A DNA stretch of 55,982 nt from Desulfuromonas sp. (lineage in GTDB: Bacteria; Desulfobacterota; Desulfuromonadia; Desulfuromonadales; Geopsychrobacteraceae): NCBI GenBank assembly GCA_002868865.1, contig PKUC01000080.1, forward strand, positions 1 through 55,982, written 5' to 3'. The notes under the pieces are model-generated. The model saw nothing but the letters and a program-made list of their open reading frames with translations, made no database searches and was not told where the DNA came from. Positions 1 to 55,982 of this stretch are shown in pieces (the stretch's first letter is position 1; every line of letters starts with the position of its first letter). The translations under genes and the position numbers were made by a program.

Positions 1-37
1 GGAGACCGGAGGCGGTGGAAGCGACAAAGGAATCAAG

Positions 38-112
38 TTAGCGCCAGAGCAAAAAACCAACTCTCAGGTTAGCATTACTGAGATCGGCATTCTCAAGCTG
101 AACACCTTCCAT
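38..112 (-). pseudogene. Possible pentapeptide-repeat remnant
   Basis: A 24-codon frame on the minus strand, opened by ATG at 112 and closed by TAA at 40-38, contains consecutive five-residue units of the pentapeptide-repeat kind (VQLEN, ADLSN, ANLRV). A stop lies four codons upstream of the ATG, so no longer protein is possible in this frame. A plus-strand frame over the same bases (2-138) is also open and ends at TAA, and could instead be the tail of a gene entering from the left. I cannot decide between a decayed pentapeptide gene, a gene tail and chance. Confidence 0.25.
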
Positions 113-118
113 TGTATT

Positions 119-141
119 GGTGATTTAACGGTTTAATCACC
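119..141. repeat. Short inverted repeat upstream of the channel gene
   Basis: The arms GGTGATT and AATCACC enclose a 9-base AT-rich centre. No T-run follows on either strand, so it does not look like an intrinsic terminator. It lies about 80 bases upstream of the candidate promoter of the channel gene and could be a protein-binding site. Apart from this and the pentapeptide-like fragment, I see nothing in bases 1-220. Confidence 0.35.
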
Positions 142-222
142 GAAACAATAAGTCAAAAAACCTAATGTCAGCCTAAAAAAACGTGGCTGTGACAGGACAG
201 CAGCAGACTGCGTAAACTAAAC

Positions 223-252
223 TTGTATCTAGGGAACAGGCTCCGCTACACT
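223..252 (+). promoter_or_regulatory. Candidate sigma-70 promoter of the channel gene
   Basis: A TTGTAT box at 223-228 and a TACACT box at 247-252 are separated by 18 bases and lie about 38 bases upstream of the chosen ATG at 290. Both boxes depart from consensus, so this is a weak call based on spacing and position. Confidence 0.3.
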
Positions 253-289
253 GTCATTCTATTGTGACCTCTTGGTACATGGATATTCG

Positions 290-1990
290 ATGAAATTTTT
301 GACCAGCCAGCTGCTCTCACTCCTTGTCCCGGCACGCGCCCGTCCCAATATCCGGGCGCTGGTCAGTTATTCTGTCCTGCTTGTGGTGACTGTGGCGCTC
401 TTTGCCGTCGGCTTCCACCTGATCATGTACCACTTCGAGGGGCAGGAGCACTCCTGGCTCACGGGCGTTTACTGGGCCCTTACGGTCATGACGACCCTCG
501 GTTTCGGCGACATCACCTTCCACACCGATGTGGGGCGCATGTTCAGCATCGTGGTTCTGCTGACCGGCGTTGTGCTGCTTTTGATCGTCCTTCCCTTTGT
601 TTTTATCCGCTTCTTTTACGCACCCTGGATGGAAGCGCGGATGCGCTTTCATGCACCCAGGGCAGTCCCCTCCGAGACGCGGGGGCACGTCATCCTGTGC
701 GGGCTGGACAGTCTGGCCACGGCGCTGATGGCACGGCTGCGACTGCACAACATTCCCCATTTTGTCATCGAACCGGACCCGGTTAAAGCGGTGCAACTGC
801 ACATCGACGGTCTGCCGGTGGTCACCGGCCGCGTGGAGGACCGGACGACCTATGAGGCGCTGCAGGTGGCACAGGCCCGGATGGTGATCGCCAACGCCAG
901 CGACACCGTCAATACCAATATCACCCTGACGATCCGGGATGTCTGCTCCCAGGTCCCCATCGCTGCGGTGGCAGAACACGAGCAGTCCATCGATCTGTTG
1001 GAATTGACCGGCAGCAATCACGTGCTGCCACTGAAACTTCAACTGGGAGAGAATCTGGCCAACCGCGTCAACGCCGGGCATGTCCACTGTCACGTGGTCG
1101 GACGGCTGGGAGATATCCAGATTGCGGAGTTTCCGGTGCACAATACCCCGCTGGTCGGACGACCACTGCGCGACGTGCAGCTCCGCGAAAGTTTTGGATT
1201 GAATGTCGTGGCGGTCTGGGAACGGGGGCGCATGGTGCCGGTCACCCCGGATACCGTTCTCGTCGACGGCAGCTTCCCGGTGGTGATGGGATCGGCAGAG
1301 CAGATCACCAGTCTCGACACCTACCTGGTGATCTACAATACCAACTTCAACCCGGTCCTTGTGATCGGAGGCGGCAAGGTCGGCTGTGCCACCAGCCAAA
1401 CCCTCCGCAGCCGGGGGGTCACGGTTCATATGATCGAACGGGAGGAGTCCCTACGGCATTCTCTGAAAGGGGTTGCCGACAAGGTGTTCATCGGCGATGC
1501 CGCAGACCGGGAGCTGATTATGGACGCCGGCCTGGCCGAGGCCCCCAGCGTGCTGCTCAGTACCAACGACGACGCCATGAACATCTACCTGGCGGTCTAT
1601 TACCGTCGTCTCAATCCCGAGCTGCGGGTCATCAGCCGTATCACCCACGAGCGCAACATCGAGGCGATCCACCGGGCCGGTGCCGACTTTGTCTTAAGCT
1701 ATTCGTCGCTGGGCGCAGAAGCCGTCATGTCGCTGCTGCAGAATAGGGAATCGGTCATTCTGGGGGAGGGGTTCGATATCTTCTATGTTCCCACGCCTGA
1801 GGTTCTGGCCGGGCAACTGCTGGTCGACAGCCATATCCGTTCGCGGACCGGTCTCAACGTGCTGGCATTGCGTCAGCCCGATGGCGGGGTTGCTCCGGTG
1901 ACTGCGGCAACGGTCCTTGAGGCGGAGTCTGAACTGGTGATGTTGGGGAATGAAGCCCAGCGCCAGAGCTTCATCAAGGTATTTAAATGA
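290..1990 (+). CDS. Two-transmembrane ion channel with tandem RCK (TrkA-N/TrkA-C) domains
   Basis: The 566-residue product is a Kch-type potassium-channel-like protein of the inner membrane. An N-terminal pair of hydrophobic helices flanks a pore loop with the selectivity-filter-like motif TMTTLGFGD; GFGD resembles the GYGD of K+ channels. Two cytoplasmic nucleotide-binding RCK modules follow: the first begins near HVILCGLD, and the second has a clear Rossmann glycine motif (VIGGGKVG), each followed by a TrkA-C-like segment. Such RCK pairs gate the pore in response to ligands such as NAD(H), ATP or ions. The ATG at 290 is preferred over an in-frame TTG six codons earlier because the hydrophobic segment starts soon after it. 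The gene is monocistronic and converges on the downstream minus-strand gene. Confidence 0.85.
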   Translation: MKFLTSQLLSLLVPARARPNIRALVSYSVLLVVTVALFAVGFHLIMYHFEGQEHSWLTGVYWALTVMTTLGFGDITFHTDVGRMFSIVVLLTGVVLLLIVLPFVFIRFFYAPWMEARMRFHAPRAVPSETRGHVILCGLDSLATALMARLRLHNIPHFVIEPDPVKAVQLHIDGLPVVTGRVEDRTTYEALQVAQARMVIANASDTVNTNITLTIRDVCSQVPIAAVAEHEQSIDLLELTGSNHVLPLKLQLGENLANRVNAGHVHCHVVGRLGDIQIAEFPVHNTPLVGRPLRDVQLRESFGLNVVAVWERGRMVPVTPDTVLVDGSFPVVMGSAEQITSLDTYLVIYNTNFNPVLVIGGGKVGCATSQTLRSRGVTVHMIEREESLRHSLKGVADKVFIGDAADRELIMDAGLAEAPSVLLSTNDDAMNIYLAVYYRRLNPELRVISRITHERNIEAIHRAGADFVLSYSSLGAEAVMSLLQNRESVILGEGFDIFYVPTPEVLAGQLLVDSHIRSRTGLNVLALRQPDGGVAPVTAATVLEAESELVMLGNEAQRQSFIKVFK

Positions 1991-2040
1991 TGGCCGACAC
2001 CCGGCTGTCGACGCTCACGTCCTGCGCTGGGCGTTTTTTT
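1955..2040 (+). terminator. Probable intrinsic terminator of the channel gene, long-loop form
   Basis: The 9-base arms GCCCAGCGC (1955-1963) and GCGCTGGGC (2024-2032) are perfectly complementary and followed by seven T residues (2034-2040). The left arm lies inside the 3' end of the channel gene and the loop is long, with a smaller CGACA/TGTCG hairpin inside it. It overlaps the 3' end of the convergent minus-strand gene. Confidence 0.45.
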
Positions 2041-2698
2041 CTGCCACCCAGACTGCATGCCGATAACCGCCCTTGCCGGGTCGTTCACAGCGCACTGTAA
2101 AACCGCCGGCAGAAAGACGGTTTTCAAAACCGGCGTCCGGATTTTCTCCCCAGATAGCGAACAGGCCGCCCGTCTTCAAGGCGGCGCGACACTGAGCGAT
2201 CGCTCGGCTGCCGTAGAGCGGGTCGTTGCGGCGATCGGTCTGCGGACCGGGACCACGGTAGAGGTCGTAGATGATCGCGTCGAAACTCTCTTTTTCCGCC
2301 GCTTTCACCAGTTCGGCGACATCACCAATGGTCACGGTCACCCGCGGATCGGACGCAGCCCCATCGGTCAGCTCCGCGAGAGGACCACAGCACCATCTTT
2401 TGATCTGCGGATTCAATTCAGCAACGACAACCGTAGCGGTTTCCGGCAATTCGTCCAGCACCGCGCGCAGAGTGATCGCCATCCCCAGACCGCCGACCAA
2501 GACACGTGGTTGCGGATGAGTCTTCAGCCCCCGACACCCGAGTTTGCCGAGGGCAATTTCAGAGCGCTGCGCCTTGCTGTTCATCAGAATCTGCGAACCG
2601 ACGGTGATCAGAAAGTCGCCCTTGCCCCGCTTACGCAGTTCAAGGACACCCTCATCATCGGTTTCAAAGCGGTCGAGAACCTGCCAGGGGATTGCCAT
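2015..2698 (-). CDS. Spermidine synthase-like (SpeE-fold) protein
   Basis: The 227-residue protein has the Rossmann methyltransferase/aminopropyltransferase fold. The motif VLVGGLGMAITLRAVL near residue 85 corresponds to the nucleotide-binding glycine loop, the acidic end of the next strand is VVVAELNP, and DVAEL plus DAIIYDLY follow as the expected third and fourth motifs. It is shorter than authentic spermidine synthases (about 280-300 residues) and I see no clear polyamine-binding N-terminal beta domain, so the substrate may not be putrescine. Annotation pipelines usually label such proteins spermidine synthase-like. The ATG at 2698 has the purine-rich sequence GGAGATAAC in front of it. 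It stands alone downstream of the ABC-F gene. Confidence 0.6.
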   Translation of the reverse strand: MAIPWQVLDRFETDDEGVLELRKRGKGDFLITVGSQILMNSKAQRSEIALGKLGCRGLKTHPQPRVLVGGLGMAITLRAVLDELPETATVVVAELNPQIKRWCCGPLAELTDGAASDPRVTVTIGDVAELVKAAEKESFDAIIYDLYRGPGPQTDRRNDPLYGSRAIAQCRAALKTGGLFAIWGENPDAGFENRLSAGGFTVRCERPGKGGYRHAVWVAEKNAQRRT

Positions 2699-2711
2699 AG
2701 TTATCTCCGTT

Positions 2712-2740
2712 GGGACAGGCTCGCAGAGTGTGCCTGTCCC
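2712..2740. repeat. Hairpin between the ABC-F and SpeE-like genes
   Basis: The perfect 9-bp arms GGGACAGGC and GCCTGTCCC enclose an 11-base loop, and a third copy of GGACAGGC lies at 2786-2793. There is no T-run, so it is not a typical intrinsic terminator. It sits just upstream of the SpeE-like start and downstream of the ABC-F stop and may be a leader structure or RNA-processing element. Confidence 0.4.
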
Positions 2741-2810
2741 TCTTGTAAAGCCAAAACCGGCGGGGGTGTTCCGCTGCGAAGAACAGGACAGGCATCTGCG
2801 GAGTCAGTCC

Positions 2811-4445
2811 CTATAACTTCAGGTCTATTTCACCCTGATAATGTTCGTTCCGTATCTTGGCCACTTCACCACTTTCCAGATATTCCTCAAAGGTCAGCAT
2901 CCGGTCGATAAAACCGGTCGGGGTAAATTCAATAATCCGGTTGGCCACGGTGGACAGAAACTTGTGGTCATGACTGGTGAAGAGGATCACTTCGGAAAAC
3001 GAGATCAGGCCGTTGTTCAGTGCGGTAATCGACTCCAGATCAAGGTGATTGGTGGGCTCATCAAAAACCAACACATTCGCCTCGGTCAACATCATTTTTG
3101 CCAGCATGCAGCGGACCCTTTCCCCTCCGGAAAGGACCGTCGACATCTTTTTTGCCTCGTCACCGGAAAAGAGCATCCGCCCCAGAAAGCCACGGGCAAA
3201 ACTTTCTCCCTCAGTCGGCGCGAACTGGAGCAGCCAGTCGACCAGGCTCAGATCTTTTGTAAAATAACTGCTGTTGTCGATAGGGAAAAACGCCGGGGTG
3301 ATGGTCACTCCCCAGCGGTAACTGCCGCTGTCAGGCGTGATCTCCCCTGCCAGAATCTGCAGCAGGGTGGTTTTGGTCAGGCTGTCTCCGCCGATAAAAG
3401 TGACCTTGTCCCCCTTGCCCACGGTCAGGCTGAAATTGTCGAGCACCTTGACCCCGTCGATGGTTTTGCACAAGTCTTTGATTTCGAGGATGATATCGCC
3501 ACAGGCCCGTTCCGGCTTGAACACAACAAAGGGGTACTTGCGCGAAGAGACCGGCATATCCTCAATCGTCAGCTTTTCCAGCAATTTCTTGCGGGAGGTA
3601 GCCTGCTTGGCCTTGGACGCATTGGAGGAGAACCGCTGGATAAACTCTTTGAGCTCGTTGGCCTTATCGGTCACCTTGCGGTTCTCTTCCTGCTTCTGCT
3701 TCAGTGCCAGCTGGCTGGCTTCGTACCAGAAATCATAGTTGCCGACATAGACGGTGATTTTGCCGAAGTCGATATCGGCCACGTGGGTACAGACCTGGTT
3801 GAGAAAGTGCCGGTCGTGGGATACGACGATGACGGTATTCTGAAAGCGGGCGAGAAAATCTTCGAGCCACTGGATCGATTTCAGATCGAGGTGGTTGGTC
3901 GGCTCATCGAGCAGCAGCACGTCCGGATTGCCGAACAGGGCCTGGGCCAGCAACACCCGGACTTTTTCGCCCCCTTCGAGCTCCTTCATCTGCAGGCTGC
4001 GCAGTTCTTCTCCGATACCGAGGCCGTTGAGCAGCACAGCCGCTTCACTCTCCGCCTCGTAGCCATTCATCTCGGCAAACTCGGCCTCCAGTTCACCGGA
4101 GCGAACCCCATCCTCCTCGGTGAATTCGCTCTTGGCGTAGATCGCCTCCCGCTCGGCCTTGACCTTGAACAGCCGCTCGTGCCCCATCATCACGGTGTCG
4201 ATGACACTGTGATCATCAAAAGCAAAGTGATCCTGACGCAACATGGCGATCCGTTCCCCGCTACCGACCGAAATGCTGCCCTTATCCCCTTCAAGCTCTC
4301 CAGCGAGGATTTTCAGAAAAGTCGATTTGCCGGCTCCGTTGGCTCCGATTAGTCCGTAGCAGTTGCCCGGAACAAACTTGATATTGACGTCTTTAAAGAT
4401 GACCCGTTTGCCATAGGCGAGGGCGACATTGTGTGCGCTGATCAT
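2811..4445 (-). CDS. ABC-F family ATPase, YkpA/YbiT-like
   Basis: The 544-residue soluble twin-ATPase belongs to the ABC-F group, which acts on ribosomes during translation and has no membrane domain. The first nucleotide-binding domain has Walker A GANGAGKST near residue 34, signature LEGGEK and Walker B LLLDEPTNHLD. A charged linker rich in K/E follows, as in the P-site tRNA-interaction motif region. The second domain has signature LSGGERVR, Walker B VFDEPTNHLD and H-loop SHD, but its Walker A is degenerate (GGDSLTKTT, Thr for the Gly before Lys). B. subtilis YkpA-type relatives, as I recall them, also carry a degenerate xKTT here. The start is placed at 4445 because homology begins there (MISAHNVALAYG); an in-frame upstream extension is unlike the family. 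The 182-base leader holds two small GC hairpins. Confidence 0.9.
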   Translation of the reverse strand: MISAHNVALAYGKRVIFKDVNIKFVPGNCYGLIGANGAGKSTFLKILAGELEGDKGSISVGSGERIAMLRQDHFAFDDHSVIDTVMMGHERLFKVKAEREAIYAKSEFTEEDGVRSGELEAEFAEMNGYEAESEAAVLLNGLGIGEELRSLQMKELEGGEKVRVLLAQALFGNPDVLLLDEPTNHLDLKSIQWLEDFLARFQNTVIVVSHDRHFLNQVCTHVADIDFGKITVYVGNYDFWYEASQLALKQKQEENRKVTDKANELKEFIQRFSSNASKAKQATSRKKLLEKLTIEDMPVSSRKYPFVVFKPERACGDIILEIKDLCKTIDGVKVLDNFSLTVGKGDKVTFIGGDSLTKTTLLQILAGEITPDSGSYRWGVTITPAFFPIDNSSYFTKDLSLVDWLLQFAPTEGESFARGFLGRMLFSGDEAKKMSTVLSGGERVRCMLAKMMLTEANVLVFDEPTNHLDLESITALNNGLISFSEVILFTSHDHKFLSTVANRIIEFTPTGFIDRMLTFEEYLESGEVAKIRNEHYQGEIDLKL

Positions 4446-4627
4446 ATGGATGCTGACTTTCTCGATAAAGCGGGGCGGAGCCCCTGCTGCTGATGCTTTT
4501 TGCCTCAAAAATGACAAAAGCCCTCTTTTCAGCGGACCGCTGATCAAGACGGCTTCTGTATCTGGTGGCCTCACTCCCTCCAAACAGACAGAACAGCGCA
4601 CACTATCGAGCATTCGGGCGGGATCTG

Positions 4628-5068
4628 TCAAGCCTTGTCGATATCCACCAACTGCAGGGCAAAGGTCAGATCACACCCGGCCAGGTCGTGATTGCCATCG
4701 AGCAAAACGGTCTGCTCGTCCACCGACCTGATGCGCATAGTCCGCTGCTCGTTGCCTCCCAGTTCGATGTCCAGTTTCTGGCCGATCCGCAGCTCCCGAT
4801 CCGCGGGGAACATCTCGCGGGGCACCTTCAGTAAATTCGCCTCGAGCCGCTCGCCATAGGCCTGCTCTTTGCTCAGAACAATATTCTTCACCGCACCGAC
4901 AGTCATGCCGATGATCTCCTCTTCCAGTGCGGAAAAAACCTCCTGCTGGCCGAGGGTAAAGGTCAGCGGCTGATCGCCGTCGCGCTGATCGAAGATACGG
5001 CCGTTATCCAGGGTGCCGATATAATAGACGGTGACTCGGTCACCGCTTGCGGCCTGCTGCATAGTCAA
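4628..5068 (-). CDS. slyD: SlyD-like FKBP-type peptidyl-prolyl cis-trans isomerase
   Basis: The 146-residue cytoplasmic FKBP catalyses proline isomerisation and acts as a chaperone. The FKBP core is visible at the N-terminus (VTVYYIGTLDNGRIFDQ) and C-terminus (LDGNHDLAGCDLTFALQL), with the chaperone insert-in-flap between them (AYGERLEANLLKVPREMF), which is the SlyD arrangement. The histidine-rich metal-binding tail of E. coli SlyD is missing, so a nickel role in hydrogenase maturation cannot be assumed. The ATG overlaps the stop of the macrodomain gene by four bases (5065-5068), indicating translational coupling and making it the distal gene of the dra operon. Confidence 0.85.
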   Translation of the reverse strand: MTMQQAASGDRVTVYYIGTLDNGRIFDQRDGDQPLTFTLGQQEVFSALEEEIIGMTVGAVKNIVLSKEQAYGERLEANLLKVPREMFPADRELRIGQKLDIELGGNEQRTMRIRSVDEQTVLLDGNHDLAGCDLTFALQLVDIDKA

Positions 5069-5502
5069 TTCTCCTCACTGGTAATGACCAAAAACCGGTC
5101 ATCAAAATACCGCGCCAACATCCGGTGTACATCCGGCCATTCCAGGCCGCCACCACCGCACCCGGGTCTCGGCACGACGACCGTCGACCAACCCTTGTAA
5201 TCGGTCAGTTCGACCAGTTCGCGACAGGATTGTTCAATCAAAGCGAACTGCGGTACCTCCAGAGGGCTGTTTTCTACCGGAAAGCTGACAATCCGGTGAC
5301 CGAGATCAAACACATGGTTGCCGTGCATCTGAATCTGCTGTCCCAGATGCCAGGCCAGCTGTGGAAAGCGATCCCTCGCCTGCCGAGCGCATCCACGCGG
5401 CATGTCGCAGGCTCCGTCCCGACTTACACTGCCTCCGGTGGTAATGGCGATGACCTCGCCCCGTTGATGATAGCTCCACAGATCTCCGACCACGTTCTGC
5501 AT
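5065..5502 (-). CDS. Macrodomain (ADP-ribose-binding) protein in the dra operon
   Basis: This 145-residue protein resembles stand-alone macrodomains of the ALC1/TARG1-like type. The N-terminus MQNVVGDLW and the strand VIAITTGGSVSRDGACDMPRGCARQ fit the macrodomain pattern of a short strand, a ligand-binding loop with a conserved acidic/Gly pair and a helix; the C-terminal loop VVVPRPGCGGGGLEW fits the phosphate-binding glycine loop of the family (P-x-x-G-C-G-x-G-G-L-x-W). Macrodomains bind ADP-ribose and some hydrolyse ADP-ribosyl-protein or O-acetyl-ADP-ribose bonds. The ATG at 5502 is four bases after the stop of the upstream small gene. Its place between draG and slyD suggests a role in ADP-ribose metabolism linked to nitrogenase control; that role is inferred. 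Confidence 0.75.
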   Translation of the reverse strand: MQNVVGDLWSYHQRGEVIAITTGGSVSRDGACDMPRGCARQARDRFPQLAWHLGQQIQMHGNHVFDLGHRIVSFPVENSPLEVPQFALIEQSCRELVELTDYKGWSTVVVPRPGCGGGGLEWPDVHRMLARYFDDRFLVITSEEN

Positions 5503-5506
5503 AGCT

Positions 5507-5806
5507 CTATCCCTGCGCAAGAATATCCGACATCACCGCAACCAGATAATCGAACACCTCTTCGCGGCTGACGATAAAACCGGGCATTTCATTGATCAGC
5601 ACTTCTTCGAGACGGTTAAGAACATCACCATCGACGCTGTCCAGCGTATCCATCACCGCGTCGAGCATCGGAATCACTTCGTACTGATCCTCGCGATCGA
5701 AGGGGTGCGGATCGGGCTTGCCGCTGAACTTCGGCTGCTGGCGGGTTTCTTTGATCCGCGGATACTTGTAATAGAGGTCCGAAGGTTTGATTGAAAGTGC
5801 CATCAT
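5507..5806 (-). CDS. Small acidic protein of unknown function in the dra operon (draB position)
   Basis: I do not recognise a family for this 99-residue protein (98 if the second of two adjacent ATGs is used). It begins with a basic, proline-containing segment (SIKPSDLYYKYPRIKETRQ) and continues as an acidic, probably helical domain (VIPMLDAVMDTLDSV, then LNRLEEVLINEMPGF). There is no signal peptide or membrane helix. The start lies one base after the draG stop codon (TGA at 5810-5808), so the two genes are translationally coupled. Rhodospirillum rubrum has a third gene, draB, after draT and draG; the position matches, but I cannot claim homology from the sequence alone. Confidence 0.8.
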   Translation of the reverse strand: MMALSIKPSDLYYKYPRIKETRQQPKFSGKPDPHPFDREDQYEVIPMLDAVMDTLDSVDGDVLNRLEEVLINEMPGFIVSREEVFDYLVAVMSDILAQG

Positions 5807-5807
5807 C

Positions 5808-6968
5808 TCACCGACAGCTTGTCTTGCAGGAGCAGGATTTTGCCGCGCACACCGGGCGGCCGATACCGTCACTTTCTGCCTGATAACGCTCCAGACTGTC
5901 CGACAGCACAAACCAGGCGCCGTCACACTCCTGTCCCTTCAAGATTCCTCGCTTGATGTGCATCAAAACATTGAGGGGCGTGGTGTTAAGCTGCTGGGCA
6001 ACGGCTGCGGCCGGGATCAATTCAATACTGGGTTTCATCTCATCTCCTTGCTTTTGGGTCTGCGCGGCAACGGGCTTCTGCTGTGACCAGCCAGATAGCC
6101 GCACCAGCCGCGGTGACAGATATTCGATCTCTTTTTTGATGTGTTTATCCAGTTTGCGCACCCACTGTCGCGGAAACTGCTCAGGGCCGTAAAACGCCCC
6201 AGCGATCATCCCGGCAATGGCGCCGGTGGTATCGGCATCCCCCCCCTGATTAACGACACCCACCAGACAGTCTTCGAAACTATCGGTGGTAAACAGGTAA
6301 TGAAAAACGGTCTGCATGGTCTCGACGACATACCCGGAGGCTTTTCCCCGGTAATCGTTGAACTGAAAATTGGGATAGCGCGCCACCAGTCGCGCCGCCT
6401 GCTGGCGCAGTTCATCCTTATCGGCCCCCGTAATCGCCGCCTGCGTCATCCGTCCGACGCAGAGACAGGCGGCATCGGACAGCGGATGATGATGAGTGAG
6501 CCGCGCCTGCTGCAGCGCGCAGCGTTTCAGTTCGCGATCATCACCCAGAGTCAGCAGCGCCACCGGAGCCATCCGCATCACCGCGCCGTTGCCGGCGTCC
6601 CAATCGTTTTGCGGCATCTCCAGCAGACCCTTGTTCATATAGGTCCTGATCCCTTTGCGCACCGTGGAACCGATATCGATCGGCTTGTTCTTCATCCAGG
6701 CGACAAAACTGTCGGCAATCAGCTTCAGCTCCCATCGTCCACGCAACAGCACCACCCGGGCAATCGCCAGCGACATCTCGGTATCATCGGTAACCTGTCC
6801 CGGCTTGATCCCCAGCCAGCCGCCGCCGCGGATCTTGTTGTGCACCTTGTAGGTCGCCTGAATCTCCCGCGGAGACATAAACTCCGTAGTCGCCCCCAGC
6901 GCGTCACCCAGCGCCAAACCGAGAAACGCACCGTAAGCCCGCATCTGCAGCTGCTCTATATCACTCAT
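5808..6968 (-). CDS. draG: Dinitrogenase reductase-activating ADP-ribosylglycohydrolase DraG with C-terminal HTH/Cys-rich extension
   Basis: The first ~300 of 386 residues are an ADP-ribosylglycohydrolase that removes ADP-ribose from the modified arginine of NifH and so reactivates nitrogenase. Visible motifs are LGDALGATTEF, the metal-binding TDDTE near residue 60, the conserved GNGAVMRM, and NQGGDADTTGAIAG, the second metal-binding segment (GGDxDT). Family members are usually about 300 residues. The extra C-terminus (311-386) looks like an excisionase/MerR-type helix-turn-helix (AAAVAQQLNTTPLNVLMHIK, ending in a short wing) followed by a tail with four cysteines (C-x4-C-x-C-x3-C). An internal ATG at 6038 has a strong Shine-Dalgarno. 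The start at 6968 fits the family N-terminus; draT ends 42 bases upstream. Confidence 0.92.
   Translation of the reverse strand: MSDIEQLQMRAYGAFLGLALGDALGATTEFMSPREIQATYKVHNKIRGGGWLGIKPGQVTDDTEMSLAIARVVLLRGRWELKLIADSFVAWMKNKPIDIGSTVRKGIRTYMNKGLLEMPQNDWDAGNGAVMRMAPVALLTLGDDRELKRCALQQARLTHHHPLSDAACLCVGRMTQAAITGADKDELRQQAARLVARYPNFQFNDYRGKASGYVVETMQTVFHYLFTTDSFEDCLVGVVNQGGDADTTGAIAGMIAGAFYGPEQFPRQWVRKLDKHIKKEIEYLSPRLVRLSGWSQQKPVAAQTQKQGDEMKPSIELIPAAAVAQQLNTTPLNVLMHIKRGILKGQECDGAWFVLSDSLERYQAESDGIGRPVCAAKSCSCKTSCR
6036..6050 (-). promoter_or_regulatory. Internal Shine-Dalgarno and in-frame ATG inside draG
   Basis: Read on the minus strand, AAGGAGATGAG stands directly before an in-frame ATG at 6038-6036; GGAG is five bases from the ATG. 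This is at least as good as any gene-start ribosome site nearby and falls exactly at the junction between the DraG domain and the C-terminal helix-turn-helix. Initiation here would give a separate 76-residue HTH/cysteine-rich protein (6038-5808) in the same frame. Confidence 0.6.
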
Positions 6969-7010
6969 AAATCGGCCACCGCTGAATCCGGTCTGTCCAA
7001 AACACCCGCA

Positions 7011-7805
7011 TCATCCCCCCGTCAAAACCTTGATCTCAAATTCGCCGCCGATCACCATCACCTCGGCCTCACCTTTAAACAGCGACTTCGGTAGAACCCC
7101 GCCCATAAAAAAGATCTTGGTCAGCGGAACCGACGCCTGCAGGACACGGCTGCCGAACTCCCAGGCCCGTTCAAAATCATCAGTAAAGGAATTGAGGTTG
7201 TTCAGGCGCATGATGTAATGATTCTTGCCCTGCTGCTCGATCACCTGATGCTCTTCCAGATCGTAAACCCCGCGGTAGAGGGTCAGATGTGTGCCGCCGC
7301 AATAGCGGATCGCCGCCTCGTACTGCACATATTCGTAGAGCAGATCCAGCTGCGGCAGGATGGCGCTGGTCCGTTCAGAACCCTTCATCCGGTCGACGGT
7401 ATAGCGAAAATATGCCGGTGAATGGATGTCGGTAATCTGTTCACGATGAAAAATGGGCGCGATCCCGATCCGCGATTCGACCCAGCCTTTGAGCACCGCA
7501 CCTTCGATCGAGTTGCTGTCGAACTGCCAACCGCGTAAAAAGCGCAGATAGCTGTTTTTGAGGCTGGTCCGGCTATTCTTGGTCTGCTCACGCTGCCACT
7601 GGTGCAACTGATAGCGCACATCCATAAAATCGTGAAACTGCAGCCCGCGCGCGTCCGCATCCTGCAACCTGTCCAGTCTTTCAAACAGGGGCTGCCCATT
7701 GTGCCGCACCCCCTGGATATTCAGGGGCTGCGGGTGCCGGTTATAGTGGCGCGAAGCAATCGCCCAGGGGGGAAGACTGCATCTGTTCAACTGAGTCGTG
7801 TACAT
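7011..7805 (-). CDS. draT: NAD(+)-dinitrogenase-reductase ADP-ribosyltransferase DraT
   Basis: The 264-residue enzyme transfers ADP-ribose from NAD+ to an arginine of the nitrogenase iron protein, switching nitrogenase off when ammonium is present or energy is short. The N-terminus LNRCSLPPWAIASRHYN and the following LFERLDRLQDADARGLQFHD are typical of DraT. The arginine-ADP-ribosyltransferase R-S-E signature can be read as R in LYRGVY, S in LNSFTDDFE and the E-x-E in FKGEAEVMVIGG. Length matches the family (about 260-290). It is the first gene of the minus-strand operon draT-draG-orf-macrodomain-slyD, and its target nifH is not in this window. Confidence 0.93.
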   Translation of the reverse strand: MYTTQLNRCSLPPWAIASRHYNRHPQPLNIQGVRHNGQPLFERLDRLQDADARGLQFHDFMDVRYQLHQWQREQTKNSRTSLKNSYLRFLRGWQFDSNSIEGAVLKGWVESRIGIAPIFHREQITDIHSPAYFRYTVDRMKGSERTSAILPQLDLLYEYVQYEAAIRYCGGTHLTLYRGVYDLEEHQVIEQQGKNHYIMRLNNLNSFTDDFERAWEFGSRVLQASVPLTKIFFMGGVLPKSLFKGEAEVMVIGGEFEIKVLTGG

Positions 7806-7876
7806 AGTCGCCGTTCCCTCTCTGCTTTTGGCACCAAGATCGGTGTAAAGCGCATAAAAGCAGAACAGGTTGCTTG

Positions 7877-8056
7877 TTATTTAGGCATTTTGGGCCGGCG
7901 ACGGTGACGGCGGGGGTGAGGCAGGACAATCTGCGCTTGATAAAAACCGTGATAGTGCAGCTGTTTCCGGTAAAAAAGATCACACCGGACTGCCTGGGCC
8001 TTTAACACGGGGAGTTGGGATTGCAGCAACGGTGCCAACAGCACGCCATAGAGCAA
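7877..8056 (-). CDS. Possible small membrane or exported protein without a convincing start
   Basis: The 287-base gap between draT and hxlR holds a minus-strand frame in phase with hxlR that continues after its stop. It encodes a hydrophobic stretch (SLLAAVLLYGVLLAPLLQS), then a polar region with one Cys and several aromatic/His residues, and a very basic tail (HPRRHRRRPKMPK) ending at TAA 7879-7877. No ATG or GTG lies before the hydrophobic segment; the only usable codon, TTG at 8056, would cut into it and lacks a Shine-Dalgarno. It may be a decayed gene, an extension exposed by a new stop, or chance. I recognise no family. Confidence 0.25.
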   Translation of the reverse strand: MLYGVLLAPLLQSQLPVLKAQAVRCDLFYRKQLHYHGFYQAQIVLPHPRRHRRRPKMPK

Positions 8057-8092
8057 GACAGCTGCCAGCAGGGAAAGACCGGGGAGAATCGG

Positions 8093-8437
8093 CTACACGA
8101 CCTTGACCTCATCAACCATCTGTTTTTTCTGATAAACTTTTCCCCAGGCACACATCTGTTCCAGAATCGGAATCACCGTCTGTCCCAGTTCGGTCAGGGA
8201 ATATTCCACCCGCGGCGGCACTTCGGCATAGACCTGACGGTGTACCAGGCCGTCCTGCTCCAGCTCGCGCAGCTGCTGGGTTTGCATCTTCTGGGTGATG
8301 GTTCCGAGGCGACGCTGCAGTTGACTGAAGCGCAGCGTCTTGACCCGCAGATGCCAGAGGATGAGAGATTTCCACTTGCCGCCAATCACCTCCAGGGTTA
8401 TGGCGACGGTACATGTGTAAGGCTGCTGTTCACTCAT
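8093..8437 (-). CDS. HxlR-family winged-helix transcriptional regulator
   Basis: The 114-residue protein has the HxlR signature: an N-terminal Cys (C9), the core TLEVIGGKWKSLILWHL, the recognition region LRFSQLQRRLGTITQKMQTQQLRELEQDGLV and the wing VPPRVEYSLTELGQTVIPILEQM. Relatives such as YodB and HypR sense electrophiles or quinones through that conserved cysteine and control adjacent reductases. The ATG at 8437 has GGAGAGG upstream. It is divergent from the AcuI-type reductase across a 141-base region that contains a candidate operator, so it probably regulates that gene and itself. Confidence 0.92.
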   Translation of the reverse strand: MSEQQPYTCTVAITLEVIGGKWKSLILWHLRVKTLRFSQLQRRLGTITQKMQTQQLRELEQDGLVHRQVYAEVPPRVEYSLTELGQTVIPILEQMCAWGKVYQKKQMVDEVKVV

Positions 8438-8492
8438 AAAACCTCTCCATACAGCAAAGGTATCCTTTTAGGAACTAAAGCACAAAAAAGTC

Positions 8493-8516
8493 GGTACTTG
8501 ATTTTAAAGTGGGTAC
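8493..8516. promoter_or_regulatory. Candidate HxlR operator
   Basis: Two GTAC half-sites (8494-8497 and 8513-8516) flank the AT-rich centre GATTTTAAAG in the divergent hxlR/acuI intergenic region, forming an imperfect inverted repeat of the kind HxlR proteins bind. It lies about 62 bases upstream of the reductase start. A looser GGTATCC/GGAACT element lies at about 8459-8475. Confidence 0.4.
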
Positions 8517-8578
8517 ATGACCTATAGTAAGTTCAGCCTCAGAAAAAAACAAGATCGACAACCATAAGGAGAACGCTC

Positions 8579-9577
8579 ATGTCGCAGGATTTCAAAGCCC
8601 TTCAGGTTCACCAGGTCGAAAAAAAGGTCTTCAAGCGCGAGATCGTCACCCGCAGCCTGGACGATCTAGATCCCGGCGAACTGCTGGTCAAGGTGCACTA
8701 CTCATCGCTCAACTTCAAAGACGCCCTCTCCGCCACCGGCAATCCTGGTGTCACCCGCAATTTTCCCCACACCCCGGGGATCGATGCTGCAGGCGAAGTG
8801 GTATCCTGCTCTGACGGCAGCTTTCAACCTGGCGATAAAGTCATCGTCACGAGCTACGATCTGGGCATGGAGACCGACGGCGGTTTCGGGCAGATGATCC
8901 GCGTACCGAGCAAATGGGCCGTCGCCCTTCCCGACGGTTTGACCCTGAAGGAAAGCATGATGCTCGGTACCGCAGGGCTGACCGCGGCATTGTCGATTCA
9001 AGAGCTGGTGATCGGCGGGGTCAAGCCTCAGGATGGTCCGATCCTTGTCACGGGAGCGACCGGCGGCGTCGGCAGTCTTGCGGTTGCCATGCTGGCCAAG
9101 GCCGGCTACCAGGTCACCGCCGTCACCGGCAAGATGGATCAAGCAGACTATCTCAAAGACCTGGGTGCCACCGATGTCATCGAACGCGCCACCGCCCTCG
9201 AAGGGAGCGAACGACCGATGATGAAAACCCTGTGGGCGGGCGTGGTCGACTGCGTCGGCGGCGAGATGCTGGCAGCCGCGCTTAAATCGACCAGATACGG
9301 CGGCGTGGTCACCTGCTGCGGACTGGTCGGCTCTATCGATATCCCGGTCAACGTCTTCCCTTTCATCCTGCGCGGAGTGCGCCTGATCGGCATCGATTCG
9401 GTCGAAATGGCGATGGACAAACGATTAGCAGTCTGGCAGCGGATGTCCAGCGAATGGAAACTCGACACTATGAACGAGATGGTCGATGAAATCGGTCTTG
9501 ACGGTCTGGAGGAGAAGATTCAGGGGATGCTCAAAGCACAGCTGAAGCGGAAGGTGCTGGTCAACCTGCAGGACTGA
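8579..9577 (+). CDS. acuI: YhdH/YhfP-family quinone oxidoreductase (AcuI, acrylyl-CoA reductase-like)
   Basis: This 332-residue zinc-independent medium-chain dehydrogenase/reductase is expected to reduce a conjugated double bond (acryloyl-CoA in AcuI) with NADPH. The N-terminal substrate domain includes VHYSSLNFKDALSATG and HTPGIDAAGEV; the Rossmann motif VTGATGGVGSLAVAMLAKAGY is followed by TGKMDQADYLKDLGA, as in AcuI. The Ser/Thr after the Rossmann strand and the absence of zinc-binding Cys fit the family. The start has AAGGAG at good spacing. It is preceded by a divergent HxlR regulator, which suggests induction by reactive electrophiles such as acrylate or quinones. Confidence 0.9.
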   Translation: MSQDFKALQVHQVEKKVFKREIVTRSLDDLDPGELLVKVHYSSLNFKDALSATGNPGVTRNFPHTPGIDAAGEVVSCSDGSFQPGDKVIVTSYDLGMETDGGFGQMIRVPSKWAVALPDGLTLKESMMLGTAGLTAALSIQELVIGGVKPQDGPILVTGATGGVGSLAVAMLAKAGYQVTAVTGKMDQADYLKDLGATDVIERATALEGSERPMMKTLWAGVVDCVGGEMLAAALKSTRYGGVVTCCGLVGSIDIPVNVFPFILRGVRLIGIDSVEMAMDKRLAVWQRMSSEWKLDTMNEMVDEIGLDGLEEKIQGMLKAQLKRKVLVNLQD

Positions 9578-9675
9578 TCAGCTCACCGCACAGAACCTTT
9601 CAACATCGACCCACCATGATTTCAAGCGGTGGCCAGAAAAAGGCTTGATAATTTGGTTTAAGCAGATCAACAATG

Positions 9676-9704
9676 GGGCACCTTCCCTGTCATGGAAGGT
9701 GCCC
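9676..9704 (+). terminator. Hairpin downstream of acuI, probable terminator
   Basis: A perfect 11-bp stem (GGGCACCTTCC with GGAAGGTGCCC) encloses a 7-base loop and is followed by ATAACTTT. The weak T-run makes termination less certain, but no other structure is seen in the 162-base gap before the MarR gene. Confidence 0.5.
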
Positions 9705-9739
9705 ATAACTTTATCTGAACCCTGTCAGGACAAACATCA

Positions 9740-10267
9740 ATGGAGCCATCGCAAGACAAAACCCTCGCCCAGGACCCCCAAGTTCCCAAGGGCTGCTACG
9801 ATCTACGGATCATCCAGGCCTTAAGGCGAATCATCCGGGCCGTCGATATCCATTCCCATAAACTGGCCAGTCAACACAACATCACCGGACCGCAACTCGC
9901 CTGCCTGTTGACCATCGCCGAAGAAGCTCCCTTAACGAGCAGCAATCTCGCTAAAAAAGTCTATCTCAGCCCCAGCACCGTTGTCGGCATCATCGACCGC
10001 CTTGAAGAAAAGGGGTGGGTCGAGCGCAAGCGCGACACAAAAGACAGGCGTCAGGTCCATATTTCCACTACCCCCCTGGGAACACAGCTCATCTCCGATG
10101 CGCCGTCGTTGCTGCAGGAAACTCTGGCCAATGCGCTGGTCAAGCTTCCAGAAATCGAACAGGTCTCGATTACCATGGCCCTCGAAAAACTGGTTGATCT
10201 CATGGAGGCCCGAGACATCGGCGCAGCCCCCTTGCTGGAAACCGGATCCATCTCCTCCGACAAGTAA
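9740..10267 (+). CDS. MarR-family transcriptional regulator
   Basis: The 175-residue winged-helix regulator has an N-terminal dimerisation helix, helix-turn-helix with LTSSNLAKKVYLSPSTVVGIID as recognition region, and the family wing RKRDTKDRRQVHISTTPLG. MarR proteins act as dimers on palindromic sites and are usually released by small ligands. It is followed by its own terminator, then by a 14-bp perfect palindrome and the KamA gene, so control of the aminomutase pair is likely; the ligand is unknown. About 20 extra C-terminal residues are low in complexity. Confidence 0.92.
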   Translation: MEPSQDKTLAQDPQVPKGCYDLRIIQALRRIIRAVDIHSHKLASQHNITGPQLACLLTIAEEAPLTSSNLAKKVYLSPSTVVGIIDRLEEKGWVERKRDTKDRRQVHISTTPLGTQLISDAPSLLQETLANALVKLPEIEQVSITMALEKLVDLMEARDIGAAPLLETGSISSDK

Positions 10268-10290
10268 TCCCCCGCCATAAAGCCCCCCTT

Positions 10291-10322
10291 CGGTCGCTAC
10301 CTTGACAGCGACCGTTTTTTTT
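10291..10322 (+). terminator. Intrinsic terminator of the MarR gene
   Basis: An 8-bp stem (CGGTCGCT paired with AGCGACCG) with an 8-base loop is followed by a run of eight T residues. It begins 23 bases after the MarR stop codon. Confidence 0.85.
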
Positions 10323-10331
10323 ACTAGCATT

Positions 10332-10345
10332 ATTCGTATACGAAT
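10332..10345. promoter_or_regulatory. 14-bp perfect palindrome, candidate MarR operator
   Basis: ATTCGTATACGAAT is a perfect palindrome lying right after the MarR terminator and 150 bases upstream of the first KamA start. Its size and symmetry fit MarR-type operators. I find no second copy in the MarR gene's own upstream region. A weak TTGTCT (10364-10369)/TAACAA (10387-10392) promoter with a 17-base spacer lies just downstream. Confidence 0.45.
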
Positions 10346-10494
10346 TATTTGAAGTTAAATCTTTTGTCTGCTTTTTTTTCGTGGTCTAACAACAGAAGGG
10401 CGGATAATTCACCAACAATCCATCACTGAAGAGCCTATCCATCCAACCCGCGCTACCCCGATAACTGTCGATAAACGCCCCCAAAGAGGATGTT

Positions 10495-11595
10495 GTGACC
10501 ACCGCAAACCAAACTCAGCCCCTATCCGACTGGAAAACCCAGCTGCAAAACTTTGTCAACAGCATTGAGCGCCTGGAACAGTACGTGACCCTGACCGATG
10601 AGGAGCGGGCCGTACTCGCCGCCAACACAACCACCTGGGGGACAACGCCTTACTTTGCGTCCATGATGGATGCCGACGACCCCAACTGCCCGATCCGCAA
10701 ACAGGTCATCCCCTCCCGGCTCGAAAAGCTGAACACCTACGGGATGACGGACTATCTGCTCTGGAAAGAAAATCGCGCCACCGAAGAAGTCAGGCCAGAC
10801 AGTATCGCCCGGCAATACCGGGATCGAATCGCCTTTACGGTCACCCAAACCTGCGGAATCTACTGCCGACACTGCTTCCGCAAAGAATTGGTCGTCGACG
10901 GCGCCCTTTCCCTCGACTTCAATGTCGATGAAGGGCTGAAATGGCTGGCCGAACACCCCGAAGTCCGCGACGTTTTAATCACCGGCGGCGATCCGTTTTT
11001 GCTGGCGGACGAACAACTGGACTACCTGATCCGCAAACTGCGCGAACTTTCACACGTTGAAATGATCCGCTTCGGAACCCGCACGCCGATTGTGCTGCCG
11101 CAACGCATCGACAGCGGGCTGAAGAAGGTCCTCGGCGGCTACCACAAAGTACCGATCTGGATCAACACCCAGTGTAACCATCCCAGCGAAATCACCGAAA
11201 AGACTGCAAAGGCCGTATTCGATCTGCTCAGCTGCGGAGTCAACGTCGGCAATCAAGCAGTGCTGCTCAAGGGCATTAACGACAATGTTCCGACCTTTCG
11301 CACCCTACATCAAAAGCTGATTTCGGTCCGCATCAAGCCCTACTACGTCTTTTATTGCGAAGCCGCTCCCGGCATTGACCACTTCCGAACCCCGGTCGAA
11401 AAAGGCGCCGAACTGATCCGAGATGCCCTGCGGGGTCACACCACCGGCCTCGCCCAGCCGATGCACGTCGTTGCTACCAACATCGGCAAAATTCCGCTGA
11501 TGCCCGATTACTACATCGTCGACAAGGACGAAAACAACTATCGACTGCGCAACCACAAGGGACAGCTGACAACGATTCCAAACGTCCCCGGTTGA
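10495..11595 (+). CDS. KamA-family radical SAM aminomutase (lysine/glutamate 2,3-aminomutase-like), first copy
   Basis: The 366-residue enzyme has the radical SAM cluster motif CGIYCRHC (Cx3Cx2C), the SAM-binding GGDPF, and the PLP-binding lysine in a xxIGK motif near the C-terminus, matching lysine 2,3-aminomutase, which moves an amino group from C2 to C3. The arginine after the third cysteine (CFRK), which holds the substrate carboxylate in the family, is kept. The two aspartates that hold lysine's epsilon-amino group in the clostridial enzyme appear replaced (CEAAPG where VCDLS is expected; Ala in the VVATNIGK segment), so the substrate may not be lysine. The GTG start at 10495 has GAGGA upstream. 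A MarR gene precedes it. Confidence 0.85.
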   Translation: MTTANQTQPLSDWKTQLQNFVNSIERLEQYVTLTDEERAVLAANTTTWGTTPYFASMMDADDPNCPIRKQVIPSRLEKLNTYGMTDYLLWKENRATEEVRPDSIARQYRDRIAFTVTQTCGIYCRHCFRKELVVDGALSLDFNVDEGLKWLAEHPEVRDVLITGGDPFLLADEQLDYLIRKLRELSHVEMIRFGTRTPIVLPQRIDSGLKKVLGGYHKVPIWINTQCNHPSEITEKTAKAVFDLLSCGVNVGNQAVLLKGINDNVPTFRTLHQKLISVRIKPYYVFYCEAAPGIDHFRTPVEKGAELIRDALRGHTTGLAQPMHVVATNIGKIPLMPDYYIVDKDENNYRLRNHKGQLTTIPNVPG

Positions 11596-11606
11596 GGCCC
11601 CTTCCG

Positions 11607-11678
11607 TTGACGACAACCCTGGTCTGGATCGGTGCTCTGATTCTTGCCGTTACCCTTTTTTTCACTCTAACCCCCTAA
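11607..11678 (+). CDS. 23-codon hydrophobic micro-ORF between the two KamA genes
   Basis: The TTG at 11607 opens a 23-residue frame ending at TAA 11676-11678. The peptide is one transmembrane segment (TTTLVWIGALILAVTLFFTL). GAGG, overlapping the stop of the preceding gene (11594-11597), could serve as ribosome site at nine bases' distance. The stop is only six bases before the ATG of the second aminomutase gene, which has no Shine-Dalgarno of its own, so this frame may act as a translational coupler, a membrane peptide, or both. No homologue is recognised. Confidence 0.35.
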   Translation: MTTTLVWIGALILAVTLFFTLTP

Positions 11679-11684
11679 AAAACG

Positions 11685-12863
11685 ATGAATACAATCACCC
11701 CCATTCGATCTAGACAAGACAGTAACTGGATAAATAACGACTGGCAGCAAGAGCTGAAAAACAACATTACCAACATCGATCAGCTCAAAGAGGTGATCGA
11801 TCTGGCTCCAGACGAGGAAAACCAGCTGCGCAAGGTCGTCCGCGCCCACCCGATGAATATTCCGCGCTACTATCTCAACCTGGTCGATCGCGACGACCCG
11901 CACGACCCGATCCGCAAGCTGTGCGTTCCGCAAAGAGACGAGCTGATTCGGGCTGGATCGATGGGAGAGACCACAAAAGACCCCTACGGCGACGACAAGC
12001 ACAACAAGGGCAACGGGGTGCTGCATAAATATTCCTACACCGCCCTGATTGTCGCCACCGAGTATTGCGCCATGTACTGTCGGCACTGTTTTCGGAAACG
12101 GATGGTAGGGCTATCAACCGACCAGACGGTCGAAAACTTCCAGAATGCCGCACAATATGTTGCCGACAACCCGCAGATCAGCAACGTGGTCATCTCCGGT
12201 GGCGATCCTTTTCTGCTACCGACCAAAAGCCTCAAAGAGATGCTCGACACGCTGAAAGAGATTCCGCATCTCAATTACGTACGCATCGGCTCCCGTGCGC
12301 CGGTGGTCTACCCCACCCGGTTTTTCGACAACGAACTGATCGAAATGCTCCGTGAGTTTGGTCAACAAAAAGCTCTCTTTGTTCCGACCCACTTCAATCA
12401 CCCCAATGAGCTGACTGCCACAGCCGGTGAGGCCGCCCTGCGCCTCTGTCGGGCCGGCGTCACCCTCAATAACCAGGCGGTTCTGCTGCGCGGGGTCAAC
12501 GACCAGACGGAAACCCTGGTCGAACTGATGAACGGACTGCTGAAAATCGGCGTCAGCCCCTACTATCTCTACCAGTGCATGCCGGTCGAACGTGTCCGGC
12601 ACCACTTTCAGGTTCCTTTAAAAGACGGGGTTAAAATCGTCGACGACGCCCGCCGAAAACTTGACGGCTACGCCAAACGCTTCAAGTTCATCATGGGTCA
12701 CGACATCGGCAAGCTCGAAATCTGCGGGCAGATCGACAACAAGTTGATCCTCAAGCAACTCCACGCACGCCCCGGTCACGAACAGGAATCATCACGAATG
12801 CTGATTCACCAACTCAAAGACGGTGCCGGCTGGCTCGACGATCTGCCGGAGGTTGAGTTGTAA
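11685..12863 (+). CDS. KamA-family radical SAM aminomutase-like protein, second copy
   Basis: The 392-residue protein is a diverged paralogue of the preceding gene. It keeps CAMYCRHCFRK (Cx3Cx2C cluster and carboxylate-binding Arg), SGGDPF, and the FIMGHDIGK segment bearing the presumed PLP lysine. At the lysine epsilon-amino sites it differs from both classical lysine 2,3-aminomutase and the first copy (YQCMPV; GHDIGK). The C-terminal ~40 residues (KQLHARPGHEQESSRMLIHQ and beyond) replace the family's usual end. It may be a glutamate- or other amino-acid 2,3-aminomutase; beta-amino acids serve as osmolytes in some anaerobes. No beta-lysine acetyltransferase gene is nearby. No clear Shine-Dalgarno precedes the ATG at 11685. 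Confidence 0.8.
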   Translation: MNTITPIRSRQDSNWINNDWQQELKNNITNIDQLKEVIDLAPDEENQLRKVVRAHPMNIPRYYLNLVDRDDPHDPIRKLCVPQRDELIRAGSMGETTKDPYGDDKHNKGNGVLHKYSYTALIVATEYCAMYCRHCFRKRMVGLSTDQTVENFQNAAQYVADNPQISNVVISGGDPFLLPTKSLKEMLDTLKEIPHLNYVRIGSRAPVVYPTRFFDNELIEMLREFGQQKALFVPTHFNHPNELTATAGEAALRLCRAGVTLNNQAVLLRGVNDQTETLVELMNGLLKIGVSPYYLYQCMPVERVRHHFQVPLKDGVKIVDDARRKLDGYAKRFKFIMGHDIGKLEICGQIDNKLILKQLHARPGHEQESSRMLIHQLKDGAGWLDDLPEVEL

Positions 12864-13020
12864 GCGAACCTGAAAACAGCCCGGCGATCCGATCACATCG
12901 TTTTTTCAAACAAAGGATCGAAGCTAACCATTGACAAAAACACGCAAAAAGCCTTAGATGTGCCAAATCGTTTCTGAGAAGGGAAGCAATGGAAAGGGAC
13001 AAACAATCCGATAACGTAGA

Positions 13021-13060
13021 AAGCCGCTGAACCAGCCATGAGCCGGACAGCGGCTTTTTC
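13021..13060 (+). terminator. Intrinsic terminator closing the aminomutase operon
   Basis: The arms AAGCCGCTG (13021-13029) and CAGCGGCTT (13048-13056) are followed by TTTTC. It is the only strong structure in the 282-base gap 12864-13145, and base composition changes from GC-rich to AT-rich shortly after it, so it also marks the left edge of the glycan island. Confidence 0.8.
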
Positions 13061-13145
13061 TGTTCTGGAAGAAGCTACGCTATCGAACAGGAACGACGCA
13101 GCCACAACGATATATACCTACATCTTGAACGTTGGAAATAAGCCA

Positions 13146-14117
13146 ATGCAGTTGGATACTAAAGAAGTAAAATACCCTAATTTTTTTATAATTGGCATGC
13201 CGAGAAGTGGCACAAAACTACTGAGAGAATTGTTAAATAATCATTCAGAAATTTTTATTCCTGAAGTTGAAACCCTATTTATTCCAAAGCTCTTAAAAAA
13301 GTTTGGCGGCTTGATTTTAACAAAAAAAAATATTCGCAGTGCGATAATTGAGATTAAAAAATCACTGTTTTTTATGAATTATACGAAGAAGAATACTTTC
13401 GATTTAAAAAAACTAAACACAAATAATATTAACATTGTAAATCTTATAAATACTTTCTATGTTGAATTAGCAGTGCAAAAAAATATAGCTCCAAAAATTA
13501 TTGGTGACAAATCGCCAAACTACATAAATAACATTCCATTAATTAGTAGCTATTTTCCTGAATCAAAGTTTATTCACATAGTAAGAGACCCCAGAGACTA
13601 TGCCCTATCGGTCAAAAAAACGTGGAATAAAAGCTTGCTGAGATCAATATTCAAGTGGAGCAAAGGAATTAATGCGTTTCAGAAAGCATTTTTAGAAAAT
13701 AAAGAGAATATGGTAGAGATAAGATATGAAGACCTGATTGAAAATCCTCGCTCTGAAATTATCAAGTGTATCAAATTACTTGATTTGAAATATGAAGAAG
13801 GCATGGATCAACTTTTTTACTCTAATGAAAAGCTTGGCGACGCTAAAACAACAAAAATTGACTTCAAAAACAAACAAAAGTACTCATCAGCAATGAGTAC
13901 AAATGAAATAAAAAAAATTGAAAACTACACCATAGAATTCCTTAAAACATATGGGTATCCATACAGCACGAAAAGAAAAAAAAATAAAAAAACCCCTGCC
14001 GTTCAAAACGTAATATTAAAAATCCACGATGCTAAGAGTTTGATTTTTTTTAAAGTCAAAGAAAATGGATTTTTTTCTGGGGTAAAAAAAGTACTAAAAG
14101 CGCATAAAGCTCATTAA
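13146..14117 (+). CDS. Sulfotransferase, first of two in the glycan island
   Basis: This 323-residue protein is of the PAPS-dependent sulfotransferase type. The 5'-phosphosulfate loop is FFIIGMPRSGTKLLRELLNN near the N-terminus and the 3'-phosphate-binding segment is FIHIVRDPRDYALSV. It is expected to transfer sulfate from PAPS to a hydroxyl, probably of a sugar. The start at 13146 (MQLDTKEV) is chosen because an upstream in-frame ATG lies inside the terminator region and gives a compositionally foreign N-terminus; GGAA is a weak ribosome site. Codon use is strongly AT-biased, unlike the flanks. The C-terminal ~50 residues are very lysine-rich. Confidence 0.85.
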   Translation: MQLDTKEVKYPNFFIIGMPRSGTKLLRELLNNHSEIFIPEVETLFIPKLLKKFGGLILTKKNIRSAIIEIKKSLFFMNYTKKNTFDLKKLNTNNINIVNLINTFYVELAVQKNIAPKIIGDKSPNYINNIPLISSYFPESKFIHIVRDPRDYALSVKKTWNKSLLRSIFKWSKGINAFQKAFLENKENMVEIRYEDLIENPRSEIIKCIKLLDLKYEEGMDQLFYSNEKLGDAKTTKIDFKNKQKYSSAMSTNEIKKIENYTIEFLKTYGYPYSTKRKKNKKTPAVQNVILKIHDAKSLIFFKVKENGFFSGVKKVLKAHKAH

Positions 14118-14149
14118 AATAAGTTCTTTCTGCAAACTATCCAGAAGCT

Positions 14150-15484
14150 ATGACGATTAAAACTAACAGTTATTTAACGAAAAACAACACGGAGAAAAAT
14201 TATTCTACCTATTCATCTATAGACAATTTAATTTTTTATATGATGTGCTTCTTAGTATTAATTGATTCGTTCAATGGATACCTAATAAGAGAGCACACAG
14301 ACCACAGCTACAACATATCTCAAATTTACAAATCTACACTCCTTTTCTTTACAATATTAAGGTTAGCCAGCCTAAATGCCAAATCACAAATTTCGTATTT
14401 ATTCATATTATTTCTAATCCCAATTACATCTATCTTTACCAACATACTATTTGATGGCCACGTCTCCTATATTTATGAGGACCTTGGAATTTCACTTAGA
14501 ACCCTGCTGATACCTACTTCTTTTTTTTACTTTAAACATATCATCTTATCAAATCCGCTATTATCGGAAAGAAGAATAAGTAAAATTTTTTCGATAAATT
14601 TCTTTGTGATTATAGCAAACATCTTACTAGGCAACATTGGTCACGGCTATTATGACTACTGGAACGATACAGGCTCTCTAGGATTTCTATACTCAGGAAA
14701 TGAAACCTCAATTTTAATATGTATTTTCTCGGGATACTTTCTCCACAAAGCATACAAAGCTGGCACAATTAAGTATCTATTCATTCTCATACTCACTGTA
14801 ACCATATCTTTCAGCAAGGCAACCAAGACAGCAATAATTACTACATTCCTATTTGGTGGATTAGTTCCAACCCTTCAAAACAAATTCCAAGGCCTAGCTT
14901 CAGTTAGAAAGCTTATTCTGGTTCTTTTCTCATCAGCCATTATAGTTCTATTATTTTCTGATGAAATATCTAACTACATAATAAAGTCAAATATTTACCA
15001 AAAGTACGAATACCAAATAAACAATGCAAACATTGAAGATGTTATTTTTTCAGGACGCACAAAGCTTCTTGGCACGGGGCTTGATATATATTTAAATAAG
15101 TTTACACTTACAGATTATATTTCCGGAAAAACTGCCGGAGGCTTTCGTGAAGAAATGTCTTATGTTTTCGGCATGCGACGAAGCATAGAGATGGACACAT
15201 TCGATATTTTATTTTTTTATGGGCCTCTCCAAGTAGTATTGATATATGGTTTTTGGATTAACACTTATTTGTCTATACATAGACTAAATGCACGCAAACA
15301 CGAAAACAGATCTATCATATTATTTCTACTAACAATTCTTCTCACCATTAGCACCTTAAGTGGACATGTCATGCTCTCCGGTATGCCGGGGATGTTTATT
15401 GGGTCCGCCTTGGCACTTGGCTTTTCGAAGAGTCAACTAGTGAAACAACCCTATACTAGACCACGCAAATGTACGCTGAAATAG
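14150..15484 (+). CDS. Polytopic O-antigen polymerase/ligase-like membrane protein (Wzy/WaaL type)
   Basis: The 444-residue protein consists almost entirely of hydrophobic helices (about ten or more), with a larger polar loop between residues roughly 280 and 360 containing SGRTKLLGTGLDIY and GGFREEMSYVFGMR. That architecture, and the arginine-bearing periplasmic loop, are those of Wzy polymerases and O-antigen ligases, which have little sequence conservation. Its place between a sulfotransferase and a flippase supports polysaccharide polymerisation in the inner membrane. The AT-rich composition matches the rest of the island. Polymerase versus ligase cannot be settled by reading. Confidence 0.7.
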   Translation: MTIKTNSYLTKNNTEKNYSTYSSIDNLIFYMMCFLVLIDSFNGYLIREHTDHSYNISQIYKSTLLFFTILRLASLNAKSQISYLFILFLIPITSIFTNILFDGHVSYIYEDLGISLRTLLIPTSFFYFKHIILSNPLLSERRISKIFSINFFVIIANILLGNIGHGYYDYWNDTGSLGFLYSGNETSILICIFSGYFLHKAYKAGTIKYLFILILTVTISFSKATKTAIITTFLFGGLVPTLQNKFQGLASVRKLILVLFSSAIIVLLFSDEISNYIIKSNIYQKYEYQINNANIEDVIFSGRTKLLGTGLDIYLNKFTLTDYISGKTAGGFREEMSYVFGMRRSIEMDTFDILFFYGPLQVVLIYGFWINTYLSIHRLNARKHENRSIILFLLTILLTISTLSGHVMLSGMPGMFIGSALALGFSKSQLVKQPYTRPRKCTLK

Positions 15485-15485
15485 T

Positions 15486-16697
15486 ATGAAAAAAAACTTC
15501 TTCTTCTCAGGCCTAACACATATAACCACAGTACTAACCGGTTATTTTTCATTTTTTATTTATGCAAGATTTTTTAGCGTATACGAATTTGGCATCTTAA
15601 GCTACTGCATCGCCCTATCGATGATATTAGGCGTATTTGTAGACTATGGGTACAACACAAAACTGCCGATAGATATATCTAAAGACGTATCAGGAATAAC
15701 CAGAATTACCTTTAAAGCTTTTTACTGCAAATTATCACTTTCAATTATTGTAATTATTTTAATTTCAGGAATCACCATTTTTGAAGCCGGCAACAAAGAG
15801 ACACAGATTCTGATTGTGTTTGTAGCTGCTAAGATATTCTACATATTGGGCAAAACGTTTTTATCAGCTTATCGTGCAATTAATAGGTTTGACGTTGAAA
15901 GCAAATACAATACTCTTAACAATATATTACTTATTTTTCTTGTCACACTTGTCTTACTAAAACTTCCATCATTATTTTACATTTCATTAGCTTATCTTGT
16001 TTCTCGGTTAATTTTTTTAGCTTTTAGCGCATATCGGTTTGTTATTGATTTTGGGTATTGCTTATCAATACCCAAACTAAAAAATGAGCACATCGAAATG
16101 ATTCCGTACGCATCCCAAGGCATCATTGCTATTTTATTTTCAAATGTAGACACTGTCATACTAAAGGAATTGATAGACCCCATATCTTTTGGCCTGCATC
16201 AAGCGGGGACCAAATATGTGGCTGCAACAATAGTTTTTTTTGGTGTAATTTATGACGTCTTAACACCAAAGCTGGCGAATCTATATATATCAAATAAAAG
16301 CAAATTCAAGCGCTATCTGCGTACCTCAAATCGAACAATTTTTTTAATAGGGGCGTCAACAGCCCTACTTATCTATTTCTTTAGAGAAGATCTTGTCATT
16401 TTATCTTTTGGCCTAGACTTTGAACCTCTAGAAGAATTTATGTGGCTTTTTTCTATACTTATATTTTTGCGGTTCTTTGGTTTAATGTATAATATTTGCT
16501 TAACCGTTACCGGACACCAAAAAGAAAGATCAACTTATTTGTTTTATTCATTGATCATCCTTATCACTTTACAGCTATCGCTAGGTACAGCATATGGAAT
16601 AATTGGCATTTTATTATCTAGAATTGCTGCTAATTTTATTTTATTCTCCGCTGAATCAATTTTCATCAAAAGAAAGCTTGGCTCGTTTTTTCTTTAA
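15486..16697 (+). CDS. Polysaccharide flippase, Wzx/MOP superfamily
   Basis: The 403-residue polytopic membrane protein starts with the characteristic N-terminal helix pair of RfbX/Wzx flippases (FSGLTHITTVLTGYFSFFIY, then YARFFSVYEFGILSYC) and continues with regularly spaced hydrophobic segments. It would move undecaprenyl-linked oligosaccharide units across the inner membrane. The start is one base after the polymerase stop and has no Shine-Dalgarno, so translation is probably coupled. Length matches the family (about 400-480). Confidence 0.85.
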   Translation: MKKNFFFSGLTHITTVLTGYFSFFIYARFFSVYEFGILSYCIALSMILGVFVDYGYNTKLPIDISKDVSGITRITFKAFYCKLSLSIIVIILISGITIFEAGNKETQILIVFVAAKIFYILGKTFLSAYRAINRFDVESKYNTLNNILLIFLVTLVLLKLPSLFYISLAYLVSRLIFLAFSAYRFVIDFGYCLSIPKLKNEHIEMIPYASQGIIAILFSNVDTVILKELIDPISFGLHQAGTKYVAATIVFFGVIYDVLTPKLANLYISNKSKFKRYLRTSNRTIFLIGASTALLIYFFREDLVILSFGLDFEPLEEFMWLFSILIFLRFFGLMYNICLTVTGHQKERSTYLFYSLIILITLQLSLGTAYGIIGILLSRIAANFILFSAESIFIKRKLGSFFL

Positions 16698-16707
16698 ATC
16701 TGAAGAT

Positions 16708-17610
16708 ATGGAAACTGAGATGATAAATCAAATTGACTTTTGGATTATTGGGGCACAGAAATCCGGGACAACTTCGCTTCATAACTACCTTTCACAACAT
16801 CAAGATATTTTTATGCCCCCTACAAAAGAAATTCATTTTTTTAATGATGATGAATTTTGGAAACAAGGACGTTCTTACCTAAACTCATTTTATGACGGTT
16901 ACAAGTCCGAGCAGGTAGTAGGCGGTGCATATGTACATACTATTTTTTTTGAAAAAAACATAACTAGACTTAAGGAACACAATCCAAATATTAAACTTAT
17001 AGCACTTTTAAGAAACCCTGTTGAAAGAGCCTATTCAGCTTATTGGTTTGCAAAAAAAAACGGGTGGGAAACACTAGAAAGCTTTGAGGACGCCTTAGAC
17101 GCTGAAGAAAAAAGGTTAAAAGGAAACTTACAAGAGCAAAAAGAACTGACCTATTTATCCCACGGAAAATACATTGAACAGCTTAAACCATACCTAGACA
17201 GCTTTGACAGGTCACAAATTAAAATAATACTAACAGACGAGCTAAAAGCAAATGCCCAACAAACCACTTTAGATTTATTTGCGTGGCTCGGCGTTAAAAC
17301 AGGCGATAGCAATATAAACACTTCAAAAAAAATCAATTCATCAGGGATGCCTCGCTATCCAGTCCTCCAGAAACACCTCTTACAAGAAAACAATTTCAAA
17401 AAATCTATTCGTAAAATAACAAGCCCAAAACAACGTCTTATTTTTAAAAATATTTTCATTGAGCCAATCTTGAAATTTAACAGTAAACCATTTATTTACC
17501 CAAGTATGAATAAAAACACCAAGCAAGAACTATCAAGCTACTTCAAAGCTTATAATAGCCGTCTCGCTAAACTCATAAATAAAGACTTGTCTGCTTGGGA
17601 CGAATCCTAA
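16708..17610 (+). CDS. Sulfotransferase, second of two in the glycan island
   Basis: The 300-residue protein resembles heparan sulfate N-deacetylase/sulfotransferase-type domains. The PAPS 5' loop is FWIIGAQKSGTTSLHNYLSQ, followed by the family's KEIHFFNDD segment, and the 3'-phosphate motif is LIALLRNPVERAYSAYWF. These differ clearly from the first sulfotransferase, so the two probably modify different positions. The start is placed at 16708, after the flippase stop at 16697; a longer frame would overlap the flippase. An alternative ATG lies four codons further in. AT-rich codon use matches the island. Confidence 0.88.
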   Translation: METEMINQIDFWIIGAQKSGTTSLHNYLSQHQDIFMPPTKEIHFFNDDEFWKQGRSYLNSFYDGYKSEQVVGGAYVHTIFFEKNITRLKEHNPNIKLIALLRNPVERAYSAYWFAKKNGWETLESFEDALDAEEKRLKGNLQEQKELTYLSHGKYIEQLKPYLDSFDRSQIKIILTDELKANAQQTTLDLFAWLGVKTGDSNINTSKKINSSGMPRYPVLQKHLLQENNFKKSIRKITSPKQRLIFKNIFIEPILKFNSKPFIYPSMNKNTKQELSSYFKAYNSRLAKLINKDLSAWDES

Positions 17611-17710
17611 ACAAATTAGCTTCAACAATAACCAAGAGACATAACACACAAACAGCCTATTGACTTTCTTTATAATTATCCAGATCTACTCTTAGCCCTG
17701 GTGACAAATT

Positions 17711-18883
17711 ATGGCTATAGCTTTCAACCGACTAATTAAAAAAATAAATACACTTAATCCTGCAGTTGAGCATTGGCACGACTCAACGGACAAAAATTAT
17801 CGCGTAATTGTTCTTTCATCTGAATACAAGAGCAGGGCTGGAGGCATTGCTAATGCGATGCATGGATACCTTTCAGCATTAAAACTTCAAGGGCTATTAT
17901 TTTCTCACATTTCCACACACACCTCTGGCAGCATAATGGGCAAGGCCCTGCCCCCAATATTTGCCCTATTCAAATTGCGCAAAGAAGTTTCTACGATAAA
18001 AAAATTGGGATTCATTCCGGTCGCATATGCACACGCTGGCGAATCCTTTTCTCTACTGCGAAAGACAATCTTGTTATCAATCGCTAAATTGTTTGGAGCA
18101 AAGACGGTACTTCACCTGCATGGTGGCAATGTTGAATATTGGTTAAATCATTTTTTTTCACGAAGCCTTTTTTTTATACTTTTGTCCAGTGCTGATTCTA
18201 TATGTGTTTTATCTGACCATAGAAAAAATATACTCACAAAGTTTGACAGAATTAAACTCTTAAATGTTGTTCACAACCCTATATCGATCAAGTTAGAAAA
18301 TGACAAAAATCTATTAAACTTAAAAAAAGCAAGTTCTTCAAACTCTATAACTATACTCACAATGTCTAGGCTTGAAAAAGGAAAAGGCATTGACGTTACA
18401 ATAAAAGCTTTATCAAAACTACCTTCTAACTACAATTTAACGATTGCTGGTTCTGGATCTCAGTTTAAGCACCTCAAACGAATGGTGAACACCCTTGGAC
18501 TTTGTAAAAGAGTTACTTTTACAGGTTGGGTAGAAGGTGAAGACAAGTATAGTCTGTTTAGAAAATCTGATATATTTTGCCTTCCGTCTCACTATGACTC
18601 TTTTGGATTAGTTTTTTTAGAGGCAATGTACTTTGAGCTGCCGATAATTGCCTCTAAGTGGGGCGCTATTCCGGAAGTTGTCCCTGATGGAGTAGCAGGA
18701 ATATTAGTAGATGGACAATGTGACTTGAAAATATCTCAAGCCATCATGTGTTTAGAAAATCCAAAAGTCAGGCTCAAAATCGGCACTGAAGGTAAAGAGT
18801 GGGCTATGAGGCAGTTTTCTATTAGCGCAGTGGGGGAGGCTCTAAAAAAGGCCATCTCCATGTCTAAGAGCAGTCAACTATAG
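17711..18883 (+). CDS. Group 1 (GT4) glycosyltransferase
   Basis: The 390-residue GT-B fold enzyme probably adds a sugar to a lipid-linked acceptor at the cytoplasmic face. The N-terminal domain has SRAGGIANAMHGYL near residue 40; the C-terminal nucleotide-sugar domain has MSRLEKGKGIDVTIKAL, LTIAGSG and DSFGLVFLEAM. In that last motif the usual EX7E reads DX7E, an acidic but unusual first residue. IPEVVPDGVAGILV is typical of GT4 enzymes. It is separated from the second sulfotransferase by 100 bases with no clear terminator. It is the last gene of the AT-rich island. Confidence 0.9.
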   Translation: MAIAFNRLIKKINTLNPAVEHWHDSTDKNYRVIVLSSEYKSRAGGIANAMHGYLSALKLQGLLFSHISTHTSGSIMGKALPPIFALFKLRKEVSTIKKLGFIPVAYAHAGESFSLLRKTILLSIAKLFGAKTVLHLHGGNVEYWLNHFFSRSLFFILLSSADSICVLSDHRKNILTKFDRIKLLNVVHNPISIKLENDKNLLNLKKASSSNSITILTMSRLEKGKGIDVTIKALSKLPSNYNLTIAGSGSQFKHLKRMVNTLGLCKRVTFTGWVEGEDKYSLFRKSDIFCLPSHYDSFGLVFLEAMYFELPIIASKWGAIPEVVPDGVAGILVDGQCDLKISQAIMCLENPKVRLKIGTEGKEWAMRQFSISAVGEALKKAISMSKSSQL

Positions 18884-18909
18884 ACTTCGGCATATTTATT
18901 CTTATTTCT

Positions 18910-19677
18910 ATGACCGATTGGTTCGATACCCATATTCACCTGCTGGCCCCGGAGTGGCAACAGTCGCCTCCGGCACTGCACAGCGAGGCACAAAGTGCTG
19001 GCATTGTCGGCATGCTGATGCCGGGAGTACGGGTCGACGACTGGACAGCACTGCTGACACTTGCGCAGCAACGCCCCAACACCTATTTTGCCCCCGGACT
19101 GCATCCCGCCTACGCGGAGCAGTGGAACGATGACGCGGCAGATCAGCTCAGGACGCTGACCCGGCAGCCGCAGGTGATCGCCATCGGTGAGATCGGGCTG
19201 GATGGCATTAGCGGACCCCCGCTGGAAGAGCAGGAAACCGTCTTCCGCGCCCAGCTTGCCATCGCCCTCGATGCCGGTCTGCCGGTCCTTCTGCACTGCC
19301 GCAAGGCCACCGGGCGGATGGTGGCGATTCTGGAAGAGCTACGGGTCGGCCAGCGCATCGGCGGTATCTGGCACGGCTTTTCGGGCAGTGTGCAGATCGC
19401 ACAGACGCTGGTCGATCTCGGATTTAAGATCGGCGTCGGACCGGTTCTGCTGCGCGAATCGGCACGCAAACTCCCTGAGGCGATACGCTCCATCCCCGAT
19501 GATGCACTGGTGCTCGAAACCGACGCGCCGGATATGACCAGTCATCCTCGTGATTTGATAGCCGTCGGCCGCAAACTGGCCGAACTGAAAAACTGGACCC
19601 TGGACAAGACCGCTGCGTTGACATCGGCCAATGCACGCCATCTGCTTCACATCGACCAACAGGACGAAACTGCATGA
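18910..19677 (+). CDS. TatD-family metal-dependent hydrolase
   Basis: The 255-residue TIM-barrel hydrolase is of the TatD DNase group, active on DNA 3' ends in E. coli and associated with DNA and tRNA quality control. The metal ligands are readable: DTHIHL at the start, EIGLDG near residue 95, LLHCRKA (His), and VLETDAPD near the C-terminus. Base composition returns to GC-rich exactly here. The upstream 26 bases are AT-rich and lack a good Shine-Dalgarno, so the promoter arrangement was probably changed by the island. The stop overlaps the tcdA start by four bases. Confidence 0.9.
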   Translation: MTDWFDTHIHLLAPEWQQSPPALHSEAQSAGIVGMLMPGVRVDDWTALLTLAQQRPNTYFAPGLHPAYAEQWNDDAADQLRTLTRQPQVIAIGEIGLDGISGPPLEEQETVFRAQLAIALDAGLPVLLHCRKATGRMVAILEELRVGQRIGGIWHGFSGSVQIAQTLVDLGFKIGVGPVLLRESARKLPEAIRSIPDDALVLETDAPDMTSHPRDLIAVGRKLAELKNWTLDKTAALTSANARHLLHIDQQDETA

Positions 19678-20450
19678 GTGAACATCGCTTCAGCCGTCTG
19701 CAACTGCTGTCTGGCCGCGACGGGCTGGACAGGTTAAATCAGGCCTCGGTGGCTATTTTCGGGATCGGCGGTGTCGGCAGTTATGCCGCTGAAGCACTGG
19801 CGCGCGCCGCCATCGGCAAACTGACCCTGATCGATTTTGACGATATCTGCATCACCAACGTCAATCGCCAGATCCACGCTCTGGATGGCAGCATCGGTCG
19901 CCCCAAGGTGGACGTGATGGCCGAACGCTGCCGCGCGATCAATCCCAACGCTCAGATTATTGCGCACAAACGCTTTTACGATGCGGAGGCCAGTGACGAG
20001 CTGCTGGCGGACGGCTACGATTACGTGCTCGATTGTATCGATCACATTACCGCCAAGCTGCACCTGATTCAGACCTGTCATCTGCGTGGTCTGCCGATTA
20101 TCGCCTCAATGGGAGCGGCCAACAAGCTCGATCCCACCCTGATCAAAGTTGCCGATCTGGCCGATACCACCAAGTGTCGCCTGGCGCGCATCATGCGCCG
20201 TGAACTGCGTAAGCGCGGCATCGAGCGAGGTGTCAGGGTGGTCTATTCCACCGAGGAATTCCGGCCACTCGGCAACGAAGCGGTGATCTGCGCCGAAAAC
20301 TGTGTTTGCCCCAATAAGGACGATCAGCAGTGGAGCTGCGATGACCGGCGGGTGATTCTCGGCAGTTCGTCCTATATTCCACCGCTGTTCGGCCTGACCA
20401 TGGCCGGCACCGTGATCCGTGAACTGCTGGGAGAGGCGGCATGGAGCTGA
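19674..20450 (+). CDS. tcdA: tRNA threonylcarbamoyladenosine dehydratase TcdA (ThiF/MoeB family)
   Basis: The 258-residue E1-like ATP-dependent enzyme cyclises t6A to ct6A in tRNA. The nucleotide-binding motif GIGGVGSYAAEALARAAIG, the acidic strand LIDFDDICITNVNRQIHA and the later DCIDHITAKLHLI are characteristic. CVCPNKDD near residue 210 falls in the C-terminal variable part. The size equals E. coli CsdL/TcdA (about 268). It is translationally coupled to tatD upstream and to the TauE gene downstream by overlaps of four and ten bases. Confidence 0.92.
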   Translation: MSEHRFSRLQLLSGRDGLDRLNQASVAIFGIGGVGSYAAEALARAAIGKLTLIDFDDICITNVNRQIHALDGSIGRPKVDVMAERCRAINPNAQIIAHKRFYDAEASDELLADGYDYVLDCIDHITAKLHLIQTCHLRGLPIIASMGAANKLDPTLIKVADLADTTKCRLARIMRRELRKRGIERGVRVVYSTEEFRPLGNEAVICAENCVCPNKDDQQWSCDDRRVILGSSSYIPPLFGLTMAGTVIRELLGEAAWS

Positions 20451-21187
20451 TCCAGATCGTTCTGCTGGTGGGGGTGGGCGTTGTCGCCGGAATTCTCAAT
20501 GTGCTTGCCGGCGGGGGATCTCTGCTCACCTTGCCGGTTCTGATCTTTATGGGGCTGCCAGCTTCGGTCGCCAACGGCACCAACCGAATCGCCGTCCTCT
20601 GCCAGAACGTGGTCGCGGTCAGCAGCTTCAAGAGCAAGGGGGTCTTTCCCGCCCGTCTGGCGCTGCTCTGCTCGGTCCCCGCTCTGCTCGGCAGCATCCT
20701 CGGAGCGCAACTGGCGGTGGACATCAGCGATCAGCTGTTTCGGCAGCTGCTCGGCGCCATCATGATCGGGGTTCTGATTCTGATGGCGATCGACCCGTCA
20801 AAGCGGTTCAGGTTTCACGAACAGCATATGACTCCGCTGCGGACTGCGGCACTGGTGATCGGATTCTTTTGCATCGGCATATATGGCGGGTTTATTCAGG
20901 CCGGGGTCGGCCTGATCATGATCCCCGCGCTGTTGCTGATGGGACTGGATCTGGTGCGCATCAACGCCGTCAAGGTCTTCGTCATCCTCTTCTTTACGGT
21001 CACTGCGCTGGCGGTCTTTATCTGGCATGGCCAGATCGACTGGACACTGGGAATCGCTCTGGCGCTCGGCAACTCGCTGGGCGGCTGGATCGGCACCCAC
21101 CTGGCGGTCAAAAAGGGGCACGACTGGATCCGCAAGGTGGTCTTTGCCGTCGTTACCCTGTTCGCCGTCAAGCTGATCTGGTTTTAA
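20441..21187 (+). CDS. TauE/SafE-family membrane permease
   Basis: The 248-residue polytopic inner-membrane protein has two homologous halves of about four helices each; the family repeats appear as GVVAGILNVLAGGGSLLTLP and GIYGGFIQAGVGLIMIPALL. Members export or import sulfite, sulfoacetate or other organosulfur anions, and most are uncharacterised. Its start overlaps tcdA, so it is the last gene of the tatD-tcdA operon. The substrate cannot be assigned. Confidence 0.88.
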   Translation: MELIQIVLLVGVGVVAGILNVLAGGGSLLTLPVLIFMGLPASVANGTNRIAVLCQNVVAVSSFKSKGVFPARLALLCSVPALLGSILGAQLAVDISDQLFRQLLGAIMIGVLILMAIDPSKRFRFHEQHMTPLRTAALVIGFFCIGIYGGFIQAGVGLIMIPALLLMGLDLVRINAVKVFVILFFTVTALAVFIWHGQIDWTLGIALALGNSLGGWIGTHLAVKKGHDWIRKVVFAVVTLFAVKLIWF

Positions 21188-21208
21188 AGTCCCCGTCCAT
21201 TTTGACGA

Positions 21209-21236
21209 TTGACACAGAAATTCCAGCGTGTATAAT
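21209..21236 (+). promoter_or_regulatory. Strong sigma-70 promoter of the rubrerythrin gene
   Basis: A perfect TTGACA (21209-21214) and a perfect TATAAT (21231-21236) are separated by 16 bases, about 60 bases upstream of the rubrerythrin ATG. This is the best consensus promoter I found in the window. Confidence 0.8.
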
Positions 21237-21296
21237 CGTGACCAATTTTGTCACCTATAAACCATTCACATCGATTCTAAGAGGGAGATTCAACCA

Positions 21297-21845
21297 ATGA
21301 AGAAATTTGTCTGCACCATCTGCGGTTACGTTCATGAAGGCGATTGCCCACCAGAGGCATGCCCGACCTGTAAAGCGCCGGCTTCCAAGTTTGTTGAGCA
21401 GTCGGGCGGAGATCTGGCTTGGGCTGACGAGCATCGCATCGGTGTTGCAAAGGACGTCGATCCGGACATTATCGAAGGCTTGAGGATGAACTTTACCGGC
21501 GAGTGCACCGAGGTCGGAATGTATCTGGCCATGAGCCGCCAGGCCGAGCGCGAGGGGTATCCGGAGATCGGCGAGGCCTACAAGCGAATTGCCTGGGAAG
21601 AGGCCGAGCATGCAGCCAAATTTGCCGAACTGCTCGGTGAAGTGCTGGTCGCCGACACCAAGACCAATCTGCAGATGCGAGTCGATGCCGAGCACGGCGC
21701 CTGTCAGGGCAAAAAGGACCTGGCCACCAAGGCCAAGCAGCTCAACCTTGACGCCATCCACGACACGGTTCACGAGATGTGCAAAGACGAAGCACGCCAC
21801 GGATCGGCATTCGCCGGCCTGCTGAAGCGTTACTTCGGCAAGTAA
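21297..21845 (+). CDS. Rubrerythrin-family protein with N-terminal rubredoxin-like domain
   Basis: The 182-residue protein combines an N-terminal rubredoxin-like iron site (CTICGYVH and CPTCKAP, two Cx2C pairs) with a ferritin-like diiron domain ([20 protein letters not shown], then [11 protein letters not shown] and [13 protein letters not shown]). The order is that of reverse rubrerythrins, which reduce hydrogen peroxide in anaerobes with NADH-linked electron donors. It is monocistronic, with a consensus promoter and a strong terminator, fitting high expression. The ATG follows GAGGGAG. Confidence 0.92.
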
Positions 21846-21865
21846 CGGCTCTTTACAGCGCTAGA

Positions 21866-21907
21866 AAGCAGGCTCTGAATCTCTACGGTTCAGGGCCTGC
21901 TTTTTTT
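21866..21907 (+). terminator. Intrinsic terminator of the rubrerythrin gene
   Basis: A stem of AAGCAGGC with GCCTGCTT, extended by CTGAA/TTCAG with one bulge, is followed by seven T residues. It ends at the stop codon of the convergent DUF445 gene. Confidence 0.85.
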
Positions 21908-23498
21908 AGCTCAACCCGATCAGAAGCAGGTTGATCGTACCTATCAGCAATCCCAGCAGAGCACCAAACAGGTTGATGTACTTGAATTGCTCTTTCATGA
22001 TCCCCATCAGCAAACCTTCGACCTGCAGCAGATCGAGGGAGTTAACCTTCTCCTCGACCATCCGCCTGACGTTGAGGGTTTCCACCAGCTGTGGCGCCTC
22101 TTTTTTCAACACATCTTCGACCGCCTGACACAGGCCGGTTTCCAGCTCTGTTCTTAGATCCGCCGGCATACGGGCCGAAAGCAATCCCAGCGGACGGTTG
22201 AAGATCCACTCTTCAGCCTGCTCCTGTAGAACCCGATCGAAAGCCTCCCGGGCCTGCGCCGAACGGATCAGCTCGAGACACCGGTCGGCCAGGGTGCGAC
22301 GCAATTGCTCCAACCCTTCTGCGGGCAGCACGTCATCGAGCACGGACTTGAATGAGCGGTCCTTGACCCGCGACAACACCTCTTCCAGTGCGCCCTGCAG
22401 GGCGTCCTCAACCCGCTGGGACTGAACCGTGGCAACCGCCTGCTCGCGGACAAAACGGCGCATCCCGGCGACCTTTTCGTAGGACATATTCTCCAGGTAA
22501 CTCGCCGGAGAGCGCTCCAGCAGCCCATCCACCCGCTCGCGCAGCAGCATGGCGAGCTGCTCTTGGGTCTTGTCCTCTTTCAGCCAGGCGGCGATTTCGT
22601 CTCCCGCCTTATCGAGAAATTCGGGGATCTTGGCATAAATAGTATCCAGATTTATAAATCCGGCGAGCAACCCACTTAAACCACCCAGCGAATCGAGGAA
22701 GGAATCGATCGCCGCTTTTCCCTTTTCCACCATCCGCTCACGAAAGTCGGGATCGTAGAGCATGCCGCCGAACTTTTCGATCAGGGGCGGCAGCTCCTTC
22801 TCGATCTGCTGGTGAATCAGCGCGACGAGGTCGTCGGGCAACATCTCCCTGAGCGGACGGTCGTTGGCGACCCAAGCTTCGGTTTTGCGGTCAACAAACC
22901 GGCCCACCTCATCAGCAAAGGCCGGCGACATAAGGAAACCGTTGAGCTTACTGCGGGTGTAGGTCTGCAGTGCCCGATAACGCTCGGGGGACAGATAACT
23001 GGACAGATCACGGGCCAGCAGCTTATCGCCCTCCCGTTGCAGGTAACCACGAAAACCGGCCTCAAAACGCTCACTAAGCAGATAGTCATGGGTCAAGCTG
23101 CCGATCTTGCGGTGCATCAGGGTGACAAACTGACGGAAACGGGGCCGAAAACGATCCGGGACCAGGGTTTCCAATGGACCGAGGTCGCGATCGAGAAAAC
23201 GCCCCAGCTTGGACGTTACCGCGACCTTCAGTTCTGTACGTACCGCTTCCTTTTCGAAGGCACTGCCGACGTCGGTTGCCGTTACCAGATGCGCGCCGAC
23301 CATCTCACCCATCTTGTGCGCCAGTTCGTGACGCTTGGCAGGGATAATTCCGGGGGTCATCGGCACTCGCAACCCGATAAACCGCCACGGCTTGAGAGGC
23401 CGGAACAGCATGCGAATGGCGATGTAGTTGGTGACATAACCGATGAGAGCCCCCAAAAGCGGCGGCAGAAAATAAGGGAGGATCTGTTCAAGAGTCAT
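21906..23498 (-). CDS. DUF445 family membrane-anchored protein
   Basis: The 530-residue protein has an N-terminal hydrophobic segment (PYFLPPLLGALIGYVTNYIA) and a C-terminal one (NLFGALLGLLIGTINLLLI), with a long charged, helical region between them. That layout and the conserved start (IGYVTNYIAIRMLFRPLKPW, then RVPMTPGIIP) are typical of DUF445, a family of unknown function at the cell envelope. The start overlaps the Gx transporter stop by four bases, so it is the last gene of the apbE cluster. Confidence 0.9.
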   Translation of the reverse strand: MTLEQILPYFLPPLLGALIGYVTNYIAIRMLFRPLKPWRFIGLRVPMTPGIIPAKRHELAHKMGEMVGAHLVTATDVGSAFEKEAVRTELKVAVTSKLGRFLDRDLGPLETLVPDRFRPRFRQFVTLMHRKIGSLTHDYLLSERFEAGFRGYLQREGDKLLARDLSSYLSPERYRALQTYTRSKLNGFLMSPAFADEVGRFVDRKTEAWVANDRPLREMLPDDLVALIHQQIEKELPPLIEKFGGMLYDPDFRERMVEKGKAAIDSFLDSLGGLSGLLAGFINLDTIYAKIPEFLDKAGDEIAAWLKEDKTQEQLAMLLRERVDGLLERSPASYLENMSYEKVAGMRRFVREQAVATVQSQRVEDALQGALEEVLSRVKDRSFKSVLDDVLPAEGLEQLRRTLADRCLELIRSAQAREAFDRVLQEQAEEWIFNRPLGLLSARMPADLRTELETGLCQAVEDVLKKEAPQLVETLNVRRMVEEKVNSLDLLQVEGLLMGIMKEQFKYINLFGALLGLLIGTINLLLIGLS

Positions 23499-24097
23499 AA
23501 GGGATTCCGCGTGTGTGATTTTATCCGTAACCGTCCGGCTCGCGCGGTTTTAAGCTGTGCAAACGCCGGATGCTTTAACAGAAATTCCAGAAGGTAGCTG
23601 GCGGCCAGTCCGTTGAGCAGTCCACTGATAAATGAAAACAGCAGAAAGTAGGGCAACATCAACCAGACGGAAGGGTGGCGGATAATAAGCAGCCAGGCCA
23701 TCAGCAGCTGTCCGCTGGCATGCCCCAGGGCCCCGACCAGTGAGACCCCCACAGGGCCGATCCGTGTCGGAAGACAGCCGTAGAGTCCGGTCATCAACAC
23801 GGTGGCGAGGAGGCCTCCGGACAAAGAGAGAAAAAAACCGGGGGAAAAAAGCGTCCCCAGCAACAGCGCACCCACCAGAATTCGTGTCAGCGTAACGGTC
23901 CAGGCCGCCTGCGCGCCGTAGAGAAACAGCGCGGTGACAGTGAGGATATTGGCCAGCCCCACTCGGAACCAGGGCAAGGGGCTGGGGAGCAGAAATTCGA
24001 TGGCATGTACCGCGATCGCCAGTGCGATAAACAGGGCGAGAAAGACCCTCTGTCGAACCTGCTCGAGCTCCAGCGATTTATCGACTGAGGAGGTCAT
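23495..24097 (-). CDS. Gx transporter family membrane protein
   Basis: The 200-residue polytopic protein resembles the family labelled Gx transporter or heptaprenyl diphosphate synthase component I. It shows LALFIALAIAVHAIEFLLPSP at the start, then FRVGLANILTVTAL and LTRILVGALLLGTL, the family's most conserved stretch. Five or six membrane helices are evident, resembling ECF-type S components. It lies between a NusG-II protein and DUF445 with overlaps on both sides (20 and 4 bases). Family context with ApbE suggests a part in flavin or quinone handling; this is not demonstrated. Confidence 0.85.
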   Translation of the reverse strand: MTSSVDKSLELEQVRQRVFLALFIALAIAVHAIEFLLPSPLPWFRVGLANILTVTALFLYGAQAAWTVTLTRILVGALLLGTLFSPGFFLSLSGGLLATVLMTGLYGCLPTRIGPVGVSLVGALGHASGQLLMAWLLIIRHPSVWLMLPYFLLFSFISGLLNGLAASYLLEFLLKHPAFAQLKTARAGRLRIKSHTRNPL

Positions 24098-24467
24098 AGT
24101 CCGTCTCTACTGCCTCGCCTGCGAGATTAACCACAACCCGGTTCGGCACACAGGCCAGCAGGCCGCCCTTTTTTCCCAACGCCCCCAACCCGAGACAGAT
24201 CTTCTGCGGGCAGGGAGAGTCGGTGATTCGCACCTCGCCGGCATCAATCTGCATGTGGGTGGTTCCCAGAGGACCCTCGACGCTGAAGTCACGGGGCTGA
24301 TCGAGGGGTGCGGTAAAGACAGTCCGGTTCTCCACCGACACCACAACCCGCCCGCCCGGACCAGACTGTAGCGGCAGAAAAAACGAGAGCACCACCACCA
24401 GCCCGGCCAACAGAGCCACCATCCGATCCGCACCGGTCATCCGCTCCAGAAGAGGCCCTAGAACCAT
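24078..24467 (-). CDS. NusG domain II-containing exported protein
   Basis: The 129-residue protein has one N-terminal membrane helix (MVALLAGLVVVLSFFLPL) and an extracytoplasmic NusG-II beta domain whose hallmark is SPCPQKICLGLG followed by LACVPNRVVVNL; the conserved Cys pair is present. Such proteins are usually encoded beside ApbE and Gx transporter genes, and their function is unknown. It overlaps the apbE stop by ten bases and the Gx gene by 20, so the cluster is translated as a unit. Confidence 0.88.
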   Translation of the reverse strand: MVLGPLLERMTGADRMVALLAGLVVVLSFFLPLQSGPGGRVVVSVENRTVFTAPLDQPRDFSVEGPLGTTHMQIDAGEVRITDSPCPQKICLGLGALGKKGGLLACVPNRVVVNLAGEAVETDYDLLSR

Positions 24468-25450
24468 TGCAGCTGACCGTCAAGCCCGGTGGTCACCAAT
24501 CGTTGACCATCGTCAGTAATAACAAACCCTTCGACATCGGTCATCCGCTCAAGCAGTGCCAACCCCGCACGGGGGCCCAACACAAAAGCCGCGGTCGCCA
24601 AGGCATCGGCCAGGGCCGCATCGCCAGCAATTACCGTGACACTCTGACAGCCCCGCGCCGGATATCCGGTCCGCGGATCAAGAAGATGATGATAACGACG
24701 GCCGTCCTGTTCGAAAAACCGCTCATAATCGCCGGAGGTCACCACCGAACGATCCCGCAGCGCAATGGTCGCCATCACCTCGCCCGCTTTTCGGGGATGT
24801 TGAATGCCGATCCGCCAGTCCTCACCGAGACGGTCGCCGAGCAGACGGATGTCACCGCCGGCATTCACCGCCGCCGATTTCACCCCGGCCTGACGCAGTA
24901 CAGCCACCGCGCGATCGACCGCATAGCCCTTAGCAATACCACCCAGATCGAGCTGCAAAGCGGGATCTGTTTTTTTAACCTGCTGCCCATTGATCGTTAA
25001 AGACTCAGGACCTGTACCTCGCAGAGCAGCACCGATCTGCTCGCCAGAAGGGACCTTCGGGGATTCGCTCTGCAGGTCCCACAGAGCGACCAGTCGTCCC
25101 AGCCCCATATCGAACGCGCCCTGACTGCGGCGGGCCACCATCTGCCCCAGAATCAGGAGTTCGGCAACCTCGGAACTTACCGTCCGGACTCCCCGCGCGG
25201 CGGAGAGCTGGCGGATCTCGCTCTGTTCAAGATGCGCGGAGAACAGCTGTTCCAACCGCGCCATTTCCGCAAAGGCTTCGGTGATCGCGGTATCCAGCCG
25301 ATTCGGATCTGCACCGTAGGCCTTGATCTCGACCAGGGTCCCCATCACCAGTGCAGTCCGCACCACCGGGCCGTCCGAAGGGGTCGCTCCGAGCCACAAC
25401 CACAGCGCCAGCAGCACCGCGGCAAGGGGCAGAAGGGTACGACGAAGCAA
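24458..25450 (-). CDS. apbE: FAD:protein FMN transferase (ApbE)
   Basis: This 330-residue exported enzyme transfers FMN from FAD to a Thr/Ser of target flavoproteins such as RnfG/NqrC or FMN-binding cytochromes. An N-terminal hydrophobic segment (LLPLAAVLLALWLWLGA) exports or anchors it; no lipobox Cys is seen. Motifs: MGTLVEIKAYG near the start, LDLGGIAKGYAVDRA (substrate-binding), VNAGGDIRLLG, and the metal site DPRTGYPARG with VTVIAGDAALADALATAAFVLG. No obvious target flavoprotein is encoded here. It heads the four-gene cluster and is three bases from rimO. Confidence 0.93.
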   Translation of the reverse strand: MLRRTLLPLAAVLLALWLWLGATPSDGPVVRTALVMGTLVEIKAYGADPNRLDTAITEAFAEMARLEQLFSAHLEQSEIRQLSAARGVRTVSSEVAELLILGQMVARRSQGAFDMGLGRLVALWDLQSESPKVPSGEQIGAALRGTGPESLTINGQQVKKTDPALQLDLGGIAKGYAVDRAVAVLRQAGVKSAAVNAGGDIRLLGDRLGEDWRIGIQHPRKAGEVMATIALRDRSVVTSGDYERFFEQDGRRYHHLLDPRTGYPARGCQSVTVIAGDAALADALATAAFVLGPRAGLALLERMTDVEGFVITDDGQRLVTTGLDGQLQWF

Positions 25451-25452
25451 AA

Positions 25453-26799
25453 TCAGGCGGACCCTTCGACGATCTCGCCGATCAGGTCATACTCCGAGGA
25501 ATCGGTGATTTTCAAGCGAACCATCTCGCCCACCTCGGCCTGCCCCGCAGTAATCAGATACTGTCCGTCAACGTCAGGAGCCTGGCGGGCGCTGCGCCCT
25601 TTGAGCAACAGCTCGGTCTCTTCGCTGTAACCCTCGACTAGGACGGTCTCGGTCGTGCCGATCAGCTCGCGGTTTTTGTTGAATGAAACCCGCGCCTGCG
25701 CGCGCATCAGCTTGTTAAGACGACTCTTCTTGATCCGCGCCAGCACCTGATCGGGCATCTCCGCCGCGGGAGTCCCCTCTTCACGCGAGTAACGGAACAC
25801 ACCGACCCGCTCAAAGTGCCCCTCCTGGACAAAGGCCAGCAGCTTTTCATACTGCTCCAGGGTCTCTCCGGGGAAGCCGACAATAAAAGAGGTCCGCAGG
25901 GTCAGGTCGGGGATGCGTGACCGCAACCGCTTGAGCAGGGAGCGGATATCCTGCTCGGTCACCCGTCGGTTCATCCGCGTGAGAATCTCGTCGCTGATAT
26001 GCTGCAACGGGATATCGAGATAATTGCAGACCTTCTCCTCGCTGGCGATCAGCTCGATCAGCTCATCACTGATGCCGTCCGGATAGGCATAGAGCAGGCG
26101 GATCCAGTCGATCCCCTCGACCTTGACCAACTCGCGAAGGAGATCTTCAATTGTAGCACCATCGTTGCGGTCACCGCCGTACGCGGTAATATCCTGAGCG
26201 ATCAGATTGATCTCACGTACCCCTTTGCCCGCTAAATTGCGCGCCTCCTGACAGACCGAATCGATCGACCGGGAGCGCAGGTTGCCACGCAGCTGAGGGA
26301 TCACACAGTAGGAACAGTGGTTGCCGCAGCCGTCGGCAATTTTGATATAGCTGCTGTAAAAAGGCGAGGAATTGACCCGTGGGGTCTGATCATCGTAGAG
26401 ATAATCGGGCGTACCGATCTCCTGACTGGGGGTGTCTTTTTCCAGCTGCCGCTCGATCAGATCGACGATACGCGGCGCATCTCCGGTGCCGACAAACAGA
26501 TCGACCTCCGGCAGTTCGCGGGTCAGCTCATCCTGATAGCGCTGCGGCAGACAGCCGCTGACGACCAGCAGGTGACAGGGACCCTGCTCCTTGTATTCGG
26601 CCACTTCGAGAATCGTCTCGACAGACTCCTCCTTGGCATCCTCGATAAAGGAACAGGTGTTAATGATAATAATATCGGCCTGGCTTTCGTCGGTAATGAT
26701 CTCGTACCGCTCTTCGGGCAGATGCCCCAGCATCACCTCGGCATCCACCAGATTCTTCGGGCAGCCAAGGCTGACCAGACTCACTTTACGTCTCTCCAC
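25453..26799 (-). CDS. rimO: Ribosomal protein S12 methylthiotransferase RimO
   Basis: The 448-residue radical SAM enzyme adds a methylthio group to Asp of ribosomal protein S12. The N-terminal MTTase domain has [14 protein letters not shown] and [14 protein letters not shown] with the cluster cysteines; the radical SAM motif is [13 protein letters not shown] (Cx3Cx2C); the C-terminal TRAM domain starts near [14 protein letters not shown]. RimO rather than MiaB is indicated by CPKNLVD and the short TRAM end. It lies between apbE (two-base gap) and yajQ. Confidence 0.95.
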
Positions 26800-26849
26800 T
26801 GTGTTGTCCTGTCGTCGTTGATCCGCCTTTGGGCGGAGATCGTTTGTGG

Positions 26850-27335
26850 CTAGCTGCGCATATTTTCGAACTGCAGCTCAATATCCAGATCTTTTCCCTT
26901 GAGGGTCTGCATCACCTCTTGCAGGTCATCGATTTTCTTACCGCTGACCCGGACCTGATCGTCCATGATCTGCGCCTGCACCTTCAACTTGGTCTCTTTG
27001 ATCAGCTTGACGATCTCTTTGCCCTTCTCTTTGCTGATGCCCTGCACGATCGACGCCTTCTGGCGGACCGCATTGCCCGAGGCCGGTTCTTCCTTACCGT
27101 AGTTGAAACACTTGGGAGACACCTTGCGGCGTACCAACTTACCGATCAGGATGTCCTTGATCGCCTGCAATTTATAATCATCGGCAGCGAGAATGGTCAG
27201 ACCCTCTTTCTCCAGCGAAACCTCATTGTGGGTCCCTTTAAAATCGTAGCGCTGGTCGATCTCTTTGACCGCCTGATTGATGGCATTATCGACCTCCTGA
27301 AGGTCGACCTTGGAAACAATATCGAAACTCGGCAT
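26850..27335 (-). CDS. yajQ: YajQ-family cyclic-di-GMP/nucleotide-binding protein
   Basis: The 161-residue protein of two RRM-like domains matches YajQ along its whole length: [20 protein letters not shown] at the start, [22 protein letters not shown] and the end [13 protein letters not shown]. Xanthomonas relatives bind cyclic di-GMP and act through a transcription factor; other members bind nucleic acid or nucleotides. The ATG follows AAGGAGAAAAGAG. It lies 50 bases upstream of rimO on the same strand. Confidence 0.93.
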
Positions 27336-27401
27336 CTCTTTTCTCCTTTTAGACCTCAGAAAACATGAAGAAGCTCATAGAAACGGCAACTTATAACACA
27401 A

Positions 27402-27434
27402 AACCGCCCCGGATGAAAAGTTCCGGGACGGCTT
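27402..27434 (-). terminator. Intrinsic terminator of the che-lolA operon
   Basis: On the minus strand GCCGTCCCGGA pairs with TCCGGGGCGG (one mismatch) across an 8-base loop and is followed by TTTTG. It lies about 30 bases after the lolA stop, in the 128-base gap before yajQ. Confidence 0.7.
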
Positions 27435-27463
27435 TAGCGAAACGAGTGGACCTAGTGGTTGAA

Positions 27464-28240
27464 TCAATACCCCGGAAATTCCTGCCCCGGGCGAACAACC
27501 TCGACCCCTGCGGGGAGGCGGAACTGAAACAGGTCGTCCGGCATCACAGGATTGATCTCCACGTCCTCAAACGCAATCGACGTCCGATTGCCGTTGAGAT
27601 CCACGGCCGACAGCCCCTTGAGTGGGAAGATCCGGCCAGACTGCCCGGTAGCCCGATAGGCATCGACTGCCTCTCTCTGCACGGTCACGTCGAGGTGGTC
27701 GATAAACTGTGACGGCTTTTTCGGTCGCAACATGATCACCGGATGACCGTCCCCATCCCGGTCAATATCGGCCCACGCCGGAGTAAATTCACGCTCAAGA
27801 TGAGCAAGGCCGCGTAAAAAAGTCACCGGATTCTGTCCCTGGTCACGGGCGACGTCTGTCATAGAGCTCTCGATCACCTGACGATTATCCGGCAGATAGA
27901 ACCACATGGTCTCACCGTCAGAGATCAGCACCTGAACCTCGGGTTTATCATAGGACCAATGAAAGCGGGTGGTCAGCTCCTGTCCCCGCGGGACAAAATG
28001 AAAACGGACCTGCCCTGTGCCGAGCTGGGTCTTATCGATAGAAGCAATATGCGAGGCCTGCCTGAAGTTGGCCCGGAACGAGGCGATCCGCCCCCCCTGC
28101 GGGTCATCCTGCAGGGAGAATGGAGCTTCGAGAGCACGCAAAACATCTGCCAGAGGCAGGACGTCGTCGGTCCAACCGGGACGTGAAGCGGCGCAGATAA
28201 AAAGGGCCATCAGAATCAGGCTACGTAATAGATGTCTCAA
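27464..28240 (-). CDS. lolA: Outer-membrane lipoprotein carrier protein LolA
   Basis: The 258-residue periplasmic chaperone takes lipoproteins from LolCDE to the outer membrane. From a TTG at 28240 the protein starts with a textbook signal peptide (RHLLRSLILMALFICAASRP, cleavage expected near WTDD). This TTG overlaps the cheC stop codon (TTG/TGA), which makes it the likely start; the longer frame would add 19 unlikely residues. LolA features include FRANFRQASHIASIDKTQLG, the WSYDKPEVQVLISDGETMW segment and the C-terminal NPVMPDDLFQFRLPAGVEVV. Coupling of lolA to a chemosensory operon is unusual. Confidence 0.9.
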   Translation of the reverse strand: MRHLLRSLILMALFICAASRPGWTDDVLPLADVLRALEAPFSLQDDPQGGRIASFRANFRQASHIASIDKTQLGTGQVRFHFVPRGQELTTRFHWSYDKPEVQVLISDGETMWFYLPDNRQVIESSMTDVARDQGQNPVTFLRGLAHLEREFTPAWADIDRDGDGHPVIMLRPKKPSQFIDHLDVTVQREAVDAYRATGQSGRIFPLKGLSAVDLNGNRTSIAFEDVEINPVMPDDLFQFRLPAGVEVVRPGQEFPGY

Positions 28241-28845
28241 TCCTCTTCTCCCAGGAGGCTTTTTCTGGCCTGCAGCAATACGATCCCTTCGAAACAACCC
28301 GCCGGTGATGCGCAGCTTAGATGACCCTGAACCCGGATTCCGCCATCACCCGTACCCTCTTGGCACAGCTGCTGAACCTGATCCCAGGTACCGCTGAGAA
28401 ACATTGGCGGTTCCGGCAGAGCACGCAGCCCGATCTGTTCTTCCAGGTTGGACAACACCCGCGAGGTAAAAATATTGCCGACCTCTTTCAGCGCCGAATG
28501 TTGTGACTCAACATTGAGATCAACAGGATGGGTCTGGCGCAGCAAAAAGCGGATCAGCTGACTGGCGTGACTGGTCGAAAAGAGCATCAACAGACTGCCC
28601 GTGAGCTGACCATGGATCGTCAGGTGCACGCCCGCCAGGGTCTGCTCGTCTCGGGTAATCCGCCGGGCCAGGACGGTCGGGGAATAAGCTCCGGCATCCT
28701 GAAGAGAACAGTCGAACCCTTCGTGGAGAAACTCTGAAATCATCCCTGCCGATCGGATCATCCCGGTCAAAATCGTCTTGCGAAGAGACTCCAATGCCTG
28801 AATCTGCACGTTTTCCGGAACGCTGTCCGAACTGGCTTTCATCAT
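28237..28845 (-). CDS. cheC: CheC-like CheY-P phosphatase
   Basis: The 202-residue protein has one exact CheC/CheX/FliY active-site pattern, [DS]-x3-E-x2-N-x22-P: S-ALK-E-VG-N, then 22 residues to the last Pro of PEPP. The corresponding N-terminal site (GMIRSAGMIS) has lost the Glu and Asn, so only one catalytic site remains. It should dephosphorylate CheY. LTGSLLMLFSTSHASQLIRF and the final FEGIVLLQ also match CheC. The start overlaps the cheA stop by four bases, and its stop overlaps the lolA start. Confidence 0.85.
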   Translation of the reverse strand: MMKASSDSVPENVQIQALESLRKTILTGMIRSAGMISEFLHEGFDCSLQDAGAYSPTVLARRITRDEQTLAGVHLTIHGQLTGSLLMLFSTSHASQLIRFLLRQTHPVDLNVESQHSALKEVGNIFTSRVLSNLEEQIGLRALPEPPMFLSGTWDQVQQLCQEGTGDGGIRVQGHLSCASPAGCFEGIVLLQARKSLLGEED

Positions 28846-30644
28846 CGTTGCTGCTCCAGAAGACTTTGAACATCGAGGATAAAAACGACGCGACCGTCTC
28901 CCAGCACAGCACCGCCACCGGTTCCGCGTAGACGATCAAAAGGAGGTGGCAGCTTTTTCACAAAAACATCCTGATGACCGCAAAAATGATCGACCACCAG
29001 CCCCACCCTACGACCAAAAAGTTCCATGACAATCACCGCGAGGGATGTTGGCCCCTGCGGCGACGAAAACCCGAGGATCTTACGCAGAGACAGCAACGGC
29101 AAGGTTTCGCCTTTCAGCTCGAACACCCGTTGCTTGCCGCGCCGCAGCACCTTATCGGCACTGAGCAGCTGGGTCTGAATGACGCGCGATAGCGGCATCG
29201 CCAGTAATTTCCCAGCGCACTCGAACAGCAGAATCTTGATAATGGCCACCGACAGGGGCAGAGTCACGGTGATCCGGGTCCCCGCCTGCGGCGCCGCATC
29301 GATCAGCAAAGAGCCGCCCAGATTTTCCACCGCGGAGCGAACCACATCCATCCCCACCCCGCGCCCGGAGGTTTCTGAAACCCTGTCAACCGTAGAGAAT
29401 CCGGGGAGACAGATCAACTGCAACGCATCCGCATCGCGCATCACCTCGGCCTGTCGTTCGCCAATCAGCCCTTTTTCCCGCGCCCTCCGCCGAAGCAGCT
29501 GCGGATCCATGCCGCGCCCATCATCTTCGATCCTCAGCTGCACATGGGACCGGGTTCGCAGTACATCGATGCACACCGTGCCGGATCTTTCGATGCCGTG
29601 ATCGACGGCATTGCGCACCAGATGCATGAGCGGGTCGGACATCTCCTCGAGAATACTGCGGTCGAGCTCGATCCCCGCACCGCTGATTTTAAGCTCGATC
29701 TCCTTACCGTTGCTTCGGCACAGATCGCGAACCACGCGGGGGAGACGCCCGGTTACGGTGCTGACCGGCATCATCCGCATCTTCAAAACCTGACTGTGAA
29801 GGTTGCCGACCAGTTTCTCAAGCTGCCCCAGTCCTTCGCCCAGTTCACGCAGATCCTGCTCCTTCAGCGCGGTTTTCAATGCGTAACGGGTGGTCAGCAG
29901 CTCACCGGTCAGGTTGATGAAACGGTCCAGCAGAACCGTGTCCACCCTCACCGTCCCACTGGCCAATGAGTTCTGACGCCGATCCTGCTTGCGACGCTCC
30001 GGGGCCCGCTCATCGCCCGGATCGGAAAAAGACAGTTCAGCCACTTCGGGATAGCACTGAACCTTTTCCTCAATAGTCGCTCTGCTCAGGCTACCGGTCA
30101 GAACAAACTGAATCTTACGGTGCGCGCCTCCCGCCTTTAACTCCTCCATCGACGGACGTTGCGCCGCAATCTGGCCCATCTCGGAAAAAACACCCATCAA
30201 CAACAGCAACCGTGCGCCTGGAGCGACAACATTCTCTCGCAACGTCAACCGCAACCGGTGTTCGTTCTGGGGTGCGTCCTCTGCCTGCGGAGCTGCGAAC
30301 ATAAAGGCGCTGACATCCGGCTCGGGTCGATCCGCGGCGATCTCCGCAAGCACCTCTTCGATCAGATCGGTCCCCTGCAGCAGATGGTCGATCGCGGCGG
30401 GATCGATGGTCCCGGCCTTGCGGAAATCGGCCAGAAAGTCCTCGAGATGGTGAGCGAGATCGGCCATCTGCGTGTACCCCATCGATGCTGCCATCCCTTT
30501 GATCGAATGGGCATCGCGAAACAGCGCATCGATCCCGTCACGATCCGCGGGATCGTTTTCCACCGCGACCAACAGAGCACTCATGTTGCGCAGATGCTCT
30601 TCGGTCTCCGAAAGAAACATCGATTTGTACTTGGACATGTCCAT
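28842..30644 (-). CDS. cheA: Chemotaxis histidine kinase CheA
   Basis: The 600-residue kinase has these domains in order: HPt with phosphoacceptor His46 (FRDAHSIKGMAASMGY); a middle part at about 150-205 with a possible reduced P2-like or CheA-specific region; dimerisation helices (LDRFINLTGELLTTRYALK); HATPase with N-box NAVDHGIE, G1 DDGRGMD and G2 SGRGVGMDVV; and a CheW-like C-terminal domain ending LDVQSLLEQQR. No receiver domain is fused. It pairs with CheW, CheY and CheC of this operon. Gap to cheY is 30 bases; overlap with cheC is four bases. Confidence 0.95.
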   Translation of the reverse strand: MDMSKYKSMFLSETEEHLRNMSALLVAVENDPADRDGIDALFRDAHSIKGMAASMGYTQMADLAHHLEDFLADFRKAGTIDPAAIDHLLQGTDLIEEVLAEIAADRPEPDVSAFMFAAPQAEDAPQNEHRLRLTLRENVVAPGARLLLLMGVFSEMGQIAAQRPSMEELKAGGAHRKIQFVLTGSLSRATIEEKVQCYPEVAELSFSDPGDERAPERRKQDRRQNSLASGTVRVDTVLLDRFINLTGELLTTRYALKTALKEQDLRELGEGLGQLEKLVGNLHSQVLKMRMMPVSTVTGRLPRVVRDLCRSNGKEIELKISGAGIELDRSILEEMSDPLMHLVRNAVDHGIERSGTVCIDVLRTRSHVQLRIEDDGRGMDPQLLRRRAREKGLIGERQAEVMRDADALQLICLPGFSTVDRVSETSGRGVGMDVVRSAVENLGGSLLIDAAPQAGTRITVTLPLSVAIIKILLFECAGKLLAMPLSRVIQTQLLSADKVLRRGKQRVFELKGETLPLLSLRKILGFSSPQGPTSLAVIVMELFGRRVGLVVDHFCGHQDVFVKKLPPPFDRLRGTGGGAVLGDGRVVFILDVQSLLEQQR

Positions 30645-30674
30645 CTAACAGTCCGATCCGGCGACGAGTTCCCG

Positions 30675-31037
30675 TCAGGCCAGAACCCTCCGCACGATAT
30701 TAAGAACATCGTCCGCCTGAAACGGCTTGACGATGAAGTCTTTGGCCCCGGCGCTCACCGCTTCGTTGACCATGCTTTCTTGACCGAGCGCGCTGCAGAC
30801 AATAACCTTGGCCGCGTCATCGATGGCACGGATATCGATCAGCGCCTCGATACCGCTCCGCAGCGGCATGACGATATCCATCGTCACCAGATCCGGATTC
30901 AGCAGCTTGTACTGCTCGACAGCCTGACGACCGTTTTCCGCCTCACCGACGATCTCCATCCCCCCCTGCTCCAGAATATCCCGCAACAGGTCGCGCATAA
31001 ACTGGGCATCGTCTACAATCAAGACTCGACTTGACAT
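30675..31037 (-). CDS. cheY: CheY-type single-domain response regulator
   Basis: The 120-residue receiver has no output domain. The acidic pocket is VLIVDD (D9, D10), the phosphoacceptor is D54 in TMDIVMP, and the conserved Ser82 (VIVCSA) and Lys104 (FIVKPF) are present. The start is two bases after the cheW stop region. It is the probable target of CheA phosphorylation and of CheC dephosphorylation. Confidence 0.95.
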   Translation of the reverse strand: MSSRVLIVDDAQFMRDLLRDILEQGGMEIVGEAENGRQAVEQYKLLNPDLVTMDIVMPLRSGIEALIDIRAIDDAAKVIVCSALGQESMVNEAVSAGAKDFIVKPFQADDVLNIVRRVLA

Positions 31038-31039
31038 AT

Positions 31040-31471
31040 CTATCCTCCCGACATTTCACATAAGTGTCTGATATCTTCCCACAAAACCTCTAAGCTGAGC
31101 ATCCGTATTGTTTCCCCCTTCCAGTCAAGCAGACCGGCAACACCCTCTTGATCGGCAACCGGTCGGCACACCTCGGCAAGGGCAGCCTCGACGTTCAAAA
31201 CCGACCGGACCGTATCGACCGCCAGCACAAGAGCGCTTTTCGCATTGGACAGCACGATCATCCGCTCTGCCCGTGGTCCGACATCATGGCCGAATTGTGC
31301 CGGCAGGTCCACAACCGGAAGAATACGACCGTGCAGATTGATCGCCCCGAGAATCCCCACGGGCGCACCCGGCAGATAATGGATGGGCGCGTCGTCCACC
31401 ACTTCCTGAATATCGGTGAGACTCAGGCCGTACAGCCCGCCACCCATCGTAAAGGGAAGAATCTGGATCAT
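31040..31471 (-). CDS. cheW: Chemotaxis coupling protein CheW
   Basis: The 143-residue CheW domain links the receptor to CheA. Typical segments are [61 protein letters not shown] and the C-terminal [16 protein letters not shown]. The ATG overlaps the MCP stop by four bases, so receptor and coupling protein are translated together. Confidence 0.93.
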
Positions 31472-32751
31472 TTGACGTCCGAGCCCCGCTCGCTTCCCAT
31501 CTGAAAGCGGCTGACAGATTCCAGCAGTTCATCCGCCAGCTGCGACAGCTTGAGTGACGAAGAGGTCATCCCCTCCATGGCAAAGGTCTGTTCTTCGGTG
31601 ACCGCCGAGACCTCTTCACTCGATGCAGCGTTTTCTTCGGCGACGCGGGAGATCTCCTCGATCGCCTCGACGATGTCCTGCGCACTACCGATCTGGCTCT
31701 CGGAAAGCTCTTTGATGCTGTTGGCTTTGGTCTGCGAATTCTCGGCACGATCGAGTATCGCCTGAAATGCATCGCTGACGATATTGATCGACTCGCGCCC
31801 TTCGTCGATCACCTGCAGACTGCGGGTCGTTGACTGCTGGGCGCGAACGCTCTCAGCCTTGGTAGTCTCAATGAGCGCCGTAATCTCAGAAGCCGAGGCT
31901 CCGGAGCTTTCCGCCAGCTTGCTGATCTCATCGGCAACGATGGCAAAGCCATGCCCCGCTTCACCGGCACGGGCGGCCTCTATGGTGGCGTTTAATGCCA
32001 GCAAATTGGTCTTCTGTGCAATGTGGGTGATGATATCGACGATGCTGCCGATTTTCTGAACATGTTCGCTAAAGGCGACGATCTGGGTGCTGTTTGTATC
32101 GACCTGTTCCAGTACTTCTTTCATGTTGACAATCGCGGCGCCGGCCATGGCTTCACCCTGGCGTGCCGTATCGGTAGTCTCCGCGGCCGACACGGTCAAC
32201 TTCTGTGCGGAAGACGCAACCAGCTCGATCGACATGGCCATCTCCTTCACTACCCGCAACACCTTGTCAACCATAGCTACCTGGGTTTCGGCCCCCTTGC
32301 TGATCTGTTCGATGGTTCCTGAAACCTGATGAGAAATCGCCGACATATCGGCCGCTGTACTGGACAGGCCCTGAGACGATTCATTGACCCGCAAGGCCGA
32401 GGTACTGATCTGTCCCACCAGGTTGCGCAGACTGTCGACGACAAGGTTCAGCGAATTGGCGAGATCTTCAGTCTCGTCGATCGCTAGGCGTTTCTGCAGG
32501 CGGATCTTACGGCTCAAATCGCCGTTGCTGATACGACCGGCTCCGGTGGTGATGATACCGATATTCGAGGTGAAGGTTTTCGAAAAGAACCAGCCGAACA
32601 GCAACCCGACCAACAGTGCCCCCAGAGTGGCGACCAGCTGTTGCAGATAGTCAGGAATCCCCACCAACGGAACAATATTGTTCAGCAGCACAACCGAGCC
32701 GACCACAACAATAAATCCGACGATAAATTTCTGACTGATCTCGATGCGCAT
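31468..32751 (-). CDS. Methyl-accepting chemotaxis protein lacking a periplasmic sensor domain
   Basis: The 427-residue receptor has two close membrane helices (about residues 10-30 and 38-58) with only a short connecting loop ([11 protein letters not shown]), then a HAMP domain and a long cytoplasmic coiled coil with the hairpin tip [30 protein letters not shown]. With no extracellular ligand domain, it may read membrane state or cytoplasmic signals. No CheR or CheB gene and no CheR-docking pentapeptide are seen at its C-terminus (GSERGSDVK). It is the first gene of the tightly packed chemosensory operon. Confidence 0.92.
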
Positions 32752-32863
32752 ATACGGAAACCTCCAGGCAAATACCCAGTTGAATGAAAAAGTTAAGGTT
32801 GGTTCTGCATCTGACAGACGCTGCTACTGTGGTCCTGACAGGGTGCCGGCCGCTCGTCGCTGT

Positions 32864-33862
32864 TTATTTTTCACCAAAATGATCGAAGCCGGAAAGCCCG
32901 ACCGGCACACGCGTTCCGTTCGGACCGAGCAGATCGAGTCCCGACCCCACAGTGATGGTTCCGATCCGACTCAACGGCAGCGCCAATTCAGTAGAGAGCT
33001 GTTGCAGGGCAGGCGTATTCAGTGGATCCGCAGTGAAAAGCAATTCGTAATCCTCGCCACCGCTCAGTGCCAGCGACAGGCCTTCATCTACCGGGCAGCG
33101 ATCTTTAATCACCGGCGCGACCGGCACCTGCGCAGCTACAATCTCGGCACCCTTGCTGGAGGCCTTAAGAATATGGCCCAGATCTGCAAGCAGTCCGTCT
33201 GAAACATCGATCATCGCTGTCGCTAAACCCTGCTCTGCGAGAAGCGCCCCCAACCCGGTCCGGGCACTCGGCACGTGATGACGCTGTGCCACTTCTGGCA
33301 CGGGGTCGTGCCCTTTCTGCAACTCAGTCAGAGCAAACGCGCTCTCACCCAATTGGCCTGAAACATAGACGGCATCTCCGCTTCTGGCACCACTGCGCAG
33401 CACTGCGCGACCCTTTGCAACCTCACCCTGCACAGTCACCGAAATCATCAGCGGTCCCGGAGAGCGACAGGTGTCACCGCCGGCAAGAACAGCCCCGCAG
33501 GCGGAGGCCTCGGCAATAAATCCGTTCATAAATCGTTGAATATTGTCGACGGTCAGCCCGGCAGGAACCGCCAATCCCAGCCACAAGTAACGCGGTCGCC
33601 CCCCCATTGCCGCGATGTCACTGAGGTTGACGGCGGCACTTTTACGCCCCAGCTGTTCATAACCGGTCCAGTTCAGGTCGAAATGAACCCCTTCGATGAG
33701 CAGATCTTTACTGGTGAGCAGGTCCTGATCGGGAGCGGTGGGCTGAATCGAGCAATCATCACCAATCCCCATCCGCAGAGAGGCAGACGAAGAGACCTGC
33801 TGTTTAATCAGCTCTATCAGTCCAAATTCGCCCAGTTCGGCCAGATTGTTTTTCTCGGACAT
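32864..33862 (-). CDS. thiL: Thiamine-phosphate kinase ThiL
   Basis: The 332-residue ATP-dependent kinase makes thiamine diphosphate from thiamine monophosphate, the last step of cofactor synthesis. Family features: GIGDDCSIQPTAPDQDLLTS at the N-terminus, EGVHFDLNWTGYEQLGRKS, AVLAGGDTCRSPGPLMISV, DVSDGLLADLGHILKAS and ALSGGEDYELLFT. The length is usual. It precedes the chemosensory operon on the same strand, separated by 112 bases in which I see no clear terminator. Confidence 0.95.
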   Translation of the reverse strand: MSEKNNLAELGEFGLIELIKQQVSSSASLRMGIGDDCSIQPTAPDQDLLTSKDLLIEGVHFDLNWTGYEQLGRKSAAVNLSDIAAMGGRPRYLWLGLAVPAGLTVDNIQRFMNGFIAEASACGAVLAGGDTCRSPGPLMISVTVQGEVAKGRAVLRSGARSGDAVYVSGQLGESAFALTELQKGHDPVPEVAQRHHVPSARTGLGALLAEQGLATAMIDVSDGLLADLGHILKASSKGAEIVAAQVPVAPVIKDRCPVDEGLSLALSGGEDYELLFTADPLNTPALQQLSTELALPLSRIGTITVGSGLDLLGPNGTRVPVGLSGFDHFGEK

Positions 33863-33911
33863 CTGCAGGGAAACCCCTTGTTGAAACCTGACGTTAAAAG
33901 TTTAGCATGTC

Positions 33912-33940
33912 ATTATTATTTTTCTCTCACCAAGTGTCAA
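33912..33940 (-). promoter_or_regulatory. Candidate sigma-70 promoter of thiL
   Basis: On the minus strand TTGACA (33940-33935) and AATAAT (33917-33912) are spaced by 17 bases, about 50 bases upstream of the thiL start. It could also serve the chemosensory genes downstream. Confidence 0.6.
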
Positions 33941-33960
33941 GAATATCGGACAGATTGAAT

Positions 33961-34009
33961 AAAAAAGAGAAGGGCGCCCGATCTGCACCGGACGCCCTTC
34001 TCTTTTTTT
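33961..34009 (-). terminator. Bidirectional intrinsic terminator after pckA
   Basis: The 14-base arms 33963-33976 and 33993-34006 (AAGAGAAGGGCG core) are perfectly complementary with A-runs on one side and T-runs on the other. It ends 27 bases after the pckA stop and shields thiL from pckA read-through. Confidence 0.9.
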
Positions 34010-34035
34010 ATTATTCCTGCCGTCGAACGTTACAA

Positions 34036-35616
34036 CTAGATCTTCGGTCCTGCTTGAGTAAAGTCGAAGTCAGCGCTGTCCGATGTATATTTCTTGAAAT
34101 TCTCGGTGAACATCCCTGCCAATTTCACCGCTGTCGCGTCGAAAGCAGCCTTGTCCTGCCAAGCGTTACGGGGATTCAGCAGGCCACTGTCAACACCCGA
34201 GAGCGCTTTGGGGATATGCAGACGGAAGAACGGTGTGAGATCAAACTCAGCATCGTTGATGCTGCCATCGAGGATAGCGTTAACGCAGGCACGGGTCGCC
34301 TTGATGCTCATTCGCGAACCGACACCGTAGCCGCCGCCGGCCCAACCTGTGTTCACCAGATACGCATTAACACCGTACTTCTCCATTTTTTCACCCAAAA
34401 GCTTGGCGTAAGCGGTCGGAGGCAGGGGCAGGAACGCTTCGCCGAAACAGCTGGAGAAGGTCGCCTGCGGCTCGGTAACACCACGCTCGGTTCCGGCGAC
34501 CTTGGCGGTATAACCGGAGAGGAAATAGTACATGGCCTGCTCTTTGGTCAGCTTGGATACCGGAGGCAACACCCCGAAGGCATCGCAGGTCAGGAAGATA
34601 ATATTCTTCGGATGTCCTGCCTTGAGAGTCGGTTCGTGGTTGTCGATATGCTCGATCGGATAGGAAACCCGGGTGTTTTCGGTCTTTGAACCGTCGCTGA
34701 AATCGATGACACCATTGTCGTTGGCGACAACATTTTCCAGCAGCGCGTCACGCTTGATCGCCGCGAAAATCTCCGGCTCACTGTCGGCCGACAGGTCGAT
34801 ACATTTGGCGTAGCAGCCACCCTCAAAGTTGAAAATACCGGCATCGTCCCAGCCGTGCTCATCATCACCGATCAGCTTGCGGGACGCGTCCGTCGACAGA
34901 GTGGTTTTTCCGGTTCCCGACAGGCCGAAGAACAGACAAACATCGCCGTCTTTTCCAACATTGGCACTGCAATGCATCGACAAGATATTTTCCAGCGGCA
35001 GCCAGTAGTTCATCATGGTGAAGATGCCTTTTTTCATCTCCCCGCCGTACCAGGTACCGCCGATGATCGCGACGTTCTTTTCGATGTTGAAGATAACAAA
35101 AACGTCGGAGTTCAGCCCCATCTCCTGCCATTTTTTATTTGTCAATCCAGCCGCGTTGTACACGCGAAAGTCGGGGGCAAAGTCGGGCAGATCAGCCTCG
35201 TCCGGGCGGATGAACATGTTTTTGGTAAAGTGGGCCTGCCAGGCAATCTCGGTAATAAAACGGACCTGCTTGCGGGTGTCGGGATTGGCGCCACAGTAGC
35301 CATCAGTTACGTAGACGTCCTTGCCGGACAGGTACTCGATCACATCAGCGTAGAGTTCGTCAAAAATCTCGTTGGAAACCGGCTTGTTGATGTTGCCCCA
35401 GGCAATGTTATCAGAAGAAGGTGCCTGCTGGACAAAGTACTTGTCCTTGGGTGAACGACCGGTAAATTTACCGGTGTCGACCATCATCGTCCCGTTTTCT
35501 GAGACCTTTCCTTCGTTGTTCTCATTTTCGTGCGCGAAAAGTTCGTCGTAACTGAGATTACGACGTACCTGTCCGACACTTTTCAGACCCAACGCTTCTG
35601 CGCTCAAAACACTCAT
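34036..35616 (-). CDS. pckA: Phosphoenolpyruvate carboxykinase (ATP)
   Basis: The 526-residue ATP-type PEP carboxykinase interconverts oxaloacetate plus ATP and PEP plus CO2. Visible motifs are the kinase-1a P-loop [13 protein letters not shown], the metal/substrate motif [18 protein letters not shown], the ISPDSF-type [11 protein letters not shown] near residue 55 and the nucleotide-binding segment ending [12 protein letters not shown]. The start at 35616 has GGGAGG upstream and fits the family N-terminus; a longer frame would cover the promoter. It is monocistronic, with its own promoter hairpin and terminator. Confidence 0.96.
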
Positions 35617-35670
35617 TGCTGCCTCCCTGGATGACGCCCGCCATCTTCCGTATGAATTATCGACCCTAAC

Positions 35671-35721
35671 TCCGGCCGTTGAAAACGGCCGGACTATAGC
35701 CCAAAAGATGTTTCCAGACAA
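35671..35721 (-). promoter_or_regulatory. pckA promoter with hairpin at the transcript start
   Basis: On the minus strand TTGTCT (35721-35716) and TATAGT (35698-35693) are separated by 17 bases. Directly downstream the perfect inverted repeat CCGGCCGTT/AACGGCCGG (35692-35672) straddles the expected start of transcription, so it could be an operator or the first stem-loop of the mRNA. The pckA ATG follows about 55 bases on. Confidence 0.65.
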
Positions 35722-35850
35722 GGGGGGAGCAACATTTATTCATATTAAAAGTTTTTTCGAGCTGAAAAACCCCGAAAACACGACGAGATTTGAACAATCT
35801 GTGGGATTGAATTGCGTTTCTTGTGGACAGGTGAGGTTCCGGGAGACAGG

Positions 35851-35875
35851 ATATTTTTAGTCAGTATAAAAATAT
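35851..35875. repeat. AT-rich inverted repeat downstream of the hydrogenase operon
   Basis: ATATTTTTA (35851-35859) and TAAAAATAT (35867-35875) form a perfect 9-bp A/T-only stem immediately after the hydrogenase protease stop at 35884. It is too weak for a standard terminator; it may be an operator-like or RNA-end element. The rest of the 162-base gap to the pckA promoter shows no gene. Confidence 0.4.
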
Positions 35876-35883
35876 GTTTGTTG

Positions 35884-36426
35884 TCATGACACGGGCGGTC
35901 GGGCCGCAGCATAATTGTTGTGCTTGAGCCGGTCGGTAGAGCCAGTTTCTATTTTTTCCCGCAGATCGACCCCCCTGCCTGCCAGATCCCTTGCCACGCC
36001 AGCAACGACCGCACCAAGTGCCGACTCCAATTCCGCGGTTAGCGCCGTGCCCATTTCTAGAGACAGGGGCTGTGCGCCCCAAACTACCAGCTCTGAGGGC
36101 AGATGGCCCTGCAGTTCGGCAACTATCAGCAGATCCTGAACCCCCACCTGATGCACCGACAGTTTATTGGCAAAGGCACGGGGAACCTCAGCGCCCGCAA
36201 GACGGAACACCTCACCCGCCGCGGCATCCATATTCAACGCGTCGATCAGCACCAGCAGATCAACCCCTTCGAATAGAGGCAACAGATCGAGCCCCAAAGT
36301 TCCTCCATCGACCAGCTTAACCTCCGCTGGCACCAGGTAGCGACGCTTTATCACGCCGATGGCGTGGCACCCGAGGCCATCATCACTCATCAGCAGATTG
36401 CCGAGTCCGAGCACCAGCGCCCGCAT
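35884..36426 (-). CDS. hyaD: Hydrogenase maturation endopeptidase
   Basis: The 180-residue HyaD/HybD-type protease removes the C-terminal tail of the hydrogenase large subunit after nickel insertion. Nickel-sensing residues are visible in LGNLLMSDDGLG (Asp15/16), LIDALNMD and SVHQVG. Family length is about 160-195. It overlaps the cytochrome b gene by one base and is last in the order small-large-cytochrome b-protease, which matches hyaSLBP in Geobacter (hyaP). Confidence 0.93.
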   Translation of the reverse strand: MRALVLGLGNLLMSDDGLGCHAIGVIKRRYLVPAEVKLVDGGTLGLDLLPLFEGVDLLVLIDALNMDAAAGEVFRLAGAEVPRAFANKLSVHQVGVQDLLIVAELQGHLPSELVVWGAQPLSLEMGTALTAELESALGAVVAGVARDLAGRGVDLREKIETGSTDRLKHNNYAAARPPVS

Positions 36427-37079
36427 TACAGGTCGTCCTTTTCGACAAACTTGTAGCCGCTGAAAATGCTGCTCATCACCCCGTTCATCTCTTTAACATC
36501 CATCAGCCAGGCGCTGTAGATATGGTTGATAACAAACCCAGCGAGCAGCCACATCGTCAGATGGTGGACAAGCCGCAAGGTCTGCAGATCGATCAGGACC
36601 ACCAGCCAACCCAGCATCCCCGCCCAGAAACCGTCGGGCTGATACTGTCCATAAAGGGCGAAGCCGCTGACAAGCTGTACCGCAAAAAGGACAAAGATCC
36701 CTGCATAGGCCATGCAGGCCAGGGGATTATGGCCGACTTCGTAGGGCAACTTCGGCCCGGTAAAGGTGTAGTAGCGGAAAAATGTCAATGCCGCCTTGCG
36801 TCCTTGCGGAGTCGCCCAGGTAAAAAACATCCGCCATGAGGCATGGTGATTACCGAACAGAAACCAGTAACAGCGCACAATAACGGAGACCAAAAACAGG
36901 TAGGCAAAACCGAAGTGAATCAGTCGGTTCCAGCCCATCACATAAGACTCGGTATCGGTCGCCGTATAGAAGGGATTGCCGATATAAAATCCGGTGATGG
37001 CCAGCCCCACGACGCACAGCACATTCACCCAGTGGGTGATGCGCACCGGAAGTTCCCAGACATAACGTATTTCGAGCAT
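36426..37079 (-). CDS. hyaC: Ni/Fe-hydrogenase b-type cytochrome subunit
   Basis: The 217-residue membrane protein has four hydrophobic helices and the haem-ligand histidines expected for the family (VRITHWVNVLCVV; HFGFAYLF; LRLVHHLTMWLLAGF). It anchors the hydrogenase at the membrane and passes electrons to quinone. RYVWELPVRITHWVN at the N-terminus is typical. Sequence and spacing place it in one operon with the large subunit (10-base gap). Confidence 0.93.
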   Translation of the reverse strand: MLEIRYVWELPVRITHWVNVLCVVGLAITGFYIGNPFYTATDTESYVMGWNRLIHFGFAYLFLVSVIVRCYWFLFGNHHASWRMFFTWATPQGRKAALTFFRYYTFTGPKLPYEVGHNPLACMAYAGIFVLFAVQLVSGFALYGQYQPDGFWAGMLGWLVVLIDLQTLRLVHHLTMWLLAGFVINHIYSAWLMDVKEMNGVMSSIFSGYKFVEKDDL

Positions 37080-37089
37080 GTCCTGCCTC

Positions 37090-38802
37090 CTACAGAGCCC
37101 TCACCTTGATGATTTCGTGCCCCCGCCCGTCCAGCACATGGACTGCGCAGGCCAGACAGGGATCGAAGGAATGGATGGTCCGCAAGATCTCCAGCGGCTG
37201 CTCTTCATCAGCCACCGGCGTCCCGATCAGCGCCGCTTCGTAAGGCCCCATCTGCCCACGGGCATCGCGCGGTCCGGCATTCCAGGTCGACGGAACGACC
37301 GCCTGATAGTTGGCAATCGCGCCGTCTTCTATTCGGATCCAGTGCCCGAGAGCGCCGCGGGGAGCTTCATGATAACCGAAACCGCGGGCCTCTCTGGGCC
37401 AGCTCGAGGGATCCCACCGCTCACGGTTGTGCACTTCAAGCACACCGCGCCCCATATTGTCGGTCAGCTCCTGCAGCCAGAATTCCGCTTTCTGCGCCAG
37501 CATCAGGCAGTCCACACCCCGAGCCGCGGTACGTCCCAACGTTGAAAAAAGCGCTTCTGGACCAACCCCTAAGGTCTTCAGCACATGATTGACGATCGCC
37601 GTGGCGTCTTTGTGACCGCTGGCATAGGCCACCAGAACCCGCGCTAGCGGGCCGACCTCCATCGGCTGGTTCTGATAACGAGGAGATTTGACCCAGGAGT
37701 ATTTCTGTTCGGTCTCGAGAAAATCGTACGGCGGCTTCGGCCCGGTGTAGAACGGTTCCGTCTCCCCCTGATACGGATGTTTTCCCTGATTGCCACCATC
37801 GCTGTAACGGTACCAGGAATTGGTCACCTCTTCGGTGATTTCGCTTTCGTCCACCGGCAGGACTCGGGACAGATCGTTCCCTTCGATCCGTCCCCGCGGG
37901 AAATACAGATCGTCAGATCTGCTGCCGCTGCGCATCGGAAAATCTCCGTAACTCAGGAAATTCCCCACCCCGCCGCCAATACCGGCCCAATCCTTGTAGA
38001 AAGAGGCGATCGCAAGCAGGTCGGGGATATAGACCTGCTCGACAAACAGCCGCGCTTTCTTCAGCAAGGACCCAATCAGCGCCAGTTTGTCCGCATTGAG
38101 TGCGTTCTGACTGTCGGGATCGACGGGGATCGACATCCCCCCGACCAGAAACGTCTGCGGGTGCGGATTCTTCGAGCCGAGAATGGCGTGGATCTTAATG
38201 ACATCCTTCTGCCACTCGAGGGCTTCCAGGTAGTGCGCCACCGCCATCAGATTGGCTTCGGGGGGCAACCGGTAGGCGCTGTGGCCCCAGTAGGCATTGG
38301 CAAACGGCCCGAGTCGACCGGTGCCGACAAAGGCTCCGACCCGTTCCTGAATCCCTTTGAAGTATGGTGCACTCGATAACGGCCAATTGGAGACCGATTG
38401 CGCCAGCTGTGCGGTTTTCTGCGGATCGGCCCGTAGCGCGCTGGTGATATCGACCCAGTCGAGCGCATGCAGGTGGTAAAAATGGATGACATGGTCCTGA
38501 ACATTCTGGATAGCCATAATGAGATTGCGGATCAAGCGGGCATTGTCGGGGACCTGAATCCCCAGGGCATCCTCGACCGCACGGATGCTGGCCATCGAAT
38601 GGACAGTGGTACAGACCCCGCAGAAACGCTGGGTAAAGTGGTGAGCATCGCGTGGATCACGCCCTTTAAGGATCGTCTCGATACCACGGAACGCGGTCGA
38701 CGAACTCCAGGCGTTGACGATACGGCCATTTTCTACCTGGGCCTCAATCCGCAGATGACCTTCGATACGGGTAACAGGGTCGACAGCAATTTTTCGACTC
38801 AT
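37090..38802 (-). CDS. hyaB: [NiFe]-hydrogenase large subunit
   Basis: The 570-residue subunit carries the NiFe(CN)2CO site. The N-terminal L1 motif is RFCGVCTTVHSM and the C-terminal L2 motif is DPCLACAVH, giving the four nickel-ligand cysteines; the 15-residue tail after that His (VLDGRGHEIIKVRAL) is the peptide removed by the protease. The N-terminus SRKIAVDPVTRIEGHLRIE fits group 1 enzymes. The start at 38802 has AGGAGG at correct spacing; a longer frame would overlap the small subunit heavily. Together with a Tat-exported small subunit and cytochrome b, it is a periplasm-facing uptake-type enzyme, similar in order to Geobacter Hya, linked there to oxidative-stress defence. Confidence 0.95.
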   Translation of the reverse strand: MSRKIAVDPVTRIEGHLRIEAQVENGRIVNAWSSSTAFRGIETILKGRDPRDAHHFTQRFCGVCTTVHSMASIRAVEDALGIQVPDNARLIRNLIMAIQNVQDHVIHFYHLHALDWVDITSALRADPQKTAQLAQSVSNWPLSSAPYFKGIQERVGAFVGTGRLGPFANAYWGHSAYRLPPEANLMAVAHYLEALEWQKDVIKIHAILGSKNPHPQTFLVGGMSIPVDPDSQNALNADKLALIGSLLKKARLFVEQVYIPDLLAIASFYKDWAGIGGGVGNFLSYGDFPMRSGSRSDDLYFPRGRIEGNDLSRVLPVDESEITEEVTNSWYRYSDGGNQGKHPYQGETEPFYTGPKPPYDFLETEQKYSWVKSPRYQNQPMEVGPLARVLVAYASGHKDATAIVNHVLKTLGVGPEALFSTLGRTAARGVDCLMLAQKAEFWLQELTDNMGRGVLEVHNRERWDPSSWPREARGFGYHEAPRGALGHWIRIEDGAIANYQAVVPSTWNAGPRDARGQMGPYEAALIGTPVADEEQPLEILRTIHSFDPCLACAVHVLDGRGHEIIKVRAL

Positions 38803-38806
38803 AGAT

Positions 38807-39931
38807 CTAATCCTCCTTGACCACTTGATCGGCTTCGAGCTTGTCGCCCTTACGGAACGAACTGGCCACCGCATGCGCGGCAAAGGCAACGCCCGTCGCC
38901 GCGGTCAAACCTAGGCCGATCTTATCAGCGGTCGATTCGACCCCGAAGCCCGGCACGGTCGGCAAACGCCCATAGAAAGGCGTCATCGTATCCCAGAAAA
39001 ATGGCTGGCTGCAGCCGATACACCCGTGCCCGGCCTGAATCGGCCAGCTGCTACCTTCGTTGTAACGTACTGTCGGACAGTTGTGGAACGTCTCCGGCCC
39101 CTTGCATCCCAGCTTGTAGAGACACCAACCCTGGCGGTGACCCGGATCACCAAAACCTTCAGCATACTGACCGGCATCAAAGTGAGAACGTCGTTCACAA
39201 TTGTCATGAATCCGTTTACCGTACGCGAATTTAGGGCGGCCGAACGCGTCTGTCGCCGGCAGGCGATTAAAAGTCAGGTAGTGAACGATCGTCGCGGTGA
39301 GGTTATCGGCATTGAGCGGACAACCGGGGAGATTGATCACCGTCGCCCCCGGGACAACCTCGGCAACAGAGGCCGCACCGGTCGGGTTCGGTGCCGCGGC
39401 AGGAATGCCACCGTAGGACGAACAGGAGCCGACGGCGATGGTCGCCGCCGCCTGTCCGCAGACCTCCCGGGCGATATCAACCGCCGAGCGCCCGGCGATG
39501 GTGCAGTAGGCGCCGTCTGCAGCCGTCGGGATCGACCCTTCAACAACGGCAATGTACTGCCCCTGGTACTGAGACAGAGTATGATGCTTGGCCGCTTCGG
39601 CCTGATGGCCGGCCGCCGCCATAATGGTTTCATGGTAATCGATCGACAGGTAATCGAGGATGATTTCGGCAGCAGTCGGCTGGTTGGCGCGCAAAAACGC
39701 CTCCGAATCCCCCGTGCACCCCTGAAACTCCACCCAGATGACCGGCGGGCGCTGATCCCCTTCGATCGCTTCGGCGATCCGCCCCATCATCGTCATCGGT
39801 AACGCCAAAGTCGCTGTAATCGCCGAACAGAATTTGAGAAAGGTCCGTCGTTCCAGGCCACGGGCTTCCCACCGCAGCAACAGCTCTTCAGACACAGCCC
39901 CGTCGTGCATTTCCGGTGTTGGATTCTGCAT
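38807..39931 (-). CDS. hyaA: [NiFe]-hydrogenase small subunit with Asp in the proximal-cluster motif
   Basis: The 374-residue precursor has a Tat signal (RRTFLKF at 28-34) and a C-terminal membrane helix. Iron-sulfur ligands: proximal C72, C170 (VGSC) and C204 (LPGC), but the second position of the usual CxxC is Asp75 (CTGD). The extra cysteines of O2-tolerant six-Cys enzymes are absent (Gly74, Gly175). The medial and distal cluster ligands are normal (IHDNC, WCLYKLGC, NCPTVRYN, GCIGC). A three-Cys/one-Asp proximal cluster is known from actinobacterial-type group 1h enzymes. The start follows GGGAGG and a TATAAT box at 39981-39976 may be its promoter. Confidence 0.95.
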   Translation of the reverse strand: MQNPTPEMHDGAVSEELLLRWEARGLERRTFLKFCSAITATLALPMTMMGRIAEAIEGDQRPPVIWVEFQGCTGDSEAFLRANQPTAAEIILDYLSIDYHETIMAAAGHQAEAAKHHTLSQYQGQYIAVVEGSIPTAADGAYCTIAGRSAVDIAREVCGQAAATIAVGSCSSYGGIPAAAPNPTGAASVAEVVPGATVINLPGCPLNADNLTATIVHYLTFNRLPATDAFGRPKFAYGKRIHDNCERRSHFDAGQYAEGFGDPGHRQGWCLYKLGCKGPETFHNCPTVRYNEGSSWPIQAGHGCIGCSQPFFWDTMTPFYGRLPTVPGFGVESTADKIGLGLTAATGVAFAAHAVASSFRKGDKLEADQVVKED

Positions 39932-40119
39932 ACCATGCCTCCCTGATTGCGCCCCTCATCATTAAAAGCTCCTGAATTATAACAGAAAAATATCGATCTG
40001 CAGGCGGACGGCATCCTGGGACAACGCGGCATAGATAATTTTATCTCTGCACTGCGGCGCGCCCACAGATCTTGTTATAATTCTTACAAACGCTACTTAA
40101 GACTGAAGGGGGAGAGTTG

Positions 40120-41022
40120 ATGAAGATTTTTGTCGCCGGCGCCACCGGCTTCGTCGGGCAGGCCCTGTTGAAACAGCTCAACGAACAGCAGATCGAGGTG
40201 CGCTGCCTGGTCCGCGCCCGATCTCGTGGTAAGACGCCAACGTTCCCGGGAGTTTCGATACACGAAGGGGACGCAACTCAGGCCGCGTCACTGCAGGATG
40301 GGTTGAGAGGATGTGACGCCGTCATTAATCTGATCGGCATTATCCGTGCCTTCCCGGCCAGAGGGATCAGCTTTCAGGCCTTGCACATCGACGCCACCCG
40401 TAATCTGATCGCCGCCGCCGAAGAACAGGGTGTCGGTCGTTTTGTACAGATGAGCGCCAACGGTGTCCGCACGGGTGCTGTGACCGATTACCATCGCAGC
40501 AAGTGGAAAGCGGAACAGACCCTGAAGGCGTCGTCACTGGACTGGACGATCTTTCGTCCGTCGCTGATCTACGGTCCGGGGGATCAGTTCGTCAACATGC
40601 TGGCCGGAATGATCCGCAGGCTTCCGGTCATACCAGTCCTCGGAGATGGGCGCTACCAGATGCAACCGGTCTCGGTCACGCAGGTCGCCCGTGGTTTTGT
40701 CCGCGCCCTCGATACCGACGCGTCCATCGGACGGACCTACCATTGCGGCGGGACAAGGCCCCTCAGCTACAACGATATTCTCGATCAGATCGGTGCTGCA
40801 CTTGGTAAGAAAAGGGTCCGCAAGCTGCACCACCCACTGTTTCTGATGCGACCGGTGATCCGTGCGATGGAGGGATTTTCAGCGTTTCCGGTAACCACCG
40901 GACAGCTGGAGATGCTGCTCGAAGGGAATGTCTGTGATCCGTCCCCCTGGCAGAAGGCCTTCGCCATTGAACAGGCCCCCTTTGCAGAGGAGATTGCAAC
41001 CTACCTGACGCCGCGAAGCTAG
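40120..41022 (+). CDS. NAD(P)-binding epimerase/NDUFA9-like atypical short-chain dehydrogenase
   Basis: The 300-residue protein has the N-terminal Rossmann motif VAGATGFVGQALLKQL and resembles the complex I NDUFA9-like subgroup of extended/atypical SDRs. The canonical Tyr-x3-Lys appears as YHRSKWKAE, preceded by MSANGV rather than a Ser of the classical triad. The C-terminal part (YNDILDQIGAALGKKR, LEMLLEGNVCD) matches the NDUFA9 set. Substrate unknown; bacterial relatives are linked to ubiquinone or envelope-lipid metabolism. ATG 40120 is preferred to the adjacent TTG; GGGGGAG precedes it. The stop overlaps the gspN stop. Confidence 0.85.
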   Translation: MKIFVAGATGFVGQALLKQLNEQQIEVRCLVRARSRGKTPTFPGVSIHEGDATQAASLQDGLRGCDAVINLIGIIRAFPARGISFQALHIDATRNLIAAAEEQGVGRFVQMSANGVRTGAVTDYHRSKWKAEQTLKASSLDWTIFRPSLIYGPGDQFVNMLAGMIRRLPVIPVLGDGRYQMQPVSVTQVARGFVRALDTDASIGRTYHCGGTRPLSYNDILDQIGAALGKKRVRKLHHPLFLMRPVIRAMEGFSAFPVTTGQLEMLLEGNVCDPSPWQKAFAIEQAPFAEEIATYLTPRS

Positions 41023-41894
41023 CGGACGATCGGCTTGGCCAGGCTTCCGGAGATCCGCAGCTGATAGCTACCATCCCGCTTCGGCTTGTGACCACTCAGT
41101 TCAATCAGAGGCTTCAGAGAGGGGGGGAAATCGGGTCCGGGTGTTGCAGTCAACCTGATATTCAGTCGGGTTCTGGCGGGGTTGGGACCGAGCTGAACGG
41201 TGCCACCGCCGCGGAGGGTGGCGAATCCACCATCCACGGAAACCGCCTCAAGGGTCAATTTTCGGCCCTGCAGCGTCCCATCGACGGCACAGGTTCCCAG
41301 AGCAACTTCGGCGGCCAGCCCCATCTGCTCCAGACCGCGCACGATCAGGGCCTGTCCTTCCAGCGAGAAATTTCCCTGCATGTTGGCCTGATCGTCCAGC
41401 TGGGATCCCGTGCCTCGGCCCTGAAGCGTGCCGCTGATCCCATAGCGGTTGTCCCCGTTCTGCAGCCTGTCGAGCGCCACCTCCTCAAAGGCGAGCTGAC
41501 CGCTGCCATCCGTAGACAGTTGGCCGTGAAAGGATCCATCGGCAAAGAGTCCCTCAATCGACAACCGCGGCGCGCCGCTCAACAGCGAAGTCCACACCGG
41601 ATCGAGACGAACCCGATCGAACGCCAACTCGGTCAGTTGCGGATGACCCGTATCGAGCTGCAGGTCAAACGTGGCTCTGCCGGGAAACCCGATCGACAGG
41701 TGCTGACTTTCGGCCACCATGCCGGTCTGCGCTGACAGCTCCTGAACCAGCCTGCGGCGGATAGCCTCCTCGGGCAAGCCGGTGAAAAAACCGATTGCAA
41801 CCGCCGTCAGAAACAGCAGCACGGTAAGAAGAAACACGGCAAAACGACCGCGGAGGCCATCTATCCACTTTTTCGGACGCCCCATAGAGGTCAT
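41019..41894 (-). CDS. gspN: Type II secretion system protein N (GspN)
   Basis: The 291-residue bitopic protein has one N-terminal membrane helix (FAVFLLTVLLFLTAVAIGFF) and a periplasmic, beta-rich domain typical of GspN (LSIEGLFADGSFHGQLSTDG; LIVRGLEQMGLAAEVALGTC; final LRISGSLAKPIV). It is the last gene of the gspC-N operon and overlaps gspM by four bases. Its stop codon shares the palindrome CTAG (41019-41022) with the stop of the opposite gene. Confidence 0.8.
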   Translation of the reverse strand: MTSMGRPKKWIDGLRGRFAVFLLTVLLFLTAVAIGFFTGLPEEAIRRRLVQELSAQTGMVAESQHLSIGFPGRATFDLQLDTGHPQLTELAFDRVRLDPVWTSLLSGAPRLSIEGLFADGSFHGQLSTDGSGQLAFEEVALDRLQNGDNRYGISGTLQGRGTGSQLDDQANMQGNFSLEGQALIVRGLEQMGLAAEVALGTCAVDGTLQGRKLTLEAVSVDGGFATLRGGGTVQLGPNPARTRLNIRLTATPGPDFPPSLKPLIELSGHKPKRDGSYQLRISGSLAKPIVR

Positions 41895-42412
41895 GAGCCC
41901 TGCTCCAGACTGAATACGCTTAAACTGACATCCAGACTCGAATGGTCTTCGAAACGGCGCTTGATACGCATCGACTTGACCTGAATCCCCTGCCGACCAA
42001 ACTCCAGGGCGTGTAAAAATCGGACCAACTGCTGCAACGATACCTTCTCCAGTTTCAACTCGACCTGCTGCTGGCGATACTCACCCTGCTGCACCGTGGG
42101 CTGGGGACGCATCGACGACAGCTGCTCCTTGACCCCCGCCTGCACCGTCACCTTTTCGACGCGAGCGAACAGCGGCCCGTCGGCATCGACCTGTCCCGCT
42201 CCGGTGGAGAGCTGTTGCTGCAGCGCGACAATCTGCTGACTGAGTTGTTGAACCTCTGTCAGGCCGCGCTGACGGCTGCTGATCTGGCGATCAAGCCGGT
42301 CCATGGCACCGCGGTAGGGCTCCCAGATCCCAATCCAGACCGCCACCAGTACGATAATAACCGCAACGACTGTGACCATCAGCCGTTCTCTCTGTGACCA
42401 GTTCTGTATCAT
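41891..42412 (-). CDS. gspM: Type II secretion system protein M (GspM)
   Basis: The 173-residue inner-membrane protein has a short cytoplasmic start (WSQRERLMVTV), one membrane helix (VVAVIIVLVAVWIGIW) and a periplasmic coiled coil with a ferredoxin-like domain (QQVELKLEKVSLQQLVRFLHAL). It pairs with GspL in the assembly platform. It overlaps gspL and gspN by four bases each. Confidence 0.88.
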   Translation of the reverse strand: MIQNWSQRERLMVTVVAVIIVLVAVWIGIWEPYRGAMDRLDRQISSRQRGLTEVQQLSQQIVALQQQLSTGAGQVDADGPLFARVEKVTVQAGVKEQLSSMRPQPTVQQGEYRQQQVELKLEKVSLQQLVRFLHALEFGRQGIQVKSMRIKRRFEDHSSLDVSLSVFSLEQGS

Positions 42413-43800
42413 TGTGCCACGCCCCCCGTCTGCGCCAGCTCGATCTCCAGCTGATAATCGACCCGACTGCCATCCGCGGACATGCGCGCCTCACCGATCT
42501 CAACCCCGGCAAACAGCGGTGATGTTTTCAACACCTGCGCCATTCGGTTGACCGACTCAAACGAATCGGTATACCCGTCCAGTTTCATCTGCTTGCCACT
42601 GTAAACCATCTCTCTGATGTCAGTGTTGATGTCGCCACCGATCAAAGTCGACAGCGCGTTGAGGGTTTCCAGTGCTTTGACCTGCCCGCCGATCCCCAGC
42701 AGACGGGCCTCCTGCTGCAGACCCTTGAGATGACTCTGCATCTGCAGCGGAGCATCAAAAACGGTCGTGACCCCAGGCACCGCCAGACGGAACAGGGTCG
42801 CCATCTGCGCTTTGAGTTGATCGGCCTGGTCGGAGCGGTTCTGCAACTCGAGATAGCCCCGCCCCCCTACCGCCAGAAGACAGAGCAGGACCAACGCCGC
42901 AACGATAAACAGCTTGCGCTTCAGCGATTCCAGTTGACCCTGTGGGGCATAGGCGCCGCTCCTGAAGTTGAACCGTTCGCTGCCCGTGCCGTTCTTCTCG
43001 CCCAACGCGAGGGCCACAGCCGGCAGGTATTCCGTGGCAACCGGCTCAGAAATACCTTTTAATTCAAAGGATTTTATCTGAAAAGGAGGCTCGTCGAACT
43101 CGGCCTGCAGATCGTCCGTCACACGGTTACCGCAGAACAGAAGCGAAATCGGGTCGCTCGCCGCAGCGGAACCAAGCAACTGCAGGATCTCTGTCTTGAT
43201 GACAGTGGCAGGATCGGCACCCAACATAGCGAGAGACGGCAGCAGTCTGAAATGCCGTACACGGCCGGACTGTCCCCAGACAATCAGGGTTTCTGCCTCA
43301 CCGCAATCGACAACCACAGCGTCTTCGGTGCAGAGAGAAAGCAGCGACTGGGGCCGAAAGTCGATGCGGCGCGGGTTCTGCTCCGGATCGGGGAAGTGAT
43401 CCAACAGCAAGTCAACCGCCTCACGTGGAACCGCGGCAGCGGGGACCGAATAGCCCTCCCCTTCGGCCTGCGGGGTCAACATGACGCAGCAATAATCCCG
43501 CAGTGAGATCGGCGTCTGCGCATCCATCTCTGCACTCAGCACCGCATTGAGTTTGCTGCGTTCACGGAACGGAAAATGGAGGCTGCGATAAAATCCGGCG
43601 CGAGCCGGCAGAGCCGTCACCAGATGATCACCCAGCGCCCGGGTTGGGCCGATTATTTCGCCGAGCACCTGCTGTGCCTCTTCAGCGGAGCTGTAATCCT
43701 GCTGATGCAGCTCCAGCCGCAGCATACTACCCTCATTGTTCAACAGGGCCACCCGCGCCGTCTGACCATCCAGGTCTATGCCGATGAATCGTTTCGCCAT
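42409..43800 (-). CDS. gspL: Type II secretion system protein L (GspL)
   Basis: The 463-residue protein has an actin-like cytoplasmic domain at the N-terminus (FIGIDLDGQTARVALL; later DAVVVDCGEAETLIVW), a membrane helix near residue 295 (LFIVAALVLLCLLAVGG) and a periplasmic ferredoxin-like domain ending in YQLEIELAQTG. It joins the ATPase GspE to the pseudopilus platform. Its start is six bases after the gspK stop. Confidence 0.88.
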   Translation of the reverse strand: MAKRFIGIDLDGQTARVALLNNEGSMLRLELHQQDYSSAEEAQQVLGEIIGPTRALGDHLVTALPARAGFYRSLHFPFRERSKLNAVLSAEMDAQTPISLRDYCCVMLTPQAEGEGYSVPAAAVPREAVDLLLDHFPDPEQNPRRIDFRPQSLLSLCTEDAVVVDCGEAETLIVWGQSGRVRHFRLLPSLAMLGADPATVIKTEILQLLGSAAASDPISLLFCGNRVTDDLQAEFDEPPFQIKSFELKGISEPVATEYLPAVALALGEKNGTGSERFNFRSGAYAPQGQLESLKRKLFIVAALVLLCLLAVGGRGYLELQNRSDQADQLKAQMATLFRLAVPGVTTVFDAPLQMQSHLKGLQQEARLLGIGGQVKALETLNALSTLIGGDINTDIREMVYSGKQMKLDGYTDSFESVNRMAQVLKTSPLFAGVEIGEARMSADGSRVDYQLEIELAQTGGVAQ

Positions 43801-43806
43801 AATCTG

Positions 43807-44748
43807 TTATTCCACCTTCAACGCCACAAGCTGATTGCCCTGCTTAAGCACGGTCGCCTCCGCCAGACGAATCCCCTGATTGACCTGACCTTCGGTACGG
43901 ATCCGATACACCGAGCCCTCAACCGAAGCGTCCAGCCAGGCACTGATCCAGCTGGGCTCGTAACCATCCACGTTTTCCAGGTCGGCCAGCTTTTCAAGCG
44001 ACTGGCTGTCGCGGTAGGTCACAATATTATCAATATCATCCCGATCGAGCACCAGAGCAACCAGGCCGGCCGCCGCAGACGCCTGCCAGGCATAGAGCAG
44101 CTCGGGCGGTGCGGTGTTGATATTCATCCGGTGGGCTCCGAACACGCGCACAAAAGGTCTGAGCCGATCGACCATCTCCTCATCGAAACCACGGATCATA
44201 TAGAGCTCTTCGACGGAATCAAGCGTCCCGGCTTTGCGCTCGTACGGGGGACGCTGTTGTTGATAGTAGCCATCGTCTGGTGAGCGATAGCCGTCGGCCG
44301 CGTTGGTCCACTCCACAAGCGCCGAGGCCAGCTCGTCGGCCTCGGCGGTGGAGATATCGAGCACCTCTTCACAGAGCGCGACAAAGCGATGATAACCGGG
44401 CAGAGGGTTGCCACGTGCGTCGGCAACGCCATTAAGGTTGAAGCGTCCGGTCAGATCTTCGATTTCGATCGACACCGTCCCCATACCGGCCGGGTAGTTC
44501 ACCACCCCTTGCCCCCAGAGTTCTTCAGGGTGATCATAGTTGTTGCGATCCTCCCGCAGGATGATCCGCCCCGCCTCCACGCCGCCCCGTGCCAAATAGT
44601 AGGCCGCGGTCCGGTCGCGAAAGGTTTCGGTCAAACGCAAATCCACCAGTGTGGAGAAGGCAAACTCGCTGAGCAGTGAGGTCAGCAGCGCAATAACCAC
44701 CAGAACCAGCAAAAGCGCCATACCACTTTCCTGTCCCAGGTGTCGCAT
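43807..44748 (-). CDS. gspK: Type II secretion minor pseudopilin GspK
   Basis: The 313-residue minor pseudopilin has the prepilin-like N-terminus SGMALLLVLVVIALLTSLLSEF and, as usual for GspK, lacks Glu at position +5. A large C-terminal globular domain contains EDLTGRFNLNGVADARGNPL and RMNINTAPPELLYAW, the two most conserved parts. With GspI and GspJ it caps the pseudopilus tip. It is one base from gspJ. Confidence 0.92.
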   Translation of the reverse strand: MRHLGQESGMALLLVLVVIALLTSLLSEFAFSTLVDLRLTETFRDRTAAYYLARGGVEAGRIILREDRNNYDHPEELWGQGVVNYPAGMGTVSIEIEDLTGRFNLNGVADARGNPLPGYHRFVALCEEVLDISTAEADELASALVEWTNAADGYRSPDDGYYQQQRPPYERKAGTLDSVEELYMIRGFDEEMVDRLRPFVRVFGAHRMNINTAPPELLYAWQASAAAGLVALVLDRDDIDNIVTYRDSQSLEKLADLENVDGYEPSWISAWLDASVEGSVYRIRTEGQVNQGIRLAEATVLKQGNQLVALKVE

Positions 44749-44749
44749 C

Positions 44750-45346
44750 CTACCTCCCCGCCAATTCGATGGTCGTCATAAAACTGAGCGTCTGCTCCTC
44801 CTGCTCGACCTCAACCACCAGTTCGATCATTTTCGGCAGTGCCCGTGACAATGCACTGTCCCACTCGCTCTGCCAGATACTGCCGTCAAAATAGCGCAGA
44901 GCGAAGGTCTTCATCCCGCGGATCAGTTCCTGGGCCTGCCCCGGCTCGGTATTGAGCAACGGCCACTCGCTGCGATAGAGCCGGACTTCACCTTCGATGC
45001 GGAGCTGCTCATAACGGACCAGCGAGACCCCCCCGGAGCGGCCGCCGAACAGTGGTGTCGACAGGGTGGTTGAAAATTCCAGGTACGGCAGACCATCCCG
45101 GTTGGTGCCGCCAAGTAGGCGGGTCTGGGCGCTGCCACTGTTGTAGTATCCGCTGCGCAGCTCACTGGCGAGTCGGTCATAAAGCACCCGGGCCTGATGA
45201 TACTGTTCCCCTTCGGCCTCAAGCCGGTCGCGGGCACCGCTCACCGAGGTGAAGACCCCGTAGATTGTCGTCAGCAGGATAGCGCCGATACTGATCGCCA
45301 CCAGCACTTCGACCAGTGTCAGACCCTTCTGTTGCGACCTAAACAT
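44750..45346 (-). CDS. gspJ: Type II secretion minor pseudopilin GspJ
   Basis: The 198-residue prepilin is processed at KG|LTLVEVLVAISIGAILLTTI, with Glu at +5. The middle part (LASELRSGYYNSGSAQTRLL) and the later TFALRYFDGSIWQSEWDS are typical of GspJ. It shares one base with the gspI stop and forms the tip complex with GspI and GspK. Confidence 0.92.
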   Translation of the reverse strand: MFRSQQKGLTLVEVLVAISIGAILLTTIYGVFTSVSGARDRLEAEGEQYHQARVLYDRLASELRSGYYNSGSAQTRLLGGTNRDGLPYLEFSTTLSTPLFGGRSGGVSLVRYEQLRIEGEVRLYRSEWPLLNTEPGQAQELIRGMKTFALRYFDGSIWQSEWDSALSRALPKMIELVVEVEQEEQTLSFMTTIELAGR

Positions 45347-45729
45347 CAGTTCTGCAAAAACGAAACGAGACTGACCTGCTCGTTACGCTCCTTATCACCC
45401 CACACAACTGAGACCGTCACCTGTTTGACCTGCGGAATGATGGTGTCCTCATAACTGACTGCCCAGCGATACTCCTGAAACGGTTCGTCGAAAACCTCGC
45501 TCTGTTGCTGCCAGTTGCTGCTGCGTCCGGTGGCCAGAACGTTCTCCTGGCTCATGATCTGCTGCGCCAGCAGGGTCGCCTGGGTTTCACGTTGCAACCG
45601 TTCCTGAACGACGATGGAACGATTAGACAGCGACAGCAGAGCGATCAGCGCAATCGCCACCAACGCCAGAGCGATCATCACTTCGAGCAGGGTAAAGCCC
45701 TGCTGACTAGATCTCTTTGCGGCCGTCAT
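45346..45729 (-). CDS. gspI: Type II secretion minor pseudopilin GspI
   Basis: The 127-residue prepilin has the processing site QG|FTLLEVMIALALVAIALIAL with Glu at +5, followed by the family's QRETQATLLAQQIMSQENV helix. It nucleates the tip with GspJ and GspK. It overlaps the gspH end by 23 bases. Confidence 0.92.
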   Translation of the reverse strand: MTAAKRSSQQGFTLLEVMIALALVAIALIALLSLSNRSIVVQERLQRETQATLLAQQIMSQENVLATGRSSNWQQQSEVFDEPFQEYRWAVSYEDTIIPQVKQVTVSVVWGDKERNEQVSLVSFLQN

Positions 45730-46222
45730 AAATTCTGGTCGAGCCGGTCATCGGCACAAAACTCAAGGTCTTGATCTGCTGCTGTCCATTCTCCAGTTGA
45801 ATCCAGGCCTCCTCCATCCAGCCCTGCGGGTAGACCCGTATCGTCACCTCGCCGCTGGTAAAACGTCCTTTGCCGACGACCTGAACCTGATCCAGCAGAA
45901 GTGGCTTTAGCGGCAGAGCCTCCTTCAACAGCAGTTTCTCCGTCTGATCACCGGAACGTTGCAGGCGAAAGGTGCTGATCGTTTCTTCGTCCAGATCAAA
46001 GGTCAGCAGATGGATATCGCGGGTCAGGGCCGCCTCGTTGTAGAGCAGTTTGACAGTTCCGGCCAGCTTTCGCATTGCTGTCCGCTCCCCGCCGTCACCC
46101 TGTCCTGCAAGGAGCGGAATCCCCAGACCGGCAAAGATCGCCAGCAGGGTAATCACCACAATCAGTTCGATCAGGGTAAAACCGCGCTGCTCAGTCGATG
46201 TTCCAGCTTTCAATATCGGCAT
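45707..46222 (-). CDS. gspH: Type II secretion minor pseudopilin GspH
   Basis: The 171-residue prepilin has the site RG|FTLIELIVVITLLAIFAGLG with Glu at +5 and then a soluble domain with TFDLDEETISTFRL. The start at 46222 (MPILKAG) is chosen to place the prepilin leader normally; a long in-frame extension over gspG is a shadow. The start overlaps the gspG 3' end by 32 bases. Confidence 0.9.
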   Translation of the reverse strand: MPILKAGTSTEQRGFTLIELIVVITLLAIFAGLGIPLLAGQGDGGERTAMRKLAGTVKLLYNEAALTRDIHLLTFDLDEETISTFRLQRSGDQTEKLLLKEALPLKPLLLDQVQVVGKGRFTSGEVTIRVYPQGWMEEAWIQLENGQQQIKTLSFVPMTGSTRIYDGRKEI

Positions 46223-46631
46223 CTTCGCCTTCACCGCCCGATTCACCATCGGGGCCGTACGAGACCAGATCGAAATCTCCATGAGCACCCGGCGACAGAT
46301 AGAGATATGCATTATCCCAGGGATCGGTGGGAACCTTCTTGATATAACCACCGGAACGATACTTGTTGGGAATCCGCCCGATACTCGGTTTGCTGACCAG
46401 CGCCTGAAGGCCCTGCTCGGAGGATGGGTAGAAGCCGTTATCCAGCTTGAACAGTCCCAGCGCTTCTTCCAGACTCTTGATCTGCACGGCAGCCTTGGTG
46501 CGACGCGCCTCCTCGGGGCGATCCAGCAGGCGGGGCACCACAATACCGGCCAGAATCCCCAGGATGACCACCACCACCATAATTTCGATCAGGGTAAACC
46601 CCCGCGTGTCTGCACATCTGTTTCTCAACAT
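46191..46631 (-). CDS. gspG: Type II secretion major pseudopilin GspG
   Basis: The 146-residue major pseudopilin has the leader MLRNRCADTRG and the mature start FTLIEIMVVVVILGILAGIV, with Glu at +5. The C-terminal domain contains LDNGFYPSSEQGLQAL, YIKKVPTDPWDNAYLYLSPG and the DLVSYGPDGESGGEGEDADI loop, the calcium-binding region. ATG 46631 has AAGGAG at correct spacing. This subunit builds the pseudopilus shaft. Confidence 0.95.
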   Translation of the reverse strand: MLRNRCADTRGFTLIEIMVVVVILGILAGIVVPRLLDRPEEARRTKAAVQIKSLEEALGLFKLDNGFYPSSEQGLQALVSKPSIGRIPNKYRSGGYIKKVPTDPWDNAYLYLSPGAHGDFDLVSYGPDGESGGEGEDADIESWNID

Positions 46632-46664
46632 CCGTTCTCCTTGACTGGTCGGCACCGCCGACGT

Positions 46665-47873
46665 TTATCCCATCCCCTGACTGGCCTGAAAAATCGGCAG
46701 GAGGATGGCCAAGACTATAAAGCCAACGACGGCGCCCATCACCAGAATCATCAGCGGTTCCAACAGCGACATCAACCCGTTGAGACGAGTTTCTACCTGA
46801 TATTCGTAGTTATCGGCGACTTTGAACAGCATCTGTTCCAGCTCGCCGCTCTTTTCACCTACAGCAATCATCTGCGGCAGCATGGCTGGAAACAGGTTGC
46901 CCTTACGGATCGGCTCAGCGAGACCTGCACCCTCGCGTACGGCACGGCTGACATCCTGCAACAGCGACTGCAACCGCTGATTGCCGAGCAACCCGGACAC
47001 GATATCGAGCGCAACCAGAACCGACACACCGCTGTGCAGCAAGGTCGCCATGGTCCGCGCAAACCGCGCTGTCGCGCTCTGGAGTAACAGCGGGCCAAAC
47101 AGGGGCAGACTGAACTTCTGCTGGTCAAACCAAAGCCGCCAGTGCTCCTTCTTCAGCTGTCTGCGAGCGAACCAGTAAATGACAATCGCGATACCGACCA
47201 TCAGCCACCAGAACGACGCAAGAAACCCGCTGACATTCATCAGCCACAAAGTCGGCAGAGGCAGCGCCTGATCGAGATCTTCCAGCATGCGGGTGACCTT
47301 AGGGACGACGAAGACCATCAGAAATCCCAGCACTCCGCTGCCGACGAGAAGCATCAGCACCGGATAGCTCAAAGCGGCCTTCAGTCGCGCATTCAAGCGC
47401 GCCTGCTCTTCAAGAAATTCCGCCAACTGCTGGAGAACCTTATCCAGCGTTCCGCTGGCCTCTCCGACCTGGACCATATTGACGTAAATCTCAGGAAAGA
47501 TTCGCCCATCTCCCTGCAGAGCGCGGGACAGCGTGGTTCCCTGCAGGACCTCGTCCCTCACCCTGGCCAGCGCGCGCGCCAGAGCAGGAGGATCCTGCTG
47601 ATCGGCCACCGTCGCGAGAGCTTCGTCGATGGTCATGCCGGCGGCCAGCATGGTCGCTAACTGCCGTGTCGCCACCGCCAACTGCAGAGTCTGCACCCGC
47701 TTCGACCAGCGCACCGACTTACCGGCGGTCTCCGCCCCCACTTCGCTCAGCTGTTCGGGAAACAGGTTCTGCTGTCGCAGCTGGCGATTCGCCGCCTGCC
47801 GTCCCGACGCCTCGACAACCCCCTTGACCCGTTTCCCCCGGGCATCGAGAGCGCTGTATTCAAAAAGCGCCAA
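46665..47873 (-). CDS. gspF: Type II secretion inner-membrane platform protein GspF
   Basis: The 402-residue polytopic protein has two GspF repeats. The first starts near LQLAVATRQLATMLAAGMTI and the second near ARFARTMATLLHSGVSVLVA; three membrane helices lie at about 170-190, 220-240 and 375-397. The N-terminus ALFEYSALDARGKRVKGVVE is typical. It lies one base from gspE and forms the central platform protein. Confidence 0.95.
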   Translation of the reverse strand: MALFEYSALDARGKRVKGVVEASGRQAANRQLRQQNLFPEQLSEVGAETAGKSVRWSKRVQTLQLAVATRQLATMLAAGMTIDEALATVADQQDPPALARALARVRDEVLQGTTLSRALQGDGRIFPEIYVNMVQVGEASGTLDKVLQQLAEFLEEQARLNARLKAALSYPVLMLLVGSGVLGFLMVFVVPKVTRMLEDLDQALPLPTLWLMNVSGFLASFWWLMVGIAIVIYWFARRQLKKEHWRLWFDQQKFSLPLFGPLLLQSATARFARTMATLLHSGVSVLVALDIVSGLLGNQRLQSLLQDVSRAVREGAGLAEPIRKGNLFPAMLPQMIAVGEKSGELEQMLFKVADNYEYQVETRLNGLMSLLEPLMILVMGAVVGFIVLAILLPIFQASQGMG

Positions 47874-47874
47874 C

Positions 47875-49569
47875 TCAGCCCTCCTCCTGGGTCACGCGCA
47901 GCACCTCTTCAACCGTCGTCTCACCGGCCAACACCTTGCGCAGGCCGGCTTGCCGCAAGGTCTGCATCCCCGACGACAGCGCCGTCTGACGGATCGTCGC
48001 CGCGTCGGCATTGGCCGTCACCAGCTGACGGAGTGCATCATCGACTTCGAGCAGCTCGTAGATACCGGACCTGCCGAGATACCCGACCTGCTGGCACTGC
48101 TCGCACCCCGACCCGCGGTAGAAAATCTGCCCGGTATTCAGCGGTGCCTCACCAGCCAGCTCACGCAGCAGGGCCGGATCGGGGGTGTAAGCTTCGCGAC
48201 AGTGGGGGCAGACGGTGCGCACCAGGCGCTGTGCCAGAACCCCAACCAGCGCAGAAGAGGCCAGAAACGGCTCAACACCCATCTCCACCAGGCGCGCCAG
48301 TGCACCAGAGGCGTCATTGGTGTGCAGGGTGGAGAAGACCAGGTGTCCGGTCAGCGCAGCCTGAACTGATATTTTCGCGGTTTCACTGTCGCGGATCTCC
48401 CCCACCATGATGATGTCCGGGTCCTGACGCAGGATCGACCTCAACCCCTGGGCGAAGGTCAGGTCGATCTTGGTATTGACTTGGATCTGTCCCACGCCAG
48501 GCAATTGATACTCTATCGGATCCTCGACGGTGATGATGTTTTTTTCTTTAGAGTTGATCCGCGACAACGCCGAATAGAGGGTGCTGGTTTTCCCCGCACC
48601 GGTCGGCCCGGTCACAAGAAAAATGCCGTGGCTCTTGCGGATCATGGCTTCAACCCGGGGGAGAATCTGCGCATCGATACCGATACTCTCCAGTGAATTT
48701 GGGCCGCCGCTTTTGTCCAACAGCCGCAGCACAAGACGTTCGCCGAAAGCGGTAGGCAACGTCGACACACGGATATCGACCTCTTTACCGGCGATACGCA
48801 GACCGATCCGGCCATCCTGTGGCAGTCGTTTTTCGGCGATATCGAGATTGGCCATAATCTTCAGCCGCGAAGTGATGCTGGCCTGCGCCCGGTGCGGCGG
48901 ACGCAGCACCTCGTAGAGGATGCCGTCCACCCGATAGCGGATTACCAGATCATGCTCAAACGGCTCGATATGGATATCGCTGGCCCGTTCCTTGTACGCC
49001 TGGGTCAGCATGCTGTTAACAAAGCGGATGATCGGCGCCTCATCGCTGGCATCGATCAGGTCGATCGGTTCAAGGCTTTCACTGAAATCCAGCTCCGCGT
49101 TCTGATCAATATCCTCGATCACATCCTGAGCTTCCCCCGCCAGCGCTTCGTACCCCTGGTGGATAATCTGCAGCAGTACCCGCGGAGTCACCACGCAGAC
49201 TTCAACACAACAGCCGCTGAGGATGGCGATATCGTTTTTGATCTGTGCTCGGTAGGGATCGACAACGGCCAGCCTGACGACCTGATCCGACCGCTCCAAC
49301 GGTATCAATCCGGCCTCTTTGGCGTAGCCGATCGGCAGCCGGTTGAGTAGCTCGGTGGCGGAACTGTGAACGACCGGGTCGGCCAGAAACTCGAGTCCGC
49401 TCTGCTCAGCGAGCGCCGTCGCCAACTGTTCCTCGGTGATATCACCCAGGGACAGCAGCTGCGCACCGATCCGTGTTCCCTGCGGCTGGTTCTGTGCGGC
49501 CAGGTCGATCACCTCGTATGCCAAACCGGTCAGGCGGTGCAGGATATCTCCGAGACGTTGCCACGCCAT
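47875..49569 (-). CDS. gspE: Type II secretion ATPase GspE
   Basis: The 564-residue cytoplasmic hexameric ATPase powers pseudopilus assembly. The N-terminal GspE/MshE domain (GAQLLSLGDITEEQLATALA) is followed by Walker A TGPTGAGKTSTLY, Asp box IITVEDPIEYQLPGVGQIQV, Walker B MVGEIRDSETA, His box GHLVFSTLHTNDA and the zinc-binding tetra-Cys element (CPHC and CEQC). It precedes gspF and follows gspD by five bases. Confidence 0.95.
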   Translation of the reverse strand: MAWQRLGDILHRLTGLAYEVIDLAAQNQPQGTRIGAQLLSLGDITEEQLATALAEQSGLEFLADPVVHSSATELLNRLPIGYAKEAGLIPLERSDQVVRLAVVDPYRAQIKNDIAILSGCCVEVCVVTPRVLLQIIHQGYEALAGEAQDVIEDIDQNAELDFSESLEPIDLIDASDEAPIIRFVNSMLTQAYKERASDIHIEPFEHDLVIRYRVDGILYEVLRPPHRAQASITSRLKIMANLDIAEKRLPQDGRIGLRIAGKEVDIRVSTLPTAFGERLVLRLLDKSGGPNSLESIGIDAQILPRVEAMIRKSHGIFLVTGPTGAGKTSTLYSALSRINSKEKNIITVEDPIEYQLPGVGQIQVNTKIDLTFAQGLRSILRQDPDIIMVGEIRDSETAKISVQAALTGHLVFSTLHTNDASGALARLVEMGVEPFLASSALVGVLAQRLVRTVCPHCREAYTPDPALLRELAGEAPLNTGQIFYRGSGCEQCQQVGYLGRSGIYELLEVDDALRQLVTANADAATIRQTALSSGMQTLRQAGLRKVLAGETTVEEVLRVTQEEG

Positions 49570-49574
49570 ATCGA

Positions 49575-51653
49575 TCAGTCCTCTGTTTCGGGGGGAGGCT
49601 CAGTCTGAAACGCTTCAGGGACAACAGCATTCGCTGCGGGACCAAACACCTCATGGCTGCCGCCGGTCTCTTTATAATGCTGCAGATTGCGGCGATTCTG
49701 GCGGGTCACCTCAGCCAGATCCTCGCTGTTGCGGATGATCGTGGGAGTGATAAAAACCATCAGACTGGTCTTGGTCTCAGTCTGCTTGGTATTTCGAAAC
49801 AGAAATCCAAGCAGTGGCAGGTCACCGAGGAGCGGAATCTTGCTGACCCGTTCCTGGCGATTAACCTTAAACAGACCCCCCAGTACAACCGTGTGACCAT
49901 CCTCAGCGAGCACGGTGTTGCGTACCAGGCGCTTTTCGATACTCGGGCCCACCTCATTCGGGTCGCCCACATTGTCATTGGCCAGGGCGATGTCGCTGAT
50001 CTCCTGATACACCTTGAGGCGCACCAGATCACCCTCTGTCACCTGAGGGGTAAACCTGAGGGTGAGCGCCACATCCTGCCGTTCGATAGAGTTAACAGCA
50101 TTGCCGGCATTATCGGCACCGCGAGACGTAATAATCGGCACATTCGAGCCGACGACGATCTCGGCCTCTTCATTGTCGGAGGTCAGCAGGCGTGGCGCCG
50201 ACAGGACGTTGACATCCGTATCGGTCTCAGAGAGGTTGATCAATGCCGACAGCGCCGGCACCGTGATCTGATTGCCGTTGGTATCGGTAGTGGTAATAGG
50301 GTTAAACATTCCACCAAGCACCAAACCGTTCACAGCTCGAGACAGCAGACCAGGCGTGTTGCTGTCGCTGTCTGCAGCGGCCAGATCGGTCAGTCCCACA
50401 GATCCGGTGTTGAGGTTGCTGGTGCCAAAGGTGACGCTATCCGAACCGGTATCCGCTGCACCCTGCAGCGAAACGCCAAGGTCGAGCAGCGCGTCCATCC
50501 CCAGTTCGAGGATCAGGGTCTCGACATACACCTGATTGCGCTTGATATCGAGTTTGGCGATGATGTTCTTGATCGTTTCGTAATCCTTGGGCGTAGCATT
50601 GACAACCAGCGCGTTGGTCGGTTTGTCAGCAGTGATCGTCACCGTCCCGATCGTCTCTTCCTGTGTACCGGGTTTTGTTACCTTTTTCGACGCCGTTTTC
50701 TGTCCCGATTTGATACCGGTCAAGATCTGATTCAACGTATCGGCAAGAATTTCGGCTTCTGCGTTTTCCAGATAATAGACATGGATTCCGGCATGAACCT
50801 GATCAGCACGCAGATCGATACGGGCGACAAACGCTTTAACCCGCTCGATAAAGTCACCGTCCCCGACGACAATCAGGCGGTTGGTACGCGCGTAGGGGAT
50901 AATCTGTCCCTCAAGGCTCTGCCCTGCACTGCTCTGCTGCTTTCCCTTTACGGTGCGGCGGGTCGTACCGGTGCTCTGGCCGTTTATCAGAATCTTACTG
51001 GCAACATCTGCGGTCTCTTCCGCTTCAGCGAATTCGAGGTTGAGAATCTCGATCTCATCCGTTTCTGATCCAGCAACATCCAGCTCCTGTACAATCTGAA
51101 ACAGACGTTCGGTGTTGGCGGCACTGTCGGACACAATCAGGGTATTTGTGGGCTCATAGGCAACGATGTGGCTCGACTTGGGAACCAGGGGACGCAAAAC
51201 GGTATTGGCAAGGTCCGACGCGCTGACGTTTTCGAGGGGAATCAAACGGGTGATGTACTGTTCGCCGAAGTCACCCTGCGTTTCAATCGGCAGGTTCTCT
51301 TCTTTCGCACCACGGGTGGGCACGATCTTATTGACGGCACCGGATGGAACCACCGTATAGCCCTTGATATTCAACACGGTCCGAAACAGGTTGTAGGCAT
51401 CCTCAGTACTCATGGGGTTGGGTGAGATAATCGTCACCTCGCCCTTGACCTGTTCGTCATAAACAAAGTTGATCCCTGTCATCTCGCTGATAGTTTTGAT
51501 CAGGTCGATCAGCTCAACACTCTGAAAATCGAGGGTAATCCCTGTTTCATCTGCGGATCTGTTCTGTTGACCCTCCACCGCCGATGCCGATGTTGTGATG
51601 GCAACAAGAGCAGCCAGTAACATGAGAACACGGGTGATATAATTGCGCACCAT
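49575..51653 (-). CDS. gspD: Type II secretion outer-membrane secretin GspD
   Basis: The 692-residue secretin starts with a signal peptide (ITRVLMLLAALVAITTSASA). N0 begins at ITLDFQSVELIDLIKTISEM, followed by N1-N3 (for example NTLIVSDSAANTERLFQIVQ), and the C-terminal secretin domain with VPIITSRG and VVLGGLFK. It has no lipobox. ATG 51653 is chosen because AGGAGT lies just upstream; an earlier in-frame start adds nine residues. The C-terminal end (VVPEAFQTEPPPETED) lacks a clear pilotin-binding S-domain. Confidence 0.95.
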   Translation of the reverse strand: MVRNYITRVLMLLAALVAITTSASAVEGQQNRSADETGITLDFQSVELIDLIKTISEMTGINFVYDEQVKGEVTIISPNPMSTEDAYNLFRTVLNIKGYTVVPSGAVNKIVPTRGAKEENLPIETQGDFGEQYITRLIPLENVSASDLANTVLRPLVPKSSHIVAYEPTNTLIVSDSAANTERLFQIVQELDVAGSETDEIEILNLEFAEAEETADVASKILINGQSTGTTRRTVKGKQQSSAGQSLEGQIIPYARTNRLIVVGDGDFIERVKAFVARIDLRADQVHAGIHVYYLENAEAEILADTLNQILTGIKSGQKTASKKVTKPGTQEETIGTVTITADKPTNALVVNATPKDYETIKNIIAKLDIKRNQVYVETLILELGMDALLDLGVSLQGAADTGSDSVTFGTSNLNTGSVGLTDLAAADSDSNTPGLLSRAVNGLVLGGMFNPITTTDTNGNQITVPALSALINLSETDTDVNVLSAPRLLTSDNEEAEIVVGSNVPIITSRGADNAGNAVNSIERQDVALTLRFTPQVTEGDLVRLKVYQEISDIALANDNVGDPNEVGPSIEKRLVRNTVLAEDGHTVVLGGLFKVNRQERVSKIPLLGDLPLLGFLFRNTKQTETKTSLMVFITPTIIRNSEDLAEVTRQNRRNLQHYKETGGSHEVFGPAANAVVPEAFQTEPPPETED

Positions 51654-51660
51654 CAGACTC

Positions 51661-52551
51661 CTAGTCGATTGTGTATTCAAAGGTCTTTCTGCTGCTGTTT
51701 CTTAACAGGCCGAGAGTAATATTGTTCGCTTCACGCACCTGCTGAAAAATTTGCAACGCCTTTTCCGGGCTGTTTAGTTCCACCTGATTGATCTGCACCA
51801 GGGTATCGCCGACACGCAGTCCCAACAGATCGAGAAAGGTCCCCGGCTGAATGCTGACTATGGTGAACCCCTCGGTCTCTCCATCTTTAATTTTGGGGAC
51901 CATCCGCGCTGTTTTAAGCAAAGTATTCAGATTCGAACGGGCTTTTTCAGCCTCTTCTCTGGGAATCTGCCAGTGGTTGTCACCCAGTTCGACGATATTC
52001 ACCTTGGAGTTCGACGATTTTTTTTTGCGCGAAGTAACCTTTTTTTTCGGGGTATTTTTTTCAGCGATAAGTTCAAGGATCGAATCGACCCCAGCGTCGG
52101 TGGACACCGTCGCACGGTCGCGTGCCACCGCGGTCAAGGTCAATCCTCTGGCGACCAGCTCTCCAACACGGAACACGCCGCTCTGTTTTTCCACCAGAAT
52201 AACAGCAAGAGGAGTCGCGCCACCTGCCACAGTCCCCAGCAGTTTGAGATCTTTAGGGGGTGCGGCTGCAGGTTGCTGCGTCGTCTCGAGCGTCTCAGAA
52301 AGCCCAGCAGACGGCTCAGGTTGGACAGTAGAGCCCGGATTGAAAAGATTCTGTTGATACACAGAGGAGAAGTCGTCCAACCGGCGCTCGCTCACTTGCG
52401 TGTTACGTGAAACCGATTGTTCTTCAGCGGGGGGAGCGGGGGCGATCTGTACTCCGATCCAGGCTGCCAGCCACGCTCCAAGCACCAGGCCGAGACAGGT
52501 GATCAACAGCAGGATCACTGCATTTAAATTTTTATCCAGGTCGAACTTCAC
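51661..52551 (-). CDS. gspC: Type II secretion inner-membrane protein GspC
   Basis: The 296-residue protein has one membrane helix (AVILLLITCLGLVLGAWLAA), a homology region with LLGTVAGGATPLAVILVEKQ, a lysine/serine-rich linker (KKKVTSRKKKSSNSK) and a C-terminal PDZ-like domain (FTIVSIQPGTFLDLLGLRVG). It contacts GspD across the periplasm. The GTG start at 52551 follows GGGG; a TTG at 52578 is an alternative but coincides with the predicted transcript start. It is first in the operon. Confidence 0.88.
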   Translation of the reverse strand: MKFDLDKNLNAVILLLITCLGLVLGAWLAAWIGVQIAPAPPAEEQSVSRNTQVSERRLDDFSSVYQQNLFNPGSTVQPEPSAGLSETLETTQQPAAAPPKDLKLLGTVAGGATPLAVILVEKQSGVFRVGELVARGLTLTAVARDRATVSTDAGVDSILELIAEKNTPKKKVTSRKKKSSNSKVNIVELGDNHWQIPREEAEKARSNLNTLLKTARMVPKIKDGETEGFTIVSIQPGTFLDLLGLRVGDTLVQINQVELNSPEKALQIFQQVREANNITLGLLRNSSRKTFEYTID

Positions 52552-52584
52552 TAAAACCCCATCTGCATCGGTTATCAACGCCTA

Positions 52585-52613
52585 AAAATATCACAATAAC
52601 TGCAGGGTTCCAA
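52585..52613 (-). promoter_or_regulatory. Candidate promoter of the gsp operon
   Basis: On the minus strand TTGGAA (52613-52608) and TATTTT (52590-52585) are separated by 17 bases just upstream of gspC. The expected transcript start, near 52578, supports the downstream GTG as the gspC start. Confidence 0.35.
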
Positions 52614-52635
52614 TCCAAACACCGGGTTTCAGGGC

Positions 52636-52670
52636 AAAAAAAAGCGCCGTCCGATGTGGACAGCGCTTTT
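52636..52670 (-). terminator. Intrinsic terminator of the ATP synthase operon
   Basis: On the minus strand AAAAGCGC pairs with GCGCTTTT, extended by GTCC/GGAC around one mismatch, and is followed by eight T residues. It lies about 25 bases after the atpC stop. Confidence 0.88.
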
Positions 52671-52692
52671 AATGGTTCATCAGGCAGGCAGA

Positions 52693-53106
52693 CTAGCGAG
52701 ACTTACGCCCCGCAACCTGGATACGGATCATGGCACGCTCGAGAGCGGCCTGCATCACAGCAAACTTTTTATCTTCCTGTGACAGAGTCTTCAGTGCATC
52801 TTCAGCGCGACCAAGAGCCGCTTTCGCACGCTCAAGATCGATCTCATCAGCCTTTTCTGCGGTATCGACCAAGACCGTTACGGTGTCATCCGCAACTTCG
52901 AGATAGCCCCAGTTGACAGCCACATGATGCAGTTGGCCATCCTGACGGTAGGTTAGCTCACCAACTCTCATCGTCGTCAGCAGCGGGGTGTGTCCGGGTA
53001 GAAGGCCCAACTCGCCTACAAAGCCGGGAGCGGTGATCTCGTCAACGTCCGCGGAAAGGACCTTCTTGTAGGGAGTTACCATTTCAAGTTTCAGCTTTTC
53101 AGCCAT
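52693..53106 (-). CDS. atpC: ATP synthase F1 epsilon subunit
   Basis: The 137-residue subunit links catalysis and rotation and can inhibit the enzyme. The N-terminal beta-sandwich shows LEMVTPYKKVLSADVDEITA and GELGLLPGHTPLLT; the C-terminal helical hairpin contains DLERAKAALGRAEDAL and ALERAMIRIQVA. Last gene of the atp operon, 43 bases after atpD. Confidence 0.95.
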   Translation of the reverse strand: MAEKLKLEMVTPYKKVLSADVDEITAPGFVGELGLLPGHTPLLTTMRVGELTYRQDGQLHHVAVNWGYLEVADDTVTVLVDTAEKADEIDLERAKAALGRAEDALKTLSQEDKKFAVMQAALERAMIRIQVAGRKSR

Positions 53107-53149
53107 TGTAACAGTCCTTTACGTTTAAATCGTACCCAGTGCAGACCGA

Positions 53150-54610
<1,461 letters not shown>

Positions 54611-54623
54611 CTAAACTTTTACG

Positions 54624-55493
54624 TTACTTAATCGATTCAGCACCGGAGATGATTTCCATCAACTCCTTGGTGATAGCAGCCTGACGAGCACGGTTGTACT
54701 GCAGGGTCAGCTTGTCGATCATCTCCGAAGCGTTGCGGCTGGCGCTGTCCATAGCCGACATTCGCGCGCCCTGCTCCGACGCGTTCGATTCGAGCAAAGC
54801 TCGGAAGAACTGGACTTCAACCATTTTTGGAAGAATCTGCTCCAGCACTTCGCCGCGGTTCGGCTCGTAGATATAATCGATGGTATCTGCAGCGTCCTCT
54901 TCAACCTCTTTCGGCTGAATCGGCAGGACCTGCTCAAGGGTCACGACCTGGGTGATGGCACTCTGAAAAGCATTATAGAGTACAAAGACTGCATCGTAGG
55001 TCTCAGCATTAAATGCCTCAACAACCTCTTCACCAATCAGGCTGGCCGTCTTGTAACTGATATCACCGATATTCTCGTGAACCGTTTTGATGTTATCTCC
55101 GACACGGCTCTTGAGAAACTCCTTGCCCTTCCGTCCAATGATGGTCAGGTCGATGGCCTCATAGCCCTGTTCGTTTTCCTTGATGAAGCGCTCAGCAGCC
55201 TTGGAAACGTTGGCGTTAAAACCACCGCACAGGCCGCGGTCTGCGGTCATCAAAACCAGCAGGGCACGCCCTTTCCCACGCTCCGTGAGCATGACATGTG
55301 CATCCCCACCAGCATCGCGCATCGCCAGATTGGAGAGCACAGACTGGAGCTTTTCCGCATATGGACGGGCGGCAACAGCAGCATCCTGAGCACGGCGCAG
55401 TTTCGCCGCAGCGACCATCTTCATCGCCTTGGTGATCTGCTGGGTGTTCTTAACCGTGCCGATCCGTTTTTTTATGTCCTTAAGACTTGGCAT
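54624..55493 (-). CDS. atpG: ATP synthase F1 gamma subunit
   Basis: The 289-residue central stalk subunit starts with the conserved [20 protein letters not shown] and ends with the matching coiled coil ([20 protein letters not shown], then [16 protein letters not shown]). [12 protein letters not shown] in the middle is typical. It lies between atpA and atpD. Confidence 0.97.
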
Positions 55494-55523
55494 CCGTTCA
55501 AACCTTCTGCAGGCTGGTTAGAA

Positions 55524-55982
55524 TCAGGCAGAGAACTGGGTCTTAAACTCGTCAAGTGCCTTCTTGATCCGAGCCTCAAGATCATCATCAATCTTATTGG
55601 TCGCGGTCAGATCTTTGATGATGTCAGCATGCTGGGTTTCAACGAAGGAGAGCATTTCTGTCTCGTAACGTTGTACAGCTGTCGCCGGATATTCATCAAC
55701 AAAGCCGTTGTTAGCCGCATAGATCGCTAGAACCTGCGTGGCAACCGGCATCGGCTGATACTGACCCTGCTTGAGGATCTCAACCAGACGCTCACCACGT
55801 TGCAACTGTCGCTGGGTCGCTTCGTCCAGGTCGGAACCGAACTGGGCAAAAGCAGCCATCTCGCGGTACTGAGCAAGAGCCAGACGCAGAGTACCTGCAA
55901 CCTGCTTCATCGCTTTAACCTGGGCACTACCACCGACCCGTGAAACCGACAGACCAACGTTGATCGCCGGACGAACACCGGA
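55524..55982 (-). CDS. atpA: ATP synthase F1 alpha subunit, C-terminal part (gene runs off the window)
   Basis: The window ends inside this gene, so only the last 152 residues are seen, beginning at SGVRPAINVGLSVSRVGGSA, a hallmark of the alpha subunit. The helical C-terminal domain follows (QVAGTLRLALAQYREMAAFA, LKQGQYQPMPVATQVLAIYA). The stop TAA at 55526-55524 is 30 bases upstream of atpG. Confidence 0.95.
   Translation of the reverse strand, partial: SGVRPAINVGLSVSRVGGSAQVKAMKQVAGTLRLALAQYREMAAFAQFGSDLDEATQRQLQRGERLVEILKQGQYQPMPVATQVLAIYAANNGFVDEYPATAVQRYETEMLSFVETQHADIIKDLTATNKIDDDLEARIKKALDEFKTQFSA

Follow-up and report, generated by a model that had tools for sequence, protein, structure and literature searches.

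A macrodomain gene accompanies the DraT/DraG nitrogenase switch in Desulfuromonadales

The Fe protein of nitrogenase, NifH, is ADP-ribosylated by DraT, and DraG takes the group off. In Rhodospirillum rubrum and Azospirillum brasilense, writer and eraser are co-encoded in draTG or draTGB operons with an accessory gene downstream, and the same pairing is found at the locus described here. DraB, the accessory protein of draTGB, resembles NifO and ArsC and has a fold of the thioredoxin type (PMC5249018). Described macrodomains that bear comparison with the one at this locus are the ALC1-like hydrolase TARG1 (OARD1), the antitoxin DarG, which also partners an ADP-ribosyltransferase, and the ALC1-like proteins SCO6735 and BT1257, where Gln/Ala stand in place of the TARG1 Lys/Asp pair (PMC5087735). 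Despite this replacement, SCO6735 hydrolyses Glu-linked ADP-ribose (PMC5087735).

The locus lies in a contig of Desulfuromonas sp., of which the whole stretch analysed, 55,982 nucleotides, is called the window. Its features are as follows.

7011..7805, minus strand: draT, dinitrogenase reductase ADP-ribosyltransferase, 264 aa (Pfam PF07357 DRAT, E 4.7e-105 over 2-256/256)
5808..6968, minus strand: draG ORF, 386 aa, with ADP-ribosyl-[dinitrogenase reductase] hydrolase in residues 1-292 and a fused HTH/Cys-rich part (NCBIfam TIGR02662)
5808..6038, minus strand: "draGc", HTH_17-like small protein with a conserved Cys tail (profile, PF12728 matches, DNA alignment)
5507..5803, minus strand: X99, helical 98-aa protein, function uncharacterised (36-member alignment, predicted model)
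5065..5502, minus strand: macrodomain of ALC1/TARG1/DarG-like fold, 145 aa (profile search, predicted structure)
4628..5068, minus strand: FKBP/SlyD-type peptidyl-prolyl isomerase, start TTG 5068 or ATG 5062 (PF00254 FKBP_C, E 6.5e-16)
8037-8022 and 8067-8052, minus strand: two sigma-54-type -24/-12-like sites upstream of draT, one mismatch each

Profile scores and the macrodomain model confirmed that draT, draG, a small protein, a macrodomain and a prolyl isomerase lie together, all five on the minus strand, as the original prediction held. DraT belongs to the DRAT family (PF07357, 350.8 bits for a cut-off of 25 in the Pfam search), and DraG is an equivalog (TIGR02662, 429.7 bits over residues 8-292 for a cut-off of 337 in the NCBIfam search). 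The isomerase carries an FKBP_C domain (PF00254, 58.9 bits for a cut-off of 21.1, Pfam search), and no NCBIfam equivalog was above cut-off for this gene. Spacings of one to four bases, or overlaps, had been proposed for the whole row. This holds from draG onward, with 4 bases between draG and X99, 4 between X99 and the macrodomain and 2 between the macrodomain and FKBP, the last becoming a one-base-scale overlap if the isomerase starts at TTG 5068; draT and draG, in contrast, are 42 bases apart. The small protein counts 98 residues rather than 99 (99 codons including the stop). The five-gene list had also missed the wider nif-cluster context and a sixth element, the HTH/Cys-rich protein within the draG frame.

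This sixth element, draGc, is a putative DNA-binding protein of some 75 residues whose start is an internal ATG (6038) preceded by AAGGAG. It is in frame with draG in the window and is a gene of its own in nearly all relatives. At a locus of the same genus, DNA alignment places a TAG, absent from the window, ahead of the draGc ATG. The draGc profile was matched in 45 draT loci, and 17 of 36 members match PF12728 HTH_17. Of the four Cys positions in the tail, one never varies and the other three are conserved to 90% or more.

The locus differs from draTGB in that its third gene is not draB and in that it additionally encodes the HTH protein, the macrodomain and FKBP. Indeed, X99 is predicted to be helical (model pLDDT 88) and has no ArsC match in Pfam, so that its identification as DraB/NifO was rejected. 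Its model matched nothing in the PDB at E <= 0.001, the best value being 1.4. Kinship with the NifX-associated family TIGR02935 was distrusted, the match being single and weak (1/36 members, E 0.059). A match to PHROG 33929 (E 3.7e-4) was not retained either, as X99 gave nothing in tblastn against phages.

Conservation of the neighbourhood in relatives, on which the original prediction had staked its reading, was found across the order. In the order, 66 draT loci have 4 kb or more of downstream sequence. Of these, draG follows in 63, draGc and X99 in 41, the macrodomain in 24 and all five in 24, in the conserved order draT-draG-draGc-X99-macro-FKBP. The neighbourhood is not due to chance and recurs throughout the order. 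X99 occurs in 77 of the 136 genomes of the order, together with draT in 74; three genomes have X99 only, with the module close to a contig end, seven have draT only and 52 have neither. All 52 macrodomain genomes carry X99, and each has nifH, draT or both. The macrodomain is dispensable: 25 of the 77 X99 genomes do without it. These absences, and gene content that varies between lineages, are what would be expected if the genes were hitchhikers, neighbours in a nitrogen-fixation region that have no functional tie. This view, already disfavoured, is very improbable: the order is conserved over many families with close spacing and overlaps, fusions are of three kinds (draG-macro, draGc-X99 in one locus, and draG-draGc in the window), and the HTH-X99-macro trio has relocated as a unit.

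The places to which the trio has moved bear on a second explanation. In Geobacteraceae it lies directly after nifV, near nifB and closer to nifV than to draT, and outside this family ahead of nifHDK; many Geobacteraceae also have a solitary macrodomain distant from nif and dra. The trio could accordingly serve nitrogenase assembly or nif expression instead of ADP-ribosylation, with draGc as regulator and the macrodomain as a binder of a nucleotide ligand, beside X99. The HTH and four conserved Cys of draGc, and the wider distribution of X99 than of the macrodomain (77 and 52 genomes), agree with such a role. Against it stand the operon arrangement with draT and draG, the fusion of draG to the macrodomain, and two genomes with nifH and without draT (G075, 99% complete, and G081, 80% complete), both of which also lack X99. 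We regard this explanation as improbable. As draT and nifH nearly coincide in the order (75/80), association with draT cannot be cleanly told apart from association with nif.

The draG-macro fusion is a single ORF at L037/L142, L073/L133 and L102/L148, in Malonomonas rubra and Desulfuromusa sp. It is confined to one lineage of three genomes, M. rubra among them; because all belong to one clade, the fusions count as one event. At a further locus, the macro gene immediately follows draG. Together with the co-occurrence with draT, the fusions strengthen the link of the macrodomain to ADP-ribose handling.

The macrodomain itself scores below the cut-off of Pfam Macro PF01661 (12.8 vs 22 bits), and its family profile finds DarG and TARG1 with E of about 1e-8. 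The model is confident (pLDDT 93.7) and has the macrodomain fold. The ADP-ribose pocket, which had been singled out for inspection, retains its fold motifs, a GD near the start and the phosphate-loop PRPGCGGGGL. The top structural matches are DarG (Z 17.6-19.6, with 5m31 at 19.6) and TARG1 with ADP-ribose (Z 17.2 over 132 residues, 20-23% identity, common phosphate-loop PRxGCG). SCO6735/BT1257 are structurally less similar (5e3b, Z 13.9) and have no reported nitrogenase link. In sequence, the nearest relatives outside the family are macro proteins encoded by phages (PHROG 335, "phosphatase"), about 32-43% identical. A literature search covering few subscription journals found no published description of a nif- or dra-linked macrodomain.

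The DarG fold and the phage homologues raise the question of a DarG-like antitoxin or phage-derived protein merely lodged in nif clusters. The antitoxin of a DarTG pair was rejected: the neighbours are the protein-modifying DraT and DraG, no adjacent DarT was found, the DarG model NF048014 reached 30.8 for a cut-off of 250, and both the catalytic Lys and the long C-terminal part of DarG are missing. In addition, the nif-linked members split with full support from the phage and plasmid homologues in the tree, and in the order the family is confined to genomes bearing nif or draT. Hence, an origin of this kind is hardly credible as an explanation.

In the active site, Glu77 (codon 5274-5272) occupies the position of the catalytic Lys (TARG1 Lys84, kept in DarG). 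The alignment of 94 family members shows Glu in 93, whereas Lys is kept in all six phage or plasmid homologues and in the aligned PHROG 335 proteins. The second residue of the TARG1 dyad, Asp125, is replaced by Gly, so that the pair is missing as in SCO6735. Because the Lys position is a near-invariant Glu, de-ADP-ribosylation of the Lys-dependent TARG1/DarG type appears unlikely from the alignment. The proposal of a third ADP-ribose activity thus gains from the fusions and the co-occurrence with draT, but not in its variant of Lys-type reversal. Hydrolysis is still conceivable after loss of the Lys: SCO6735 lacks both TARG1 residues and is an active hydrolase (PMC5087735).

The macrodomain might then be an enzyme with new chemistry, in which a catalytic Glu77 replaces Lys and an ADP-ribose derivative is degraded. 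Candidate substrates include released ADP-ribose and an ADP-ribosyl group attached to NifH or DraT by the wrong linkage. The near-invariant Glu and an invariant phosphate loop resemble a working site and not decay, and the fusion to DraG would combine two erasers. We consider such an enzyme rather unlikely, as both dyad residues are gone, it has no known substrate, and DraG suffices alone in the systems studied.

The target residue of NifH is Arg101. The genome's own nifH is truncated by a contig end ahead of this region and followed by nifD; in related loci, Arg is found in 74/74 NifH motifs of the ESGGPEPGVGCAGRGVI type. Upstream of draT, near-consensus sigma-54-like sites score at least 9 in 17/81 relatives compared with 5.9% of controls, kinship being uncorrected, and matches over the window are at chance level (25 vs 29 expected); a sigma-54 promoter is at most suggested by these motifs. 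NifM, the usual NifH isomerase, was above its cut-off in no genome of the order, and we speculate that FKBP could stand in for it.

Taken together, we favour, at about even confidence, an extended DraT/DraG switch in which a nitrogenase-dedicated macrodomain binds ADP-ribose alongside DraG and is probably no Lys-dependent hydrolase. We infer that binding would most likely occur within the DraT/DraG cycle. The macrodomain could read ADP-ribosyl-Arg on modified NifH and so assist DraG, or take up the ADP-ribose that DraG frees. Probable roles are regulator for draGc, adaptor for X99 and folding helper for FKBP. Tentatively, and with slightly less than even confidence, the Glu-for-Lys macrodomain would read ADP-ribosyl-NifH for DraG or process ADP-ribose by new chemistry, forming with its X99 and HTH/Cys partners a multi-protein reader-writer-eraser.

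The extended switch occurs in diazotrophic Desulfuromonadales and their class. A class of diazotrophs thus keeps a macrodomain with the DraT/DraG switch, and one lineage fuses it to the eraser. It hints at a third player so far absent from the textbook account of this regulatory switch. Should the macrodomain read modified NifH, it would be a prokaryotic reader for ADP-ribosylation as a metabolic mark. Clean with respect to phage relatives, the exchange of Lys for Glu offers a ready test of shifts between ALC1-like hydrolase and binder. X99 adds an uncharacterised protein whose link to draT and nifH is nearly as tight as that between draT and nifH. The carrier class includes the Geobacteraceae, important diazotrophs of soil and sediment.

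The operon lies on the minus strand of the window and comprises the following genes.

7805-7011, minus strand: draT, 264 aa (PF07357, 350.8 bits, far above the curated cut-off)
6968-5808, minus strand: draG ORF, 386 aa (TIGR02662, 429.7 bits against a cut-off of 337)
5803-5507, minus strand: X99, a 98-aa protein of unknown function
5502-5065, minus strand: macrodomain protein, 145 aa
5068-4628, minus strand: FKBP-type isomerase (FKBP domain far above the curated cut-off)

The members of this operon are genetically linked. The gene set of the original prediction (draT, draG, unknown protein, macrodomain, isomerase) stands, as does its tight distal spacing, with 4 bases between draG and X99, 4 between X99 and the macrodomain gene and 2 before the FKBP ATG (an alternative TTG start at 5068 overlaps the macrodomain stop), but draT and draG are 42 bases apart. 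An HxlR-family regulator (8093-8437, minus strand) directly precedes draT and is co-directional with it. Between both genes, two -24/-12-like sites are observed; in relatives, the region 5' of draT shows an enrichment of near-consensus sites of this type. The draT gene of Geobacter sulfurreducens (GSU2802) is within the RpoN-regulated nifEN operon (PMC2725144). RpoN-type control of draT in the window is suggestive only. Further along, on the plus strand, two similar radical-SAM proteins in tandem (10495-11595 and 11685-12863) resemble lysine 2,3-aminomutases. In this genome, nifH is cut at the end of a separate contig (C78, 1-1786; residue 177 onwards) and followed by nifD, so the nif genes and the dra operon are on different contigs.

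Profiles identified the C-terminal part of the draG ORF as a non-DraG protein of ~75 residues, draGc, having a conserved Cys-rich C-terminal tail and, in 17 of 36 members, HTH_17 resemblance. Almost all relatives encode it as a gene of its own, and the profile scan finds it in 45 draT loci. In the nearest relative, of the same genus (L074), a draG TAG stop is positioned just ahead of the draGc ATG. This TAG is missing in the window, so that draG and draGc are in frame as one ORF; the ATG at 6038 is retained, as is a purine-rich AAGGAG. The product may be a fusion, a separate draGc, or both, and an assembly error is possible.

A Pfam DRAT search of 136 genomes of the order gave 81 positives, and 81 related draT loci were searched using profiles derived from the proteins of the window. 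The draT/draG neighbourhood is conserved in Desulfuromonadales: in the 66 loci with at least 4 kb downstream of draT, we found draG in 63, draGc in 41, X99 in 41, FKBP in 34, the macrodomain in 24 and all five in 24. X99, macrodomain and FKBP genes are typically separated by a few bases or overlap. Independently of the draT search, a macrodomain-alignment scan of named genomes gave 80 loci, nearly all from Desulfuromonadales/Geobacteraceae, where draGc-X99-macrodomain often behaves like one unit. In Desulfuromusa and others, this trio accompanies draT/draG and precedes nifHDK; in Geobacteraceae, it is directly 3' of nifV, near nifB, with draG on the opposite strand (nif identities checked by NCBIfam). 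A role in nif assembly or expression is a rather improbable reading.

Seven loci (L051, L067, L069-L071, L075, L081; one family plus one other) carry a ~4.6 kb insert between draT and draG, and L123 suggests a histidine kinase in such an insert. A nif-type macrodomain is also present in two MAGs labelled Gammaproteobacteria, Madre5 and Madre6 (L139, L157), in one of them close to nifV and nifK, reflecting either transfer or misbinning.

Fusions are also observed. draG and the macrodomain form a single ORF in Malonomonas rubra DSM 5091, a Desulfuromusa sp. MAG and a third MAG (L102/L148, L073/L133 and L037/L142, members of each pair being equivalent); these count as one event, since all form one clade. 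At L053, the macrodomain gene immediately follows draG. At L066 (G072), draGc and X99 are one 212-aa ORF (5603-6238), and the FKBP gene is relocated between draG and draGc.

Over the 136 genomes, X99 and draT were both present in 74, X99 only in 3, draT only in 7 and neither in 52 (Fisher value 5e-26, taking genomes as independent and ignoring relatedness); for nifH, the counts were 73, 4, 7 and 52. In all three draT-negative genomes with X99 (G017, G063, G084), the module lies close to the end of a contig, where the boundary may have cut draT off. Two genomes, G075 (99% complete) and G081 (80%), have nifH and lack both draT and X99; from these two only, the partner of X99 leans towards draT rather than nif. 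The macrodomain occurs in 52/136 genomes, all 52 with X99 and none lacking both nifH and draT. Mere hitchhiking is very improbable. X99 is rare outside the class; strong macrodomain members beyond it come from two additional genomes within the phylum.

The macrodomain model has a pLDDT of 93.7, and the fold motifs are intact: the PRPGCGGGGL loop is retained, as is an Asp/Asn following a Gly early in the protein. Structural comparison ranks DarG (Z 17.6-19.6) and TARG1 (Z 16-17) as its best matches, and Foldseek concurs. In TARG1, catalysis relies on Lys84 together with residue 125, which is acidic; of these two, DarG retains the Lys only (PMC7050489). Unlike both, including its closest match DarG, the window macrodomain aligns Glu77 (FPVE) with the Lys, as do 93 of 94 family members. 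The retrieval patterns of the named-genome scan contained FPVE; in a profile-based set chosen without it (n=25), 24 have Glu and one Ala. Lys is found in all six phage/plasmid homologues inspected, out of about 59, and these six split from the family with full support. A DarG-like antitoxin is the least probable reading, marginally below hitchhiking. The swap, read from alignment, argues against Lys-type hydrolysis; it does not prove inactivity, since SCO6735 lacks both TARG1 residues yet is active (PMC5087735). A hydrolase with new chemistry is therefore conceivable, if unlikely.

The X99 model is helical (pLDDT 88), with no significant PDB match and no matching Pfam or NCBIfam family. It was rejected as DraB, which is NifO/ArsC-like (PMC5249018). 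As the NifM cut-off was passed in 0/136 genomes, one may speculate that the FKBP helps NifH folding.

In the best-supported account, to which we give about an even chance, the macrodomain would bind ADP-ribose within the DraT/DraG cycle, together with DraG; we infer all its biochemical steps. DraT, DraG and macrodomains are already known, and no paper connecting a macrodomain with dra or nif was found in the open-access literature searched; what would be new is their combination with a conserved unknown component. Distant X99 homologues are found outside nif/dra contexts (L260-L263, in G198, G175, G413 and G512), and these could reveal the ancestral role of X99.
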